Source: Epilithonimonas caeni DSM 17710 (GTDB lineage: Bacteria > Bacteroidota > Bacteroidia > Flavobacteriales > Weeksellaceae). Taken from it: a DNA stretch of 64,000 nt. Numbering within the stretch: position 1 is the stretch's first letter; each line of letters starts with the position of its first letter. Below the pieces are notes generated by a model. The model had not been told where the DNA came from. It did not search any database and worked only from the letters and a program-made list of their open reading frames with translations. The stretch covers positions 186,001 to 250,000 of the forward strand of contig NZ_AUFK01000009.1 of the NCBI RefSeq assembly GCF_000426465.1, given 5' to 3'. Shown here piece by piece: positions 1 through 64,000 of the stretch. A program made the position numbers and the translations under genes.

Positions 1-1
1 T

Positions 2-538
2 GGAATAATTTTAATTTTTGGAATTTTTTTGATATGCGCAATTTTATCGATGATTTTCACATTCATATTAAAGAAATATTTATTCTCTTCTTTTTTTATA
101 ATCTTATCTTGTATAGGTCTATTGATTTTCAATATTTATTTCTATTCTCCAACATTAAGGATTATAGTTCCAAATAATTATAATGGAAAAGTTAATTTGG
201 TTCTTGCAAATGTAAAAGATAATATCTTGGAGGTTGATAAAAACGGCATAGGATATATAAATGAATGGACTTTCAATAGTACTTACACAAAGCCGAAAGT
301 TTATGATAAGGAAGGAAATGATTTAAGCCCAAAAATAAAGAGTTTCAATAATCTTATTTTTTGGACAAATCCGTCACATTGTTGTATTAAAAATGCTGTA
401 ATTAAAAGTTTAAGTTTTGAAATCCTTCCCAAAAATAAAGCTGAAAATCCATATAAGTTTTTTGAAATAACAAAAAATATAAATCTAAATATTATTAAAG
501 TTTTCCCATTAAAAGAAAAAAATACTAAACACAAATGA
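2..538 (+). CDS. Membrane protein of unknown function, 5' end outside the window
   Basis: The reading frame is open to the left edge, so the true start probably lies outside the window. The visible start is hydrophobic for about 50 residues, giving two likely membrane segments, followed by a roughly 120-residue soluble part rich in Asn, Lys and Ile. No recognisable motif was found. Its stop overlaps the start of radC by 4 bases (ATGA), which suggests co-transcription. A TTG at 29 could act as an internal start, but the hydrophobic frame upstream argues for a longer protein. Confidence 0.55.
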   Translation, partial: GIILIFGIFLICAILSMIFTFILKKYLFSSFFIILSCIGLLIFNIYFYSPTLRIIVPNNYNGKVNLVLANVKDNILEVDKNGIGYINEWTFNSTYTKPKVYDKEGNDLSPKIKSFNNLIFWTNPSHCCIKNAVIKSLSFEILPKNKAENPYKFFEITKNINLNIIKVFPLKEKNTKHK

Positions 539-1212
539 GTATCAAATCCCTTGCGGAAGACGACCGCCCAAGAGAAAAATTCCTGTTGAAAGGAAAAGCC
601 GCAGTCTCGGATTCGGAACTGTTGGCCATCATCATGGGAAGTGGAAATAGGGAAGAATCTGCTGTGGAATTGGCTAGAAGAATTCTGAATTCGGTGGAAA
701 ACAATTGGCATCGACTCAGCCAGTTATCAATAAAGGATCTGATGAAATTCAAAGGAGTTGGTGAGGCAAAAGCCATTTCTATTGCAACAGCTTTGGAAAT
801 CGGGAACAGAAGATCTCAGCAGGAAGTTTTGGAGAGGCAGCAGATTTCCGGCAGCAAAGATGTTTTCGAGGTTTTACAACCACATTTGTCTGACCTATCA
901 ACGGAAGAATTCTGGGCAATATTTCTTAATCATCAAAATAAGATACTCTACAAAACTTGTCTTTTCCGAGGCGGAATTGCAGGTTCTATAGCTGATGTGA
1001 GAGTGATCTTCAAAACAGCTTTGGAGCATTTTTCCACAAGGATCATTGTTGCGCACAATCATCCGGCAGGAAGCTTGAGGCCAAGTCAGGAAGATATTAA
1101 TATTACAAAAAAAATAAATGAAGCTGGTCAATTATTGGAGATCGAGCTGCTGGACCATATCATCATTGCACAAAACAAATTTTACAGTTTCAAAGAAGAA
1201 GGAATCCTATGA
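535..1212 (+). CDS. radC: RadC family JAB/MPN-domain protein
   Basis: The 225-residue length is usual for the RadC (UPF0758) family. An N-terminal helix-hairpin-helix-like segment (FKGVGEAKA, about 72-80) is followed by a JAB/JAMM domain with the metal-binding set HNHP (174-177) and a downstream Asp near 187, plus a Glu near 125. The family was named for DNA repair, but its biochemical role is unsettled. The start overlaps the gene before it and the stop overlaps the next start (1209), so the three are likely translationally coupled. Confidence 0.93.
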   Translation: MSIKSLAEDDRPREKFLLKGKAAVSDSELLAIIMGSGNREESAVELARRILNSVENNWHRLSQLSIKDLMKFKGVGEAKAISIATALEIGNRRSQQEVLERQQISGSKDVFEVLQPHLSDLSTEEFWAIFLNHQNKILYKTCLFRGGIAGSIADVRVIFKTALEHFSTRIIVAHNHPAGSLRPSQEDINITKKINEAGQLLEIELLDHIIIAQNKFYSFKEEGIL

Positions 1213-2114
1213 TAAGACGATTGAAATACCACGAGATCGATTTTGACAAATATAATGCCTGTATAAAAAATTCAGTTCAGAAAAAATTTTATGCAGAACG
1301 TATTTTCTTAGATATTAGTGCAGATAAAAATTGGGAATTACTTGTCTATAATGATTATGAGGCGGTGATGCCTGTTCCATTTGTGAAAAAGATGGGTGTG
1401 AAGGTTGTTCACAATCCGAAGCTTTGTCAGCAATTAGGTATTTTTTCTATAACCGATTTACCTGATATCAATGACAAGTTACACGAATATCTTCTTAAAA
1501 ATTATGTCATCAGATATTATACTTACAATGATTCCAACTCTTTTTCAAAACCATTGAAAAGAAGAAATAATTTTCTGATATTTCCTGATAGATATGAAAC
1601 CGTAAGACAAAAATATTCTCCTAAAAGGAAAAGGAAACTAAGGTTGGATCGGGAAGTTTTAGATAATTCTGAAATTATTAAAAACTTTGATTTACAAGTT
1701 GTTAAAGAATTTATGCGTAGTACAGGTTTAGGCGCAGACGGAAAAGACATGGAGCAGTTTATTGACCTTTTCTCAAAATTCTTCAACAATGACAAGTTGG
1801 ATTTTTATGGTTTCTTCTATCATAAAAAACTGATCAATATGATCGCTGTTTACAGGGAAAAGTATTCTTTGGCATTGCTGGGCACTTATAATGAAAGAGA
1901 ATATGTCAAGTTGAGCGGTTCGTCTTATTTGATAGATAAAGTAATATCTGAGAATATAGAGACCAAGATCTTCGATTTTGAAGGTAGTGAAATTCCTGCT
2001 GTAGAAGAATTTTTCCGAGGGTTTCGTCCAGAACTCAGACCCTATCCGTGTATTCAGAATAGCAAAAAAGAAGTGTTGAAACAGATCGTCAAGAAAATAT
2101 TGTTTCTTAATTAA
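1209..2114 (+). CDS. GNAT/FemAB-like acyltransferase-fold protein, Bacteroidota type
   Basis: 301 residues, soluble, starting inside the end of radC (ATGA overlap). The overall pattern, with an N-terminal segment MIRRLKYHEIDFDKYN and a C-terminal half containing LINMIAVYREK and LLGTYNERE, resembles conserved Bacteroidota proteins placed in the N-acyltransferase (FemAB/GNAT-like) superfamily. No catalytic residue can be pointed out with certainty and the substrate is unknown. Confidence 0.5.
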   Translation: MIRRLKYHEIDFDKYNACIKNSVQKKFYAERIFLDISADKNWELLVYNDYEAVMPVPFVKKMGVKVVHNPKLCQQLGIFSITDLPDINDKLHEYLLKNYVIRYYTYNDSNSFSKPLKRRNNFLIFPDRYETVRQKYSPKRKRKLRLDREVLDNSEIIKNFDLQVVKEFMRSTGLGADGKDMEQFIDLFSKFFNNDKLDFYGFFYHKKLINMIAVYREKYSLALLGTYNEREYVKLSGSSYLIDKVISENIETKIFDFEGSEIPAVEEFFRGFRPELRPYPCIQNSKKEVLKQIVKKILFLN

Positions 2115-2140
2115 AAATTCTTTTTTAGCTCAAAAAGTCT

Positions 2141-2148
2141 TAGTTTTG
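2141..2148 (+). promoter_or_regulatory. -7 promoter element for the 2165 gene and ppa
   Basis: TAGTTTTG fits the Bacteroidota -7 consensus TAnnTTTG and lies 16 bases before the ATG at 2165, giving a short leader. It would drive the small membrane protein and ppa together. Confidence 0.6.
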
Positions 2149-2164
2149 CAAACCGATTTCAGAT

Positions 2165-2674
2165 ATGTTTGATTCAGATTATTTACCTTACGCTGTTGCA
2201 GTTATCATCGCATTGCCTTTCCTGGTTTTTGCAAAACAATTTGTAAACAGTTTTGTCAGACTCAAAAAACAGGAAATTAATTTCTTGGCAACTAGATCCA
2301 ATAGTGAAATAAAATTGCAGGCCCTGGAAAGAATGACCTTATTTCTGGAACGTCTGAAACCGGCAAATCTTGTGATGAAATTTGATAAAGACCTTGAGCC
2401 ACACGAGTTTGTTTTCCTTACAGAGAAAAATATCACTGAGGAATTTGAATACAACTCTTCTCAGCAGTTATATATTTCCAGGTCATCTTGGCAGGACATC
2501 CTGACGAGTAAGAACAATGTTCTTCAATTGCTTCACAAGACTTATGAAGAACTGAACGAAAACTCAAGATTAGAAGATCTCAAAACTATTTTTCTAATGA
2601 GTTATGTCAACTCAGAGGATTATATCTCAGATACGATCGAGAATCTTAGAAAAGAACTTAACAAAATAATATAA
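2165..2674 (+). CDS. Conserved hypothetical protein with one N-terminal membrane anchor
   Basis: 169 residues. Residues 7-25 form one hydrophobic segment (YAVAVIIALPFLVFAK); the rest is a charged cytoplasmic region. No motif was recognised. It ends 7 bases before ppa and shares its promoter, so the two are probably one operon. Whether that reflects a functional link to pyrophosphate metabolism is unknown. Confidence 0.6.
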   Translation: MFDSDYLPYAVAVIIALPFLVFAKQFVNSFVRLKKQEINFLATRSNSEIKLQALERMTLFLERLKPANLVMKFDKDLEPHEFVFLTEKNITEEFEYNSSQQLYISRSSWQDILTSKNNVLQLLHKTYEELNENSRLEDLKTIFLMSYVNSEDYISDTIENLRKELNKII

Positions 2675-2681
2675 AATAAAC

Positions 2682-3293
2682 ATGATTCCTAATTTTAAAG
2701 CACATCCTTGGCATGGGATTTCGGCTGGGGAAAAATCTCCGGAGGTTGTCAATGTCTTTGTGGAAATTGTTCCTACAGATACTATAAAATATGAAGTAGA
2801 TAAAGAAACGGGTTATCTTAAAGTAGACCGTCCACAGAAATTTTCCAATATTATTCCTGCTTTGTACGGTTTTGTTCCAAGAACTTATTGTGAAGAAGAA
2901 GTTAAAAATCTGGCAGTGGCAACCGGAGCCACAGATGTTACAGAAGGTGACCATGATCCGTTGGATATCTGTGTTCTCAGTTCGCATAATATCACTTCCG
3001 GTAACATTCTTATGGAAGCTATTCCTATCGGAGGTTTTCAGATGATTGACAAAGGAGAGGCAGATGATAAGATCATCGCTGTTTTGGTAGAAGATCAGGT
3101 TTATGGTCATATCAGAGACATTTCTGAGTTGCCAAAAGCAGAGATCAATCGTTTGTTGCATTATTTCTTAAGTTATAAAAACCTGCCGACAGAGCCGGCA
3201 AAAGTTAAGATCGATCTGGTTTATGGTGCAGATCACGCTAAGAAAGTGATCGTAGCTTCACAAAAAGATTATACAGATAATTACGCAAAGTAA
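2682..3293 (+). CDS. ppa: Inorganic pyrophosphatase, family I
   Basis: Cytoplasmic soluble pyrophosphatase that hydrolyses PPi to phosphate and so pulls biosynthetic reactions forward. The family I metal-binding signature DHDPLD sits at residues 90-95, and the PALYGFVPRTYC stretch (59-70) is typical of the fold. The 203-residue length fits bacterial and eukaryote-like family I enzymes. It is the last gene of a two-gene unit, followed by a strong terminator at 3312-3348. Confidence 0.95.
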   Translation: MIPNFKAHPWHGISAGEKSPEVVNVFVEIVPTDTIKYEVDKETGYLKVDRPQKFSNIIPALYGFVPRTYCEEEVKNLAVATGATDVTEGDHDPLDICVLSSHNITSGNILMEAIPIGGFQMIDKGEADDKIIAVLVEDQVYGHIRDISELPKAEINRLLHYFLSYKNLPTEPAKVKIDLVYGADHAKKVIVASQKDYTDNYAK

Positions 3294-3311
3294 TTTGCTG
3301 AAAAAATAAAT

Positions 3312-3348
3312 AAAAAATACCGTCTTTTTAAGATGGTATTTTTTTTAT
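3312..3348 (+). terminator. Rho-independent terminator after ppa
   Basis: The arms AATACCGTCTT and AAGATGGTATT pair with one G-U wobble and are followed by a run of eight T. Confidence 0.85.
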
Positions 3349-3458
3349 AATGTAATAATTATGGAATATTGAACTTTGAATTAAAAGTTTTTTATAAATT
3401 TTCAAAATAATTCCAACCTTTTTTAAACTATTGCATCTTTCCTTATAAAAGCCAATGT

Positions 3459-3983
3459 ATGGAACACGACATTTACATAAGATGCATAAATAAAGACCGC
3501 AACGCACAGCGGAACCTTTATGAAGAATATGCAGGTCGATTCTTCGCAACCTGCAAACGTTACCTGAAAAACGACGAGGATGCGGAAGAAACTTTGGCCG
3601 ATTCTTTCTACATTATTTTCACAAAACTGGAACAACTCAAAGATTTTCAGGTTTTTGACGCTTGGGCAAAGAAAATTGTGGTGAATCAATGTCTTCAGAA
3701 GCTTCGCAAGAAACAACCGTTTTCGATTTCTATTGAAGAGAATTTTGTGGATTTACCAGATTCCGAATCAGAAAATGTTTCGGAAGAAAAAGGGATTTTG
3801 TCACTTCTCAATTTCCTTCCGGAAGGTTGTCGCACGATTTTTAATTTGTTTGCGATGGAAGGCTATCCTCACAAAGAAATTGCACAGATGCTTTCTATTT
3901 CAGAAGGTACATCCAAATCTCAGGTGAATTTTGCCCGCAAAAAATTGCAGGAATTGGTGAAACTTCAAACAATTAATTCTTAA
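3459..3983 (+). CDS. RNA polymerase ECF-type sigma factor
   Basis: 174 residues. Region 2 (about 18-75) contains the DAEETLADSFYIIFTKL segment; region 4 (about 115-170) has the helix-turn-helix YPHKEIAQMLSISEGTSKSQ. This two-region layout is that of group 4 (ECF) sigma factors. It is followed after 11 bases by a gene whose product begins with a short cytoplasmic segment and one membrane span, the usual position of an anti-sigma factor, so that neighbour may control it. The inducing signal is not visible. Confidence 0.9.
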   Translation: MEHDIYIRCINKDRNAQRNLYEEYAGRFFATCKRYLKNDEDAEETLADSFYIIFTKLEQLKDFQVFDAWAKKIVVNQCLQKLRKKQPFSISIEENFVDLPDSESENVSEEKGILSLLNFLPEGCRTIFNLFAMEGYPHKEIAQMLSISEGTSKSQVNFARKKLQELVKLQTINS

Positions 3984-3994
3984 AGTTTAAAAAA

Positions 3995-6361
3995 ATGGAA
4001 AATCAAGATATTGATAAAATGTTCAGTGATGCTGGGAAATCAGCAGAGGAAAACCCAACATTTCCTGCTTTTGAAAAAGTTTGGGGAAAAGTTGAAGAGA
4101 AATTAGATAAAAAAGAAAATAAGAAAAGGATCATCCCGATTTGGTTTCCTTACGGAATTGCTGCGGGATTGGCTTTGACGTTTGGTGTTTTGTATTTTAT
4201 GAAAGATGATAAAGTTCATATTAAGCCTCAAGTCGCTGATAGAATCGAAGGGAAACCAGTCAATCCAAACCAAATAGAAACTGCAAAAAAAGCTCAGGAA
4301 ATCAATAAAACTTTTGAAGAAAATTTGGTGAAAAATCCGATCAAACCTTCTGAGGCGAAAGATATTATTGCTTATCAAAATGTAAGAACGGAAGATGAGA
4401 TTTCTACATCAGTGCCAATAGCTCCAAGTGCCATTATTTCTGCACCAGTACCAATGCCTTCCCAAATAGTTACAAATGAAGTAAGGGAAAATATTATAAT
4501 GAATCCTTCAGTAAAACAAAATTATGTAACTACTGAAAAAACAAAAGAAGTAGAACCTATTGTTGTAAATGCAATGGGAATCAAAAGAGAACAGAAAAGT
4601 TTAGGATATGTAAATACAACTGTAAATCAACAATTGGAAGGGAAAGTTGCTGGAATTAATGTTTCTCCAAATCTTAATCTGGCAGATTTTGCTCCTGATA
4701 ATCTTTCGATTCGTGGGGTAACATCTTTAAATCAAAATAACCAACCCTTATATGTTATTGACGGTATCCCTTATCAAAACGTAAACCTGCAAAATATTGA
4801 TGCCAATAAAATCAAAAATGTAGAAGTTTTGAAAGATGCAGCTGCAACCTCTCTGTATGGTTCACGTGGAATGAATGGAGTAGTTGTCATCAAAACAAAA
4901 GGTATTTCTAAAAATGAAATCAAATCTTTGAATAATTTAAAACCTGTTCAAAATCAAGAATCTTATGACGAATGGAAAGAAAACAAATTCGAATTAACCA
5001 AGGCTGAACCGCTTTCCACTTTTTCGATTGATGTTGATAATGCAGCTTATTCCAACATCAGAAGAATGATAAATAACGGGCAGAAAGTCGATAAAAATGC
5101 TGTGAGGATTGAAGAAATGATTAATTATTTCAAATACAATTATCCACAACCCAAAAATGGACAGCCTTTTTCAATCAATACAGAGTACAATGATTGCGCT
5201 TGGAATCCAAAACATAAGATTCTAAAAATCGGTTTACAAGGTAAAATAATGGATGAGAAAGAATTACCTGCTTCTAATTTGGTTTTTCTGATCGATGTTT
5301 CTGGTTCTATGAATCAGCAAAATAAATTACCATTGCTGAAATCGTCATTCAAAGTTTTACTAGAAAAACTTCGTCCACAAGATAAAGTAGCTTTGGTAAC
5401 TTATGCTGGAAGTGCAGGCGTGGTTTTGGAACCGACTTCAGCTAAAAATAAAGAAAAAATCCTGACTGCTTTGGAAAATCTCAGTGCAGGCGGAAGTACA
5501 GCAGGTGGACAAGGAATTGAATTAGCTTACAAACTGGCCCAGGAAAATTTTGTGAAAAATGGAAACAATCGTGTGATTTTGGCAACAGACGGTGATTTCA
5601 ATGTAGGAATTTCTAATAATTCTGAGCTTCAAAAATTGATTGAAGCTAAAAGACAATCCGGGATTTTCCTAACCTGTCTTGGTTTTGGAATGGGAAATTA
5701 TAAAGACAATCGCTTGGAAATGTTGGCTGACAAAGGCAACGGAAATTATGCTTACATCGATAATATGCAGGAATCCAATAAGTTTCTGGGAAAAGAATTT
5801 GCGGGAAGTATGTATGCGATTGCTAAAGATGTCAAGATTCAAATTGAGTTTAATCCGAAGTTCGTAAAATTATACAGATTAATTGGTTATGAAAATAGAA
5901 AACTGAATAATGAAGATTTTAAAAATGATAAAATTGATGCAGGAGAATTAGGAATTGGCCATACAGTTACAGCTATTTATGAAATTATTCCAGTCGGTTC
6001 AGATTCAGAATTCATTCCGGAAAGTGTTGATTTGAAATATTCTAAAACAGAATCTCACAATGAATTTGGAGACGAATTAGCAACGGTCAAATTCCGATAT
6101 AAAAATCCTGATGAAGATAAAAGTAAAGAATTAATTCATACTATAAAAGATTCTAAAAATCAGATTAATAATGCTTCTTCAGATTTCAAATTTGCATCAT
6201 CTGTTGTCTGGTTTGGATTGGTTTTGAGACAATCAGAATTCATCAAAGACAAAGACCTTGATAAAATCATTAATTTGGCGAAACAAGGAAAATCAAATGA
6301 TGAAAACGGGTATCGTTCAGAATTCATCAGACTGATTGAAAGTTATGAACAAATAAAGTAA
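3995..6361 (+). CDS. VWA (YfbK-type) membrane protein with anti-sigma-like N terminus and TonB-plug-like segment
   Basis: 788 residues. A cytoplasmic segment (1-45) and one membrane span (about 49-68) resemble an anti-sigma factor. Residues about 195-302 look like a SusC-type TonB receptor plug (QQLEGKVAGINV, LSIRGVTSLN, PLYVIDGIPY, LKDAAATSLYGSRGMNGVVV) but no beta-barrel follows. A VWA domain with intact MIDAS motif DVSGS (434-438) comes next, then a YfbK-like C-terminal region. The plug and VWA parts should face the periplasm. It follows the ECF sigma gene by 11 bases, so it may regulate or be regulated by that factor; its exact job is unknown. Confidence 0.8.
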   Translation: MENQDIDKMFSDAGKSAEENPTFPAFEKVWGKVEEKLDKKENKKRIIPIWFPYGIAAGLALTFGVLYFMKDDKVHIKPQVADRIEGKPVNPNQIETAKKAQEINKTFEENLVKNPIKPSEAKDIIAYQNVRTEDEISTSVPIAPSAIISAPVPMPSQIVTNEVRENIIMNPSVKQNYVTTEKTKEVEPIVVNAMGIKREQKSLGYVNTTVNQQLEGKVAGINVSPNLNLADFAPDNLSIRGVTSLNQNNQPLYVIDGIPYQNVNLQNIDANKIKNVEVLKDAAATSLYGSRGMNGVVVIKTKGISKNEIKSLNNLKPVQNQESYDEWKENKFELTKAEPLSTFSIDVDNAAYSNIRRMINNGQKVDKNAVRIEEMINYFKYNYPQPKNGQPFSINTEYNDCAWNPKHKILKIGLQGKIMDEKELPASNLVFLIDVSGSMNQQNKLPLLKSSFKVLLEKLRPQDKVALVTYAGSAGVVLEPTSAKNKEKILTALENLSAGGSTAGGQGIELAYKLAQENFVKNGNNRVILATDGDFNVGISNNSELQKLIEAKRQSGIFLTCLGFGMGNYKDNRLEMLADKGNGNYAYIDNMQESNKFLGKEFAGSMYAIAKDVKIQIEFNPKFVKLYRLIGYENRKLNNEDFKNDKIDAGELGIGHTVTAIYEIIPVGSDSEFIPESVDLKYSKTESHNEFGDELATVKFRYKNPDEDKSKELIHTIKDSKNQINNASSDFKFASSVVWFGLVLRQSEFIKDKDLDKIINLAKQGKSNDENGYRSEFIRLIESYEQIK

Positions 6362-6382
6362 TCTCAGGAATATTAAATTTTG

Positions 6383-6408
6383 AAAAGCAACTCCAAGAGT
6401 TGCTTTTT
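6383..6408 (+). terminator. Rho-independent terminator
   Basis: AAAAGCAACTC pairs with GAGTTGCTTTT over 11 bp around a 3-base loop and ends in a T run. It closes the sigma/VWA operon. Confidence 0.85.
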
Positions 6409-6463
6409 GTCATATTATGCTTCCAATAATTTTCCGTAAATTCGCATAAAATTTTTTAATCAC

Positions 6464-7855
6464 ATGAACTACGATATCATTGTTATTGGAAGTGGACCTG
6501 GCGGTTATGTGACTGCAATCAGAGCTGCTCAATTAGGTTTCAAAACTGCCATCATCGAAAAAGAAAATCTTGGTGGAATTTGTCTTAACTGGGGTTGTAT
6601 CCCAACAAAAGCCCTTTTGAAATCTGCTCATGTTTTCAACTACTTGAAGCACGCTGAAGATTATGGCCTTAATAAAGTTGAAAATCCAGGCTTCGATTTT
6701 ACAAAAGTAATTCAGAGAAGTAGAGGTGTTGCTTCTAAAATGAGCAGTGGAATCGCTTTCCTTATGAGAAAAAATAAAGTGGATGTCATTATGGGAACCG
6801 CTACAGTGAAAGCTGGTAAAAAAGTTTCTGTTGTAGATGCAGAAGGAAAATCAACTGACTATTCCGGAACCCATATTATTATTGCAACAGGAGCACGTTC
6901 CAGAGAATTGCCAAATCTTCCTCAAGATGGTAAAAAAGTAATCGGATACAGACAAGCGCTTTCTCTTCCGGAACAACCAAAATCTATGATTGTTGTAGGT
7001 TCTGGCGCTATCGGAATCGAGTTTGCAGATTTCTATAATTCCATGGGAACCAAAGTTACTGTGGTGGAGTTTTTACCAAACATTGTTCCTTTGGAGGATG
7101 AAGAAGTTTCAAAACATGTTGAGAAATCTCTGAAAAAAGCTGGAATCGAAATAATGACTAATTCTTCTGTAGAATCTGTTGATACATCAGGAGAAGGGGT
7201 TAAAGCGAAAGTAAAAACTGCAAAAGGAGAAATCACATTGGAAGCTGATATTCTACTTTCTGCTGTTGGAATTGCTGCTAATTTAGAAGGAATTGGTCTG
7301 GAAGAAGTTGGAATCAAAACTGAAAAAGGAAAAGTTTTGGTTAATGAATGGTACCAGACTTCTGTTCCGGGTTATTACGCCATTGGTGACATCATCCCAA
7401 CTCAGGCTTTGGCCCACGTTGCTTCTGCTGAAGGAATCACTTGTGTGGAGAAAATCAAAGGTCTTCACGTAGAACCTATTGATTACGGAAATATCCCAGG
7501 TTGTACCTATTGCCATCCGGAAATTGCTTCTGTTGGTTTGACAGAAAAGCAAGCCAAAGAAAAAGGCTATGAAATCAAAGTTGGTAAATTCCCTTTCTCA
7601 GCTTCTGGAAAAGCAACTGCAAATGGCGATGTTGATGGATTCATCAAAGTGATTTTCGATGCGAAATATGGAGAATGGCTGGGTTGTCATATGGTTGGAG
7701 ACGGCGTTACTGATATGATTGCGGAAGCGGTTGTAGCGAGAAGATTGGAAACAACAGGCCACGATATTATCAAATCTATTCACCCGCATCCAACATTATC
7801 AGAATCGATAATGGAAGCTGCTGCTGCTGCTTATGGAGAGGTGATTCATATTTAA
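6464..7855 (+). CDS. lpdA: Dihydrolipoyl dehydrogenase (E3)
   Basis: FAD enzyme that reoxidises dihydrolipoamide with NAD+ in 2-oxoacid dehydrogenase complexes and glycine cleavage. The N-terminal FAD-binding GSGPGG (9-14), the redox-active disulfide C40/C45 in GGICLNWGCIPTK, the NAD-binding GSGAIGIEF, the GDI motif and the C-terminal HPHPTLSE base are all present. The length of 463 residues is typical. No E1/E2 gene is adjacent, so it may serve several complexes. A TAAATTCG sequence at 6437-6444 is a plausible -7 element. Confidence 0.95.
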   Translation: MNYDIIVIGSGPGGYVTAIRAAQLGFKTAIIEKENLGGICLNWGCIPTKALLKSAHVFNYLKHAEDYGLNKVENPGFDFTKVIQRSRGVASKMSSGIAFLMRKNKVDVIMGTATVKAGKKVSVVDAEGKSTDYSGTHIIIATGARSRELPNLPQDGKKVIGYRQALSLPEQPKSMIVVGSGAIGIEFADFYNSMGTKVTVVEFLPNIVPLEDEEVSKHVEKSLKKAGIEIMTNSSVESVDTSGEGVKAKVKTAKGEITLEADILLSAVGIAANLEGIGLEEVGIKTEKGKVLVNEWYQTSVPGYYAIGDIIPTQALAHVASAEGITCVEKIKGLHVEPIDYGNIPGCTYCHPEIASVGLTEKQAKEKGYEIKVGKFPFSASGKATANGDVDGFIKVIFDAKYGEWLGCHMVGDGVTDMIAEAVVARRLETTGHDIIKSIHPHPTLSESIMEAAAAAYGEVIHI

Positions 7856-7861
7856 TTATTT

Positions 7862-8449
7862 ATGAGAAAACTGGTTTTTATATTTTTATGTTTGATTTCT
7901 TTAAAAATATTTTCTCAAGAGAAAGAAAATAATACCAGATATTTTCCTGTTGAATATATTTTAAAGACTTCTAACGATATTATAAAAGGAAAAGTCAGAA
8001 ATATCGGGATCTTTTCGAATAAGAAATATTCGGATATGACAATCTTGTTTGACATCCAAATGCTGAATGATGCTGGAAACAAAACAATGGTTAAACCTCA
8101 AAAAATAAAATATATTAAAATCCAGAATCCTGCAGATGGTAGCTTTCATGAATTCTTTGCTTCGACTGATAAATTTGGAGAAGAAGCAGGATTGGTAAAA
8201 GTTCTTTTTGAAGGAAAAAAAATAAATTGGTATAAAGATTATGTAAATTCTGCGCTAAGTGTTCAGGTTATTATAAAAGGATACTTAGTAGATAATAATA
8301 AGAATATTATTTTTAAAGGTTTTTTTGATAGTTCTAAAAATCAAATAAAAAAGATATTCAAACAATATCCAGATCTAATGGATAAAGTTGATTCAGCTCG
8401 TACAGAAGAGGATTATATTAAAATTTTACAATTGTATGATGCCAAATAA
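7862..8449 (+). CDS. Secreted protein of unknown function
   Basis: 195 residues starting with a clear signal peptide (lysine/arginine start, hydrophobic core, cleavage after IFSQ). The mature part is mixed alpha/beta-like without a recognisable motif. It starts 7 bases after lpdA and ends before a bidirectional terminator, so it is probably read through from lpdA. No function can be assigned. Confidence 0.7.
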   Translation: MRKLVFIFLCLISLKIFSQEKENNTRYFPVEYILKTSNDIIKGKVRNIGIFSNKKYSDMTILFDIQMLNDAGNKTMVKPQKIKYIKIQNPADGSFHEFFASTDKFGEEAGLVKVLFEGKKINWYKDYVNSALSVQVIIKGYLVDNNKNIIFKGFFDSSKNQIKKIFKQYPDLMDKVDSARTEEDYIKILQLYDAK

Positions 8450-8458
8450 TTAAATTAG

Positions 8459-8490
8459 AAAACGGACAAATTAATTTTGTCCGTTTTTTT
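8459..8490. terminator. Bidirectional terminator between convergent genes
   Basis: AAAACGGACAAA pairs with TTTGTCCGTTTT. A long T run follows on the plus strand and a T-rich stretch on the minus strand, so it can serve both the 7862 gene and the minus-strand gene ending at 8494. Confidence 0.85.
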
Positions 8491-8493
8491 TGT

Positions 8494-9024
8494 TTATAAT
8501 TCTAAAGTCCCCAATTTTATTTCCCAAACTTCTTTTGAGTTTTTTCCGAATTTTTTCTTCTGTTTTTGAAATATAATAGTCTGTTTCAAAGTAATTATTT
8601 CTCCGGAATTATCTATAATCTGATAAATATTAATCCAGAAATTTTGAAAAATAGAAACATCACTTTTCATTGAAATCACTTTTATGATTTGATTCGAATT
8701 TTGATATTTATTTAAGAATTGACGAACAGTTATTTTTTCGTTTGAAGCAAAAAAATCGATTATTTCTGTTTCTGGATTTTCAAATAAAGAAAAAACATTT
8801 TGCTTTAATTGTTCCTTCAATTCCGAATCTTGAGTTTCCTGAATCAGATTAAAATATTCAGCAAACTGTTCGAATTTCTCCAAAGAACCATTCTGATAAG
8901 CAGAAATCTGTTGCTTATTGAAGTTATTAGAAATGCTATTTTTCGAATCAACAGATTGACTTTGCTGTGCTTTTCCGTTTGAAAAAAGCAGAATTAAAAA
9001 GAATATGTAAATCGTTGTTTTCAT
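8494..9024 (-). CDS. Secreted protein of unknown function
   Basis: 176 residues with an N-terminal signal peptide (IYIFFLILLFSNGKAQ). The mature part is Gln/Asn/Ser rich at first and then charged. It overlaps the end of the preceding minus-strand gene by 4 bases (ATGA), so the two are coupled. The C-terminal region resembles a small folded domain but nothing was recognised. Confidence 0.65.
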   Translation of the reverse strand: MKTTIYIFFLILLFSNGKAQQSQSVDSKNSISNNFNKQQISAYQNGSLEKFEQFAEYFNLIQETQDSELKEQLKQNVFSLFENPETEIIDFFASNEKITVRQFLNKYQNSNQIIKVISMKSDVSIFQNFWINIYQIIDNSGEIITLKQTIIFQKQKKKFGKNSKEVWEIKLGTLEL

Positions 9025-9923
9025 TCTTCCTGAATTCTTATAAAGTTAACTTTTTCTTCTTCATTTTTAATCTCAACAATCTTCCATTTCTTGAGGCGGT
9101 TTGTCGGAATCAAAATCTGTTTTATAAAATCCCCTTTGTCAAAATATTCTGAACCCAGATTATCTCTCAGCATCAATATAACTTCGATGTTTTCAGAAAG
9201 CATATTATTAAGCTGTTTTTTTCTGGTTTCCCAGTCTTTTATATCAGCTGAAAGGAAAGCTTTGATCATCATTGCATTATCGTTTGGCTGTAATTGGATT
9301 TCTGTTTTCGATTTATCAGCGGAGATATTTACAATTTTTGATTGATAAAAAGGACTTTCTATTACAATTTTCAAACTGTCTTTTTCAGTTTTTACAGTTG
9401 ATTTTTCTTCTACAGTTAGATTCTTCTTGATGCTGTCCGTAACATCATAAATTTTGATTTCATCATTCGGGATTTCTTTTCCACTGTAAGCATTTATAAT
9501 TGATATTTCTTTTTTCGCTGATTTCCTTAACCAAAAGAATGATCCTAAACCAAGAATAAAAAATGCCGGAATAATGAAGATCCAATTTTTATAATAAGTC
9601 TTTTGAGTTTTGGCTTTAGAGCTCTCAAAATTTGAATTTTTTATTTTACTATGAAATTCATCCCAACCCGAATATCCCGAAAATTTTGAAAAAATATCCA
9701 ACATATCTTTTCTCGGGAGCCTTTCATTGGAATCTGGTTTTAGATGCGTATAAACCCATTTTTCACTGACGGTATTTCTCTGTTCTTTTTCAATCAGATC
9801 GATGAGCTGTAAGATGTCTTTTGAACTGAAATTTTTCCAGGTTCCTGAGAAAAAGGGATAATGCTTTTGATAGGTCAAAAGCACTTCTTTTTTCAGTTCT
9901 GCAAAAACTTCTAACTCGGTCAT
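9021..9923 (-). CDS. Single-pass membrane protein of unknown function
   Basis: 300 residues. The N-terminal ~95 residues are a soluble cytoplasmic domain with the look of a conserved Bacteroidota helical module (KHYPFFSGTWKNFSSKDILQ). A membrane span follows (about 117-137, IFIIPAFFILGLGSFFWL), then a roughly 160-residue extracytoplasmic part. With the coupled secreted partner at 8494 it may form a small envelope unit. A -7 element lies just upstream on the minus strand. Confidence 0.65.
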   Translation of the reverse strand: MTELEVFAELKKEVLLTYQKHYPFFSGTWKNFSSKDILQLIDLIEKEQRNTVSEKWVYTHLKPDSNERLPRKDMLDIFSKFSGYSGWDEFHSKIKNSNFESSKAKTQKTYYKNWIFIIPAFFILGLGSFFWLRKSAKKEISIINAYSGKEIPNDEIKIYDVTDSIKKNLTVEEKSTVKTEKDSLKIVIESPFYQSKIVNISADKSKTEIQLQPNDNAMMIKAFLSADIKDWETRKKQLNNMLSENIEVILMLRDNLGSEYFDKGDFIKQILIPTNRLKKWKIVEIKNEEEKVNFIRIQEE

Positions 9924-9935
9924 TTAATCTTTGTA

Positions 9936-9943
9936 CAAAAGTA
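9936..9943 (-). promoter_or_regulatory. -7 promoter element for the 9923-8494 operon
   Basis: On the minus strand this reads TACTTTTG, a full match to TAnnTTTG, 13 bases upstream of the start codon. Confidence 0.6.
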
Positions 9944-10079
9944 ATTTTAAGTGAATAATGATTACTGTAAAACTACTGTAAATATAAAGAAAAACTTTAC
10001 AGCAAAGGGAAAGCAGTTTTACCAAAGCTTCAGTGACTGATGTTTTTAATATTGCCTTATTAATTTTAAAATATAAAAT

Positions 10080-10637
10080 ATGAAAAATGTTATTCTGATT
10101 TCTTTGATCCTGATTCCAAGTTTTGTTTTTGCTCAGGATTGGATTGTCTGGTTTTATACCTATAAGTTTAAGATAGATTCTAAAAGTAATTTGTACAACA
10201 TCAAGAATATGGATTTCTACATAAATGATTACGATGTAGGCAGTGTTACAAAATCATTAAAGTATTCTCCAGAAACCAAAGAATATACTTTACATATTAG
10301 TTATGGATGTATAAGTTGCGGACATCAATACCAATTTCCTCCTGATGTTTACATACTTGTTGATTTAGAAGATAAGTATCTTCCGGAAGAAAAGTCTTTT
10401 TCTACGTTCATTCCTGTCTATGCTGATAATAATATCGATGCAAGCAAAATCATCGATTTGGGAACAATAAAACTATCCGGCTTTGTAGACGGACACACTG
10501 AAGAGAGTGGCAAATCGCTACCACCGTATGAAGCCATAGAAGTAATGCAGGATCATTCTATAGTCAAAAGACGAAAAGGCGAATACCAGATAAAAAGAAT
10601 GGACAAACTGATTAAAATAGAACTGTCGAAATATTAG
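10080..10637 (+). CDS. Secreted protein of unknown function
   Basis: 185 residues with a signal peptide (ISLILIPSFVFAQ). The mature part contains a CISCGHQY cysteine pair, possibly structural or metal-binding, and otherwise a beta-rich pattern. Unrecognised. It is followed 48 bases later by another secreted protein gene on the same strand. Confidence 0.65.
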   Translation: MKNVILISLILIPSFVFAQDWIVWFYTYKFKIDSKSNLYNIKNMDFYINDYDVGSVTKSLKYSPETKEYTLHISYGCISCGHQYQFPPDVYILVDLEDKYLPEEKSFSTFIPVYADNNIDASKIIDLGTIKLSGFVDGHTEESGKSLPPYEAIEVMQDHSIVKRRKGEYQIKRMDKLIKIELSKY

Positions 10638-10685
10638 TTTTTAATAAAGATGAAAGAAAAAAGCTATCAATAAAATATTTAATAA

Positions 10686-11666
10686 ATGAAGACAAAAATC
10701 TTACTAGCAAGCCTGCTATTTTCAATGTTTGCAAAATCTCAAATGAGCGGGAATCAAATTTATGGGAGCAATGGTAATTCTTACAATTCGGAAGGTAAAT
10801 CCCTATCTTCAAATGTTCAAAAAATCATCTCTTCTAAAAATTCTGAGGTTTATAAAATCAATGTACTTAATAATGTAAAAGCAGATTCTTATGTTGTAAC
10901 TCTTGGTCTGAATCAGGAAGGAGCGGATGTGAAAGATTGTAATAGTAAAATTAACAACAGGATTCAGAAATTTAAATCAGAATTACAAAAAATGAGGATC
11001 AAAACCGATAATCTGGATAGTTTTTATGTGGATTTTATTACTCAAACAAAGATTTATGATTACAAAGTAAATCAAGAAGGGAAAGATATCAATGCAACAC
11101 AAATAGACAAAGGTTTTGAGATAAAGAAAAATATTATTTTCCGATTAGATGATGTTACTAAATTTGATGAAATTGTGGATTTGGCTTCTCAATTTCAGAT
11201 ATTCAACATTGTTAAAATAGAATATCACGTGAATAATACAGATGACATCTACCAACAGATGTTTGAAGAAGCTGTAAGAATTAATGATAAAAGAAGAAAT
11301 CTGGAAGGAAAGCTAAATGGTAATTTTAAAGAAACTAAACCAAAAATTTCAGTCAATTTTTACAGCATACAACCGAAGGAACAATATAAAACCTATCAGG
11401 CTTACGAAAGTTCCAATGTTAATTATTCTGAAGATTATCATTCTGACAGGACATTTGTGAGACGGGAACAAAGAAAAAGTTCAACATTCTATTATGATGC
11501 GCAAAAATCTAATTCTTATGATTCTGTAATGAATAAAGATACGTCTCTTGTGGGGTTGCAGTTTGTAATGGAGGTGAGCTTTGTTTATGAAAAAGATGAA
11601 CCAATTAAAAATGAATATCATATCATAACTTCCAATGGAGAAGTGAAAAAATTAGTTTTAGATTGA
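10686..11666 (+). CDS. Secreted protein, possibly SIMPL (DUF541)-like
   Basis: 326 residues with a signal peptide (LLASLLFSMFAKSQ). Residues about 55-190 follow the SIMPL-type pattern: a strand ending VTLGLNQEG, a helix of about 25 residues with INNRIQKFKSELQKM, then LDSFYVDFITQTKIYDYKV. The C-terminal third is Tyr/Ser/Glu rich. SIMPL proteins are periplasmic with poorly defined roles. This is a pattern-based guess only; a profile search would settle it. Confidence 0.5.
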   Translation: MKTKILLASLLFSMFAKSQMSGNQIYGSNGNSYNSEGKSLSSNVQKIISSKNSEVYKINVLNNVKADSYVVTLGLNQEGADVKDCNSKINNRIQKFKSELQKMRIKTDNLDSFYVDFITQTKIYDYKVNQEGKDINATQIDKGFEIKKNIIFRLDDVTKFDEIVDLASQFQIFNIVKIEYHVNNTDDIYQQMFEEAVRINDKRRNLEGKLNGNFKETKPKISVNFYSIQPKEQYKTYQAYESSNVNYSEDYHSDRTFVRREQRKSSTFYYDAQKSNSYDSVMNKDTSLVGLQFVMEVSFVYEKDEPIKNEYHIITSNGEVKKLVLD

Positions 11667-11691
11667 TAGGATTAACATAACTTTAATATTT

Positions 11692-11719
11692 AAAAACCGC
11701 AGAAGAATCTGTGGTTTTT
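11692..11719 (+). terminator. Rho-independent terminator
   Basis: AAAAACCGCAG pairs with CTGTGGTTTTT (one wobble) around AAGAAT, ending in T residues just before the patatin gene. Confidence 0.75.
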
Positions 11720-11732
11720 ATAATTTTACTTA

Positions 11733-12536
11733 ATGGAAAATTCAAAGATAGGATTGGTACTTTCAGGAGGTGGAACGCGTGGTCTGGCCCATGCAGGTGT
11801 TTTGAAATTTCTTAAAGAGAAAAATATCGAGCCAGATATTCTTTCTTGTTGTAGTGCTGGTTCTATCGTAGGTTCTCTTTATGCGTTTGGAAAATCTCCG
11901 GAAGAGATTTTGGATTTTTTTCAGTCGGTTTACTTTTTCAATTGGAAACATTTTACATTCAACCAGCCGGGTTTGGTTTCGTCAGCAATTTTTTCAACTT
12001 ATCTCAATCCTATTTTTGAAGAAATGACTGTGGGAGATTTGAGTAAAGACGTCAGGATTGTTGCCACGGAACTTATTACAGGACAGCAAAAAGTTTTCGA
12101 GAAAAATTATAAAGTGGTTGACGCTATCATTGCCTCGTCTTGTATTCCGGGGATTTCCACACCATATTTTATAGGCAAAGAAATGTACAGCGATGGAGGT
12201 GTTTTAAATAACTTTCCTGCAGATGTTATTCATAATGAATGTGATAAGATGATCGGTGTTTATGTTACGCCGCCGCAGGATGTGGAACTGAATGATCTCA
12301 GAAGTATCCGTTCTGTTACAACGCGCGCCTACGAACTATTATCACACAGGACAGAAATTTACAAATTTGCTTTTTGCGATTGGTTCATCACATCCAAGAA
12401 ACTTTCAAAATACGGGACTTTTGAAAGAAGACCACAAAGATTAAAAGAAATTTTCCAAATCGGTTATGAAGAAGCAAAACGGACTTTCTCTGAGAATGAG
12501 GAAGATTTTATTTCAATTTTTTCAAAAAAGGAATGA
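11733..12536 (+). CDS. Patatin-like phospholipase (RssA/YchK type)
   Basis: 267-residue cytoplasmic serine hydrolase of the patatin family. The oxyanion-hole loop GGGTRG is at 12-17, the nucleophile elbow at about 40-44 and the DGG of the Ser-Asp dyad in MYSDGGVLNNFP. The elbow reads CCSAG rather than GxSxG: the first glycine is cysteine, which is unusual, although the nucleophile Ser is kept. The last 29 bases overlap the convergent hydrolase gene. Substrate unknown, presumably lipids or acyl esters. Confidence 0.85.
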   Translation: MENSKIGLVLSGGGTRGLAHAGVLKFLKEKNIEPDILSCCSAGSIVGSLYAFGKSPEEILDFFQSVYFFNWKHFTFNQPGLVSSAIFSTYLNPIFEEMTVGDLSKDVRIVATELITGQQKVFEKNYKVVDAIIASSCIPGISTPYFIGKEMYSDGGVLNNFPADVIHNECDKMIGVYVTPPQDVELNDLRSIRSVTTRAYELLSHRTEIYKFAFCDWFITSKKLSKYGTFERRPQRLKEIFQIGYEEAKRTFSENEEDFISIFSKKE

Positions 12537-13305
12537 TGGTTTGCCAATTCTCTTCAGCATCGTCATAAAAGGAGGAAAGTGTAAATGTACCGTGGTGTCC
12601 AGCGGTTTTTGAAGGAAGGTAGAAATCTTTTTTTGTTTCTAATGCATTGTATATGGGCCTCCAATTTGATTCTTCATTTCTTGCAGAAGAAATATAAACC
12701 GGGATTTTGACATCTTTTGCAAAAGCGGAAATGCTCTTATTTTCAATCTTGAAATATTCCCCGGGAGAGTAAGCGATAAGGGCCTTGTAATCTGATGGAT
12801 GCTTTGCAGCCATATAAAATCCTAGCGATGCCGAATAAGAGCTGCCCCAATAGATTATTTTCTTTGCTTTCAACTTGTTTTTAGCATAGTCGTAGGTTGC
12901 TTCCAAATCAGGGATGACATCTGTAAATGCGGTAGATTTTCCTTTTTTTAAAGCCTCCTTTTGGGTAAGATTAATAACATGATTTACCATATCTCCGGCT
13001 CTAAGGTCAACAGCCAAAACATTGAAGCCTAGCTCTACCAACCTGGGAGCAATATCCCTAAAAGCTCCTCTGCTGAAACCTGCCTGATGATAAAGGATGA
13101 TCAATGGGCTTCGTTTTCCATTGCCTGAATAATAGTCAGCATAAACTGTCAACTCATCGGAAGTTGGAAAATTTATGGTTTTGTAAGTATGATGTTTTAC
13201 ATTAAGGATTTCAGAAGAATGATTGACAGAAACTGATGCGGTTGATGAGCAACCACACAAACAATTTATAAGAAGAACCCAAAGTATGAAATTAATACCT
13301 TTCAT
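12508..13305 (-). CDS. Alpha/beta hydrolase lipoprotein
   Basis: 265 residues. The N terminus carries a lipoprotein signal (VLLINCLCGCSS). An alpha/beta hydrolase core follows, with an oxyanion-type LYHQAG, nucleophile elbow GSSYSAS (GxSxS rather than GxSxG) and a late His in AGHHG. The product should be a membrane-anchored periplasmic esterase or peptidase-like enzyme of unknown substrate. It converges on the patatin gene with a 29-base 3' overlap. Confidence 0.75.
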   Translation of the reverse strand: MKGINFILWVLLINCLCGCSSTASVSVNHSSEILNVKHHTYKTINFPTSDELTVYADYYSGNGKRSPLIILYHQAGFSRGAFRDIAPRLVELGFNVLAVDLRAGDMVNHVINLTQKEALKKGKSTAFTDVIPDLEATYDYAKNKLKAKKIIYWGSSYSASLGFYMAAKHPSDYKALIAYSPGEYFKIENKSISAFAKDVKIPVYISSARNEESNWRPIYNALETKKDFYLPSKTAGHHGTFTLSSFYDDAEENWQTIIPFLKKLK

Positions 13306-13410
13306 CGGAACATATTTAAATTGTTATCTGACTATTTTTCAAATATTATTTTATATTATTCAAATGTAATTGTTTATTTTTAATTATTTGTAAAGTGAAA
13401 TTAAATTATT

Positions 13411-14238
13411 TTAAATTATTTTTTCTCCACATGTTTTGCAATATCTTGCATCCTCATCATTATCTTGGTTTCCGCATCTTTGACACTGAAAATTATTTTT
13501 TTTCTGTTTCCTAAATTCCGATGTCACGATCCCGGTCGGGACCGCAATGATGCTATATCCACAGAGCATAACGATTATTGAGAGGATTTTACCAACAGGC
13601 GTACCTGGAGAAATGTCACCGTAGCCAACGGTGGTGATAGTAACAACGGCCCAATACACACTTTGCGGAATACTGCTGAAGCCATTTTTTCCTCCCTCTA
13701 CAATGTACATCAATGAGCCGATTATGACAATGAAAATAATCATGAACAAAAGAAATATATAGATCTTTCTAGAGCTGTGCTTCAATGCTGAAACAATAAA
13801 TCTGCCGTCGTGCATATAATCTGCAAGGTTGAATATCCTGAAAATCCTAAGAATTCTTAACATCCTGATAATAGCGACAAAATGCCAGATCGGGAAAAAT
13901 AAACTAATATAAAATGGGATTATGGAAAGAAAGTCAATGATTCCTAACGGACTAAAAATATATTCTTTCCGGTCTTTTATGCAAATGATTCTCAAAATAT
14001 ATTCTATTGTAAATATTAATGTGATGAAAAACTCGGCGTAATAGAATTCTTTATAATATTGCAGCCTTACAATAGGAATCGTTTCTACCATTAGTAAAAT
14101 GGTACTGAACAAAATCAAAATAAGCAAACTAATGTCGAAAATCTTGCCTGCCTTTGTATGGGACAAATAAACAATTTCGTAGATCTTCTTTCTCCAACCT
14201 ACTTCAGGAATGAGGTCGAATTCTGGTTTTATTCTCAT
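13411..14238 (-). CDS. Voltage-gated potassium channel (Kv-type ion transporter) with C-terminal zinc ribbon
   Basis: 275 residues with six membrane segments. The S4 voltage sensor has arginine every third residue (RMLRILRIFRIF). The pore loop has the K+ selectivity filter TVGYGD, and S6 follows. A cytoplasmic tail carries two CxxC pairs (CQRCG and CKTCG), a zinc-ribbon addition not needed for conduction. It is transcribed alone, with no partner on either side. Confidence 0.9.
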   Translation of the reverse strand: MRIKPEFDLIPEVGWRKKIYEIVYLSHTKAGKIFDISLLILILFSTILLMVETIPIVRLQYYKEFYYAEFFITLIFTIEYILRIICIKDRKEYIFSPLGIIDFLSIIPFYISLFFPIWHFVAIIRMLRILRIFRIFNLADYMHDGRFIVSALKHSSRKIYIFLLFMIIFIVIIGSLMYIVEGGKNGFSSIPQSVYWAVVTITTVGYGDISPGTPVGKILSIIVMLCGYSIIAVPTGIVTSEFRKQKKNNFQCQRCGNQDNDEDARYCKTCGEKII

Positions 14239-14302
14239 AACTTAAAATAATAAATGAAAATAGCAAAAATAAATCATCCGACAATTTTATAACAAAAAAA
14301 TA

Positions 14303-14333
14303 GACATAAGTCTTTTTTATTTGGACAAAAGTC
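14303..14333 (+). promoter_or_regulatory. Candidate autoregulatory operators of the Xre/RES toxin-antitoxin pair
   Basis: Two direct copies of GACAtAAGTC and GACAaAAGTC (14303-14312 and 14324-14333) are spaced exactly 21 bp apart, two helical turns. Each is itself a GAC...GTC partial palindrome. The second abuts the -7 element TATATTTG (14335-14342), the right place for repression by the antitoxin. Confidence 0.55.
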
Positions 14334-14334
14334 G

Positions 14335-14342
14335 TATATTTG
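14335..14342 (+). promoter_or_regulatory. -7 promoter element of the toxin-antitoxin operon
   Basis: TATATTTG matches TAnnTTTG. It contains the TTG at 14340, which therefore cannot be the translation start; the ATG at 14361 is preferred. Confidence 0.65.
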
Positions 14343-14360
14343 TTAAAAGAAAATTACAAA

Positions 14361-14819
14361 ATGAAAAAATATAAAACTTCAGAGCCTTCTACCATTGCTG
14401 TTCAGGAGCCTGTAATGGCTTATGGCTATCAAAGTTTTGATGATGTTGGTATTTTTGGTTTGATGGACATAGCTCAAAAAGGTATTTCTTTTAAAATATT
14501 TGACGGTCTTTCGAAAAAATTTCCATTTACGATGCAGGATTGGGCGGATTTCCTTCATATTTCAGGAAAGACATTATCCCGTTATCAAAAAGAAGACAAG
14601 TCTTTTGATGTATTGCAATCAGAAAAGATTTTACAAATAGAAATGCTTTATAAAAGAGGAGAGGAGGTTTTTGGTTCTGCCGATAATTTCCTGATATGGC
14701 TTCAGTCTGATAATGTTGCACTGGGAAAAACAAAGCCACAGGATCTATTGGGTAGTGTTTTTGGGATCTCGCTTCTTATGGATGAGTTGACTCGCATAGA
14801 ACATGGCGTTTTAGCATAA
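14361..14819 (+). CDS. Antitoxin of a type II RES/Xre toxin-antitoxin system
   Basis: 152 residues from the chosen ATG. A central Xre-like helix-turn-helix (FPFTMQDWADFLHISGKTLSRY) is followed by the C-terminal antitoxin domain (EEVFGSADNFLIWLQSDNVAL... PQDLLGS...). This two-domain architecture is that of the MbcA/ParS/Xre antitoxins which bind RES toxins and repress their own promoter. The toxin gene starts 5 bases after its stop. Direct-repeat operators sit in the promoter. Confidence 0.9.
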   Translation: MKKYKTSEPSTIAVQEPVMAYGYQSFDDVGIFGLMDIAQKGISFKIFDGLSKKFPFTMQDWADFLHISGKTLSRYQKEDKSFDVLQSEKILQIEMLYKRGEEVFGSADNFLIWLQSDNVALGKTKPQDLLGSVFGISLLMDELTRIEHGVLA

Positions 14820-14824
14820 TTTGG

Positions 14825-15277
14825 ATGATCGTATACAGACTTTCAAAAGAAATCTATGCCACAGATCTCTCCGGAAAAGGAGCAGAGATTGCTGGCGGGC
14901 GATGGAACAGCAAAGGAAACGCTGCATTGTACACGGCACAATCTATTGCTTTGTGTGTGGCGGAAATCGCTGTGCATATTCCTTTGGGGATTTTACCGCG
15001 AGATTATTGTCTTGTGCATATAGAGGTTCCGGATGTGGATCTCTTAGAAACGAAACGATTACCGAAAGACTGGAACAATTTTCCACATCCGGACAGTACC
15101 CAGAAAATTGGAGATAAATTTCTTAAAGAGAATAAGTTTCTTATAATGAAGGTCCCCTCCGCAGCAGTACAAGGAGAATTCAATTATATCATCAATCCCA
15201 GAAATATTGTTTTCTCCGAAATCAAAATTAAAAAAATAGAAAAATTTACTTTTGATGACCGATTGTTTATCAGATAA
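14825..15277 (+). CDS. RES-domain toxin
   Basis: 150 residues, single RES domain. The conserved GGRWNSKGNAALYTAQS block (about 23-39) and the following Glu (AEI) match the active-site pattern of RES toxins, which degrade NAD+. Nothing in the sequence suggests inactivation. It follows the antitoxin by 5 bases. Confidence 0.9.
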   Translation: MIVYRLSKEIYATDLSGKGAEIAGGRWNSKGNAALYTAQSIALCVAEIAVHIPLGILPRDYCLVHIEVPDVDLLETKRLPKDWNNFPHPDSTQKIGDKFLKENKFLIMKVPSAAVQGEFNYIINPRNIVFSEIKIKKIEKFTFDDRLFIR

Positions 15278-15288
15278 AAATACCAAAT

Positions 15289-16386
15289 ATGAGAATCAAA
15301 GAATTTATAAATGAATTTGAAAGGATAATTCCGGCAAGACAAGCGGAAGATTTTGATAATGTTGGTCTGCTTTGTGGGAATCCTGGAAGAGAGATCTCAG
15401 GAATTCTAATTGCCCATGATGCTTTGGAATCTGTAGTTGATGAAGCATTTGAAAAGAATTACAACTTAATTCTTTGTTTTCATCCGATCATTTTTTCTGG
15501 GTTGAAATCGATTACGGGAAAAAATTATGTCGAGAGAGCTGTTCTGAAAGCTTTGGAGAATAAAATCGCGATTTATGCAATTCATACAGCTTTTGACAAC
15601 GATTATTTGGGTGTCAATTATAAAATCTGCGAAGTTCTTGGTTTGAAAAATCAAAAAATCTTAATGCCAAAACAAAATCAATTGAAAAAGCTGGAAGTTT
15701 ACGTTCCTGTTGATTCGGCTGAGAAATTGAAAAATGCTTTGTTTGAAGCTGGAGCCGGAAATATCGGTTTTTATGATGAATGCAGTTTTTCAATCAATGG
15801 AAATGGGACTTTTCGACCTTTGGAAGGTTCAAATCCTTTAACGGGGAAACAAAATGAAAGAGAAAACGCGAATGAAGTTCTACTCTCTGTGATATTTGAA
15901 GATTATAAAAAGCACCAGATTCTCTTTGCGATGAAACAAAATCATCCTTATGAAGAAGTGGCTTATCAATTGATTTCTCTCGAAAACGAAAATCAATATA
16001 CTGGTTTGGGAAGATTCGGAGATTTGGAAACGGAAATGGATGAAGTGGATTTTCTGAAATTTGTTAAAGAAAAATTCAGTCTTAATGTTATCAGACACAA
16101 TGATTTGACTGATAAAAAAATCAAAAGAGTAGGTGTTTTGGGAGGAAGCGGGGCAAGTGGGATCAAGTCTGCAATATCAGCAAAATGTGATGCTTATTTG
16201 ACTGGCGATGTGAAATATCACGATTTCTTTTCAGGCGAAGATAAAATGCTGATTTGCGATATTGGACATTTCGAATCAGAACAATTTGTAACTCAACAAT
16301 TATTTGAAATTTTGTCCGAAAAATTCACTACATTTGCAATCGCTAAAACGACAATAAAAACAAATCCTGTTAATTATTTTATATAG
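15289..16386 (+). CDS. Nif3-like dinuclear metal centre protein
   Basis: 365 residues, the long form of the Nif3/YbgI family with a CutA-like insertion in the middle. Metal-site motifs are visible: CFHPIIFSG near the start, AIHTAFDN, and near the end KYHDFF and CDIGHFESEQ. The biochemical role of the family is unresolved. It ends 2 bases before the next start, so they are co-transcribed, a common flavobacterial pairing. Confidence 0.9.
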   Translation: MRIKEFINEFERIIPARQAEDFDNVGLLCGNPGREISGILIAHDALESVVDEAFEKNYNLILCFHPIIFSGLKSITGKNYVERAVLKALENKIAIYAIHTAFDNDYLGVNYKICEVLGLKNQKILMPKQNQLKKLEVYVPVDSAEKLKNALFEAGAGNIGFYDECSFSINGNGTFRPLEGSNPLTGKQNERENANEVLLSVIFEDYKKHQILFAMKQNHPYEEVAYQLISLENENQYTGLGRFGDLETEMDEVDFLKFVKEKFSLNVIRHNDLTDKKIKRVGVLGGSGASGIKSAISAKCDAYLTGDVKYHDFFSGEDKMLICDIGHFESEQFVTQQLFEILSEKFTTFAIAKTTIKTNPVNYFI

Positions 16387-16388
16387 AT

Positions 16389-17165
16389 ATGGCTAAAGTA
16401 AACGAAATTTCTGTTGAAGAAAAATTAAGAGCTCTTTACGATTTGCAAATCATCGATTCCCGTTTGGACGAGATTCGCAATACAAGAGGTGAGTTGCCGA
16501 TTGAAGTAGAAGACCTTGAGATAGAAATTGAAGGTCTTGAAAAAAGAGCCCAAAAATTCGAATCTGAAATTGCTGAGCAAAATGCTGAGATCAACAGCAA
16601 GAAAGACTTGATGAAACAAGCTCAATCTCTTATTGATAAATATAAAACGCAGCAAGATAACGTTAGAAACAATAAAGAATTCGAAGCGTTGGCAAAAGAG
16701 GTAGAATATCAGGAATTGGAAATTCAGTTAGCTGAAAAAAGAATCAGAGAATTCGGTGGGAAAATAGACCATAAAAAAGAAACTTTGGCTGATTTGAACA
16801 CTAAAATCGAGGAGTTGAAAAACCACTTGAACCATAAGAAAAACGAATTGGACAATTTGATTTCTGAAACTCAGAAAGAAGAAGATTATCTATTGGAAAA
16901 ATCCAAGGAATTTGCTGAAAAAATAGACGACAGATTGTTGGCTTCTTACCAAAGAATCCGCCAAGGCTCATCTACAGGTCTTGCAGTGGTAGGTCTGGAA
17001 AGAGGAGCGCCAAAAGGTTCATTCTTCACAATTCCGCCACAGAAACAAATGGAGATCGCTCAGAGAAAGAAAATCATTATTGATGAGCATTCTGGGAAAA
17101 TCTTGGTAGATGACGAGTTGGTAAACGAAGAAACTGCTAAAATGGAAGATATCATCAAGTTCTAA
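16389..17165 (+). CDS. CdsZ/C4-zinc-ribbon family coiled-coil protein lacking the zinc cysteines
   Basis: 258 residues. Residues about 30-185 form a long charged coiled coil, and the C-terminal region corresponds to the zinc ribbon of the family (GSFFTIPPQKQMEIAQRKK, then a GKILVD end). All cysteines expected in the ribbon are absent: the first pair is replaced in ERGAPKGS and the second in DEHSGK. The fold may persist without zinc. It is co-transcribed with the Nif3-like gene and closed by the terminator at 17192. Confidence 0.8.
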   Translation: MAKVNEISVEEKLRALYDLQIIDSRLDEIRNTRGELPIEVEDLEIEIEGLEKRAQKFESEIAEQNAEINSKKDLMKQAQSLIDKYKTQQDNVRNNKEFEALAKEVEYQELEIQLAEKRIREFGGKIDHKKETLADLNTKIEELKNHLNHKKNELDNLISETQKEEDYLLEKSKEFAEKIDDRLLASYQRIRQGSSTGLAVVGLERGAPKGSFFTIPPQKQMEIAQRKKIIIDEHSGKILVDDELVNEETAKMEDIIKF

Positions 17166-17191
17166 TCAGAATTTGATTTTAATAAATATAT

Positions 17192-17222
17192 AAAAGAGAC
17201 CTGAATTTCAGGTCTCTTTTCG
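17192..17222. terminator. Bidirectional terminator between convergent genes
   Basis: AAAAGAGACCTG pairs perfectly with CAGGTCTCTTTT, giving T runs on both strands. It sits between the 16389 gene and the minus-strand gene ending at 17246. Confidence 0.9.
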
Positions 17223-17245
17223 TTTGAGAGAAAATTAATATAAAA

Positions 17246-18061
17246 TTACCGGATAGTAACAGACCCGGAACTGCTTTCGTTTTTAGTCACTTTATTCAGT
17301 TCGCCTCTTTTGACAATATTGATATCCCCGCTGGAAGATGCGCTAGCTGTCAAACTATTACGAACACCGATCGTAATATCAGCCGAAGAAGACGTTGTGA
17401 GAACTGCGCTTTCCGCAGTCAGGTCTTCAGCTTTGATGTCTCCCGAAGAAGAAGCTTGTGCGCTTACACTGTCAGCTTTCCCTCTGATGCTGATCCCGCC
17501 GGATGAAGAAGATTGCATATTAAGGCTTTTTGCAACTATATCTCCGTTGAAGTCTCCACTGCTGGAAGCCTGGATATTCACATTATCTCCATTGATATTC
17601 CCTTTGATATTCCCTGAGCTGGAAACTTTCACATCAAGGTCAGAGAATTTGAAATCATCTTTCAGGACAATACTTGCACTGGAGTTCGCTGCTAATCTGT
17701 CAAAATCTCTAGCATAAACTTTAATTTTGATCCTGTCAGTCGATATGTTCAGTTTCCCTTCTGATTGGATTTTCACCTGAACCTTCCTTCCTTCCTGTTT
17801 TACAACTACATATTGCATCAGGTCAGAAGGAGCGTAAACAACAATTTTTTCTTCACTGGATTTATAAACTTCTGCACTGAGAGAAGTTGAAATCTGTAAC
17901 TCGTCAAAATCAACCGAATAAGATTTCTCGATCACTTCGCCTTTTCCGGAATCTGATAAAATGTGAGAAAACATCACATCATTTGAGCCGTTTTTGGTTT
18001 GTATACAAGAAAAATTGGTAACAGAAGCCAAAAGAACTAGAGATAAAAGTTTTATTTTCAT
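17246..18061 (-). CDS. GIN/DUF2807-domain surface lipoprotein
   Basis: 271 residues. It has a lipoprotein signal ending in TNFSC. The body is a repetitive right-handed beta-helix-like array in which SSSG or SSS recurs about every 18-20 residues. This is typical of the head GIN (DUF2807) domain found widely in Bacteroidota envelope proteins. Function unknown. A second DUF2807-like protein is encoded at 25538. Confidence 0.85.
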   Translation of the reverse strand: MKIKLLSLVLLASVTNFSCIQTKNGSNDVMFSHILSDSGKGEVIEKSYSVDFDELQISTSLSAEVYKSSEEKIVVYAPSDLMQYVVVKQEGRKVQVKIQSEGKLNISTDRIKIKVYARDFDRLAANSSASIVLKDDFKFSDLDVKVSSSGNIKGNINGDNVNIQASSSGDFNGDIVAKSLNMQSSSSGGISIRGKADSVSAQASSSGDIKAEDLTAESAVLTTSSSADITIGVRNSLTASASSSGDINIVKRGELNKVTKNESSSGSVTIR

Positions 18062-18195
18062 AAGTATAATTTTTTATAGTTTTGATTTGTTATTAATATG
18101 ACAATTTAAAAGTCAGTTTCGTTACATCAAAAAATAAATATTTTCATTTTAATTAATTTTCTAAATTTACATCATTAAAAATAAAACAATTTTTT

Positions 18196-18687
18196 ATGAA
18201 AAATATATTATTCGTATTCGTTCTCATCGGTTTGTCAGTTTCAGCATTTGCACAGTCTGGTCCGCCTGCTGGCGATGCAAAAGTGGGAGAGTTCTATGGT
18301 CAGGATGTTTCTGCAAGAGCTATTAAGAAAGCAATTTCCACAGACGCGTTGAATAAAGAACTGAAATCAACACCAAAAATTGCCAAAACTTCAGTAAAAG
18401 GAAAAGTGACCGGCGTTTGCCCTAAAAAAGGATGTTGGGTAAGTCTGGCAACGGATTCCGGAGAAACTTTCTTCGTTAAGATGAAAGATTACGCATTCTT
18501 TGTTCCAACCGCTTTGGAAGGTAAAACTGTAGTGTTGGAAGGCAGCGCAGAAAGCAAAACCACTTCTGTGAAAGAATTGCAACATTACGCAGAAGACGCC
18601 AAAAAATCTCAGGCAGAAATTGACGCTATCAAAGAACCAAAAACAGAAACCAGATTTTTGGCAAGTGCCATCAAGGTTGTAGAATAG
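18196..18687 (+). CDS. DUF4920-domain secreted protein
   Basis: 163 residues with a signal peptide (VLIGLSVSAFAQ). The central domain has an OB-fold-like beta pattern with GVCPKKGCWV, two cysteines close together that could form a disulfide or bind metal, and FFVKMKDYAFFVP. This matches the DUF4920 family of periplasmic proteins of unknown role. It is followed by a terminator at 18709. Confidence 0.8.
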   Translation: MKNILFVFVLIGLSVSAFAQSGPPAGDAKVGEFYGQDVSARAIKKAISTDALNKELKSTPKIAKTSVKGKVTGVCPKKGCWVSLATDSGETFFVKMKDYAFFVPTALEGKTVVLEGSAESKTTSVKELQHYAEDAKKSQAEIDAIKEPKTETRFLASAIKVVE

Positions 18688-18708
18688 TTTGATCACAATA
18701 TAATTTAT

Positions 18709-18736
18709 AAGCTCTGGATTTTTCCGGAGCTTTTTT
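18709..18736 (+). terminator. Rho-independent terminator
   Basis: AAGCTCTGGA pairs with TCCGGAGCTT (one wobble), followed by a T run. Confidence 0.85.
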
Positions 18737-18739
18737 ATT

Positions 18740-19200
18740 GGGGCGGAACTCTTTGTTTTGTTTGCCTTTCATTCAGTCCATAAAAGAAATTTTCTCCATG
18801 GTAAACAAAACTGGCAGATCGGGCTAGTAGTTTATCCTGAGCTTGTCGAAGGGCTCATATCTTTTGTTTTTTTATAAACATTTGTATTTCTGATAGAACC
18901 CGAATCCCAGAAAAAAACAAAAGGATAACCATTGCTATCTCTTATGCGCTGGCGCAAGATTTACGTTTAAACAAGATTACTTTTCGAGATTCGAACCAAC
19001 GAATTTTCTTTGCTGAGTTTGAAGTTTATACTGACCTTGTCGAAGTACCTTTGCGAACCTTAAAATGTTTTCAATAATATCAAAGAATCTTTGCGAACTT
19101 TGCGTTTAAAAAGAAATAGGGATATGGATTTTGAAAATAATTATCCTATTCTCATTTGCATAATTCCTTTGAAACCCCGTCAATTCTGCTTATATTTACA
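18740..19200. repeat. Gene-free stretch made of intergenic repeat fragments
   Basis: No open reading frame of note in about 460 bases. It contains pieces of sequence types that recur between genes in flavobacterial genomes: CTGAGCTTGTCGAAGGG at about 18838, a partial second copy CTTGTCGAAG at about 19037, and two copies of an ATCTTTGCGAAC / CCTTTGCGAAC motif (about 19050-19105). They look like decayed remnants of repeat elements. Whether they are transcribed is not visible. Confidence 0.5.
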
Positions 19201-19217
19201 CTCTAAATTTTCAAACA

Positions 19218-20054
19218 ATGGCAGACTGGAAAATCATCAAAGAATACGAAGATATTACCTATAAAAAATCCAACGGCGTTGCAAGAATCGCTATCAACAG
19301 ACCGGAAGTTAGAAACGCTTTCCGACCGAAAACAACCTCAGAATTATATGATGCTTTTTATGATGCTTACGAAGATTCATCAATTGGCGTTGTATTATTG
19401 ACAGGAGAAGGGCCAAGTCCAAAAGATGGTGGTCACGCTTTCTGCAGCGGTGGCGACCAAAGAGCACGTGGGCATCAAGGTTACGTTGGCGAAGACGGCA
19501 GACATCGTCTTAATATCTTAGAAGTTCAGCGTTTGATTCGTTTTATGCCAAAAGCTGTGATTGCTGTGGTTAATGGCTGGGCAGTTGGTGGTGGACATTC
19601 GCTTCACGTGGTTTGCGATTTGACTTTGGCAAGTGAAGAACACGCTATTTTCAAACAAACTGATGCTGATGTGACTAGCTTTGACGGTGGTTATGGCTCT
19701 GCATATCTGGCAAAAATGGTTGGTCAGAAAAAAGCTAGGGAGATTTTCTTCTTAGGTAGAAATTATTCGGCTCAGGAAGCTGCGGATATGGGAATGGTAA
19801 ATGCCGTAATTCCTCATGCAGAATTGGAAGACACAGCTTACGAATGGGCTCAGGAAATCCTTGCTAAATCTCCAACTTCCATCAGAATGCTGAAATTCGC
19901 TATGAATCTGACAGACGATGGAATGGTTGGTCAGCAGATTTTTGCAGGCGAAGCAACGCGTTTGGCTTATATGACTGAAGAAGCAAAAGAAGGTAGAAAT
20001 GCTTTTCTGGAAAAACGTAAACCGGATTTCGGAGACGACCAGTGGATTTCTTAA
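19218..20054 (+). CDS. menB: 1,4-dihydroxy-2-naphthoyl-CoA synthase
   Basis: 278-residue crotonase-fold enzyme that cyclises O-succinylbenzoyl-CoA in menaquinone biosynthesis. Family motifs include FCSGGDQRARG, the oxyanion-hole loop NGWAVGGGHSLH and DGGYGSAYLAKMVGQKKARE. Length is normal. menA lies two genes downstream on the same strand with a serine hydrolase between them, so the three probably form one transcript supplying the respiratory quinone. Confidence 0.94.
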   Translation: MADWKIIKEYEDITYKKSNGVARIAINRPEVRNAFRPKTTSELYDAFYDAYEDSSIGVVLLTGEGPSPKDGGHAFCSGGDQRARGHQGYVGEDGRHRLNILEVQRLIRFMPKAVIAVVNGWAVGGGHSLHVVCDLTLASEEHAIFKQTDADVTSFDGGYGSAYLAKMVGQKKAREIFFLGRNYSAQEAADMGMVNAVIPHAELEDTAYEWAQEILAKSPTSIRMLKFAMNLTDDGMVGQQIFAGEATRLAYMTEEAKEGRNAFLEKRKPDFGDDQWIS

Positions 20055-20081
20055 AATAATTTAGTTTAAAATCTATTTCTA

Positions 20082-21623
20082 ATGTTCAATCCGTCTTTTA
20101 TTTGCAGAAAAGCAATCTTGCCACAAATGGCTTTTGCCTGTGCTTTGTTTTCGGCTCAGAGTCCTTTGCAAAAAAGTATTCCTGAGAAGGAAGGCATTTC
20201 TTCGGAAGCAATTGTCAAGTTTTTACAAGCTGCAAATAAATTGCCATCCACCGAGTTTAAAAGTTTTATGCTTCTCAGGCGCGGAAAAGTGATTTCGGAT
20301 GTGCATTGGGATCCTTATCAGAAAGATTTAAAGAACAGATTATATTCTTGCAGTAAGAGTTTTACTGCAACTGCAATCGGTTTTGCCGTCCAGGAAAATA
20401 AGTTGAAAGTTACCGATAAAGTCATTTCGTTTTTTCCGGATAAACAACCTTCAGAAATCAGTGATAATCTTAAAGAATTATCAATCCAAAATCTCCTCAC
20501 AATGTCGTCGGGAATGGCGAAAGAACCTGATTTCATCCGTGGAAGCGAAAACGATTGGGTAAAAGCTTATCTGGCTGTTCCTATTGATAATAAACCAGGA
20601 AGTAAATTCAATTATAGTTCGTTGGCCACATTTATGCTTTCGGCGATTATCCAGAAAGTGACTGGTCAAACTGTTGCAGATTATTTGAAGCCAAGATTAT
20701 TTGAACCACTTGGAATCAAAGGTTACGATTGGGAAAGTAATCCGCAAGGCATTAATACAGGCGGTTGGGGATTGCGTGTGAAAACGGAAGATATGGCCAA
20801 ATTTGCTCAGCTTTTCCTCCAAAAAGGAAAGTGGAACGGAAAGCAAATTATCTCTGAAGATTGGATTAATGAAGCAAGTTCTGCACATATTTTACAAAAT
20901 CCAAATGCTGACGAAAAGCTGAAAAGCGAAAACGATTGGGTTCAGGGTTATGGCTATCAGATGTGGAGAAGTCGTTTCAATTCCTTCCGAGGAGATGGCG
21001 CTTACGGTCAATTCATGTTGGTTTTGCCAGAACAAGATGCAGTTGTGATTATGACGGCAGAAAGTAACAATCTTCAGGAAGAATTGAACCTTGTTTGGGA
21101 ACATCTTTTACCAGCATTTCAACCAAAAGCGATTCCCGAAAATAGATCAGCTTACCAGAAACTTAAGGATTTGGAAAATGATCTTTCCATTGCAGCTTTG
21201 AAAAGCGAAATCTTTCCGAAAATTGATAAAACTTTCAATTTCGTTGAGAACAAAGATAAATATCAATCGATAGAATTAAAATCGAATGGTCAAAAACTCG
21301 AAATGAAATTAATGATTGACGGAAAATCTTATCCATTCGAATTCACTTCAGGAAAATGGAATCAGCAGGAAACAATGTGGATTCAGCCAACTTCGGACAG
21401 AAAATCTATAACAGATAGTTACAAACTTTATCCTGCGAAAATCACAAATAGTTTTCGTTGGAAAGGTGAAAATACTTTAGAACTGAAAACAATTTATCTG
21501 GAAACGCCACACTCACATTTAATGGATATCACTTTCGATAATGATTCTCTCGTTTTCGAATTAAAAAATAGCGCGGATTTTGGAAAAAAATCAACGATTT
21601 TAAAAGCCACAGAAATAAAATAA
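20082..21623 (+). CDS. Serine hydrolase, class C beta-lactamase family
   Basis: 513 residues. An N-terminal signal-like segment (MAFACALFSAQ) is followed by a beta-lactamase/transpeptidase-like domain: SxxK motif SCSK (about 91-94), a Y-S-S in KFNYSSLATF in the YxN position, and a C-terminal lipocalin-like beta region of about 150 residues. The enzyme is likely periplasmic and may act on peptides or esters; activity on antibiotics cannot be inferred. It sits between menB and menA and its stop abuts the menA start. Confidence 0.85.
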   Translation: MFNPSFICRKAILPQMAFACALFSAQSPLQKSIPEKEGISSEAIVKFLQAANKLPSTEFKSFMLLRRGKVISDVHWDPYQKDLKNRLYSCSKSFTATAIGFAVQENKLKVTDKVISFFPDKQPSEISDNLKELSIQNLLTMSSGMAKEPDFIRGSENDWVKAYLAVPIDNKPGSKFNYSSLATFMLSAIIQKVTGQTVADYLKPRLFEPLGIKGYDWESNPQGINTGGWGLRVKTEDMAKFAQLFLQKGKWNGKQIISEDWINEASSAHILQNPNADEKLKSENDWVQGYGYQMWRSRFNSFRGDGAYGQFMLVLPEQDAVVIMTAESNNLQEELNLVWEHLLPAFQPKAIPENRSAYQKLKDLENDLSIAALKSEIFPKIDKTFNFVENKDKYQSIELKSNGQKLEMKLMIDGKSYPFEFTSGKWNQQETMWIQPTSDRKSITDSYKLYPAKITNSFRWKGENTLELKTIYLETPHSHLMDITFDNDSLVFELKNSADFGKKSTILKATEIK

Positions 21624-22553
21624 ATGAAACATTGGATACAAGCTGCGAGGCTTAGAACATTACCACTTTCACTCAGTGGGATTATTATGGGAGCTTTCAT
21701 CGCAAAATGGAGGCTTTCTGAGAATGGAGAAACTTGGGACTGGAGAATTTTCGCTTTGGCACTTCTCGTAACATTATTATATCAAATCCTTTCCAACTTT
21801 GCCAACGATTATGGTGATGGTATAAAAGGAACGGACAAAAATAGAATAGGAGAAGCTGAGCAACGAGCTGTAGCTTCTGGAAAAATTACCGCAGTTCAAA
21901 TGCGAAATGCAGTTATCTTACTTTCAATTTTATCATTTTTAGCAACGATTGCATTGTTGTATGTTGCTTTTTATCCTGCAAATATTAGAGAGTTCTGGAT
22001 TTTCATCGGATTGGGAGTTGCTTCTATTTTGGCAGCGATTGGATATACAGTTGGGAAAAAACCATATGGATATTTAGGTTTGGGAGATATTTTTGTGTTC
22101 GTATTTTTCGGATTGGTTTCGGTTTGCGGAAGTTATTTCCTGTTTACCAAATCATTCAGCTGGGATGTCTTATTTCCTGCAACAGCAGTCGGAATGTTGA
22201 GTATGGCCGTTCTTAATCTGAATAATATGAGAGACATCGTTAATGATGAATTATCTGGCAAAAAAACGTTTGCGCTGAAGATTGGTTTCAAGAAAGCAAT
22301 GATTTATGAGATTGTCTTGTTGCAATTACCAATTCTTTTGATGTTGGCTTTTCTAATGTACAACGGATTCCAGGCGCAAGGGAAATATTATCCTTTCATC
22401 GTTATGATTTTGATTTTCCCGTTCATCAAATTAAGGAGAAGCATAATGGCTGTAAACGAACCAAAATTACTCGACCCATTTCTGAAACAAGTCGGTATAT
22501 TGACCTTCCTGATGGCGGTTTTGACAGCTTTCGGACTTAATTATTTTAATTGA
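21624..22553 (+). CDS. menA: 1,4-dihydroxy-2-naphthoate polyprenyltransferase
   Basis: 309-residue integral membrane prenyltransferase of the UbiA superfamily. It attaches the isoprenoid chain to DHNA in menaquinone synthesis. The first Asp-rich motif appears as NFANDYGDGIKGTD (about 55-68) and the second as NNMRDIVND; eight to nine membrane segments are visible. The start ATG directly follows the upstream stop codon, so translation is coupled. Confidence 0.93.
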   Translation: MKHWIQAARLRTLPLSLSGIIMGAFIAKWRLSENGETWDWRIFALALLVTLLYQILSNFANDYGDGIKGTDKNRIGEAEQRAVASGKITAVQMRNAVILLSILSFLATIALLYVAFYPANIREFWIFIGLGVASILAAIGYTVGKKPYGYLGLGDIFVFVFFGLVSVCGSYFLFTKSFSWDVLFPATAVGMLSMAVLNLNNMRDIVNDELSGKKTFALKIGFKKAMIYEIVLLQLPILLMLAFLMYNGFQAQGKYYPFIVMILIFPFIKLRRSIMAVNEPKLLDPFLKQVGILTFLMAVLTAFGLNYFN

Positions 22554-22569
22554 TTAAATTTAATATAAA

Positions 22570-23253
22570 ATGAAAATAAAATTCTTGGGACAAAACTGTT
22601 TTTTGTTCACATATAACGGCGTAACAATTCTTTCCGACCCTTTTTACAATTATCAGAAAGCGCAATCCGGATTTGATATCAAAGCTCAGAAAATTGATTA
22701 TGTCTTGATTACACATGCGCATGGCGACCATATCGCTGATGTGAAAGAAGTTCTTGAAAATCATCCTGATGCAACTGTAATTGGACAACCAGAGATTTGC
22801 GGTTATTTTGGACATTCTAATAATATCGATATCAATTTCGGAGGTTCTGCCAAGTTGGATGGTTTGAAGATTTCTATGGTTCCGGCATTACACACAAGTT
22901 CTTTTCCAGATGGTTCTTACGGAGGATTAGCTTCCGGATATATTTTTAGATTTGCTGATGGAAGAAACCTTTATTTGGCCGGAGATACAGGTGTAACTGC
23001 TGAAATGAGCCTGTTTCCGCAAGTTTTCGGGAAATTAGATTTATCCATTCTTCCGGTTGGGAAACATTACACGATGTGTCCTAGAAAAGCGGCTTTCGCA
23101 GCTTCAGAATTATTGAAAACGCCTAAAGTAATTGGTTGCCATTTCGATACATTTCCACCAATTGAAATCAATCACGATGATGCGAAAAAGCATTTCTCAG
23201 ATAAGAACATCGAGTTTTCTTTACCAAAACTAGGAGAAGAGTTCGAATTTTAA
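22570..23253 (+). CDS. UPF0173 metal-dependent hydrolase (metallo-beta-lactamase fold)
   Basis: 227 residues. The zinc-binding motif THAHGDH (about 50-56) and later His/Asp residues (PALHTSS, AGDTG, GCHFDTFPP) define the family. Substrate is unknown. It follows menA by 16 bases and probably belongs to the same transcript. Confidence 0.9.
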   Translation: MKIKFLGQNCFLFTYNGVTILSDPFYNYQKAQSGFDIKAQKIDYVLITHAHGDHIADVKEVLENHPDATVIGQPEICGYFGHSNNIDINFGGSAKLDGLKISMVPALHTSSFPDGSYGGLASGYIFRFADGRNLYLAGDTGVTAEMSLFPQVFGKLDLSILPVGKHYTMCPRKAAFAASELLKTPKVIGCHFDTFPPIEINHDDAKKHFSDKNIEFSLPKLGEEFEF

Positions 23254-23327
23254 TTAAAAAAATTAAGAGATTAAGTAATTTCAAAAACCTGAATATTGCT
23301 TAATCTCTTAACTTATAGAAATAAAAA

Positions 23328-23424
23328 ATGGCAAGCTACCTAAATCACACCGCTACAACCGATTACCTTTGCTGCGTTCCCACCCTGGAGGATTCTCAGG
23401 AGCTGGTTGTTTAGGACTTGCCGG
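23328..23424 (-). ncRNA. ffs: Signal recognition particle RNA, bacterial small type
   Basis: Read on the minus strand, the ends pair (CTTGCC with GGCAAG, then TTTAGG with CCTAAA, then GGTTGT with ACAACC). The apical part CAGGGTGGGAACGCAGCA shows the SRP domain IV pattern: a GGAA tetraloop closed by GTG/CGC and the flanking internal loops 5'-CAGG and AGCA-3'. A TATCTTTG -7 element at 23427-23434 (minus) places the transcript start near 23420. It binds Ffh to form the SRP that targets membrane proteins. Confidence 0.9.
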
Positions 23425-23426
23425 TG

Positions 23427-23434
23427 CAAAGATA
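23427..23434 (-). promoter_or_regulatory. -7 promoter element of the SRP RNA
   Basis: The minus strand reads TATCTTTG, the commonest form of TAnnTTTG, immediately before the RNA. Confidence 0.75.
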
Positions 23435-23576
23435 GAAATTTAAAATGAAAATGAGAAAAGAACGAAGAAGAAAGACCAAAGAATCCAACCAAAAATTGAT
23501 AATCGACTGATTTTTAATTTGATTTTTTTTTAATGTCTTTCATCTTTTTTCTATTATCTGTTAATCTGATTATATT

Positions 23577-24164
23577 ATGACAAAAAATCCTGTAGCCGTT
23601 GGGTTTGGTTTATTTTTAACGACAATGCTGGTGTTCTTCGTGGTTTATTATTTCTTCGCAGATGCCAATTATTTCGATACTAGTATGAAGGTCAATGCTT
23701 TCGGGATGACTTTCTTGTATGTTCTGGCTGGATTTCTTTCCGTTCTTTGGTTGCGTGGAGAGAACAAAATTACTTACCCGCAGGCCTTCAAACAATGTTT
23801 CGTAACTCTGTTCATAGGAGGTGGACTTTCTATGTTGTCCATTTTCGCTTTCCTTAATTATATTGATACAGATGCCAGAGAAATGCTGAATCATCAATAC
23901 ATCCAAACAGAAATGAAAAATCTGGATGAGTCATATGCAAAACTGAAAGTAGAAGCAGCAAATCAAAAAGACCGTACGAAAGCTAAAGAGTTGGAAGATA
24001 ATTACAACGACGCAAAATTAGCGAGGGAGATTGCTAGAAAGGAGAACAAAAATTATTTTTCTTTCCAATTTTTATCAGCTGTCTTTGGTGGTTTTTTACT
24101 ATTTTATTTACTTTTGTCTATTATCATCGCGGGCTTTTTGAAAAACAAAAAACGCTACGAGTAA
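23577..24164 (+). CDS. DUF4199 membrane protein
   Basis: 195 residues with four membrane segments. Three are N-terminal and one C-terminal, separated by a charged helical stretch (about 115-160). This matches the DUF4199 family, common in Bacteroidota and often next to a GT2 glycosyltransferase, as here (next gene). Function unknown. Confidence 0.8.
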   Translation: MTKNPVAVGFGLFLTTMLVFFVVYYFFADANYFDTSMKVNAFGMTFLYVLAGFLSVLWLRGENKITYPQAFKQCFVTLFIGGGLSMLSIFAFLNYIDTDAREMLNHQYIQTEMKNLDESYAKLKVEAANQKDRTKAKELEDNYNDAKLAREIARKENKNYFSFQFLSAVFGGFLLFYLLLSIIIAGFLKNKKRYE

Positions 24165-24271
24165 GATGTTGGATAATAAATAATTAACGGGTATTATTTA
24201 AATAAATTATTTACTCTAAAATTAAAAATTCTAATATCTGATATCTAACATCTAATATCTTTTTATAAAAA

Positions 24272-25225
24272 ATGAATCTTTCTATAATCATTCCATTGCT
24301 TAACGAGCAAGACTCTCTGGAAGAGTTGTTCACAAGGATTGACACGGTTTGCCGTTCCAATAAATTATCTTACGAAGTTTGGTTCATAGACGACGGAAGT
24401 ACAGATTTGTCCTGGTCTATCATAGAAAATATGAAGATCCAGAATCCGCAGATTCACGGAATTAAATTTTCCAAGAATTATGGTAAATCACAGGCACTTC
24501 ATGCAGCTTTCGAAAAAGTAAATGGTGATGTGATAATTACAATGGACGCTGATTTACAGGATTTTCCGGAAGAGATTCCTGAGCTTTATGAAATGGTAAC
24601 CGCTGGTAATTACGACATCGTCTCCGGTTGGAAAAAGAAACGTTTCGATAATGTGATGACCAAAAATATCCCGTCAAAACTCTTCAATGCAGCGGCCAGA
24701 AAAGTATCTGGCGTTTCGCTTCACGATTTCAATTGTGGACTTAAAGCTTACAGAAAACAAGTCGTAAAATCTATTGACGTTTACGGTGATATGCACCGTT
24801 ATATTCCGGTTTTAGCGGCTAATGCAGGTTTCAGAAATATTACCGAAAAACCGGTTCAGCATCAGGCAAGACCTTATGGAACTTCGAAGTTTGGGACGGA
24901 ACGTTTTGTTCGCGGATTTTTGGATTTGGTAACGCTTTGGTTTGTTAGCAGATTTGGTGGCAGACCTATGCATTTCTTCGGAGCGGCGGGAACATTGATG
25001 TTCATCATTGGGTTTTTATCTGCGATTTGGCTTGGCGTTTCAAAGTTAATTGACGTTTATATTTTCAAAATCTACGGAAATCTGATTGCCAACAATCCTT
25101 GGTTTTTCATTGCATTGACAATGATGATTCTGGGAAGTCTACTTTTCGTAGCCGGATTCTTAGGCGAATTGATTATCAGAACCAACCGTGAGCATAAAAA
25201 TTATCATATTGAAGAAATGATATAA
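24272..25225 (+). CDS. Family 2 glycosyltransferase (DPM/GtrB-like)
   Basis: 317 residues. A GT2 domain (1-220) has the nucleotide-sugar motifs IIPLLNEQDSL, DDGSTD and MDADLQD. Two C-terminal membrane segments (about 233-255 and 275-297) are typical of enzymes that load sugars on undecaprenyl or dolichyl phosphate at the inner membrane. Acceptor and sugar are unknown. Preceding bases 24225-24262 are a run of short TAATATCT-type repeats. Confidence 0.9.
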   Translation: MNLSIIIPLLNEQDSLEELFTRIDTVCRSNKLSYEVWFIDDGSTDLSWSIIENMKIQNPQIHGIKFSKNYGKSQALHAAFEKVNGDVIITMDADLQDFPEEIPELYEMVTAGNYDIVSGWKKKRFDNVMTKNIPSKLFNAAARKVSGVSLHDFNCGLKAYRKQVVKSIDVYGDMHRYIPVLAANAGFRNITEKPVQHQARPYGTSKFGTERFVRGFLDLVTLWFVSRFGGRPMHFFGAAGTLMFIIGFLSAIWLGVSKLIDVYIFKIYGNLIANNPWFFIALTMMILGSLLFVAGFLGELIIRTNREHKNYHIEEMI

Positions 25226-25231
25226 TTATAA

Positions 25232-25531
25232 ATGAAATATTGGCTATTAAAAATTGGATTGATTCTATTTAATATATTTTATTCATTTTACTTTGATTAT
25301 CGTGTATTTAAAACTTTTAGAGTCAGAGAAGAATTTCCTACAGCAGTCAAAGATGAAAGCTTTTGGTTTTTAGTATTGATTTTATTAATAATTTTCAATT
25401 TTATTTTTGAAAAGCAATTTTTAAAACATACGAAAAGAAAAATGTCAATTATTCTACTTTTTGTAAACTTTATAATTGTTTTGCCGATAATATATTTTAC
25501 AATCAACGAACTAATAATAGAAGGTTTTTAA
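25232..25531 (+). CDS. Small membrane protein of unknown function
   Basis: 99 residues with three predicted membrane segments (about 5-22, 42-60, 70-92) and a basic loop between the second and third. No family recognised. It starts 6 bases after the glycosyltransferase and ends 6 bases before the next gene, so it is part of that transcript. Confidence 0.65.
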   Translation: MKYWLLKIGLILFNIFYSFYFDYRVFKTFRVREEFPTAVKDESFWFLVLILLIIFNFIFEKQFLKHTKRKMSIILLFVNFIIVLPIIYFTINELIIEGF

Positions 25532-25537
25532 AGTCAT

Positions 25538-26239
25538 ATGAAAAAACTATTATACTTATTTCTAATCTTAACAATCGTTTCCTGCGGAAAAGTAAAACCA
25601 AAAGGTGAAATCCAGTCCAAAGATGTTGAATTGGCTGAATTTTCCAAACTGGATTTAAAAGGAAAATTCCGAGTGTTTTATGTTCAAAGTCCACACAATT
25701 TTGTGAATGTAGAAACTTATCCTAGTTTCTTTGATAATCTTAATATTGAGGTTAAAGACAAAAATCTGTCAATCTCAGAGAAAAACGAAACGGATAAAGT
25801 TGATTTTTATAATATTACGATTTACGGGAAAAATCCTTTTGATGTGATTAAAATGGCTGATTCTGTGGAACTTAATATTTCCAGTCAGATGAAAGTTGAA
25901 AATTTTGCACTTCATTTAAAAGATAATGCTAAATTTATCGGTTCAGTGATTTCGGAAAAGTCAGAGATAGAAATGGCGAATAAAAGCCGGGCTAATCTGT
26001 TGGGAAAAACGACTTTAGCCAAGCTTAATATCAAAGATACTGCGAGTATTATTTCTCCGTATTGGTATATCAAAGATTTGGAAATCGATTCCCGGAACGG
26101 AAATTATGCAGAACTGAACGTAGATGAAGAAATCAAAGGTAAAATCGGTAATACTTCGAAATTGGTTTATTACGGAAGTCCTTCGAAAAAACTAAAAGTC
26201 ACTGAAAAGGCGGTTTTAGAAAACAAGAAAATAAATTAA
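25538..26239 (+). CDS. DUF2807/GIN-like lipoprotein
   Basis: 233 residues with a lipoprotein signal (LILTIVSCGK). The mature region is a repetitive beta-strand pattern, similar in design to the head GIN protein at 17246 but without its SSSG runs. Assignment to DUF2807 is by pattern only. It precedes the phosphosugar mutase gene by 18 bases. Confidence 0.65.
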   Translation: MKKLLYLFLILTIVSCGKVKPKGEIQSKDVELAEFSKLDLKGKFRVFYVQSPHNFVNVETYPSFFDNLNIEVKDKNLSISEKNETDKVDFYNITIYGKNPFDVIKMADSVELNISSQMKVENFALHLKDNAKFIGSVISEKSEIEMANKSRANLLGKTTLAKLNIKDTASIISPYWYIKDLEIDSRNGNYAELNVDEEIKGKIGNTSKLVYYGSPSKKLKVTEKAVLENKKIN

Positions 26240-26257
26240 AACAAAAAACTATAAATA

Positions 26258-27976
26258 ATGTCAGAATTATCAACATTAGATAAAGCAAAACTTTGGCTTG
26301 CAGAAGCATTTGATGAGGAAACCAGAAATGCCGTACAAACTTTAATCGATTCCAATTCTCCAGATTTGGAGGATTCTTTTTACAGGGAATTAGAATTCGG
26401 AACAGGAGGGATGCGCGGCGTAATGGGTGTTGGAACCAATCGTCTGAACAAATATACGTTAGGTCAGGCAACCCAAGGATTGGCAAATTATCTTCATCAG
26501 CAGTTTTCAGGCGAAATCAAAGTTGCGATTGCTTATGACGTTCGTAATAATTCGAAAGAATTCGGGAAAATTGTTGCGGATGTTTTAACAGCTAACGGAA
26601 TCAAAGTTCTGTTATTCAAACAACACCGTCCAACTCCGGAATTGTCTTTCACAGTAAGAGATAAAAGATGTAACGCAGGAATCGTTTTGACGGCTTCTCA
26701 CAACCCGCCGGAATATAATGGTTACAAAGTATATTGGAATGACGGTGCACAAATCGTTCCGCCGGATGATGAAAATATCATCAGAGAAGTTTATGCAACT
26801 AAGTTTGAGGACATCAAATTCAATGGAAATGACGATTTAATCGAATGGGTTGGTGAAGACCAGGATGATGTTTACATTGATGCTTGTATGGAAAATTCGC
26901 TTTATCAAAATGTGGGGAGAGATAATCTGAATATCGTGTTCACATCCATCCACGGAACAACTTACACAACTGTTCCAAAAGCATTGAAGAAAGCCGGATT
27001 TACTAAACTAGATTTGGTAAAGGAACAGATGATTCCAAGCGGGAACTTTCCAACGGTAGATTCCCCGAATCCGGAAGAACCTGCTGCATTGTCAATGGCA
27101 ATGGATTTGGCAAGAATAACTAATGCAGATATCGTTATCGGAACAGATCCGGACGGTGACAGATTAGGAATTGCTGTGAGAAATCTTGAAGGAGAAATGC
27201 AGCTTCTGAACGGCAATCAAACCAATACAATCCTGACCTATTATATCCTTGACCAATGGAAAAAAGCCGGAAAAATCACTGGTAAAGAATTCATTGGTTC
27301 TACGATTGTGACTTCTGATGTTTTCTTTGATGTTGCAGAGAAATTTGGTGTGGATTGCAAAGTCGGGTTGACCGGTTTCAAATGGATTGGAAAAATGATT
27401 CGTGATTTTGAAGGTCAGGAAAAATTCATTTGCGGCGGCGAAGAAAGTTTCGGGTTTATGACCGGGGATTTCGTTCGTGACAAAGATTCCTGTGGTTCAA
27501 TTTTAACAGCTTGTGAAATTGCTGCCTGGTGTAAAGCCAACGGAACAACGGTTTACGAATATATGATCGACATCTATAAAGAAGTAGGGTTGTATTACGA
27601 AGGCTTGATTAATGTTGTAAGAAAAGGCAGAAGCGGTGCTGAAGAAATCAATCAGATGATGAGCGATTTCAGAAATAATCCGCCTAAAGAAATTGCGGGT
27701 TCACCTGTTGCGGAATTGAAGGATTTCAAAGAACAGACCAGTTTGAATGCGGCTACTGGAGAAAAATCGGTAATGGATGATATTCCAAAGTCCAACGTCT
27801 TGATTTTCTATACTCAAGATGGAACTAAAGTTTGTGTTCGTCCTTCCGGAACCGAGCCTAAAATCAAATTCTATGTTTCTGTAAAAGACAGCATCAATTC
27901 AAATGAAGATTTTGTTGTAAAGCTTCCTGAATTGGAAGAGAAGATTGCCAAGGTGAAACAGGACCTCAATTTGTAA
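26258..27976 (+). CDS. Phospho-sugar mutase (phosphoglucomutase/phosphomannomutase)
   Basis: 572-residue alpha-D-phosphohexomutase. The active-site phosphoserine loop is TASHNP, the Mg2+ site DPDGDR, the sugar-binding loop GGEESFGF and the phosphate-binding loop RPSGTEPK. Length matches the long PgcA-type form that interconverts hexose 1- and 6-phosphates. Glucose versus mannose preference cannot be read from the sequence. A terminator follows at 28024. Confidence 0.93.
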   Translation: MSELSTLDKAKLWLAEAFDEETRNAVQTLIDSNSPDLEDSFYRELEFGTGGMRGVMGVGTNRLNKYTLGQATQGLANYLHQQFSGEIKVAIAYDVRNNSKEFGKIVADVLTANGIKVLLFKQHRPTPELSFTVRDKRCNAGIVLTASHNPPEYNGYKVYWNDGAQIVPPDDENIIREVYATKFEDIKFNGNDDLIEWVGEDQDDVYIDACMENSLYQNVGRDNLNIVFTSIHGTTYTTVPKALKKAGFTKLDLVKEQMIPSGNFPTVDSPNPEEPAALSMAMDLARITNADIVIGTDPDGDRLGIAVRNLEGEMQLLNGNQTNTILTYYILDQWKKAGKITGKEFIGSTIVTSDVFFDVAEKFGVDCKVGLTGFKWIGKMIRDFEGQEKFICGGEESFGFMTGDFVRDKDSCGSILTACEIAAWCKANGTTVYEYMIDIYKEVGLYYEGLINVVRKGRSGAEEINQMMSDFRNNPPKEIAGSPVAELKDFKEQTSLNAATGEKSVMDDIPKSNVLIFYTQDGTKVCVRPSGTEPKIKFYVSVKDSINSNEDFVVKLPELEEKIAKVKQDLNL

Positions 27977-28023
27977 TTGGAAATTTTTATCGGATAAAAA
28001 TATCATCTAAATATTTTTAAAAT

Positions 28024-28067
28024 AAAGTTCTCAATTACTGATTTAATTTAGTTTTGAGAACTTTTTT
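28024..28067 (+). terminator. Rho-independent terminator
   Basis: AAAGTTCTCAA pairs perfectly with TTGAGAACTTT, followed by TTTT. Confidence 0.75.
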
Positions 28068-28166
28068 GTTGTGTAATTTGATTTAGTCAGTTACATTTAA
28101 GACTTTTGTAAATCATAAAAAGTAAAATCCGGATTAAGTTCCGGGAGAACATCAAAAAATAACTCA

Positions 28167-29420
28167 GTGAAAGTATCAAAACTCGCATCTAACCTGATTG
28201 GTTCGGAAATCATCAAAATCGGAAATGAAGTCAACGATTTGAAAGCCAAAGGTGCACAAATCTCAAATCTTACAATTGGCGACCTTAATTCTAATATCTA
28301 TCCGATTCCTTCGGAACTGAAACAGGGAATTGAGAAAGCCTATAAAAATAATCTGACCAATTATCCACCAGCAAACGGTTTGCAATCTTTAAGAACTTCT
28401 GTGAGCAACGACCTTAAAAAACGTTGGAATCTGGATTATTCAGCTAATGATATTTTGATTACAGCTGGTTCCAGACCTTTGATTTATGCTGTTTTCAAAA
28501 CGATTGTTGACGAAGGTGATAAGGTAATTTACCCGATTCCTTCCTGGAATAATAATCATTATGCTTATTTAACAAGTGCGAATGCAGTTGAAGTGCAGAC
28601 CCAGGAATCTAATAATTTCTTGCCGACAGCCGATGATTTGAGACCACATTTGGAAGGTTCGGTTTTGCTTTGCCTTTGTTCACCGCTGAATCCAACCGGA
28701 ACAATGTTTACAAAAGAACAATTATCTGAAATTTGCGAATTGGTTTTGGAAGAAAATAAAAGAAGAGGAGCAGACGAAAAACCGCTTTACCTGATGTATG
28801 ACCAAATCTACGCAATGCTGACATTTGGTGCAGACCATTACAATCCGGTAAGTCTTTTCCCGGAAATGAAAGATTACACGATCTATGTCGACGGAACGTC
28901 TAAATGTTTTGCCGCAACAGGTGTTAGAGTAGGTTGGGGATTCGGGCCAAGTTTGGTAATTGATAAGATGAAAGCTCTTTTGACGCACGTTGGAGCATGG
29001 GCACCAAAACCCGAACAGGAAGCAGTTGCTGAGTTTTTAACTGATGATTCTGCAGTTGATACATTCTTAGAGGATTACAAACAAAAACTGAATACAAGCT
29101 TAAAGGAACTTCACACAGGAATCCAGGATTTGAAAACAAAAGGTTTTGCAGTGGAAAGTATCTCGCCAATGGGAGCACTTTATTTGACAATCAAATTGGA
29201 TTATCTTGGTAAAACTACTCCGGATGGAAAAGTTTTGGCAGATTCTACAGATTTGGTTTTCTATCTGATCAATAATGCAGGAATGGCTTTGGTTCCATTC
29301 TCCGCATTTGGAAATGATAAGTCAGTTCCTTGGTTCAGAGCTTCTGTCGGAGGTTGTTCATTAGAAGATATTAAAGATTGTCTTCCGAAATTGGAACAAG
29401 CACTTGATAACTTAAAATAA
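28167..29420 (+). CDS. PLP-dependent aminotransferase, class I/II
   Basis: 417 residues, fold type I. The PLP lysine lies in DGTSKCFAATGVRVGW, and SPLNPTGTMF and MYDQIYAML are the other cofactor-contacting segments. Substrate is unknown. The start is GTG (VKVSKLASNLIG); no better in-frame ATG exists near it. It lies between two terminator-bounded units and may be co-transcribed with the membrane protein after it. Confidence 0.88.
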   Translation: MKVSKLASNLIGSEIIKIGNEVNDLKAKGAQISNLTIGDLNSNIYPIPSELKQGIEKAYKNNLTNYPPANGLQSLRTSVSNDLKKRWNLDYSANDILITAGSRPLIYAVFKTIVDEGDKVIYPIPSWNNNHYAYLTSANAVEVQTQESNNFLPTADDLRPHLEGSVLLCLCSPLNPTGTMFTKEQLSEICELVLEENKRRGADEKPLYLMYDQIYAMLTFGADHYNPVSLFPEMKDYTIYVDGTSKCFAATGVRVGWGFGPSLVIDKMKALLTHVGAWAPKPEQEAVAEFLTDDSAVDTFLEDYKQKLNTSLKELHTGIQDLKTKGFAVESISPMGALYLTIKLDYLGKTTPDGKVLADSTDLVFYLINNAGMALVPFSAFGNDKSVPWFRASVGGCSLEDIKDCLPKLEQALDNLK

Positions 29421-29421
29421 A

Positions 29422-30006
29422 TTGAGAAATAGAATATTTTTTGAAACCAAGTTTACTTTCTATTCATCAATAGTGATTATTCTATTAGTGGTTTTAAGTG
29501 TTTGGATTTCAGGAAGTAATTCTCATCATACATTATTTCAAAATTCAATTCTTTCAACTTCTATTCTTGCGCTTGCATTTTTTCTTTTCGTAAGTATTAG
29601 TTTATATAGAGGAGTTGGATTGAAAGATAATCTTGGCAAGATTTTTACAAAAGAAAGTTTTAATAAGAGAATAAAATCTACCTCTGATTTTACTCCAGAC
29701 ATTGATGTTCCAAGCATTGATGCGGAAGGAATCGGAGGTATTATTTTGTCTATACTTGCTTGGATTGCATTTACAATAGCGGCCTTATTTGTGCTTTATT
29801 TTGTAGGTGTTTTTTTCTGGTCGATTTTATTACTTTTATTAGCCATTCTTTACTGGATTTATTTCAGAGCTTTGAGATTAATATTCAAAAACTCAAAAAG
29901 ATGTAAAGATAATCTGGCTAAAAGTTTAGGATTTGGATTTTTTTACTCCACATTATACATATCTTGGATTTATGGAGTCATTTTTTTAATAAAATATATT
30001 CATTAA
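29422..30006 (+). CDS. Membrane protein of unknown function
   Basis: 194 residues starting at a TTG one base after the aminotransferase stop. About five hydrophobic segments, including a long pair at 112-150. Unrecognised. It sits 1 base before kdsB, so it is probably translated from the same message. Confidence 0.6.
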
Positions 30007-30007
30007 T

Positions 30008-30730
30008 ATGAAAGTTATCGCGGTTATTCCTGCTCGTTATAATTCTACAAGATTTCCAGGCAAAATGATGGAGATTCTGGGTGATAGAACCATTATCACA
30101 ACTACCTATCAGAATGTTGTGGACACAGGTTTATTTGATGAAGTGTTTGTCGCAACAGATTCAGAGATTATTTTTGATGAAATTTCCAGAAGCGGTGGAA
30201 AAGCTGTAATGACAGGCGAACACGAAACAGGAAGCGACAGAATTGCGGAAGCTGTTCAAAATATCAATTGTGATATTGTCATCAATGTCCAGGGTGATGA
30301 ACCGTTTCTCAAAAAAGAACCTTTGAAGCAATTAATTGATGTTTTTTCTAATGATGATAAAAAAGAGGTTTCTTTAGCTTCATTGAAGATTCAATTAAAA
30401 GAATCTGAAGAAATCCAGAATCCGAATAATGTAAAAGTCATTACTGATAATAATGGTTTTGCATTGTATTTCAGCCGTTCCGTAATTCCTTTTCATCGTG
30501 AAATATCTTATAATGTCAAGTATTACAAGCATATTGGTGTTTATGCTTTCCGAAAAGAAGCTTTGATCAAATTCTCTTCATTGGAAATGACACCTATGGA
30601 AATTTCGGAAAAATTAGAGCAATTGCGTTACTTGGAAACTGGAATGAAAATAAAGATGGTAGAAACCGATTTTGTAGGAATTGGGATTGATACGCCGGAA
30701 GATTTGGAGAAGGCCAAACTGCTGCTATAA
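30008..30730 (+). CDS. kdsB: 3-deoxy-manno-octulosonate cytidylyltransferase
   Basis: 240-residue cytoplasmic enzyme that forms CMP-Kdo for lipopolysaccharide inner-core synthesis. N-terminal [13 protein letters not shown] (nucleotide binding), VQGDEPF and the C-terminal [12 protein letters not shown] are family hallmarks. Length is normal. Confidence 0.94.
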
Positions 30731-30793
30731 TGATTAATATCTTTTTTAGTAAGATTTAATATCCCTAAAAAGTTCAAAACTTAATAAAAATCC

Positions 30794-30801
30794 TATCTTT
30801 G
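30794..30801 (+). promoter_or_regulatory. -7 promoter element for the 30820 gene
   Basis: TATCTTTG, a full match to TAnnTTTG, 18 bases upstream of the ATG. Confidence 0.65.
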
Positions 30802-30819
30802 AAATCCTAAAATTTTTGA

Positions 30820-31482
30820 ATGAACAGAATAATCGTCCTTTTTGCTATTATATTTTCACAAATTATTTTTGCACAGACCGCAAAGGAAATCATCGATAGA
30901 AATATCGAAAGTTCCGGAGGTCTTACCAATTGGAAGCTCTTGAATACGGTTCAGATACAAGGACGGGTAACGCTTGGCGTGAATGATTCTTATCTGATGA
31001 AAATCTACCAGCAGCGCCCAAATCTAACCAAAACAGCAATCATTTTAGCAGGAAAAGAAACACCTGTTGAAGGTTTTGACGGAAAGAATGGTTATGCGAT
31101 GAACTATGCTCAGAACAAGCTTCAGCAATATACAGATTACATTCCGGAGAATTTTGATAATGATTTTATCGATTATGAAAGCAAAGGTTTTGAAGCTGAA
31201 CTTTTGGGAAAAGAAAAAATAGGAGAACAGATCTATTTCAAAGTAGAATTGACGAAGAATGTCAATAAAACCATTTATTATTTTGATATCAAAAATTATT
31301 CGCTTTTCCGTGAGATCAAGAAAGATGAAACGTTGACTTATTCCGATTACAGAAAAGTGGGAAACCTATTGATGCCTTACAGAATCGAATCGTCTTCTCC
31401 TAAAAAAGACAGCGATTATGTAATGATGATCAATAAAATCGAAATCAATAAAGAGTTACCGAAGAATACTTTTAAATTTTAA
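30820..31482 (+). CDS. LolA/outer-membrane lipoprotein-sorting-like secreted protein
   Basis: 220 residues with a signal peptide (FAIIFSQIIFAQ). The mature part begins TAKEIIDRNIESSGG and continues in a beta-rich pattern (RVTLGVND, DGKNGYAMN, VELTKN...YYFDIKNY) typical of the LolA-like lipoprotein-sorting superfamily in Bacteroidota. It probably binds a lipid or lipoprotein in the periplasm. Not necessarily true LolA. Confidence 0.7.
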   Translation: MNRIIVLFAIIFSQIIFAQTAKEIIDRNIESSGGLTNWKLLNTVQIQGRVTLGVNDSYLMKIYQQRPNLTKTAIILAGKETPVEGFDGKNGYAMNYAQNKLQQYTDYIPENFDNDFIDYESKGFEAELLGKEKIGEQIYFKVELTKNVNKTIYYFDIKNYSLFREIKKDETLTYSDYRKVGNLLMPYRIESSSPKKDSDYVMMINKIEINKELPKNTFKF

Positions 31483-31484
31483 AA

Positions 31485-31560
31485 GTGTAACAATGTATCA
31501 ATGTAATAATGTAACAATTTTTAGGAAAAGTTAAATTCATTGTTATACTAATAGATTGTT
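31485..31560. repeat. Short tandem-like AT-rich intergenic repeat
   Basis: Variants of TGTAACAATGTATCAATGTAATAATG occur as overlapping TGTAA(C/T)AA units before the 31572 gene. No gene or terminator is evident. Confidence 0.4.
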
Positions 31561-31571
31561 AAATTAAAAAA

Positions 31572-31925
31572 ATGGAAATCGAGGAAATCCGCGAATATTG
31601 TCTATCCAAAAAAGCTGTAACGGAAGGTTTCCCTTTTGATAACGAAACTTTGGTGTTCAAGATTGGTGGTAAAATATTCTTGTTTTTGCCTTTGGAAAGT
31701 ACTCAGCCAACATTTTCTGTAAAAACTGACCCCGTTTGGAGCGAGGAACTCAGAGAAAAATATTTTCAAATAGCCGGCGCATTTCACTTAAATAAAACCC
31801 ATTGGAATTCTGTTCTTTGCGAAGGCCTTAAAAAAGAATTGATTCTAAAATTGATTGACCATTCATACGATTTGGTTTTTAATTCCTTAACTAAAAAATC
31901 AAGAGAAGAAATTTTAAATACCTAA
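31572..31925 (+). CDS. MmcQ/YjbR family protein
   Basis: 117 residues, the usual length of the family. N-terminal MEIEEIREYCLSKKAVTEGFPF and the late HWNSVLCEGLKKELILKLIDHSYDLV are characteristic. The fold is a double-wing DNA-binding-like domain; the role is not established. It appears monocistronic. Confidence 0.88.
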   Translation: MEIEEIREYCLSKKAVTEGFPFDNETLVFKIGGKIFLFLPLESTQPTFSVKTDPVWSEELREKYFQIAGAFHLNKTHWNSVLCEGLKKELILKLIDHSYDLVFNSLTKKSREEILNT

Positions 31926-32098
31926 AATTCCCAATTCTAAGTTCATTAAGATTCGATTCATAAATGGATATTTATTTTTAATCCTGAGCTTCGTTAAAGT
32001 TTATAGATCATAATGATTTTTTATTTTCTCATTTTGAGATAATAAAATAATTTGTATATTAGGCATTCGAAAATTTCTATTTGAAAAAAGTAAATTTT

Positions 32099-34357
32099 AT
32101 GATAAAAAAATTAATATTACTTTCTGTGATCAGCTGTATGACACAGTTTGGTTTTGCTCAAAAAACAACACCAATTTACTTAGACGATTCCAAACCTGTT
32201 GAACAACGTATAGAAGACGCTTTGTCAAGGATGACTTTGGAGGAAAAAATCAATTTGATCCATGCCCAATCCAAATTCAGTTCACACGGTGTTCCAAGAT
32301 TGGGAATTCCCGAATTATGGACAGCAGACGGTCCTCATGGTGTGCGTTCAGAAGTGCTTTGGGACGAGTGGGATCAAGCTGGCTGGACCAACGATTCAAT
32401 CATTGCTTATCCGGCTTTGACCGCATTGTCCGCAACCTGGAACAGGAATATGTCTTCTATCTATGGTAAATCCTTGGGAGAAGAAGCGAGATACAGAAAA
32501 AAAGATGTAATTCTGGGACCTGGCGTCAATATCTACAGGACACCACTCAATGGTCGTAACTTCGAATATATGGGAGAAGACCCGTTTTTAACTTCCCAAA
32601 TGGTTGTCCCTTACATAAAAGGTGTACAGGCGAACGGCGTTGCAACAAGCGTGAAGCATTTTGCTTTGAACAATCAGGAAACCTTCAGACATACAAGTAA
32701 TGTGATCGTGGATGACAGAGCTTTGTATGAGATCTATTTACCGCCATTCAAAGCAGCAGTCCAGGAAGGAGATTCCTGGACGATCATGGGAGCCTATGAT
32801 CTTTACAAAGGACAGCACGCCAGTCACAATCAATATTTATTGAATGACATTCTTAAAGGAGAATGGGGCTATAAAGGTGTTGTTATTTCCGATTGGGGTG
32901 CAGTTTTGGATACGGATCAGGCGATTCATAATGGTCTGGACCTGGAATTCGGAACGTGGACCAATGGTTTGTCAAAAGGAACAAGCAATGCTTATGATAA
33001 TTATTATTTAGCGAAACCTTATTTGGATCTGATCAAGTCTGGAAAAGTCGGAACCAAAGAGCTGGATGATAAAGTAAGGCGAATTTTAGGATTGGCATAT
33101 AAAACATCGATGAACAAGAACAAGCCTTATGGCTCAATCGCTTCGGAAGAGCATATGGCTGCAGCAAAACAAATTGCTTCAGAAGGCATTGTCCTGCTTC
33201 AAAATCAAAAAGCGACATTACCAATCAATTTGTCGAAAACAAAGAAAATTGCAGTGATAGGAGAGAATGCTATCAAAATGATGACCGTTGGTGGAGGAAG
33301 TTCTTCTTTAAAGGTCAAATATGAAACTTTGCCTCTTGAAGGCATCAAGGAGCGTTTTGGAAAACAGACTGAAATCGTTTATGCAAGAGGTTATGTTGGC
33401 GATGTTGGCGGAGAATATAATGGTGTGAAATCAGGACAGGATCTTAAAGAGACCCGTTCTTCTGCGGAATTAATTGCCGAAGCTGTGAAATTGGCCAAGG
33501 AATCAGATTTTGTGATTTTCGTTGGAGGACTTAATAAAAGCGACCATCAGGATGCGGAAGGAATGGACAGAGAAAGTTATGGCCTACCTTATGATCAGGA
33601 TGCCGTAATTTCAGCTTTGGCAAAAGCGAATAAAAATCTGGCGGTTGTTCTAATCTCCGGAAATGCAGTTGCAATGCCTTGGATCAAAGAAGTACCTTCT
33701 GTGTTGCAATCCTGGTATTTAGGCTCAGAGGCCGGACATGCGATTGCAGCGGTTTTGGCTGGTGATACAAATCCCTCCGGGAAATTGCCTTTCACTTTTC
33801 CGGTCAAGCTGGATGATAACCCAGCCCACGCTTTAGGAGAGTATCCAGGAAACAAGGCAGAATTGGCAGCAGGAAAAGGGAAGGACCTGAAAGATCCGAT
33901 CAACATTACTTACAATGAAGGGATTTTCGTGGGTTATCGTTGGCATGATACCAAGAATATCAAACCTTTGTTCAGCTTTGGACATGGTTTGAGCTACACA
34001 ACTTTCGAATATGGAAAAGTAAAAGCTGATAAAACTGAATTGACTGCTGATGATAAAATCACCTTTACTGTGAATGTGAAAAATACTGGTAAAGTTGATG
34101 GAGCAGAAGTGGTTCAATTGTACATCAGTGATCTGAAATCGTCGTTGCCAAGACCTTTGAAAGAGTTGAAAGGTTTCGATAAAGTCTATTTGAAGGCTGG
34201 CGAGTCCAAAGATGTTTCTATCACGATCGATCGATCAGCCCTGAGCTTCTTTGATCCGAAAAAACACGATTGGGTTGCTGAGCCGGGTGATTTCGAAGCT
34301 TTGGTAGGAAGTTCTTCTTCTGACATCAGAACTAAAATTAAATTTACTTTGAAATAA
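32099..34357 (+). CDS. Glycoside hydrolase family 3 (beta-glucosidase)
   Basis: 752 residues from the ATG chosen because it begins a clean signal peptide (LLSVISCMTQFGFAQ); an in-frame TTG at 32081 would add six residues before it. The GH3 barrel contains TADGPHGVR and KHFALNNQE; the nucleophile Asp is in VISDWGAV. The second alpha/beta domain and a C-terminal fibronectin-III-like domain follow. It likely releases glucose from beta-linked oligosaccharides in the periplasm, and could serve the beta-glucan locus at 57-64 kb although it is unlinked. Confidence 0.93.
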   Translation: MIKKLILLSVISCMTQFGFAQKTTPIYLDDSKPVEQRIEDALSRMTLEEKINLIHAQSKFSSHGVPRLGIPELWTADGPHGVRSEVLWDEWDQAGWTNDSIIAYPALTALSATWNRNMSSIYGKSLGEEARYRKKDVILGPGVNIYRTPLNGRNFEYMGEDPFLTSQMVVPYIKGVQANGVATSVKHFALNNQETFRHTSNVIVDDRALYEIYLPPFKAAVQEGDSWTIMGAYDLYKGQHASHNQYLLNDILKGEWGYKGVVISDWGAVLDTDQAIHNGLDLEFGTWTNGLSKGTSNAYDNYYLAKPYLDLIKSGKVGTKELDDKVRRILGLAYKTSMNKNKPYGSIASEEHMAAAKQIASEGIVLLQNQKATLPINLSKTKKIAVIGENAIKMMTVGGGSSSLKVKYETLPLEGIKERFGKQTEIVYARGYVGDVGGEYNGVKSGQDLKETRSSAELIAEAVKLAKESDFVIFVGGLNKSDHQDAEGMDRESYGLPYDQDAVISALAKANKNLAVVLISGNAVAMPWIKEVPSVLQSWYLGSEAGHAIAAVLAGDTNPSGKLPFTFPVKLDDNPAHALGEYPGNKAELAAGKGKDLKDPINITYNEGIFVGYRWHDTKNIKPLFSFGHGLSYTTFEYGKVKADKTELTADDKITFTVNVKNTGKVDGAEVVQLYISDLKSSLPRPLKELKGFDKVYLKAGESKDVSITIDRSALSFFDPKKHDWVAEPGDFEALVGSSSSDIRTKIKFTLK

Positions 34358-34380
34358 GTTTTATTAGAATATATAAAGTT

Positions 34381-34406
34381 AAAGGATAGCAATTGCTATC
34401 CTTTTT
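34381..34406. terminator. Bidirectional terminator between GH3 and ribF
   Basis: A 24-base perfect palindrome (AAAGGATAGCAA with TTGCTATCCTTT) followed by T residues; both flanking genes end here. Confidence 0.85.
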
Positions 34407-34411
34407 GTTTC

Positions 34412-35338
34412 TTAAAACTGAAATTCTTCAGTTGATCTTTTATCTTCATCCAGTTTCTCGACCAGTTTTTCCAAACCTTCGAATTTGATCTCGTCATGAA
34501 GAAAATCTCTGAATTTGATGGTAATTTCCTTATCATAGATATCCTGGTCAAAATCCAGAATATAAACTTCCGTATGAAGCGATTGATTTTTGTCGTCGAT
34601 AGTTGGATTAGTTCCGATGCTCAACATTCCTTTATAGAATTGACCATCGATCCAAACTTCCACAATATAGGCACCTTTTTTTGGAAGTAATTTATTGATA
34701 GGAACATGGATGTTTGCAGTTGGATAACCAATGGTTCTGCCGAGTTTTTTTCCGTGGATCACTTTTCCGGTCAAAGGATAATGGTAACCCAACATTTCGT
34801 TAGCATCATTGATCCTGCCTTCTGAAAGAGCGATTCTGATTTTTGTAGAACTAATATTGATGTCATTCGTTTGGATAGCTTCCAATTGGTTGACTTTGAA
34901 GCCTAGTTCATCAGAAAGTGATTTCAATAATTCGAAATTCCCGCTTTTATTTTTTCCGAATGTATGATCATGGCCAATAATAATATGTTTAACGTTTAGT
35001 TTATCAACCAAGACTTTTTCACAGAATTCAGTTCCGGTAAGATTTCTGAATTCTTCATCAAAGGTCTTTAGAAAAATATTCTTGATGCCACTTTTTTCAA
35101 GAAGTTCCAATTTTTCTTCCAGCGTATTCAGCATTTTGACATCATCGTCTGGGTTCAGGAATTTTCTCGGATGTGGCCAAAAACTTAGTATTGCAGATTC
35201 CAAGTTCTCTTTTTCTGCAATTTCATTTAATTTATTGATGATGGATAAATGTCCGAGATGAACACCGTCAAACATACCTAAAGATAATGCTAATGGTGTT
35301 TTCGAGTGGTAATCTGTAAGGTCTCTGATGATTTTCAA
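34412..35338 (-). CDS. ribF: Bifunctional riboflavin kinase/FAD synthetase
   Basis: 308 residues from the TTG at 35338, where the conserved RibF beginning (KIIRDLTDYHSK...SLGMFDGVHLGH) starts. The frame is open further upstream but that part runs into the atpD promoter and looks non-coding. The N-terminal FMN adenylyltransferase domain has GMFDGVHLGH and IIGHDHTFGK; the C-terminal kinase domain has GYPTANIH and KGMLSIGTNPT. It makes FMN and FAD from riboflavin. Confidence 0.93.
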   Translation of the reverse strand: MKIIRDLTDYHSKTPLALSLGMFDGVHLGHLSIINKLNEIAEKENLESAILSFWPHPRKFLNPDDDVKMLNTLEEKLELLEKSGIKNIFLKTFDEEFRNLTGTEFCEKVLVDKLNVKHIIIGHDHTFGKNKSGNFELLKSLSDELGFKVNQLEAIQTNDINISSTKIRIALSEGRINDANEMLGYHYPLTGKVIHGKKLGRTIGYPTANIHVPINKLLPKKGAYIVEVWIDGQFYKGMLSIGTNPTIDDKNQSLHTEVYILDFDQDIYDKEITIKFRDFLHDEIKFEGLEKLVEKLDEDKRSTEEFQF

Positions 35339-35429
35339 ATCCTGGATTTTATGGCAAGACAACAAAAATTCTGCCTGTGTAAAAATACACCTAAAAATGG
35401 TGTGTAAAATTGTCATGCAAATATGATAA

Positions 35430-37007
<1,578 letters not shown>

Positions 37008-37011
37008 TAAT

Positions 37012-37085
37012 TAGACACAAGATATCAGATTATAGACATGAGAGACTTTAATGTCTGAAATCTGAAGTCTGAAATCTTTAAATCT
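37012..37085. repeat. Repetitive spacer between atpD and atpC
   Basis: Short imperfect units related to AGTCTGAAATCT and ATATCAGATTATAGAC recur four to five times. The spacer does not contain a promoter or terminator. Similar TCTAATATCTGATATC units occur at 24225-24262. Confidence 0.4.
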
Positions 37086-37091
37086 AAAAGA

Positions 37092-37373
37092 ATGAATATA
37101 AAAATTTTAACTCCGGAATTTGTTATCTTTGAAGGTGAGGTAGATTCGGTTCTTCTTCCGGGAAAGAGCGGGCAGTTCCAGATATTCAAAAATCACGCTG
37201 CGATCGTATCGGCTCTGGTTGGAGGGAAAGTGAAGATCTACACAGAAAAAGTAGGCTCTGCTTATCAAAAATACCTTACCAAGGAAACCGAAGCTAAGTC
37301 ATCTTATTCTTATGAGATCAAAAGTGGTGTTCTAGAATTCAATAATGATAAGGGAATTATTCTTTGTGAATAA
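37092..37373 (+). CDS. atpC: ATP synthase F1 subunit epsilon (short form)
   Basis: 93 residues, only the N-terminal beta-sandwich (MNIKILTPEFVIFEGEVDSV, LPGKSGQFQIFKNHAA). The C-terminal two-helix inhibitory domain of the 130-140-residue enterobacterial type is missing, as is usual in Bacteroidota. The stop is followed by a good terminator, so this is the natural length and not a truncation. Confidence 0.92.
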   Translation: MNIKILTPEFVIFEGEVDSVLLPGKSGQFQIFKNHAAIVSALVGGKVKIYTEKVGSAYQKYLTKETEAKSSYSYEIKSGVLEFNNDKGIILCE

Positions 37374-37395
37374 TCCAAATAACAACAAATAAACG

Positions 37396-37426
37396 AAAAG
37401 CGAATCATTTTTGATTCGCTTTTTTA
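37396..37426 (+). terminator. Rho-independent terminator after atpC
   Basis: AAAAGCGAATCA pairs with TGATTCGCTTTT around TTTT, followed by more T. Confidence 0.9.
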
Positions 37427-37488
37427 TTTTGGGGACGTTATTACATAGCTAGCATTTAGCAAAATACTTAGAGAATTAAAACTACTAT

Positions 37489-38175
37489 TTAACAGATCAA
37501 AAGTAATCGATATTCATCATTTTCTATGGGTGCACGATGAACACAAGGCGGAACTTCTTGATCTGGATGGTCGACAGATAGGCGCCAAAGGTTTCCCGAT
37601 CCTAAGTTTATGGGATGAGCATTCGGTTTTGGCTGATAGTGCAGATCAAAATAATTCTCCTTCAGAAAAGCTTCAAAATCTTGTTCTTTACCATTATGTA
37701 GTTTTTCTAATTTTTCTCGGATTTCCGGAATTAGAATTTTTTGTATGGCCTGCTCATTGGGTAAAATATCGCTTGATGCACCATAGTAAGTACATAAAAA
37801 AGTACTTGTAGCAATAGGAGAACAATCTACATGGTAAGAGTATACATCTGTGGATATAGAATCGGACTCATTATCTCTCTCATAATTCTTAATTAAATTG
37901 AGTGATGGTGATGCTCCAAAATCAGTTAATAAACGTAGATCGTTCAAGATAATTTCTCTTGCGACATGTCCATTTTCTGAAAGTACTAGATTTTCTAGAT
38001 CTTCAATATAAACTTCAGTGATATTACCATTTAGTTCAAGTTTGGCAACAATTTCCTCAAAATCACCATCCAGATCTCGTTGCCAATTAATGGCATTTAT
38101 TTCTCCCTTGAAATCAGAATTTACAAGTTCTGGGAAACTTGAAACTATCTTGATCGAATTGGTTGTGGATAGCAT
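37489..38175 (-). CDS. DUF1826-like protein with HxD...H motif
   Basis: 228 residues. The pattern HVD (115-117), FLCTYYGASSDILPN, then VHRAPIENDEYRLLLI at the C terminus resembles DUF1826. The spacing HxD, about 95 residues, His, followed by Arg would fit the metal ligands of a cupin or 2-oxoglutarate-type oxygenase fold, which is inference. It lies 32 bases downstream of the radical SAM gene on the same strand, so the two form an operon and may act on one substrate. Confidence 0.5.
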   Translation of the reverse strand: MLSTTNSIKIVSSFPELVNSDFKGEINAINWQRDLDGDFEEIVAKLELNGNITEVYIEDLENLVLSENGHVAREIILNDLRLLTDFGASPSLNLIKNYERDNESDSISTDVYSYHVDCSPIATSTFLCTYYGASSDILPNEQAIQKILIPEIREKLEKLHNGKEQDFEAFLKENYFDLHYQPKPNAHPINLGSGNLWRLSVDHPDQEVPPCVHRAPIENDEYRLLLIC

Positions 38176-38207
38176 ATATTTATAGATCTAATTGAATCGG
38201 TTAGTAT

Positions 38208-40418
38208 TTACAAAATTAATATAATTCCATTTTCTTTTAACTGCTGGATAGGTTTTGAAAACCAAAACAATTCGAAATCCTCGAAGCTTTCTTCAAATTG
38301 ATTTTTAAGTTGTTGCAGACTTAGTTTCTTAGAACTTTCTATAGAATTCTCTTTTAGGATTTTGATCAGCCAATGTGCTTTTTCTTTATTTAATTCGATT
38401 TTCAGAATATTGGTCTTCAAATGGAAAATAAGGCGTGTCAACTCCCATGAAGTTCCTTTAGTCTTAATGAGATCTTCTGTAATTACATTCTTTTCTAAAA
38501 AGATAACTTTGGAATTCGGTTTGAAAACAAAATTTTCATCTTCCAGAAGACAGTCGTGAATATAATCCGGATGAATCGTAGTTCTTGGAATCTTAAAATC
38601 AAACCAGCTTTGCAAAGGCATTTCAAAATTGATTCCGTGCATATAATTGAATAATGATTTCTTTAACCCAAAGCTGAATTTAGAATGATCAATTCCTGTT
38701 TTATCAGTAAAATCAATATCATTATTAGCAAATAAAATCTCTTGTTTCACAGGGATCACACCATATTCTTCAGGATTGATTCCGACAGGTGAGTGCGCTG
38801 TCATCGCAAACTGATGCCAAAAACCACTTTGCAGAATTCCCATTTCGAACAATTGTCGGACCATTTCCAAAGAGTCAATAGTTTCCTGGACCGTTTGCGT
38901 GGGGTAGCCATACATAAGATAGGCATGGACCATGATTCCTGCTTCTGTGAAATTTCTCGTTACTCGTGCAACCTGATCAACAGAAACGCCTTTATCAATC
39001 AATTTTAAAAGGCGGTCACTTGCGACCTCCAACCCACCGGAAACAGCTACACAACCGGAAATTTTCAATAAAAAGCAAAGGTCACGGGTAAAGCTTTTTT
39101 CAAACCTGATGTTGGTCCACCAAGTGACAACAAGGTTTCTTCGCAGGATTTCCAAGGCAACTTCACGCATCAAAGCTGGAGGAGCGGCCTCATCCACAAA
39201 ATGAAATCCGGTTTCACCAGTTTTTGCAATAAGCTCTTCCATTCTATCGACAAGGATCTTAGCAGAAACAGGTTCGTAAATCCTAATATAATCTAGAGAA
39301 ATATCACAAAATGTACATTTTCCCCAGTAACATCCGTGCGCCATTGTTAGCTTATTCCATCTTCCGTCGCTCCATAAGCTGTGCATTGGGTTGGCTATTT
39401 CAATCACGGATATATATTTATCTAATTGCAGATCAGAATAATCTGGTGTTCCGACCTGTGCCTGTTTGTAATCGTGTTTTGTGGAATTATTTTTATAGGT
39501 AACTTCTTCGTTTTCAATTAGAAAAGTTCTTTTATAGCTGGCTTCGAGAGCCTCAGCCTGACAAATATCTTTCGAGTTTAATTTTTCATTATTAATTATT
39601 AACTCCAAAGGCAATTCGCCATCATCCAAAGTGATAAAATCAAAGAATTCAAAAACTCGTTTGTCTTTGATCTCTCTGAGTTCAGTATTAGGGAAACCGC
39701 CACCCATTGCCGTTTTGATGTCAGGATAATTTTCTTTGATGAATTTTGCACATCTGAAAGAAGAATACAGATTTCCTGGAAAAGGAACCGAAAAACAAAC
39801 CAGTTTTGGCTTGACAATATCTAGTTTTTCTTTTAGAACCTTTAAGGTGATATGATCGATGAAAGTTTCTTCAGAACTAATTTTAGAATACAGTTCATCG
39901 AAAGAATTGGCACTTTTTCCTAAACGTTCCGCATATCTGCTAAAACCAAAATCAGAATCGATATTTTCTACAATATAATCTGAAATATCTTCTAAATATA
40001 ACGTGGCCAAATGTTTAGCTTTATCCTGCAACCCCATGTTCCCGAAAGCAAATTCCATATCATCAAGCTGATTGAAACGGGAAGCTTCCGGAAGAAAATT
40101 CATAGAACATATCTGCCTCGCCAGAGTTGGATTTTGGTTCTGTAAAAACAAGATAACCTGGTCGATAGTCTTCACATATTCATCTCGCAGAGAGAAAATA
40201 CGCTGGGAGTTTTCGGAAAGGGTGTTAATATCGGTATCTTCTGCGAAAATCTTACGAATCCCGTCTTTCGAAAATAATTCCAAAATCACCTCTATGCCCA
40301 GATCTATCTGATAACTTGATATATTTCTGGTATTCAGGAAACCCTTGATATAGGCCGTAGCAGGGTAAGGCGTATTCAATTGCGTGAAAGGAGGTGTGAT
40401 AAGAAGAAGGTCTTTCAA
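38208..40418 (-). CDS. B12-binding-type radical SAM protein
   Basis: 736 residues. The N-terminal half has the layout of B12-binding-like radical SAM proteins (LLITPPFTQLNTPYPATAYIKGF; VCFSVPFPGNLYSSF; MGGGFPNTE). The 4Fe-4S ligands are C363, C368 and C371 in GCYWGKCTFC, spaced CX4CX2C instead of CX3CX2C. The start is TTG, supported by a -7 element at 40433-40440 (minus). The adjoining DUF1826-like gene is its only operon partner; the product is unknown. Confidence 0.82.
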   Translation of the reverse strand: MKDLLLITPPFTQLNTPYPATAYIKGFLNTRNISSYQIDLGIEVILELFSKDGIRKIFAEDTDINTLSENSQRIFSLRDEYVKTIDQVILFLQNQNPTLARQICSMNFLPEASRFNQLDDMEFAFGNMGLQDKAKHLATLYLEDISDYIVENIDSDFGFSRYAERLGKSANSFDELYSKISSEETFIDHITLKVLKEKLDIVKPKLVCFSVPFPGNLYSSFRCAKFIKENYPDIKTAMGGGFPNTELREIKDKRVFEFFDFITLDDGELPLELIINNEKLNSKDICQAEALEASYKRTFLIENEEVTYKNNSTKHDYKQAQVGTPDYSDLQLDKYISVIEIANPMHSLWSDGRWNKLTMAHGCYWGKCTFCDISLDYIRIYEPVSAKILVDRMEELIAKTGETGFHFVDEAAPPALMREVALEILRRNLVVTWWTNIRFEKSFTRDLCFLLKISGCVAVSGGLEVASDRLLKLIDKGVSVDQVARVTRNFTEAGIMVHAYLMYGYPTQTVQETIDSLEMVRQLFEMGILQSGFWHQFAMTAHSPVGINPEEYGVIPVKQEILFANNDIDFTDKTGIDHSKFSFGLKKSLFNYMHGINFEMPLQSWFDFKIPRTTIHPDYIHDCLLEDENFVFKPNSKVIFLEKNVITEDLIKTKGTSWELTRLIFHLKTNILKIELNKEKAHWLIKILKENSIESSKKLSLQQLKNQFEESFEDFELFWFSKPIQQLKENGIILIL

Positions 40419-40432
40419 AAGATTATTTTCGT

Positions 40433-40440
40433 CAAAGTTA
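40433..40440 (-). promoter_or_regulatory. -7 promoter element of the radical SAM operon
   Basis: The minus strand reads TAACTTTG. The transcript would start near 40426, so the TTG start at 40418 would have a leader of only about 8 bases. Confidence 0.6.
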
Positions 40441-40543
40441 AGGTTTTAAAATTTTTGTAAAAAGCCCATTTTCACCATTTGCATATTGTCAATGATCAGT
40501 TTAAAAAATTTTATTCTCTGAAAAATAGTTTTAATTTTGTTGA

Positions 40544-41185
40544 ATGATGGAAAAAAAATTCCCTTTTCTAGACACTTTGTTTCTGCTTCGAAAGGAAGAA
40601 TGCATTACCATTTTCACGGATATCCAGAAGATCTCAAAAAAGGAAGAGCAAGATGCTATAAATTACCTTGAATCCGAATTTGAAAGGGAAAGATTGGATT
40701 TTTTATCTGATCAGATTCGTTATGACCAGGAAGGAGCAATTTGGGCGGCCAAAGTTCTTTATTACAGTGCCCAACTGTTTTTGGTACGGAAAGGCACTTC
40801 AAAAGACCTGGAAAAACTGATTCCAAAATTTACTGGAAAAAGAAATGTTTCCTCAATTCTTTCATCAGACCTGTCATTAAGATTTTTACCCCAGATCATC
40901 GATGCATTGCAAAATGCAGATCCGGAAGATCCATTGATCAAAATATTGGGGAACATATTATTGCAATTCCATTATTCAGCTATTGGATTTGATCTGGATT
41001 TGGACAAGGTCAATTGGAAAGAGGAATTGAAAGATGAAACCTATCGAAAATTATATTTGGAAAGAATTGTGGAAAAGAAAGCATATAAATTGGCAGAGAT
41101 TCCATACATCAATCAATTACTTATTGCAGAATTCGGGATGTATAAGGACGTTTTTTGGAGGGAATTAAACATAACAAATGATTAA
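40544..41185 (+). CDS. First gene of the MoxR-vWA-beta-propeller operon (bpX0-like)
   Basis: 213 residues, soluble, mainly helical. No catalytic motif. Assigned by position as the small protein that starts MoxR/vWA/beta-propeller ('bpX') operons in Bacteroidota. It is 24 bases before the MoxR gene. Two adjacent ATGs (40544 and 40547) follow a TAATTTTG sequence very closely, so the message may be nearly leaderless. Confidence 0.6.
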   Translation: MMEKKFPFLDTLFLLRKEECITIFTDIQKISKKEEQDAINYLESEFERERLDFLSDQIRYDQEGAIWAAKVLYYSAQLFLVRKGTSKDLEKLIPKFTGKRNVSSILSSDLSLRFLPQIIDALQNADPEDPLIKILGNILLQFHYSAIGFDLDLDKVNWKEELKDETYRKLYLERIVEKKAYKLAEIPYINQLLIAEFGMYKDVFWRELNITND

Positions 41186-41209
41186 GATAAAGTACAAACT
41201 AATAAATAA

Positions 41210-42343
41210 ATGACTCAAAATATTGAAAAATTAAACTCGGTCCTCGGGTATGTTAAAGACACATTTGTTGGGAAAAATGATGTGGTAGATCTACTGGGAA
41301 TCTGTCTGTTGGCAAGAGAAAATGCTTTTTTATACGGCCCTCCCGGAACAGCGAAATCTGCAATCGTAAGGACATTGGCGAAAACCGTAAAAGATGGAAA
41401 AAATTTCGAATATCTTCTGACAAGATTTACTGAGCCGAACGAAATTTTTGGCCCTTTCGACATTAGAAAATTGAAAGAAGGCGAATTATTGACCAATACT
41501 GAGGGGATGATGCCGGAAGCATCAATGGTTTTCCTGGATGAGATCTTCAATGCGAATTCTGCAATCCTGAACTCACTTTTGATGGCATTGAATGAAAAGA
41601 TCTTCAAGAGAGGGAAAGAGACGAAGCATCTTCCCGCTTTGATGTTCGTGGGTGCAAGTAATGTCCTTCCCGAAGACGAAGCTTTGAATGCTTTGTTCGA
41701 CCGTTTTCTAATCAGGATCAATGTGGGTTATGTTAATCCTGATCTGCTTCAACAAGTGCTTTTAGCAGGAAGAAAATTAGAAAATAATACTGAGACAGAA
41801 ATTCCTGAAATTCTTTCGCACGAGATTAAAGAACTTCAGAACCTTTGTAAGACCATTGATTTGAAACCAATTTACGAAGTCTATCTGAATACGATCATCA
41901 ATCTTAGAAATACAGGAATTGCGATCTCTGATCGTAGAGCTGTAAAGCTTCAAAACCTTATTGCGGCAAGTGCTTTGATCTGTGGCAGAAATGAAGCGAT
42001 TCTATCCGATCTATGGGTATTGAAGCACATTTGGGATACCGAAGAACAGATTGAGATTCTTGAAGGAATCATCAATAGGACCATCGAAAAAGATGATGAT
42101 CCAAACTCTCATCCTCAAGCTCTTCAAAACAAAACTCCGAATCCGGAAGAAGTCATGAAAGATGTAAAGATCTTGGTTGATAAATGGAATATTGGGAATC
42201 TGAGTTTTGAAGAACAAAATGTGATAAAAGACAAACTGAGATATCTGCAAACCCGTTGCGACTGGATCAGAAACCCGGAACAAAAACAATATATACAACA
42301 AGAAATCGAAAGTCTATGGCAAAAGATCCTTCAAACGGTTTAA
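41210..42343 (+). CDS. MoxR-family AAA+ ATPase
   Basis: 377 residues. Walker A GPPGTAKS (43-50), Walker B MVFLDE (106-111), a sensor/arginine-finger region (ALFDRFLIRI) and the MoxR lid domain are present. MoxR ATPases act with vWA proteins as chaperone-like complex maturation systems; the vWA partner here is encoded two genes downstream. The stop overlaps the next gene by 28 bases. Confidence 0.93.
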   Translation: MTQNIEKLNSVLGYVKDTFVGKNDVVDLLGICLLARENAFLYGPPGTAKSAIVRTLAKTVKDGKNFEYLLTRFTEPNEIFGPFDIRKLKEGELLTNTEGMMPEASMVFLDEIFNANSAILNSLLMALNEKIFKRGKETKHLPALMFVGASNVLPEDEALNALFDRFLIRINVGYVNPDLLQQVLLAGRKLENNTETEIPEILSHEIKELQNLCKTIDLKPIYEVYLNTIINLRNTGIAISDRRAVKLQNLIAASALICGRNEAILSDLWVLKHIWDTEEQIEILEGIINRTIEKDDDPNSHPQALQNKTPNPEEVMKDVKILVDKWNIGNLSFEEQNVIKDKLRYLQTRCDWIRNPEQKQYIQQEIESLWQKILQTV

Positions 42344-43059
42344 AAGACTATTGGGCGGAAATTCCTCGTTCCGATGAAGATTTTTTGGGTTCTATCCGTG
42401 ATTGGAACAATGTTCAGATCGCATTGGAAGAAGAGGTGATCTGGTTAAAGGGCTTTACTGATGAACAAGCAGTTTCGTCAGAAGTTCAGCAATTGCCAAA
42501 CTTTTTATTGTATGAATCAAGAGAAGGTCTTCTGTTCCGGAAAGATGCCTTGGTTCCCAGTAAGAAAGTGAGAACAGCTTTGCTTTGGACGCCAATCAAT
42601 AAAGCTTTGAAGCTGACCTTTCCAATTTCAAATAATAATTTTTTCGGGATTGAGGAAAAAGTTGAGGTCAAATTAAAAACAAGTGAAGAAGAACGACCGG
42701 CAGTTGCAATACTATGCCCGATAGTTGAAATTAAAGAAATCATCATTACCTTACCAAAATTCAAATTGGAAAAATTGGCTTGGATTGTCATTAATGATAA
42801 GGCATTGTTTATTGGAACCCCTTTGTTAAGTTTTCCCGGAAAAACATATTGGACGAAGGACGGACATCTTTTGCCAACAGGTTTTGATTTTGAATTTAAG
42901 AATCTGAGTTCATTATTACAGAAAAAATATAATGCAGATCAGGATCAATGGCTTTTATGGAACGAAGATGGAAGTTACTTGAACATCATCAGAAGTGACC
43001 TTCGAAAATTGTCCGTAAGCTCATTCCGTCTCACTGAAAAAGCGCAAGAATGGATCTAG
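42316..43059 (+). CDS. bpX1-like protein of the MoxR-vWA operon
   Basis: 247 residues from the ATG inside the end of the MoxR gene. A start 60 bases earlier in the same frame lies deep in MoxR and is rejected. The product has no membrane segment or catalytic motif; repeated beta-strand segments suggest a beta-rich fold. It overlaps the vWA gene by 10 bases. Family assignment comes from operon order. Confidence 0.6.
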   Translation: MAKDPSNGLKDYWAEIPRSDEDFLGSIRDWNNVQIALEEEVIWLKGFTDEQAVSSEVQQLPNFLLYESREGLLFRKDALVPSKKVRTALLWTPINKALKLTFPISNNNFFGIEEKVEVKLKTSEEERPAVAILCPIVEIKEIIITLPKFKLEKLAWIVINDKALFIGTPLLSFPGKTYWTKDGHLLPTGFDFEFKNLSSLLQKKYNADQDQWLLWNEDGSYLNIIRSDLRKLSVSSFRLTEKAQEWI

Positions 43060-45452
43060 TATCATATTTTCAGTCTTATGAAGATTATTTCTGGGAATGG
43101 GGAACAGATGAGGATATCCGTGATAGCACGGGCTATTCTGAGAATAATCTGATCTATATTCCCAATATAGGGACCATTGCGTACAGAGCTTATCTGATCG
43201 AGATATTGAAGGAATTAACAGATCAGGGTTTTCCGCCCTTTGGTTCTTTATTATTGGTTTTACATGCTGTTCAGGAGAATTATCTTAGCCTTGATGAAAT
43301 TTTTCTTCAGATCAATAAGCCGGAAAATAAACTTCCGAAAAGAATCACTGATGATATAATTAGCACTGCTAAGTTTTTAGGCCATTTAAATGACTTAAAG
43401 CCTTCTCTTAAAAAAGGAGAGAACAAAATCATTCTTTTTAAAACTATTTTCAAAAACTGCCATCATCAGCTTTCAGAAGGTAATTCAAAATTGATCATAA
43501 AAATTTTTGAAAGAAATCCATGGAAATTGTCCGAGGCGGCACAACATATCCAACTCAATTTATCTGTCATTGACAGAGATATCAAAACTTTGGCATTGCT
43601 GCATGATAGATTTCCTACGACGGAATCCATCATCAATGCTATGAAAAACATAATTGATATTGATGATTTGCAAGACGAAGTTGTTGAAGAAGAAACAACA
43701 GTTGAAACGGATAAAGATTTTATTCAGGAATTGGTAGAAGACCCGAAGACTTTCCAGGTCGGAAGTCTCATTAAAAGAATCTGGAGCGGTCTGAAAATTC
43801 CGATGCGACATCTTTCGCCGGGCGAGCAACCGATTGGAGGTGTTTCCGATATGACGAACAAAGGTGATCTCAGCAGGATGCTCTTGTCTGAATTTGCCAA
43901 TGAAGATGAGGTTTTTATGAATCGCGTGGCGAATAACGAAGCGCTGTATATCCAGCGGGAAATTCCGCCTGAGGAAAATATTTTCGAAAGGATTATTCTG
44001 ATCGATACGTCGTTGCGGAATTGGGGAACTCCGAAGGTTTTGGCATTTGCATCGGCAATTGCTGTGGTCAAGCATCCGAAAGCTAATTCTGAATGTAAGG
44101 TTTTCGTGCTGGGACAAAACACGATTCCAATTTCTCTGGACAAAGTGGAGCAAGTTGTTGATCATCTCAATCAGGTAAGCCCTGTTTTGGATGCTTCAGA
44201 TGCACTTCAGAAGTTTCTTGAGGAAGAGCGTACGGAAAAAGATCTGGAAGTATTCCTGATCACGAATCAGGACAATCTCTCAAATCCAAATCTTCAGAAA
44301 GTAATTCATGAAAATAGAGACCGACTGAAGTTTCTGGTAACGACTTCCGCAAATGGAGAACTTGATTTTTACAAACACCACAAAGGAGCGAGGAAACATA
44401 TACAGAAAATTGTCCTTCCGCTTAAGGAATTGTGGGCAAATCCACCTCAAATAAAATCTAAAGGACAAAATAATAATAATTCCAAGAACAGCAAGAGAAT
44501 CGATGTTCCCAAGAATTATCCGTTACTGTTCCCAACACCGAAAAACAAGATCACCACGTTTTTGTACGAAGGCGAATTCTATATTTTAAGCTCCAAAAAA
44601 CAGCTGCTTAGGACTTATGTGTCCAGTAATTATTATAATAGAAATTATTACGAGCAATATAAGATCCACAGAGGCTGTGAAGTTTTGATGGAAAATATAT
44701 CCGTAAAGCCAAAAGGAAAGTTTGCATTGGCAAGAAACAGACAACAGCAATTTATTCTTTGTCAATATCAGCCGGATAAGAAATTGGTCTCCAAACTCAA
44801 TCTTAATACGAAAGAATATTCTGAGCTTAATGTCACCGGGCATCATATCCCGCTGAACTTCGAACCGATCTACTTCAACAGGGCTTTCTATCTTTATCAG
44901 GAAGATTTTCCTTCCGTTTTCAAATTAAATATAGATGGTGACCTTTCCATCGAAATGGTTAAAAATAATGATGATATTGCTAAAAATTTCAGGAAAGTTG
45001 AAGTAGAGATTAGCAAACAAATCCATAATGAGACCAAGATATTAAGTAGTTTTAATAATATCGGGATCAATATGGAAAACAACCTTGTCATTTCAAACTA
45101 CGAACTGGCTGTGATGAATGATAATTCGTTGAAATTATTTAGAAATAGATTTCAAATCAAAATATCAGCTCAACAGAATAAAAACAAATTCGTATTTTCA
45201 GATGGTAGCGAGATCATAACAGACTCCCGAGGAATGTTGACTTTTACGAGTAGTAATAAAAATATTCCGGTCTTCTATATTCCGTCTTCGGAAGATGGTT
45301 TTTTGGCTCTGGCAACAGCCTATGAATTTGGTGGTTCAGAATATTACCTGCCAGAGTCCACAAAATTGAAAATAAGGGAAAGGGAAGAAATGTATTCAGA
45401 ATATCTGGATGCTTATATAGATCAAATATTGGCTTATGGAACTGATCATTAA
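43050..45452 (+). CDS. vWA/beta-propeller protein of the MoxR ternary system
   Basis: 800 residues. An N-terminal helical region (1-220) is followed by a vWA-like domain (about 310-440) whose MIDAS position reads DTSLR (319-323): the last Ser of DxSxS is Arg, so metal binding may be lost or altered. The C-terminal ~330 residues are repeated beta-strand blocks consistent with a beta-propeller. No signal peptide, so the complex is likely cytoplasmic or membrane-associated through the next two proteins. Confidence 0.75.
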   Translation: MDLVSYFQSYEDYFWEWGTDEDIRDSTGYSENNLIYIPNIGTIAYRAYLIEILKELTDQGFPPFGSLLLVLHAVQENYLSLDEIFLQINKPENKLPKRITDDIISTAKFLGHLNDLKPSLKKGENKIILFKTIFKNCHHQLSEGNSKLIIKIFERNPWKLSEAAQHIQLNLSVIDRDIKTLALLHDRFPTTESIINAMKNIIDIDDLQDEVVEEETTVETDKDFIQELVEDPKTFQVGSLIKRIWSGLKIPMRHLSPGEQPIGGVSDMTNKGDLSRMLLSEFANEDEVFMNRVANNEALYIQREIPPEENIFERIILIDTSLRNWGTPKVLAFASAIAVVKHPKANSECKVFVLGQNTIPISLDKVEQVVDHLNQVSPVLDASDALQKFLEEERTEKDLEVFLITNQDNLSNPNLQKVIHENRDRLKFLVTTSANGELDFYKHHKGARKHIQKIVLPLKELWANPPQIKSKGQNNNNSKNSKRIDVPKNYPLLFPTPKNKITTFLYEGEFYILSSKKQLLRTYVSSNYYNRNYYEQYKIHRGCEVLMENISVKPKGKFALARNRQQQFILCQYQPDKKLVSKLNLNTKEYSELNVTGHHIPLNFEPIYFNRAFYLYQEDFPSVFKLNIDGDLSIEMVKNNDDIAKNFRKVEVEISKQIHNETKILSSFNNIGINMENNLVISNYELAVMNDNSLKLFRNRFQIKISAQQNKNKFVFSDGSEIITDSRGMLTFTSSNKNIPVFYIPSSEDGFLALATAYEFGGSEYYLPESTKLKIREREEMYSEYLDAYIDQILAYGTDH

Positions 45453-47151
45453 ACCTTTTCCTGAAAACACCTATCCTAAAAGAGGAATTCTTATCAAGAG
45501 TCCTTCGCCCTTGGTATGGCTTTCTGAAATGGAGTTTTTAGGGATTGATATTGATCAGATAAAATCCTATGCAATTCCTTCAAATGAACCGAATATTTTA
45601 TACGGCTGTCTTCTGGTCTTTGACAATTTGGCTCCAACAGAGATAGGTAAAAACTCTTATTTTCAATGTGTTAATAATAAATTGTTTATTCCGGAGAATA
45701 CGATTTTTTACCCAAAAATAACTCAGGAAGACTGGCAAAATATCTACCACGACTTTATGGTCATGCACCCTGATTTTGGTTTGGTAAAATTGGCACAGCA
45801 GATAGATTGGGTTTCATTACTTCAGGATTCGCAAAAAAGTAATGATATTATAATAAAAGCTTCAAAAGGTGTTAAGGTTACTCAAAAAATAGAAAGCTTC
45901 ACTGTCGAAATGAATGACGAGAAAATTCTCGAAGCACTTCAGAAACCACAGACCGAAGAAGAATGGATGAAGGATTTGCCTTTCGATCTGAAAAAGGTAA
46001 TGGCAGGTAATAAAAAAGAAGTGGAAAAGTATCTGCAGTATTTAGAAAAATATCCGGACAGAGTTGCAGATCTTGGTGTTCCTCTTGATGTTGCCGGAAC
46101 TTCACGAGGAGATGGCTGGTCAGATTTCAAATTTGGAAATAATTGGTTTAGCGGTATTTTGGGAAACAATAGAGACTCATCCGGCAAGGGTACCTTTGGT
46201 CCTGGATGGATAATCTTTGGCGTACTGATCATCTTGTCAATTATAAGGGCCAGCTTTAATTCGAATAAATTTGAAGCACCCGGACAATCTGCTGGTTCTT
46301 TACAGAATACTTCTGAAACCTATGGCGAACCACCACCACCGCCTCCTCCTGCTGTTACTATGGCATATAGATCTGGCGTTACAGATATCGATATGAAAAT
46401 TGACTCGATGTATGGTGATAAAAGGCTAAAGCTAAATGCCGAACTTATGAAAGCATCGCTAAGCTTTAGTAATATCAATGAGAAAAGTTATAAGGATTAT
46501 TTGAAGGAAGGTGGAAGGCCGATCAACGAAATTCAGTCTGATGTTTTTTCGCTTAATGAAAAAACAGATCTTGCCACAGATTCCTTAAAATTGGTTTACA
46601 GGAAGAAGATCATGAAATTTCTGGCTAAAAATGAAACGAAATATAAAAAGAAGATCAAAGATTCTCTAAATAAAACAGGCTCAGGAATACCTGCTGATCA
46701 TGGCGTTATTTCAACGATATTAAAGAAAAAACAGCTTTTGGTTGAGGATTCTTTAGGACGACTTTATGGAACAAAAGAATATCAGGAACCTCAGATGTAT
46801 TCTAAGAAAAATACAAAAATCCAAACATTGGACAGGGATGCAACTTCGGAAAAAGATATTTCATTTCTTGAGATCATCTATTTGATATTGGGTATCGTTG
46901 GGGCTGTAAGCGCATATTCTTATTTTTTCAGAAAGAAAACATTAAATATGGGTGGCGACAATATTCCTGTTGTGGTTAAGATTTTTTTGATGGTAATTCT
47001 TGTCGGGATGTTGGTCTATCTTTTTTATCCGGTCATCAAAATGTATGGCTATAATTTCTTCACATGGATCTTGATCATCTGTGTTGTGTTTTTATTATAC
47101 TATCTTTTCAGTGAGGATAAAACCATTTTAAAATCCGATAAAGATGAATAA
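45436..47151 (+). CDS. Multi-pass membrane protein of the MoxR-vWA operon (bpX-type)
   Basis: 571 residues. The cytoplasmic N-terminal domain (1-250) is followed by a membrane span (about 255-272), a proline tract (PPPPPPP, about 298-304), a coiled-coil/charged region and three further membrane segments near the C terminus. It starts 17 bases inside the vWA gene. It probably anchors the complex to the inner membrane. Function inferred from context only. Confidence 0.6.
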   Translation: MELIIKPFPENTYPKRGILIKSPSPLVWLSEMEFLGIDIDQIKSYAIPSNEPNILYGCLLVFDNLAPTEIGKNSYFQCVNNKLFIPENTIFYPKITQEDWQNIYHDFMVMHPDFGLVKLAQQIDWVSLLQDSQKSNDIIIKASKGVKVTQKIESFTVEMNDEKILEALQKPQTEEEWMKDLPFDLKKVMAGNKKEVEKYLQYLEKYPDRVADLGVPLDVAGTSRGDGWSDFKFGNNWFSGILGNNRDSSGKGTFGPGWIIFGVLIILSIIRASFNSNKFEAPGQSAGSLQNTSETYGEPPPPPPPAVTMAYRSGVTDIDMKIDSMYGDKRLKLNAELMKASLSFSNINEKSYKDYLKEGGRPINEIQSDVFSLNEKTDLATDSLKLVYRKKIMKFLAKNETKYKKKIKDSLNKTGSGIPADHGVISTILKKKQLLVEDSLGRLYGTKEYQEPQMYSKKNTKIQTLDRDATSEKDISFLEIIYLILGIVGAVSAYSYFFRKKTLNMGGDNIPVVVKIFLMVILVGMLVYLFYPVIKMYGYNFFTWILIICVVFLLYYLFSEDKTILKSDKDE

Positions 47152-48163
47152 GCAGAAGTTTATAGATAAGTTTTTGGCTGCTTTTCTCATTTTGGCGGTT
47201 ATAAAGATCATCAGTGTCTTGGCTCAGGTTCTCCAGGAAAGTTTTTGGGTGGCTATGGGAAGTTTATTTCTTGTGATTGTCGTTGTCATTATTTTATCTT
47301 TGGTAGTAGCGGCTTTAAAAAGTAAAGAAAATAGTTGGGGAAATTCTGGAGGTCGAAATTCACGCGGTGGCAGTGCGTATGTAGAGGGATCACTTTTTAA
47401 CAGATTGCTCAGTAAGTATGAGGAACTTGCGCAAAGATATATTGATGAGAAGAATCATATCAAGGCAGCAAAGGTTTACATGAATTTGTTAAAAGATAAT
47501 TATCGAGGTGCCAAAACCTTGGAAAATGGCGCACTATATAATGAAGCTGCCGTTATCTATCTTAAGAAATTGAACAATAGATCAGATGCCGCAAATTGTT
47601 ACGAGAAAGCAAAACAATACAGGAAGGCAATAGATTTGCATAAAGAACTTGGAAACAAGGAAAAGGTAGGTGATCTTTATAAGGAGATCAATGATATTAA
47701 AAATTCAAATATCTATTATCAAATGGTTGTAGACGATTATGTAGACAACAATCAAATGGTAAAGGCTTCTCTGATCTATCGCAAAAAAATGGAAATGCCG
47801 GAAGAGGCACAGGCAATTTTGTTAAAAGGTTGGGAAGAAGACAAAGATGGATTTAATTGTCTTAATAATTATTTTGCCAATATCTTTGATGTTAAAATTT
47901 TGGATCGGAAGATCCAGGAATTATACCAGGATTTGGCTTCGGAGAAAAAGATGAATTATTTAAAAGCCATTAAAATTGAGTTTAATAAAGACCCGAAGCT
48001 CCAAGAAACAACAAGGAATATTGCATACGAAATAATTGCGGAAAAAGTGAATACCCACTCCGAAATCGTGAATGAATTAAAACATTTTAATCCTAATGAT
48101 GAGGTAATATTAAAGGATATTTCCAGGTATAAAACAGGGAGGAACAAAATGTTTAGAAACTGA
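47144..48163 (+). CDS. Membrane-anchored TPR/SNAP-like protein
   Basis: 339 residues. Two N-terminal membrane segments (about 10-28 and 34-58) and a Gly/Ser linker precede a helical repeat array with TPR-like units (YIDEKNHIKAAKVYMNLL, GALYNEAAVIYLKKL, DAANCYEKAKQYRKAI, EKVGDLYKEI). Such repeats bind peptides or partner proteins. It is the last gene of the six-gene operon, overlapping the previous gene by 8 bases. Confidence 0.7.
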   Translation: MNKQKFIDKFLAAFLILAVIKIISVLAQVLQESFWVAMGSLFLVIVVVIILSLVVAALKSKENSWGNSGGRNSRGGSAYVEGSLFNRLLSKYEELAQRYIDEKNHIKAAKVYMNLLKDNYRGAKTLENGALYNEAAVIYLKKLNNRSDAANCYEKAKQYRKAIDLHKELGNKEKVGDLYKEINDIKNSNIYYQMVVDDYVDNNQMVKASLIYRKKMEMPEEAQAILLKGWEEDKDGFNCLNNYFANIFDVKILDRKIQELYQDLASEKKMNYLKAIKIEFNKDPKLQETTRNIAYEIIAEKVNTHSEIVNELKHFNPNDEVILKDISRYKTGRNKMFRN

Positions 48164-48190
48164 TGTATTCAAAATTTAAAGAATAAAATT

Positions 48191-48198
48191 TATCTTTG
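48191..48198 (+). promoter_or_regulatory. -7 promoter element of a small transcript
   Basis: TATCTTTG, a full match, followed 13 bases later by the ATG of a 42-codon frame and at 48372 by a terminator. Confidence 0.6.
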
Positions 48199-48211
48199 CC
48201 TTAGAAAAATT

Positions 48212-48340
48212 ATGACAAAACAAAGAGCACATATCAATGCTAATCTATGCGAAAGCCCATCAATAGATGGACTATTCGGATTTGAATGGATGATATGGAA
48301 TGAGGCGAAATGTGCTAGCTTTGAAAATTATTTACTGTAA
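48212..48340 (+). CDS. Possible 42-residue peptide on a short transcript
   Basis: A short frame with its own -7 element and terminator. The peptide is not recognised; it contains NLCESPS, then a Trp-rich part (EWMIWNEAK). The same RNA has a long-range stem: CAAAG plus AGCACAT (48221-48232) pairs with ATGTGCT, a 2-base bulge and CTTTG (48310-48323). The locus might therefore encode a structured RNA instead of, or as well as, a peptide. Confidence 0.35.
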   Translation: MTKQRAHINANLCESPSIDGLFGFEWMIWNEAKCASFENYLL

Positions 48341-48371
48341 ATTCGTAAAAATTTAATCAAAATACTACAGA

Positions 48372-48398
48372 AACGCCTCGATAATCGGGGCGTTTTTT
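48372..48398 (+). terminator. Rho-independent terminator of the small transcript
   Basis: AACGCCTCGA pairs with TCGGGGCGTT (one wobble), followed by TTTTT. Confidence 0.85.
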
Positions 48399-48625
48399 AT
48401 GTTTTTAGAGCAAAAATTATTTAGAATGAAAAAAAATAACCATAAAAATGAAAATAATTTAATTAAAGATGAACCAATAGTTAGAAAATAAAACGTGATA
48501 AGAAAGCCAATGAGAGACAGTCATTTAGGTAAAATAGATATCTGTAAAATATTACGGACAGGAATTCTCTGTTTTAAATTTAATATTTAATTAATTGATT
48601 TTCAGTGATTTATTTTGAAGGTAAA
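48399..48625. other. AT-rich stretch without a recognisable gene
   Basis: About 225 bases containing only very short frames. No tRNA, repeat or clear hairpin was found. Confidence 0.4.
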
Positions 48626-48657
48626 TTTGTGAATTCAAAAAAAACATATTTACTTTG
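48626..48657 (+). promoter_or_regulatory. Bacteroidota-type promoter of the tRNA/Ro leader
   Basis: TTTG (48626-48629) and TTACTTTG (48650-48657) are separated by 20 bases, matching the -33/-7 layout with one mismatch in the -7 element. It would produce an RNA starting near 48664. Confidence 0.65.
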
Positions 48658-48722
48658 CAACCGAAAATTAAAACAACACGATTTTAATATTCCAAAAACA
48701 TTTTAAAACAACAAGAATTATA

Positions 48723-48848
48723 ATGAAACAATTACATCACATAGCTGATCAATATTCAAGACTGCACGGCGAAGAGCCGAAAGGATTGGTATGTATTCTT
48801 GGGAGTGAATTTGTGGAGAAAAGGTGCTTATATAAATGGGTCAGCTAA
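48723..48848 (+). CDS. Possible 41-residue leader peptide upstream of the tRNA array
   Basis: ATG frame encoding a peptide with His-His (5-6), LHGEEPKG and two Cys. It is preceded by a promoter and followed 24 bases later by a terminator that abuts tRNA-His. This geometry is that of an attenuation leader. The peptide is not recognised from other proteins and could also be coincidental. Confidence 0.35.
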   Translation: MKQLHHIADQYSRLHGEEPKGLVCILGSEFVEKRCLYKWVS

Positions 48849-48872
48849 TGGACTGACACGTCAAAAATATAG

Positions 48873-48901
48873 AGCGCCTCCCAAAAAGAGGCGCTTTTTT
48901 T
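48873..48901 (+). terminator. Terminator directly before tRNA-His (possible attenuator)
   Basis: AGCGCCTC pairs perfectly with GAGGCGCT, followed by seven T. The T run ends 3 bases before tRNA-His, leaving no room for a separate tRNA promoter, so downstream RNA would need read-through. Confidence 0.8.
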
Positions 48902-48903
48902 AT

Positions 48904-48975
48904 GGTTTCTTTAGCTTATTTGGTAAAGCATCGGTTTGTGGTACCGGAGAACAGGGTTCGATTCCCGGAGAAACC
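48904..48975 (+). tRNA. tRNA-His(GUG)
   Basis: Folds as a cloverleaf with the extra 5' G-1 (48904) opposite C73, an acceptor stem GTTTCTT/GAGAAAC, D arm TAGCTTATTTGGTAAAGCA and an anticodon loop TTGTGGT in the stem CGGT/ACCG. The T arm loop is TTCGATT. CCA is not encoded; the next bases are CAA. G-1:C73 is the His identity feature. Confidence 0.88.
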
Positions 48976-49039
48976 CAAGTATTCGTGAATACCATAAACG
49001 AAATATAAGATTAATGAACAATCCTTCTGAGATTACAAA

Positions 49040-49099
49040 AGATTCACGGAAAAAATTTGGCTACGACTGTCTCTCGGAAAAGAATTTTGAAGTGAATCT
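49040..49099 (+). ncRNA. Hairpin 5 bases upstream of tRNA-Pro
   Basis: AGATTCAC (49040-49047) pairs perfectly with GTGAATCT (49092-49099), and inside it AAAATT pairs with AATTTT. It may be a processing or folding element of the primary transcript. Confidence 0.4.
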
Positions 49100-49104
49100 G
49101 AAAA

Positions 49105-49176
49105 CTGGAAAGATAACGGTGGTTGTTTACCCGCCTTGGACGCGGGAGGTCATAGGTTCGAATCCTATTTTCCAGA
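49105..49176 (+). tRNA. tRNA-Pro(UGG), unusual D arm
   Basis: Acceptor CTGGAAA/TTTCCAG, A73, anticodon stem CCCGC/GCGGG with loop CTTGGAC, T arm ATAGG-TTCGAAT-CCTAT. C1:G72 and A73 are Pro features. Odd points: base 8 is G instead of U, and the D stem is only about three pairs (AAC/GTT). It may be a divergent or tRNA-like copy. Confidence 0.75.
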
Positions 49177-49181
49177 CAATT

Positions 49182-49253
49182 GCTCCATTCGTCTAATGGT
49201 TAGGACGTCTGCCTTTCGAGCAGAGAACAAGGGTTCGATTCCCTTATGGAGTA
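49182..49253 (+). tRNA. tRNA-Glu(UUC)
   Basis: Acceptor GCTCCAT/ATGGAGT with a G1-U72 wobble, D stem GTCT/GGAC, anticodon loop CTTTCGA in stem TCTGC/GCAGA, T arm AAGGG-TTCGATT-CCCTT, A73. It starts 5 bases after tRNA-Pro. Confidence 0.85.
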
Positions 49254-49286
49254 CAATTAATTAATGTTAATTGTTTCAAAGAGAGA

Positions 49287-49355
49287 AAGAAAAGGTTTGT
49301 CAAGAGCAGGAGTTCTTTAAACAAAACACAAATTACAATAGACAGACTTTTTCTT
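49287..49355 (+). ncRNA. Inter-tRNA hairpin 1 (15-bp stem)
   Basis: AAGAAAAGGTTTGTC (49287-49301) pairs completely with GACAGACTTTTTCTT (49341-49355), including two G-U pairs, around a 39-base loop. Its loop contains GCAGGAGTTCTT and AAATTACA, both nearly repeated in hairpin 2. The shared loop and changed but still paired stem suggest a real RNA family. Confidence 0.55.
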
Positions 49356-49418
49356 AACTCGAAATTAAAATGTAATTGAGAAATCTATTATCGTTCATCG
49401 ATTATTATTTATAAAACT

Positions 49419-49500
49419 GATGGTTCGCCGAAGTGGGAGAGTCGGGGCGGTCTGCAACACCGTTGTGAAAACTGAGTGGGTTCGAATCCCATCGCCATCT
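49419..49500 (+). tRNA. tRNA-Cys(GCA)-like RNA with enlarged variable region
   Basis: Acceptor GATGGTT/CGCCATC (last pair mismatched), D stem CCGA/TCGG, anticodon loop CTGCAAC in GCGGT/ACCGT, T arm GTGGG-TTCGAAT-CCCAT. Between anticodon and T stems there are 12 bases instead of the usual 4-5 for tRNA-Cys. It may be a divergent tRNA or a tRNA-like RNA. Confidence 0.7.
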
Positions 49501-49526
49501 CAAATAATTAAAATGAGATTAGTTCC

Positions 49527-49603
49527 GAAGAAAAAGTGAAGTTTGTCGAGCGCAGAAGTTCTTACATCAAACCAAAAATTACAGACAGGCTTTATTTTTC
49601 TTC
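49527..49603 (+). ncRNA. Inter-tRNA hairpin 2 (20-bp stem)
   Basis: Positions 49527-49547 pair with 49584-49603 over 20 bp with one bulged A, around a 36-base loop. The loop has GCAGAAGTTCTT and AAATTACA as in hairpin 1. The stem contains several wobble and exchanged pairs relative to hairpin 1, an indication of conserved structure. Confidence 0.6.
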
Positions 49604-49644
49604 AAAAAAATAGTTGGATAAAATTACTTATCAACTTTCAATCT

Positions 49645-49718
49645 GCGGGGATGGCGGAACTGGCAGACGCACTTGATTTAGGTTCAAGAAATTGAGGGTT
49701 CGACTCCCTCTCTCCGTA
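49645..49718 (+). tRNA. tRNA-Leu(UAG)-like RNA with a short variable loop
   Basis: Acceptor GCGGGGA/TCTCCGT (G1-U72), Leu-type D arm (GGCGGAACTGGCAGACGCA), anticodon loop TTTAGGT in CTTGA/TCAAG, T arm GAGGG-TTCGACT-CCCTC, A73. The variable region is only 5 bases (AAATT), whereas bacterial tRNA-Leu normally has a long class II arm. It is followed 46 bases later by the YkuK-family gene. Confidence 0.75.
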
Positions 49719-49764
49719 CTTCAATTTAACAATTAAACAAAACAAATTCAAAAATGTAGAAAAA

Positions 49765-50250
49765 ATGGAAACGCAACAACAACTATGGCAGAATATGACT
49801 GGAAAGATTTTCCAAAACGCTATCACGACATTGGTAGAAGAAGCCATCATCCGCGAACTAGCCAACGGACACCGACTGAAAGTTTGTGTGGGTTCAGATT
49901 CTCACGTTTACGGTAATACAATCAGTTATGCAACGGCAGTTGTTGTTATTCGTGAGGGAAAAGGAGCGTTTACATTTATCAGAAAACAAAGAGAAATTCA
50001 AACAATCAGTATCAAAGAACGAATGCTGAACGAGGTTAACAAATCTGTAGAAATCGCTTACACAATCTGTTCTATTTTGGAAACTTATAATGTGGAAATG
50101 GAAGTTCACGCCGATATCAACACAGACCCAGACTTCAAATCCAATGTCGCTTTGAAAGATGCAATGGGCTACATTTTGGGAATGGGCTACACTTTTAAGG
50201 CAAAACCATTTGCATTCGCAAGTTCCAACTGTGCTGATATGATGGTATAA
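49765..50250 (+). CDS. YkuK-family (DUF458) RNase H-like protein
   Basis: 161 residues with an RNase H-like fold pattern: first strand KVCVGSDSHVYG with the acidic residue, EVHADINTDPD with more acidic residues, and a closing FASSNCADMMV. The family is predicted to be a nuclease, but activity is not established. It starts just after tRNA-Leu and lies 17 bases before the exonuclease gene, so the tRNAs, this gene and the exonuclease likely share a message. Confidence 0.8.
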   Translation: METQQQLWQNMTGKIFQNAITTLVEEAIIRELANGHRLKVCVGSDSHVYGNTISYATAVVVIREGKGAFTFIRKQREIQTISIKERMLNEVNKSVEIAYTICSILETYNVEMEVHADINTDPDFKSNVALKDAMGYILGMGYTFKAKPFAFASSNCADMMV

Positions 50251-50267
50251 CAATAAATTTAATAACT

Positions 50268-50816
50268 ATGAAAACAACAGATAAAATATTAATTATAGAC
50301 CTCGAAGCCACGTGTTGGAATGACCGACCGCCGAGAGGACAGGAAAGTGAAATCATAGAAATCGGAGTTTGTATTATGGATACAAAAACTGGTAAGATTT
50401 CGCAAAACGAGGGAATTTTAGTAAAACCTCAATACTCAAAAGTGAGTCCGTTTTGTACGGAACTGACTTCCATTACACAAGAAATGCTTGATGAAGAAGG
50501 TGTTTTGCTGGAAGATGCTCTAGGTATTCTAAGAGAAAATTATGAATCCGAGGATTTGACTTGGGCAAGCTATGGAAACTACGATTTGAATATGCTTCAA
50601 AATCAGGCAAGAAAATTCAAGGCTGATTATCCTTTGAGCTATGACCACATTAATGTGAAAACTTTATTCGCTGAACTGCATCCAATCAGAAAAAGTGTAG
50701 GAATGGATAGGGCATTGAAAGAATTGAAATTCCCTTTGGAAGGAATCCATCACAGAGGAGTTGATGATGTGAAGAATATCGCCAAGATTCTATTTTGGTG
50801 CCTGCAAAGAGCTTAA
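50268..50816 (+). CDS. DEDDh 3'-5' exonuclease (KapD/ERI-1-like)
   Basis: 182 residues, single exonuclease domain. Exo I DLEATCWND (Asp and Glu ligands), Exo II ASYGNYDLNML and Exo III HHRGVDDVKN (His and Asp) are all intact, so it should be an active Mg2+-dependent 3'-5' exonuclease. DEDDh enzymes of this type trim RNA. It precedes the TROVE gene, which fits a role in processing Ro-bound RNA (inference). Confidence 0.88.
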   Translation: MKTTDKILIIDLEATCWNDRPPRGQESEIIEIGVCIMDTKTGKISQNEGILVKPQYSKVSPFCTELTSITQEMLDEEGVLLEDALGILRENYESEDLTWASYGNYDLNMLQNQARKFKADYPLSYDHINVKTLFAELHPIRKSVGMDRALKELKFPLEGIHHRGVDDVKNIAKILFWCLQRA

Positions 50817-50882
50817 TTGCAAAAAACATCAAAATTTTTAGTAATTAATTTTACTACGCAAGAACATTGCGCAATTAGGTTT

Positions 50883-50890
50883 TTACTTTG
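50883..50890 (+). promoter_or_regulatory. -7 promoter element of the TROVE gene
   Basis: TTACTTTG, the same variant as in the leader promoter at 48650. It lies 61 bases before the ATG at 50952; the -33 part is weak. Confidence 0.5.
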
Positions 50891-50951
50891 CATCAGAAAT
50901 AAGAGAGAATTGATAATCCTCCAAAATGTTTTAACAATAAAAACAGTAATT

Positions 50952-52469
50952 ATGAAATTTAATTTTTTAAGAAAATCAAATAGAGTAGTAACCAACTACG
51001 AAGGTGCAGAGGCTTACACAATGACGCCTGCAGAAGAACTATACAGTGCTGTTGTTACAACAGGATTATCAAACGCAACCTATGAAAAAGGAAATGACAG
51101 ATTGGCGAGAATCCAATCTCTGATTCAGAAAAACGACCCGGATTTCGTTGCGAAATTGGCGGTTTATGCAAGAAAAGATATGTATTTGCGTTCGATTCCA
51201 TTGGTGTTGACAACTGAATTGGCAAAACAAGCTTCAGGTACAGACTTGGTAAGCAAAACAATTGACGGCGTTATCCAAAGAGCTGACGAAATCACAGAAT
51301 TGTTGGCGTATTATCAATTGGCAAACGAAAGAACCGAAACGAAAAAACTGAACAGGCTTTCAAAACAAATCCAAAAAGGTTTGGTGAAATCTTTCAACAA
51401 ATTTGATGAATACCAGTTCGCAAAATACAACAGAAAAGCGGAAGTAACTTTGAAAGATGCTTTGTTCTTGGTTCACCCAAAAGCAAAAGATGAAAATCAA
51501 CAAGCAATTTTCAACAAAATCATAAACGACTCGTTGGAAACACCTTACACTTGGGAAGTTGAACTTTCGGCTTTGGGTCAGACTAAATTTGCCGATGATG
51601 CAGAAAGAAAATCAGCTTTCAAAAACAAATGGGAAGAACTGATTTTCAGCAGCAAATTGGGTTATATGGCAACATTGAGAAACCTTAGAAATATCTTGGA
51701 GGCCAACGTTTCTTCCGATGCGATTTATAAAGTTTGCAATTATTTGTCGGATGAAAAAGCGGTTATAAACTCAAAACAATTGCCATTCAGGTTTTTGTCG
51801 GCGTACAGGGAATTGAAAAACAGCGATTCAAAATACACTTCGTCGATCTTGGAAGCATTGGAAGATGCGGTAATGGTGAGTGCAAAAAACATCAGAGGAT
51901 TTGGCTTCGAAAGTTCGGTGGTGATTGCGACAGACGTTTCCGGTTCGATGCAGAAAGCAATTTCTCCAAAATCTAAAGTATTGTTGTACGATATCGGTCT
52001 GCTGATGGCGATGATGTTGCAGTCGCAGTGCAAAAACGTGATTACAGGTATGTTTGGTGACATTTGGAAAATAGTTCCGATGCCGAAAAATGGTATCCTG
52101 AGAAACGTAGATGCGTTTTACAAAAGAGAAGGTGAAGTTGGTTATTCCACAAACGGTTATCTTGTGATCGAGGATTTAATCAGAAGAAATGAAAAAGTGG
52201 ACAAAGTAATGTTATTTACCGATACTCAATTGTGGAACAGCAACGTAACCAATGATTCTTTTGAATATTCCTGGAATCGATATAAAAAAATCAATCCAAA
52301 TGCGAAATTGTATATTTTTGATTTGGCAGGTTACGGAAAACAGTCGTTGGATGTCAGAAAAAATGATGTTTATCTTATCGCTGGCTGGTCCGACAAAATC
52401 TTCGATGTACTGAATGCTTTGGAAGACCGAAAATCTGCAGTAGAAATGATTAAAAAAGTGGTGCTGTAA
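50952..52469 (+). CDS. rsr: TROVE-domain RNA-binding protein, bacterial Ro60 orthologue
   Basis: 505 residues from the ATG that begins KFNFLRKSNRV; a longer frame from 50817 overlaps the promoter and is rejected. The N-terminal TROVE domain is a HEAT-repeat ring (about 20-315, with KLGYMATLRNLRNI at 235-248) that binds misfolded RNA 3' ends in its cavity and Y RNA on its surface. The C-terminal vWA domain has an intact MIDAS DVSGS (328-332). Four Y-type RNAs follow downstream. Ro in bacteria works with 3'-5' exonucleases in RNA maturation and decay. Confidence 0.93.
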   Translation: MKFNFLRKSNRVVTNYEGAEAYTMTPAEELYSAVVTTGLSNATYEKGNDRLARIQSLIQKNDPDFVAKLAVYARKDMYLRSIPLVLTTELAKQASGTDLVSKTIDGVIQRADEITELLAYYQLANERTETKKLNRLSKQIQKGLVKSFNKFDEYQFAKYNRKAEVTLKDALFLVHPKAKDENQQAIFNKIINDSLETPYTWEVELSALGQTKFADDAERKSAFKNKWEELIFSSKLGYMATLRNLRNILEANVSSDAIYKVCNYLSDEKAVINSKQLPFRFLSAYRELKNSDSKYTSSILEALEDAVMVSAKNIRGFGFESSVVIATDVSGSMQKAISPKSKVLLYDIGLLMAMMLQSQCKNVITGMFGDIWKIVPMPKNGILRNVDAFYKREGEVGYSTNGYLVIEDLIRRNEKVDKVMLFTDTQLWNSNVTNDSFEYSWNRYKKINPNAKLYIFDLAGYGKQSLDVRKNDVYLIAGWSDKIFDVLNALEDRKSAVEMIKKVVL

Positions 52470-52500
52470 AAGGCAGTGCTTTAATAACCACTATTTTTAG

Positions 52501-52577
52501 GAGCTTAATCCCGCTTTCCACTATATCTTTTTCTTTTTTGAGAAAAAAGAAAAAGGATGCCGTTGCAATCGGGGCTA
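52501..52577. repeat. Palindromic flavobacterial intergenic element
   Basis: Two related ends (TTAATCCCGCTTTCC and GGATGCCGTTGCAATCGGGGC) flank a perfect 13-bp hairpin, CTTTTTCTTTTTT (52527-52539) with AAAAAAGAAAAAG (52543-52555). This element type recurs in flavobacterial genomes as an isolated intergenic unit. It may also terminate rsr transcription. Confidence 0.5.
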
Positions 52578-52595
52578 TAAATAAAAACTACAAAA

Positions 52596-53048
52596 ATGAA
52601 AAATATAACTTTAGATTTTATAAAAGGAATTTTATATGCATATGCAGACTTAAATACTCCAAATAGTAATTTATCTTATGAATATGAAATAATCGAAATG
52701 GAATTAGAAAAAGATGAATCTATTTTTTTTAGAAATCAATTTCAACTTCCAGAAGAATGTTTGTTTATTATTAAGGATATTAACTTTGAAGAATTTCAAA
52801 AGTCTCTAAATAATTGGTTCTTCAAAAATGGTGAAATTCTTAATTTAAAAATCAATGAAAGAAGAGAAGATAATTACATCAAATTATTTTTCAATAACTT
52901 AAATGATTTGATATGTATTAAAGATATTAAAACAGTGGAATTTAGCCATACCAATGAAGTGTATTATGAATTAGGAATTTATTATGAATATTTTTTCATA
53001 GAAGGAGATAAGAATAAATATCTTATCTATTTTAAATATGAAGATTAA
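52596..53048 (+). CDS. Protein of unknown function in the Ro locus
   Basis: 150 residues, acidic, no signal or membrane segment, rich in Ile, Asn, Glu and aromatic residues. Composition is more AT-rich than the rsr gene, suggesting later acquisition. No family recognised. It lies between rsr and the Y RNA cluster, so its product may belong to the same system or be a passenger. Confidence 0.55.
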   Translation: MKNITLDFIKGILYAYADLNTPNSNLSYEYEIIEMELEKDESIFFRNQFQLPEECLFIIKDINFEEFQKSLNNWFFKNGEILNLKINERREDNYIKLFFNNLNDLICIKDIKTVEFSHTNEVYYELGIYYEYFFIEGDKNKYLIYFKYED

Positions 53049-53057
53049 TAAAAAACA

Positions 53058-53131
53058 AACCGATGCCGTAAGAAAAGAAATCCTTCGACTTCCAATTGAA
53101 AAATGAGTCTTTTCGCAAATTGCTCGGTTTA
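53058..53131 (+). ncRNA. Y RNA-like RNA 1
   Basis: AAACCGA (53058-53064) pairs with TCGGTTT (53125-53131). A bulge of TGCCGTAAG on one side and CGCAAATTGC on the other separates it from an inner stem AAAAGA/TCTTTT (53074-53079, 53109-53114). The loop starts with CTTCGA. The bulged lower stem with CCG on the 5' side and an ACTTG-like 3' side is the Ro-binding design of Y RNAs. Confidence 0.65.
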
Positions 53132-53136
53132 AATTA

Positions 53137-53219
53137 GCCAATGTCGTATATAAGAGTTTCTTCGACCAATTAGAATTTGAACTATGTTCATAAAGAACTC
53201 TTAGCTTATTACTTGGTTT
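53137..53219 (+). ncRNA. Y RNA-like RNA 2
   Basis: AGCCAA (53137-53142) pairs with TTGGTT (53214-53219). The bulge TGTCGTATA faces GCTTATTAC. The inner stem TAAGAGTT/AACTCTTA is a perfect 8 bp (53152-53159, 53197-53204). CTTCGA follows the stem. It starts 5 bases after RNA 1, so both may come from one transcript. Confidence 0.65.
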
Positions 53220-53296
53220 TATAAAATAAAAACAATAACCATAAAAACTTAAAAAAGTAAGTCTCTGTTTGATTTTTTACCTTACTTCAAAAACCA

Positions 53297-53369
53297 TCGA
53301 TGCCGTAAAAAAAGAGTTACTTCGATTTTCCATTGAACTAAAAAAGCTCTTTTTGCAACTTGCTCGATT
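53297..53369 (+). ncRNA. Y RNA-like RNA 3
   Basis: ATCGA (53297-53301) pairs with TCGAT (53365-53369), followed by a T run. The bulge TGCCGTAA faces GCAACTTGC, nearly identical to RNA 1. The inner stem AAAAAGAG/CTCTTTTT is 8 bp. The loop again begins with CTTCGA. A T run after the outer stem can act as terminator. Confidence 0.7.
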
Positions 53370-53385
53370 TTTTTAAAATAAAATG

Positions 53386-53523
53386 ATCAAGTGTCGTCTT
53401 AGAGTCATACTTCGATATCCAACCATTATGTCGCAGGTTCGATTCCTGCCTTTTCTCTCATAAAGGAAAAGTAGCTCAGTTGGTAGAGCAAATGAAAGAC
53501 TCTATAATTTATTACCTTGATCT
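53386..53523 (+). ncRNA. Y RNA with tRNA-like module (YrlA type)
   Basis: GATCAAG (53386-53392) pairs perfectly with CTTGATC (53517-53523); the bulge TGTCGTC faces TAATTTATTAC; the inner stem is TAGAGTC/GACTCTA (53401-53407, 53499-53505). Beyond it lie CATT/AATG as an anticodon-stem remnant, a T arm GCAGG-TTCGATT-CCTGC (53434-53450), an acceptor-like stem CTTTTC/GAAAAG closed by an 8-base loop, and a D arm GCTC-AGTTGGTA-GAGC (53475-53490). The T half precedes the D half, a circular permutation of a tRNA, as in bacterial YrlA RNAs. Confidence 0.85.
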
Positions 53524-53527
53524 AAAT

Positions 53528-53543
53528 AAAAAATATTTTTTGT
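53528..53543. terminator. A/T palindrome between the Y RNA and tRNA-Arg
   Basis: AAAAAATATTTTTT lies between the convergent Y RNA and tRNA-Arg. It could terminate either; the stem is pure A/T and weak. Confidence 0.4.
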
Positions 53544-53615
53544 AGCCTCACCAAGAATCGAACTTGGATCTAAAGTTTAGGAAACTTCTATTCTATCCGT
53601 TGAACTATGAGGCCA
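53544..53615 (-). tRNA. tRNA-Arg(CCU)
   Basis: On the minus strand: acceptor GGCCTCA/TGAGGCT (G1-U72), U8, D arm GTTC...GAAT, anticodon loop TTCCTAA in GAAGT/ACTTT, T arm CCAAG-TTCGATT-CTTGG, A73. The promoter element at 53629-53636 drives it independently. Structure is canonical, unlike some of the array tRNAs. Confidence 0.9.
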
Positions 53616-53628
53616 TCAATAAGATTAC

Positions 53629-53636
53629 AAAAATAA
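53629..53636 (-). promoter_or_regulatory. -7 promoter element of tRNA-Arg
   Basis: The minus strand reads TATTTTTG, a full TAnnTTTG match, 13 bases before the tRNA. Confidence 0.65.
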
Positions 53637-54155
53637 TCAATTTTCGTAGGTCTCGAAAGTTCCGTCCTGATAAAAAAATACAATTCGTCTAATTTTTTTA
53701 GATGAATTTTCTTGCTTTTTATCAAAATTCTCTAATGGCTGAGAATCCGCTAAAATATTTTTTCCTGACATTGGCTTAGAAATATCAGATTCTCGCGGTT
53801 TTGATTTTTCAGGTTTATCTTCATTTTCAGTCATTCCAAAATTATCATCATTGATCAAAGAGAAAAGATCTGGCAATGATGATTTCTTCTTTTCGACAAT
53901 TTCCGGCTTTTCTTCAATAATAGGTTCAGCTGTCTTTTCCGAGATAAGCATTTCACCTTGCCCATTTATCAGCCAATCCCATTCGATATCGGGAAAAGCA
54001 ACTTTGATTTTGGTAATGAAATCCAAAGACGGTTTGTTCCTCCCGGAAATAATATGAGAAATACTTGAACGCTGAACATTGATCTCTTCTGCAAATTCTG
54101 CAGGAGATAACTTTGAATATTCGATTACTTTTGTAATTCTATAGTTAAAATCCAT
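53637..54155 (-). CDS. Xre-family helix-turn-helix regulator
   Basis: 172 residues. The N-terminal HTH (about 1-65) has LSPAEFAEEINVQRSSISHIISGRNKPS. A flexible Glu/Lys/Pro-rich linker (70-155) and a short C-terminal strand pair (RRIVFFYQDGTFETY) follow. It is probably autoregulated: four TTAC-N4-GTAA palindromes cluster at its start and promoter (54125-54223), one covering the -7 element. Confidence 0.85.
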   Translation of the reverse strand: MDFNYRITKVIEYSKLSPAEFAEEINVQRSSISHIISGRNKPSLDFITKIKVAFPDIEWDWLINGQGEMLISEKTAEPIIEEKPEIVEKKKSSLPDLFSLINDDNFGMTENEDKPEKSKPRESDISKPMSGKNILADSQPLENFDKKQENSSKKIRRIVFFYQDGTFETYEN

Positions 54156-54223
54156 ATTACAAATGTAATAAAACTAAATTTATTATCATTTACAATTGTA
54201 ATAGAACTTGTTTACTTTTGTAA
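54125..54223. promoter_or_regulatory. Cluster of four TTAC-N4-GTAA operators
   Basis: Sites at 54125-54136, 54157-54168, 54190-54201 and 54212-54223, spaced 32, 33 and 22 bp, close to whole helical turns. The 54157 site contains the minus-strand -7 element TACATTTG (54160-54167) of the HTH gene. A fifth site is at 55000. Confidence 0.65.
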
Positions 54224-54999
54224 CAATGCTTGATTAATGTATAATTATTTGATATATAATTGATTATAGTCATAATTGTTAGTAAAGCAATATTATTTCT
54301 CATTTATAAGTATTCGTGATAAACCAGATGTGGAAAACATATAGGTTGTAAGAATCTAATTCATATCTACAGGCATATTTTTTAATTAATAAATATAAAA
54401 ATAGATTTAAATTAAGATTGTTATAATATTTAAAATCAATAAATTAATATTAACAAATTTTGAACTATTTTGTAAATAATAGTAATTAGTTAAATAATAG
54501 AGGTCTAAGTTCTTATACTTGATATTCCACATTAACTACATGTATTTTCTATTGATTGGTTATTACTTCGTTAGATCTATTTTTTCTATCTAAATAGAAA
54601 TCAAGTATCAAAGGACTTTATATATTCATTTTTTTTAATTATTATTTGAATAGAGCAGGGAAGTGTTGAGTAGAATTAGTCATTTCTGAATAATTCTGTT
54701 TAACATAATTGTTTATTAAATATAGAACATTGAAAATTATGAAAAATAGGGGAGTTGACTGTAATTTAGACGTTTATACATCTGTAAAAAATCAATATTC
54801 TTCTTTAGATTTATGTTTAATGATTTGACAAACAGATGAAACAAACGGACACAAAATCATATTCAAGTAAATTTGTAAAATAACTTTACTTAAATATTAT
54901 AAATAACTGATATTTAATTTATTATAATTTTTGAATAATGATAATGTAATCCACAAAAAAATCAACAGACAAATTGGCAATATACGTTGTTTAGTTGTT
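54224..54999. other. Long AT-rich gene-free region
   Basis: About 775 bases, strongly AT-rich, with stop codons in all frames and no frame longer than a few dozen codons. No tRNA, terminator or repeat was recognised. It may be regulatory or a decayed gene. Confidence 0.5.
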
Positions 55000-55011
55000 T
55001 TACAAATGTAA
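55000..55011. promoter_or_regulatory. TTAC-N4-GTAA operator upstream of the M14 peptidase gene
   Basis: TTACAAATGTAA, identical to the site at 54157, lies immediately before a TTTG (55012-55015) and a TATTTTTG -7 element (55037-55044). Probably a target of the HTH regulator. Confidence 0.55.
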
Positions 55012-55064
55012 TTTGGTTTTATATATGATTAAACCTTATTTTTGGGCAAAATCAAAAAGTCGAA

Positions 55065-56168
55065 ATGAATTTCAGTTTTCCATATTTTAAGAATGTAAAT
55101 TTCCCTGAACGCTATATTTCCCCTGAAAAATTATTTTCTTATCTACAGAGCAATTACAGCGATTATATAAAAGAGGTCGGAAGATCCAGTTTGGGGAAAC
55201 CTATCTATATGATGACTTTAGGAAATGGCAAAACTAGAGTTACCGCATGGTCACAAATGCATGGTAACGAATCTACCGCAACACTGGCAATGCTGGACTT
55301 GTTATCAATCTGGGAAAAACATCCGGAACTCAAAGAAAAGCTTTTGGATTCGATTCAATTGGATTTCATCTTTATGCTGAATCCTGATGGTTCTGAGGTC
55401 TGGACAAGAAGGAATGCTTTTGATATTGATATCAATAGAGACTATTTGAGAATGTCCAGCGTTGAAATGAAAATCCTGAAATCTGTGGTTCTAGAAGGAA
55501 ATTACGATTATGCACTTAATCTCCATGATCAGCGTACGATCTTCACAACGGATGGCGAACATCCTGCAACCTTATCATTTCTGGCCCCATCGGAAAATAT
55601 AGAAAGAACGGTTACGGAAAACAGGAAAAAAAGTATGGCTGTCATTGCTGCGATCTACCTTCAGATGAAGCAAATCCTACCGAACAGAATCGCCAAATAC
55701 ACAGATGAATTTTATCCGACATCCAGTGGCGATAATTTTATGAAGGCCGGCGTTACACCGATTTTATTTGAAGGCGGTTTTTTCGAAAATGATCTGGACA
55801 GAGAAAAAACCAGAGAGTTTTACACACATGCTCTATATTTTGCCTTGAAAGCGATCTCGGTGCTTAAAGGTGATACTTATAGTTATGAAACTTATTTTGA
55901 CATTCCGCAAAATAAAGAAACCCATTTTGATCTTATTTATAGAAATGTCAAGCTTAACACAGATTTTGAATGTATTCTGGATATCGCTGTGCAATACAGA
56001 GAAATTCTGGACAGCAATAAAAATTTGACTTATCAGCCATACGTTGTTGAAGTTGGCGATCTGAATCATAAAAAAGGCTGGACAGAAATCGACTGTATGG
56101 ATAAGAAATTTGTTTCTGTCAAAAGATTTCCAAAGCTGGATGCTTTAGTAGATTTTAAAATCGAATAA
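55065..56168 (+). CDS. M14-family zinc carboxypeptidase
   Basis: 367 residues. Zinc ligands: HGNE (HxxE) in SQMHGNESTATLA and the later His in LNLHDQRTIF; the catalytic Glu lies in FEGGFFEND. No signal peptide is visible, so it may be cytoplasmic or exported by another route. It removes C-terminal residues from peptides or acts on cell-wall peptides; the substrate is unknown. A regulator operator sits in the promoter. Confidence 0.88.
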   Translation: MNFSFPYFKNVNFPERYISPEKLFSYLQSNYSDYIKEVGRSSLGKPIYMMTLGNGKTRVTAWSQMHGNESTATLAMLDLLSIWEKHPELKEKLLDSIQLDFIFMLNPDGSEVWTRRNAFDIDINRDYLRMSSVEMKILKSVVLEGNYDYALNLHDQRTIFTTDGEHPATLSFLAPSENIERTVTENRKKSMAVIAAIYLQMKQILPNRIAKYTDEFYPTSSGDNFMKAGVTPILFEGGFFENDLDREKTREFYTHALYFALKAISVLKGDTYSYETYFDIPQNKETHFDLIYRNVKLNTDFECILDIAVQYREILDSNKNLTYQPYVVEVGDLNHKKGWTEIDCMDKKFVSVKRFPKLDALVDFKIE

Positions 56169-56347
56169 ATTTTCAATAAACAGCATATTATAATCACTTG
56201 ATAAGATATGAGTTATATACTCTATTTAACATAATATAAATTATAGGACATTTTAGGATTGCTGAAAAAGGAGAGATATACCTCTATTTCAGACGAATAT
56301 TTTGGTATAATATTTTCTAAATTCATTCTATCCCAAAATAAACTATT

Positions 56348-56854
56348 ATGAAAAATTTATTTATAGTTCTTTCAGGAATCATTCTTTTAATTTCCTGTGA
56401 AAAAAACGACGGCAAACAATCCCACGTCGAAAATCGAAAACCTGATACGCTGGCTATTCCAAATCAAGAAAAAAATGTTATCCCAGAAGCTGAAAATGTT
56501 GATTATTGCTATCTGAATGTTCTGGCTAAGGATTCCATGTTCATGACTTACAGAGTTACCAATGGCATTGTTAAAGGAAAACTGAAATATAAAAACTTTG
56601 AGAAAGATTCGTCTTTCGGAGAAATTACAGGAACTATTTCCGCAGATACATTAAAAGTAAATTATAAGTTTGTTTCTGAAGGTGTTACAAGTGAACGAGA
56701 AATTTATTTCTTACAAGATAGCGGCGTTTTATTGGAAGGAATTGGAAATTATGCGGACAATAATTCTGCAAAACTCGTTTATCGATCACCAAAAGCGATC
56801 AATTATTCCACAGGACGCAGACTGAACCCGGTTGATTGTAAATCAATTAAATAA
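56348..56854 (+). CDS. Lipoprotein of unknown function
   Basis: 168 residues with a lipoprotein signal (GIILLISCEK). The mature part is beta-rich with one Cys near each end (DYCYLN, NPVDCKS). Unrecognised. It converges with the minus-strand GH30 gene; a perfect palindrome at 56856-56879 separates them. Confidence 0.65.
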   Translation: MKNLFIVLSGIILLISCEKNDGKQSHVENRKPDTLAIPNQEKNVIPEAENVDYCYLNVLAKDSMFMTYRVTNGIVKGKLKYKNFEKDSSFGEITGTISADTLKVNYKFVSEGVTSEREIYFLQDSGVLLEGIGNYADNNSAKLVYRSPKAINYSTGRRLNPVDCKSIK

Positions 56855-56855
56855 A

Positions 56856-56879
56856 AACAGCAGCTGATCAGCTGCTGTT
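56856..56879 (-). terminator. 24-base perfect palindrome, terminator of the glucan locus
   Basis: AACAGCAGCTGA pairs with TCAGCTGCTGTT. On the minus strand the stem is followed by TTTTATTT, so it mainly terminates the GH30 transcript; on the plus strand the T run is missing. Confidence 0.75.
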
Positions 56880-56901
56880 CATACCCTTAAAAATATATAA
56901 T

Positions 56902-58341
56902 TTATAAAACTATAGTCTGTATAGAATGTGCCGGTGCAGACAGTTTGGATGATTTTCCTTCGATCCAGAGATTGAAATCTGTATCTGCATCGCCTTCGTT
57001 CATTACGATTACCACCAATTCCCCATTTTCATTCATAAAGCTTGTTGACAAAAGGAAATCTTTATTAGTTGAAGTTCCGATTCTTTGTGCATTTGGTTTT
57101 ACATATTTTGAAATGTGTCCGATGTAGTAATACTCATAAGTATAGTGCAGCTCCCCTGTTCTCGTATCCGCGATAATTGGCGCAAAACATAGATTATTGG
57201 CATGATTCGGGCCGCCTTTTTCATCCAAAAGAATGTTCCAGTCTGTCCACGCTGCAGTTCCTTTGTTAAAATCATTGATCATATTTCTTCCGTAAAGCTC
57301 ACCCAGACTTACATCGTAAATTTTATTAAAATCGAATTGTTCCTTGCAGCCTTCCGTAAAGATCAGAAATTTATCCGGAAAAGCTCTTTGAGTTTCAGCC
57401 AGATTATCGAATAATTGAGATTTGTTATTCCACGTCTCATACCAGTGATAACCTATTCCGGAAGCGTATTTGGATGTTTCGGGATCTTGTAAGGTTGTAG
57501 TTGCCCTCTGATAGATCAGATCCCTGTTATGGTCCCAGATAATTACTTTTTTGTCTTTGTAACCATTTTTCCAAAGTGTCGGTCCAAGATTTTCTCTAAG
57601 GAATTTTCCCTCTTCATCAGCTGTATAAATACAAGATTCCCAGGTCTGTGTTGCCATTGGCTCGTTTTGAACCGTTAATCCCCAGATTGGAATATTTCTC
57701 TTTTCATATTCCTGAATGAATTTAACATAATAATTTGCCCAAACCTGGTAATAATTATCCAATAATCTTCCACCTTTCAACATACTGTTATTCGATTTCA
57801 TCCAAGCTGGCGGACTCCACGGACTGAAATAGAACCTGAAATCCTTCGGATCAATTTCTTTCTGAGCCAATTTGATCAGAGGAATTTTGAACTTCTCATC
57901 GTGCTTTATGTCAAAGGAATTCAGAGAGGTATCATTATCTTTTACGTATGTATAATTGTCGCTTGAGAAATCGCACGAGTTCATATTGGTTCTCACAAGA
58001 TTGTAGCCAATTCCGGATTTGCCATAATAAGCTTCTATGAATTCTTTCTGTTTATTCTTTGGCAACTTGGCGAAAATCTCTGCTGATGCATCTGTAATGG
58101 CACCTCCGATTCCGATCAATTTCTGATATTTGAAATCCGGGTCAACAAAAACACAAACATCGGTTTCTTTTGGCTGAGGAAAGTCTACGAATTTTGCGTT
58201 CCCCTTTTTGGCAAATTTTTCATTGTTTTTTTGAGAAGTAATGATAATTCTCCCCTCTTTTATGCCATTTTTCCAGTAATTCTGTGCATTGCAATTAATG
58301 ATAATTCCTGTCATAAAACAAGATATGATCAATCTTTTCAT
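56902..58341 (-). CDS. Glycoside hydrolase family 30 enzyme (downstream copy)
   Basis: 479 residues with a signal peptide. The (beta/alpha)8 barrel has IGIGGAITDASA, the acid/base Glu in VQNEPMA and the nucleophile Glu in IFTEGC; a small C-terminal beta domain follows (WIEGKSSKLSAPAHS). Members cleave beta-1,6- and beta-1,3-linked glucans or glucosylceramide-like bonds. It is the last gene of the locus, 36 bases after the GH16 gene. Confidence 0.9.
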   Translation of the reverse strand: MKRLIISCFMTGIIINCNAQNYWKNGIKEGRIIITSQKNNEKFAKKGNAKFVDFPQPKETDVCVFVDPDFKYQKLIGIGGAITDASAEIFAKLPKNKQKEFIEAYYGKSGIGYNLVRTNMNSCDFSSDNYTYVKDNDTSLNSFDIKHDEKFKIPLIKLAQKEIDPKDFRFYFSPWSPPAWMKSNNSMLKGGRLLDNYYQVWANYYVKFIQEYEKRNIPIWGLTVQNEPMATQTWESCIYTADEEGKFLRENLGPTLWKNGYKDKKVIIWDHNRDLIYQRATTTLQDPETSKYASGIGYHWYETWNNKSQLFDNLAETQRAFPDKFLIFTEGCKEQFDFNKIYDVSLGELYGRNMINDFNKGTAAWTDWNILLDEKGGPNHANNLCFAPIIADTRTGELHYTYEYYYIGHISKYVKPNAQRIGTSTNKDFLLSTSFMNENGELVVIVMNEGDADTDFNLWIEGKSSKLSAPAHSIQTIVL

Positions 58342-58377
58342 TCGTTGATATTCTAAATTAATAGAATTTTTTATTTG

Positions 58378-59166
58378 TTAATTATTTAATTTATAGATTC
58401 TTACATAATCAATCAAGAACTTCTGAGGATAGATTCCGGAATTTACACCTTCTTTTCCACCCCAATTTCCACCAACAGCCTGATTCAGGATCAGGTAGAA
58501 TGGTTGGTCAAATGGCCAGGCATCATAGGTTTTTTCTGTATTGATGTAAGTAAAGTATTTCTTGTCATCCACATACATCTCGATTTTCTCAGGCGTCCAA
58601 TCTGCTCTGTAAACATGGAACTCACTTGTTGCGTCCTTTATAATGATCGTATCAGTTTTCTGAGTTCCGATAACGTGATTATATTTTTTGGTGTGAACCG
58701 AAGCGTGGATAAAACCCTCGTTATAGCCAACATGTTCCATAATATCGATTTCCCCATCATCCGGCCATTTTTTGATGTTCTCGCTCAACATCCATATTGC
58801 CGGCCAGGTTCCCTTCCCTTTTGGTAATTTTGCTCGTACTTCCACACTTCCATATTTGAAAGGAAAAGTTTCCTTGGTTACTAACTTTGCAGAAGTGTAA
58901 TCATTCTTTTCCCATTTTTCTTTTCTGGCTTCTATAACGAGTTTCCCATCCTCGATCCTTGCATTTTCCTTTCGGTCTTTAGTATAAAATTGAAGTTCAT
59001 TATTCCCGAAACCGTTGCCTCCAACCTCAAAAGTCCATTTTGATGGATCGATAGACTTTTCATTGAACTCATCCTGGAAAATCAAAACCCGTTTTTCCTT
59101 TGCCACAGAACAAGAAATCGCAATTGATAATAAAACGATACCAGAAATTGAAACGATGTTTTTCAT
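58378..59166 (-). CDS. Glycoside hydrolase family 16 (laminarinase-like), lipoprotein
   Basis: 262 residues with a lipobox (AISCS). The catalytic signature GEIDIMEHVG (ExDxxE) is intact, inside the beta-jelly-roll fold. GH16 laminarinases cut beta-1,3-glucans internally. The lipoprotein signal places it on a membrane surface. It lies between two GH30 genes. Confidence 0.93.
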   Translation of the reverse strand: MKNIVSISGIVLLSIAISCSVAKEKRVLIFQDEFNEKSIDPSKWTFEVGGNGFGNNELQFYTKDRKENARIEDGKLVIEARKEKWEKNDYTSAKLVTKETFPFKYGSVEVRAKLPKGKGTWPAIWMLSENIKKWPDDGEIDIMEHVGYNEGFIHASVHTKKYNHVIGTQKTDTIIIKDATSEFHVYRADWTPEKIEMYVDDKKYFTYINTEKTYDAWPFDQPFYLILNQAVGGNWGGKEGVNSGIYPQKFLIDYVRIYKLNN

Positions 59167-59185
59167 TACTAATGAATATTTCAGA

Positions 59186-60646
59186 TTAAAAAACGAAAGT
59201 TGCTACAGACCTTGGAGACAAAGAAGTTGCCGCACTTTTATTGTTATATCTGATATTGAAGTTTTCGGTATTGTTACCTTCATTCAGAACAATAAGTGTA
59301 ATTTTTCCGCCAGGTGTTACAAATGCGACAGAACTTAAACTTCCCGGTTGTGTAGAAGCAATCCTTTGAGAATTCTGAGGAACGAATTTTGAAGCCTGTG
59401 CAATAATATAATAGGCAACATTTTTTGTAAACATTTCACTGGAATTGATAGTGATCGCTCCCTTACATTCTGTACAACCGCCAGGCGTATGAGGGTTATA
59501 GGAAGCATCGTTGGCAACATTCCATTCAAGGGCTACTTTGCTCCAGTTTCTCATAGAGCCGATGATGACATTTTTCGTATGCCAGATCAGATCATCTGAG
59601 AATGAAGAATTAGCGCCGGTCCATTGCTCTGTAAAATAAAGATTCTTGGTTGGATAAGCTAAATGTACATTACTTAGAACACCGATATTTCCAGCGTACA
59701 AATGAAATGCAGAACCGTCAACATACTTTGCTGCTTCTGCGTCGGCTAAGATATCCATCGGGTAATCTGGTTTGTCGCAGTTATGGTCATAAAGAACAAT
59801 TTTGGTGTTGATTCCAGCATTCTGAAAAGCAGGTCCCAAATGATTTTTTATGAATTCACCTTGTTGAGCAGATGTCATATACATACTTGGATTGTTCCCA
59901 GGATGCAACGGCTCATTTTGAGGTGTGATGGCATCGATAGTAATGCCTTGTGCTTTCATACCTTGAATATATTTAACAAAATATTGAGCATAAACACTAT
60001 AATATTGAGGTAAGAGACTTCCACCAATGCTACTTCCATTGTCCTTCATCCAAACAGGAGGTGACCAAGGTGTGGCAATGATCTTGATATTTGGATTGAT
60101 GGCCAGAATTTTTTTCAGCATATCAATAACAGCCTGGTCTTTGGCCATTGAAAATTGAGATAAGGATGTATCTGTTTGACCAGCTGGAAGATCATTATAA
60201 GAGAAAACTTCCCCATTGAGGTCAGATGCGCCAATACTCAATCTTAAATAACTGACAGCAATGGAGTTATCATTACTTGAAAAAAGTTGTTGCAACAATT
60301 CCTCTTTCTTAGCAGAAGATAGTTGATTGATCACTTGAACACTACCACCAGTCAAGGTATAACCAAATCCATCAATAGTCTGGTATTTTTGTCCTGCATC
60401 AATCTCAATGGTCTGATAATTATTGGAAGTATTTTTAAAATAAATGTCGCTTTGCTTCTGAAGCTTAATTGTTTCATCTGCTTTTGTTAACCAAACGGTA
60501 GCAGAAGCATAATTACCATTATCGTCACCGTCATTTGAAGGTGGATTTGATTGATCATCTACACTGCTACTTTGGCAAAACAATAGTGAGAAAAATGTAA
60601 CTCCTAAGAAGAATAATTTATTGGGAAATATTTTTGTGTTATACAT
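59186..60646 (-). CDS. Glycoside hydrolase family 30 enzyme (upstream copy), lipoprotein
   Basis: 486 residues. Lipoprotein signal ends SLLFCQSS, then an Asp/Asn/Gly linker. The barrel has GFGYTLTGGS, the acid/base Glu in TPQNEPL and the nucleophile Glu in YFTEQWTG, plus a C-terminal beta domain (RYNNKSAATSLSPRS). It is only distantly similar to the GH30 at 56902, so the two may differ in linkage preference. Confidence 0.9.
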   Translation of the reverse strand: MYNTKIFPNKLFFLGVTFFSLLFCQSSSVDDQSNPPSNDGDDNGNYASATVWLTKADETIKLQKQSDIYFKNTSNNYQTIEIDAGQKYQTIDGFGYTLTGGSVQVINQLSSAKKEELLQQLFSSNDNSIAVSYLRLSIGASDLNGEVFSYNDLPAGQTDTSLSQFSMAKDQAVIDMLKKILAINPNIKIIATPWSPPVWMKDNGSSIGGSLLPQYYSVYAQYFVKYIQGMKAQGITIDAITPQNEPLHPGNNPSMYMTSAQQGEFIKNHLGPAFQNAGINTKIVLYDHNCDKPDYPMDILADAEAAKYVDGSAFHLYAGNIGVLSNVHLAYPTKNLYFTEQWTGANSSFSDDLIWHTKNVIIGSMRNWSKVALEWNVANDASYNPHTPGGCTECKGAITINSSEMFTKNVAYYIIAQASKFVPQNSQRIASTQPGSLSSVAFVTPGGKITLIVLNEGNNTENFNIRYNNKSAATSLSPRSVATFVF

Positions 60647-60756
60647 TTTAATTAGATTTAATAGATACCAAGATTTTTTAGAGAGAATTGTACCGAAATA
60701 ATTATCTTTCCACTACAGCTCTCTTTTGCTAAAAGAAGCTTAATTTGATTTTTAGT

Positions 60757-60793
60757 AAAAAAAAATGAAAGAGGTTTTTTGAGGACCTCTTTC
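60757..60793 (-). terminator. Terminator of the SusCD operon
   Basis: On the minus strand GAAAGAGGT pairs with ACCTCTTTC, followed by nine T. It lies between the PKD lipoprotein gene and the first GH30 gene, so the enzymes may be transcribed by read-through or from their own promoter. Confidence 0.85.
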
Positions 60794-60818
60794 ACCCTAA
60801 GAATATGATAAGAAAAAA

Positions 60819-61709
60819 TTAGTTTATCCCTCGAAATTCAACTTTTGTAATAGAAATTCCATCTTTCATATCGTTACCTCCTGATCTGATGGCAAAATAT
60901 GCAACTCCAGTTTTGGTTGCTGTAAAGATTCCCTCTGGATTATTGGCATTTTTAGATCCAACATTCGAAATTTTACCTTCAAAAGCGGAAGTTCCACTAC
61001 CAGCCCAAGTGTTAATAGCTCTCAACCAAGTTGAATCGTTACCGTCTCCTGTATAATCATTATTAGCTGTAGGCTTTGTGTAGCCAACATAGATTTCAAA
61101 CCAGGAATCAGTAACACCGGATTTAGAACTAACAACAGCATCAGCTTTGTATTTACGACCTTCTACAACATTCACTTCCTGATAAAGTACGTTTCTGTTC
61201 CATTTTGTTGCCGTAAAAGTAGCCTGCCCATTTCCCCAAGTCCATAGAGCAGAACCACCATCAGTTCCATTAGGATTAGGGAAAGTCAATGACCATTTTG
61301 CCACATCTGTTGCATCCTCAAATCTTCCACCCTGAATCATATTTCCAGCTGCGGGGTCTGATTTATCAACAGTAATTGTTTGACTAGCTGTACCACCAAC
61401 AATTCCTCCTTGTCCGATAATTTCGTGCTGGACAGTGTAAGTTCCTTCATCTGGAATGAAAACATCATAAATATTTGGACCAACTCCAAATCCACCTCCG
61501 TCACCTAAATCCCATCTGGATTGGATATAGTTGTTATTGGAAGCAGTTAATCTATAGTGATTTTCAGAAGTTTTTGTAACTGTAAAAGAAGCATCTGAGT
61601 TAGTAGGTGTAAGGCCATTACCATCTCCTTCTACTCTATCTGGAGTACAAGAAACCGGAAGTATTGCAATAGCTGTTCCTAACAATATTTTTGTAAAATC
61701 TATTTTCAT
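60819..61709 (-). CDS. PKD-domain surface lipoprotein of the glucan locus (SusE-position)
   Basis: 296 residues with a lipobox (LPVSCT). A PKD-like domain follows (about 40-115: WDLGDGG... DEGTYTVQ), then a carbohydrate-binding-like jelly roll (MIQGGRFEDATDVAKW...). It occupies the SusE position after SusD, so it probably binds glucan at the cell surface. Confidence 0.8.
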   Translation of the reverse strand: MKIDFTKILLGTAIAILPVSCTPDRVEGDGNGLTPTNSDASFTVTKTSENHYRLTASNNNYIQSRWDLGDGGGFGVGPNIYDVFIPDEGTYTVQHEIIGQGGIVGGTASQTITVDKSDPAAGNMIQGGRFEDATDVAKWSLTFPNPNGTDGGSALWTWGNGQATFTATKWNRNVLYQEVNVVEGRKYKADAVVSSKSGVTDSWFEIYVGYTKPTANNDYTGDGNDSTWLRAINTWAGSGTSAFEGKISNVGSKNANNPEGIFTATKTGVAYFAIRSGGNDMKDGISITKVEFRGIN

Positions 61710-61723
61710 TGTTTTTATTATTT

Positions 61724-63268
61724 TTAGTTATAGCCTGGATTTTGCTTTATTGCAGTGTTTTGCAATTCAGTATAAGGAATTGGAAGTATTTCATTTTTAC
61801 CAGCAACAAATCCCTTAACTGCTAAAACAGAAGGAGCATCACCCCATCTTACCAAATCGAACCAGCGAATACCTTCTCCGGCAAATTCTCTTCTTCTTTC
61901 ATTTTTAATAGCCTGCAATGAAACAGGAACAGAAGAAAGTCCTACTCTTGCTCTTACTGCATCTAATAAAGCTTGAGCTCGTGCTCCTGTTGCACCGAGT
62001 GCCTCGGCTTCCATAAGATAGGTATCCGCAAGACGTATAGCTACATAATTTTGGTAAAAATTTAATTCCATAGCTCCTGGCTCAGGTGATTTCGCAGCAG
62101 TATATGGCGCATATTTTTTAAGGAAGTAACCCGTATCTAAATAAGCTGCAGAATAGCTGATTTTTCCATCTTGCACTAATTTTTTGGCATCTATAATAGT
62201 AGCATCAAAACGCGGATCCCCTGTCATGAAATTATATAAATTTTCTGTAATAGTATTAAATGACCAGCCAGCCACCAAATCTGGGGCATCGTTGTTTGGA
62301 ACATTTTTTAGTGTATAAGATCTTGGTCCGGTCATAATACAAATAGAGTTACCTTCATCCCTACCTTGGCCCCAGAAATCCCAATCAGAATGTCCTTTGT
62401 AGCTATATACTGCCTCCAAAACAGATTCTGTGGTAAATCTGTTATCATATTTAAAAAGGCTGCTGTAATTATCCACTAATTTATATCCATATTGGCTTGT
62501 TTGTCCTGGAGTTCCATTTACTTCTGCAAATTGGGCTGCTGCAAGATCATTCTTCTTATCATAGAGATAAATTTTTCCCAGGATTGCTCTTGCACTTCCT
62601 TGTGTTATACGCCCCCTCTCAGAAGGTGTAGTGGAAGGAATTATCATTGGTAAATCTGCAATTACTGAAGCAATATCCCCCTCAATCTGGCTATACACAT
62701 CTTTAGGGTTCGCTTGTGGTATATTCCAATAATCGTCATTAGAAGTGATAGGTTTAAGAATCAACGGGATATTACCGAACATTCTCACAAGTTCAAAGTA
62801 ATACAATGATCGTAATACAGTCACTTCTGCAAAAATCCTTTTTTTGAAGTTTTCTGAAACAGGCGCATCAGGTATTCTACTAATTACCCAGTTTGCTCTC
62901 GCAATTCCCTGATAATAATCTTTCCAATAACTTGCAGGCATTGTAATCGGATTAATAGTATAATTATTAAATCCTTGAATTCCTGCTCCATCTCCTGAAT
63001 TACCACCACCAGAATAGAAATCGTCCGATCCGGCATTGAAAAAGGTTACCATATTCTCAAAACCTCCAGCATACTTTTTCATAATATCATATACAGATGC
63101 TGTAGCACTAAGGCATTGTTCTTCGGACAAGAAGTAATTTGTATCATCAAAAGTTCCTGTATTTTCTATATCCCCGATATAATCTCCAGTACAGTTTACA
63201 CTCCCAAAACTTAGTCCGGTTAACATAATTATTGCCAATCCTTTATATATAAATCTTTTATTTTTCAT
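61724..63268 (-). CDS. SusD/RagB-family nutrient-binding lipoprotein
   Basis: 514 residues with a lipobox (FGSVNCTGD). The TPR-containing SusD fold is recognisable from RIPDAPVSENFKKRIFAEV, RITQGSARAILGKIYLY, VAIRLADTYLMEAEALG and the C-terminal IKNERRREFAGEGIRWFDLVRW. It lids the SusC transporter and binds the glycan. The gene starts 12 bases after susC ends. Confidence 0.95.
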   Translation of the reverse strand: MKNKRFIYKGLAIIMLTGLSFGSVNCTGDYIGDIENTGTFDDTNYFLSEEQCLSATASVYDIMKKYAGGFENMVTFFNAGSDDFYSGGGNSGDGAGIQGFNNYTINPITMPASYWKDYYQGIARANWVISRIPDAPVSENFKKRIFAEVTVLRSLYYFELVRMFGNIPLILKPITSNDDYWNIPQANPKDVYSQIEGDIASVIADLPMIIPSTTPSERGRITQGSARAILGKIYLYDKKNDLAAAQFAEVNGTPGQTSQYGYKLVDNYSSLFKYDNRFTTESVLEAVYSYKGHSDWDFWGQGRDEGNSICIMTGPRSYTLKNVPNNDAPDLVAGWSFNTITENLYNFMTGDPRFDATIIDAKKLVQDGKISYSAAYLDTGYFLKKYAPYTAAKSPEPGAMELNFYQNYVAIRLADTYLMEAEALGATGARAQALLDAVRARVGLSSVPVSLQAIKNERRREFAGEGIRWFDLVRWGDAPSVLAVKGFVAGKNEILPIPYTELQNTAIKQNPGYN

Positions 63269-63280
63269 TTTTTTCTACTA

Positions 63281-63999
63281 TTAAAATTGAATGTTTGCTC
63301 CTAATAAGAATGTTCTTGCCTGTGGATAATAGGCACGGTCTATACCATATTCATTGCCTCCCGCAATTTCTGGGTCATAGCCTGTATATTTTGTAAAAGT
63401 AAATACGTTCTCTCCAGTAATATAAAGCCTTACCTTATTAGATCCAAATTTTTCAGAAACATCTTTTGGAAGTGTATAACCTAACTGAATGAGCTTTAGT
63501 CTCATATAATCTCCTTTTTGAAGATAATAATTAGACATTCTGTTATAATTATGATTGGGATCCTCTCTTGTTATTCTAGGGTTATCATTAGTAGATCCTT
63601 CACCTGTCCATCTATCGAGAATAGAGGTTTGCCAGTTGGCATCCAACATATCAAATCTTCTAAGCCCCTGAACAATTTTATTTCCACCTTGTCCCTGCGC
63701 AAAAACCATTAAATCAAAGTTTTTATAATTCAAATTCACTGTAAAACCATATGTGAATTTTGGAAGGGAACTTCCAAGGTCCACCATATCACCAGCAGAA
63801 TCTAAATCAATTTTTCCATCTCCATCGTTATCTTGCCAAATAAAATCTCCTGGCTTAGCATTTGGTAAAAGCTTTTCTCCATTGGAGTTGACATAAGCGT
63901 TGATTTGTTCCTGATTTTGGAATACACCACTGTATGTATATCCATAAAAAGTCCCCATTGGTTTTCCTACCTGAAGTCTGGAAACTGTTCCCAAAGTGT
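63281..63999 (-). CDS. SusC/RagA-family TonB-dependent receptor, C-terminal part
   Basis: Only the last ~240 residues are inside the window; the frame is open through the right edge, so the start lies outside. GTFYGYTYSGVFQNQEQINAY and the closing GIDRAYYPQARTFLLGANIQF are standard SusC C-terminal barrel segments ending in an aromatic residue. It imports oligosaccharides with its SusD partner. Confidence 0.95.
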   Translation of the reverse strand, partial: TLGTVSRLQVGKPMGTFYGYTYSGVFQNQEQINAYVNSNGEKLLPNAKPGDFIWQDNDGDGKIDLDSAGDMVDLGSSLPKFTYGFTVNLNYKNFDLMVFAQGQGGNKIVQGLRRFDMLDANWQTSILDRWTGEGSTNDNPRITREDPNHNYNRMSNYYLQKGDYMRLKLIQLGYTLPKDVSEKFGSNKVRLYITGENVFTFTKYTGYDPEIAGGNEYGIDRAYYPQARTFLLGANIQF

Positions 64000-64000
64000 G

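Follow-up and report, generated by a model that had tools for sequence, protein, structure and literature searches.

A predicted YrlA-class Y RNA carrying a circularly permuted tRNA module in a Ro60-associated Y RNA array of Flavobacteriales, and the likely regulatory link of Ro60 to rtcB–rlaP

What is an RNA that carries the arms of a tRNA in the wrong order, placed beside a Ro60 gene, and does it stand alone? We addressed this question in a 64,000-nucleotide stretch of the Epilithonimonas caeni DSM 17710 genome (hereafter, the window). The original prediction had placed a Y RNA with a permuted tRNA module near an rsr gene, reading five helices (outer, inner, T, acceptor and D) at positions 53386–53523. 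All five are present in the sequence, while the positions were shifted by one base: the element, which we call Y4, spans 53385–53522 on the plus strand, as supported by the Rfam family RF02553, its fold, covariation and a model, R1. Its outer stem, the predicted Ro60-docking site, pairs 53385–53391 with 53516–53522 (seven pairs, from sequence pairing). The stem is followed by a Y-type interruption, TGTCGT opposite TTAC, which includes the pair U53394–A53514. Of 73 distinct alignment rows, 66 have U-A and seven have C-G at the equivalent place. The inner stem (53400–53406 with 53498–53504, seven pairs) takes the position of the anticodon arm of a tRNA. Next come the T arm (53433–53449; T loop TTCGATT, with C53432 at position 48), an acceptor-like stem of seven pairs (53450–53456 with 53465–53471) closed by the 8-base loop CTCATAAA, and U8, A9 and the D arm (53472–53489, the arm proper being 53474–53489), in which G18 and G19 are present and G53479 occupies position 15. 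The order of T arm, acceptor stem and D arm is thus a circular permutation of that in tRNA. The anticodon loop is absent from Y4, its place being occupied by the Y stem, and ARAGORN makes no tRNA call at this position.

Y4 matches the Rfam YrlA model (RF02553) over the full model, with 40.4 bits and an E-value of 3.4 × 10−7 (1181 bases scanned). The proposed Rfam check therefore returned the expected family, yet below its gathering score of 69 bits. Because of this score, the default whole-window Rfam scan omits Y4, and we term it YrlA-class by anatomy rather than filing it under RF02553. The same model reached at most 43 bits in the ten relatives' loci scanned, and the Y RNAs of many Bacteroidota fall under the Rfam threshold wherever scanned. 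The fold energy of Y4 has a z-score of −3.3, with two of 200 shuffles equally good, and R1 scores it at 142.6 bits, although Y4 itself went into building R1.

Covariation in homologous loci, on which the original prediction had staked itself beforehand, is present. In an alignment of 74 short-loop sequences (the window and 73 from relatives), in which pairs were counted for a specified structure, 94.5% of cells were paired and 19 of 31 pairs had changed on both sides, a number reached by none of 500 shuffles, which treat related genomes as independent. Slid versions of the structure paired in 41–53%. Pairs changed on both sides occur within the outer, inner, T and acceptor helices alike. The outer stem (helix 1) is paired in 99.4% of cells, with both-side changes in four of its seven pairs, and the permuted tRNA arms (helices 3–5) in 91–100%. 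Helix 2 is paired in 86.8%, a value affected by MAFFT, which misaligns the inner-stem part in some rows, including the window's. The D arm is near-invariant in this alignment and hence little informative. A segment-based count, independent of the MAFFT alignment, found 27 distinct acceptor helices in 67 short-loop modules (window included), with 85% of cells paired versus 74.5% in shuffles (maximum 81%).

A further test of the tRNA-like shape is provided by bases 15 and 48, which we take to be the Levitt pair of tRNA. Permuted modules were recognised with a script that seeks a T arm, an acceptor and a D arm and gives a bonus for a purine at position 15, but is blind to position 48. The 130 modules recognised comprise 110 of 120 modules of class C1, 18 of 34 of class C4, one of six of class C9 and one singleton. 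Positions 15 and 48 are G-C in 104 of them and A-U in 26, with no mixed case. Counting distinct modules, 128 of 128 have one of the two pairs, while 2000 shuffles gave a mean of 86.6 and a maximum of 100, a comparison that is generous because the sequences are related. The two states without a mixed case speak for an L-shaped elbow.

The neighbouring gene was correctly placed by the original prediction at about 0.9 kb: the Ro60 (Rsr, TROVE) gene occupies 50952–52469 on the plus strand, and Y4 lies 0.9 kb downstream of its end. Its product matches Pfam TROVE with 102.8 bits, and its AlphaFold model (pLDDT 80.7) has the Ro60 fold: the 13 PDB chains matched at E ≤ 0.001 are without exception Ro60/TROVE, including Xenopus Ro, human Ro60 and Deinococcus radiodurans Rsr (2nvo). 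The match to vWA_Ro60 (26.6 bits) falls slightly under the cut-off of 27.7, and the NCBIfam Rsr model gives 24.4 bits against a cut-off of 900. Residues D328, S330, S332, T400 and D424, presumably the MIDAS, do not vary among 18 sequences. Together, these matches and residues agree with the product having the Ro60/TROVE ring fold with a vWA domain and a MIDAS. The Ro60 of Epilithonimonas arachidiradicis is 95% identical to it.

Upstream of Ro60, all on the plus strand, are a DEDD 3′–5′ exonuclease gene (RNase_T; 50268–50816), an RNase H-like gene (PF04308; 49765–50250) and a cluster of five additional, divergent tRNA genes (His, Pro, Glu, Cys and Leu; 48904–49719). Within the available flanks of 82 related loci, RNase_T occurs in 23 and the RNase H-like gene in seven, and we therefore claim no general linkage of either to Ro60. 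The five tRNA genes are second copies, the others being located elsewhere in the genome; in one related locus (L068) the equivalent cluster holds eleven tRNAs. Such a spare tRNA set in the Ro60 island would fit a role in RNA damage. PADLOC matched the exonuclease and the WYL protein described below to CRISPR-associated models, and an RlaP to a weak candidate model, with no match for Ro60 or RtcB. A PNPase gene was found in the host genome (assembly of 4.11 Mb).

The picture of a single Y RNA held for Y4 itself but missed its setting. Four Y RNA-like elements follow the Ro60 gene in succession, Y4 being the final one, and they belong to a system of array and operator that extends well beyond the order. 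The other three are plain Y RNAs on the plus strand, all located with a Y-stem finder: Y1 (53057–53130, fold z −2.9), Y2 (53136–53218, z −1.6, 14 of 200 shuffles equally good) and Y3 (53296–53368, z −2.2). Their common design opens with an outer stem and TGYCGT, continues with an inner stem and a CUUCG-like box, and ends with N-N-R-C and the closing strand of the outer stem, Y and R of both strands being matched, as the finder demands. In the 64-kb window it returned four elements on the plus strand and none on the minus strand, and none in each of 40 dinucleotide shuffles. In the full-length relatives' loci it returned 422 on the Ro60 strand, none on the opposite strand and none in one shuffle each; four minus-strand matches fall outside the full-length loci counted. 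A few Y RNA ends are misassigned by the finder, for example at L022 7694 and L041 6456. Between Y2 and Y3, at 53256–53287 on the plus strand, is the 3′ remnant of a fifth Y RNA of class C4, a permuted-tRNA type: its 32 bases are all identical to the 3′ end of a class C4 Y RNA of relatives, the rest of which is lost from the window's array.

Including the window, 81 of 83 Ro60 loci contain Y RNAs, two to eleven each and 456 in total. The two without them are L014 and L045, where the contig continues for 0.2 kb and 1.7 kb after Ro60, respectively. Successive Y RNAs are separated by a median of 12 nt (n = 375), and the order of Y RNA classes is alike across loci. The window's array is a reduced one, with three plain Y RNAs, one of permuted type and the 3′ remnant. 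Two other features lie between Ro60 and the Y RNAs of the window. An open frame of 150 amino acids (52596–53048, plus strand) has no Pfam match and was not found in the 82 other loci. A Flavo-1 RNA (RF01705, 77.8 bits) lies directly 3′ of Ro60 on the opposite strand (52503–52580, minus); in the five loci scanned, Flavo-1 also follows Ro60 in L069, L077 and L013, and falls below gathering in L068.

Clustering of the 456 Y RNAs revealed what their loops carry. There were 141 plain Y RNAs, plus two doubles, each read as a single one. Permuted-tRNA Y RNAs comprised 68 with a short acceptor loop, 45 with a long loop and seven further permuted ones, and C4, a second permuted type, had 34 members. 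T arms with a hairpin (52) and mini T-hairpins (12) formed further classes, as did two unexplained modules, the T-loop module "Q" (C3, 48 members) and "U" (C5, 14 members). Small classes were C7 (7), a 23S-like class (7), C9 (6), C10 (4) and nine singletons. The T-loop consensus is present in 258 of the 456 Y RNAs. By module isotype comparison, D arms were closest to Phe, Lys and Met and T arms to Pro and Gly; the class labels Gln, Glu and Cys are names of convenience rather than isotype assignments. In C4, both-side changes occur in 12 of 31 pairs, one of them inside the D arm (79% of D-arm cells paired), and one of five covariation measures, that of further pair types, was no better than shuffles. 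In Q, 20 of 29 predicted pairs show a both-side change at least once, 14 of these within the Y stem. This class, exemplified by L077 7900–8032 (48 loci), has a conserved core that runs from GGGGAGGAATAGCGAAG to a T loop, and Rfam gave no match for the one C3 module queried. For U, exemplified by L069 8297–8428 (14 loci), no relative was recognised, as for Q.

The 23S-like Y RNAs, 226–232 nt long (L010 7603–7834, L069 8713–8940 and five more loci), share 26–33 nt with 23S rRNA, from CGTAACTATAACGG onwards, at 88–100% identity (best E-value 1.2 × 10−12), a piece that we take to be the helix 69–70 region. The reference was the 23S rRNA of two relatives, as the host's own was not found in the draft assembly. 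As Smith–Waterman scores of the remainder against 23S rRNA stayed within the shuffle range, we count only the 26–33 nt piece as 23S-like. An Rfam search with one such Y RNA gave a single match, attributable to chance. Of the 45 long-loop Y RNAs, 44 have A-C directly after the 3′ strand of the acceptor, resembling a tRNA discriminator base and the beginning of CCA; cleavage of the loop by RNase P and tRNase Z might give a Y RNA in two pieces whose acceptor end is free. An example is L010 8714–8870, and weak Rfam tmRNA matches (17–18 bits) occur at long-loop Y RNAs in L013 and L069. Chryseobacterium loci also have permuted tRNA modules chained together 5′ of Ro60, behind the candidate operator described below (L013 1207–1610); the chain was inspected in L010, L011, L013 and L018, and an upstream operator and module also occur in L010–L012, L018, L019, L024–L026 and L069. 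ARAGORN calls no tRNA in this upstream chain, and the Rfam tRNA model matches it partially, with 36–47 bits (L013 and L069).

We determined how far Y4-like RNAs and Ro60 occur together. Within the order (296 genomes), 25 genomes have an R1 match of at least 60 bits and the identical 25 contain Ro60; the next-best genome reached 51.6 bits. Within the genus, five of 23 genomes have R1 matches of at least 60 bits and four have Ro60. Every one of the 23 genus members gives weak R1 matches, mostly of about 30–38 bits; the genome that contains the window has two, both spanning tandem tRNA genes, and only matches of at least 60 bits were therefore counted in genus and order. One genome of the genus, G006, has a Y RNA at 155.8 bits yet no TROVE match. 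Its locus (L135 8277–8506) holds two Y RNAs, one plain and one YrlA-class, beside a tRNA-Arg, and retains the flanks (the bpX3 gene, the next gene, and the tRNA-Arg, HTH and peptidase genes). Missing from it is the tRNA cluster, along with the genes for the RNase H-like protein, the exonuclease and Ro60, and this gene content would most simply be explained as a deletion scar. At the level of the phylum, TROVE was found in 24 of 395 sampled genomes. Outside the order, R1 matches of at least 50 bits occur at 13 of 15 Ro60 loci, always on the Ro60 strand, 12 of them downstream and one upstream (L180), and non-identical Y4 relatives there exceed 90 bits.

Chance or artefact is ruled out for Y4 by the shuffles, the empty minus strand and the covariation, and three other explanations were weighed against a Ro60-bound Y RNA. 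That Y4 is a functionless junction of two tandem tRNA genes, by chance or as a relic, is suggested by the weak R1 matches across all 23 genomes of the genus, the two in its own genome spanning tandem tRNAs, and by the tRNA cluster within the same region. We nevertheless hold it to be extremely improbable: its outer, inner, T and acceptor helices all have both-side changes, of which those of the outer and inner stems contradict a junction outright. Relatives also maintain the array order, and the 142.6 bits of Y4 (a sequence in the model) are accompanied by scores above 90 bits for non-identical relatives outside the order. A permuted tRNA gene, whose transcript would be cut and joined into a working tRNA, would have the same arm order, and the discriminator-like A-C in 44 of 45 long-loop relatives recalls one. 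ARAGORN moreover calls a tRNA on part of one Y module (L080) and undetermined tRNAs in three more Ro60 loci (L174, L176 and L177). Against this, the ends of Y4 form a Y-type stem instead of an anticodon arm and the anticodon loop is missing. ARAGORN is silent at Y4 and at the other Y-array modules checked alongside that of L080, and an ordinary complement of tRNAs (44 matches) is encoded in the genome, making a tRNA gene very improbable.

The third explanation is a decoy rather than an adapter, in which tRNA-, T-arm- and rRNA-like loops absorb nucleases or modifying enzymes and Ro60 merely stabilises the Y RNAs. Several mimics per array, among them the 26–33 nt copy of 23S rRNA, would suit such a role, as would G006, where Y RNAs are retained without Ro60. 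YrlA has been suggested as a competitive inhibitor of an anticodon nuclease (PMC7790460). However, the part of a tRNA that cleaving enzymes usually attack, the anticodon loop, is lacking in the modules. The docking stem is common to all module classes (the finder requires it by construction), and RNA and Ro60 co-occur in 25 of 25 genomes of the order. We regard a decoy as unlikely.

How might Ro60 and its Y RNA array be controlled? Before Ro60, at 50855–50873 on the plus strand, lies the palindrome TACGCAA-N5-TTGCGCA, a candidate operator, and 3′ of it the promoter-like element TTACTTTGC (50883–50891, plus strand), which we take to resemble the Bacteroidota −7 box. In a slightly degenerate form with one mismatch permitted, the palindrome precedes Ro60 by 60–130 nt in 80 of 82 loci, and in most of these a TTACTTTGC-like element comes next. 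In the two exceptions (L055 and L072) the Ro60 match starts late and a palindrome site is near by. In 42 of 82 loci the palindrome also stands 20–80 nt upstream of a Y RNA. The total of 218 sites compares with 2–4 in three rounds of shuffling. In the window there is no palindrome directly before the Y array, even at four mismatches, and a scan for sigma-70-type promoters gave 7 versus 6.9 in shuffles. With neither palindrome nor promoter excess at the array, its expression may rely on read-through of 587 nt from Ro60.

Searching the whole genome of the window with an extended pattern and up to three mismatches returned exactly two sites, both perfect: the one before Ro60 and another 56 nt before rtcB. 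The rtcB gene is followed by two rlaP genes and is on a contig other than that of Ro60. A WYL gene lies 0.5 kb from the rtcB palindrome on the opposite strand, separated from it by a small gene (1987–2319 of L184). Relatives of this WYL protein occur in 20 Ro60 loci, namely 12 of 13 in Flavobacterium and eight of 15 outside the order; the window has none, and neither do the other 69 loci across their available flanks. Ten of 13 Flavobacterium loci encode RtcB 3′ of the Y array within the available flank, and in five of these 10 the palindrome precedes rtcB by 57–103 nt. Outside the order, the palindrome is found 47–67 nt before Ro60 in nine of 15 loci. All eight loci with a WYL gene are among the nine, the ninth being L166, and the remaining six have neither palindrome nor WYL gene (Fisher p = 0.0014, with related genomes treated as independent). 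The RtcB proteins encoded beside Ro60 fall into two groups, about 60% or about 27–31% identical to that of the window's genome, a division that contrasts L170 and L174–L177 with the Flavobacterium loci and L167–L169 and L171–L173.

YrlA RNAs, their circular permutation and the link between Ro60 and RtcB are already known. The YrlA structure 6CU1 is a circular permutation of tRNA (PMC11472068), and YrlA of Salmonella and relatives (RF02553) has, like Y4, a Y-type stem with permuted T, acceptor and D arms and an adjoining rsr. Salmonella has YrlA and YrlB (PMC9879122), compared with an array of four in the window and up to eleven in relatives, and a palindromic, predicted WYL-associated operator before Ro60 distinguishes the present locus. 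According to PMC7790460, the Salmonella operon rsr–yrlBA–rtcBA puts Ro60, Y RNAs and RtcB under one control, as is likely here, and is induced when broken tRNAs bind RtcR. In the window's genome, by contrast, rtcB–rlaP is on a separate contig and shares the palindrome, RlaP follows rtcB, and a WYL protein is the likely regulator in place of the CARF-domain protein RtcR of Salmonella. WYL domains have been predicted to act as sensors of nucleotide ligands (PMC4012209). According to PMC4726728 and PMC8394870, Ro60 binds the lower stem of the Y RNA and the Y RNA tethers PNPase, as in RYPER of Deinococcus radiodurans, where it links Rsr to this ring-shaped exonuclease; the tRNA mimicry of YrlA also suffices for modification by TruB and DusA (PMC8394870). 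RYPER is a single tether, whereas here there are several Y RNAs with different loops, and a PNPase gene is present in the genome. Ro60, palindrome and Y RNA array are common to the window and the Flavobacteriales loci L005–L086. Our literature search found nothing on Y RNA arrays of Flavobacteriales or Bacteroidota, nor on a WYL–Ro60–RtcB regulon; parts of either may be described in the principal primary literature (Chen 2014, Wang 2018, Sim and Wolin 2018, Burroughs and Aravind 2016). As far as could be checked, the diversified array and the WYL/RtcB link appear to be new.

Building on what was observed directly (the anatomy, covariation, 15–48 pair, array, co-occurrence with Ro60, shared palindrome and WYL gene near rtcB), we consider it probable that Y4 is a YrlA-class Y RNA in an array whose Ro60 is likely co-induced with rtcB–rlaP by a WYL-type regulator. 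The Ro60 gene and the rtcB–rlaP RNA-repair operon would then likely be switched on together, with the WYL protein taking over the part of RtcR. The outer stem of Y4 is predicted to dock on Ro60, the inner stem replacing the anticodon arm, and Ro60 and Y RNA may form an adapter in which the constant stem grips Ro60 while the variable loop displays a mimic, of tRNA in Y4 and in relatives of other RNA too. The mimic could recruit an enzyme that handles tRNA, or a nuclease (PNPase, for example), and tRNAs broken by RNA damage might in this way be sorted to decay (Ro60 and exonuclease) or to ligation (RtcB and RlaP). Ro60 would acquire different partners through the different Y RNAs of an array. 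For Bacteroidota Ro60 loci in general we tentatively suggest that up to eleven Y RNAs, arranged as an ordered library, combine a common docking stem with interchangeable mimics that direct Ro60 to different partners, and that they are WYL-induced together with RtcB and RlaP, for stress-switched RNA triage. As part of that same tentative reading, the mimics would range from permuted tRNAs, whose elbow pair is of two kinds, and T-arm hairpins to an element of 23S rRNA and modules without a known relative, and the permuted modules may derive from tRNA–tRNA junctions of the island's tRNA cluster.

One docking stem with many natural loops amounts to a ready-made experiment on the roles of Ro60–Y RNA complexes, in which each module is expected to capture its own partner and thereby reveal them. 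The shared palindrome would join Ro60 and RtcB in one regulon despite their separate location, and it points to a testable regulator.
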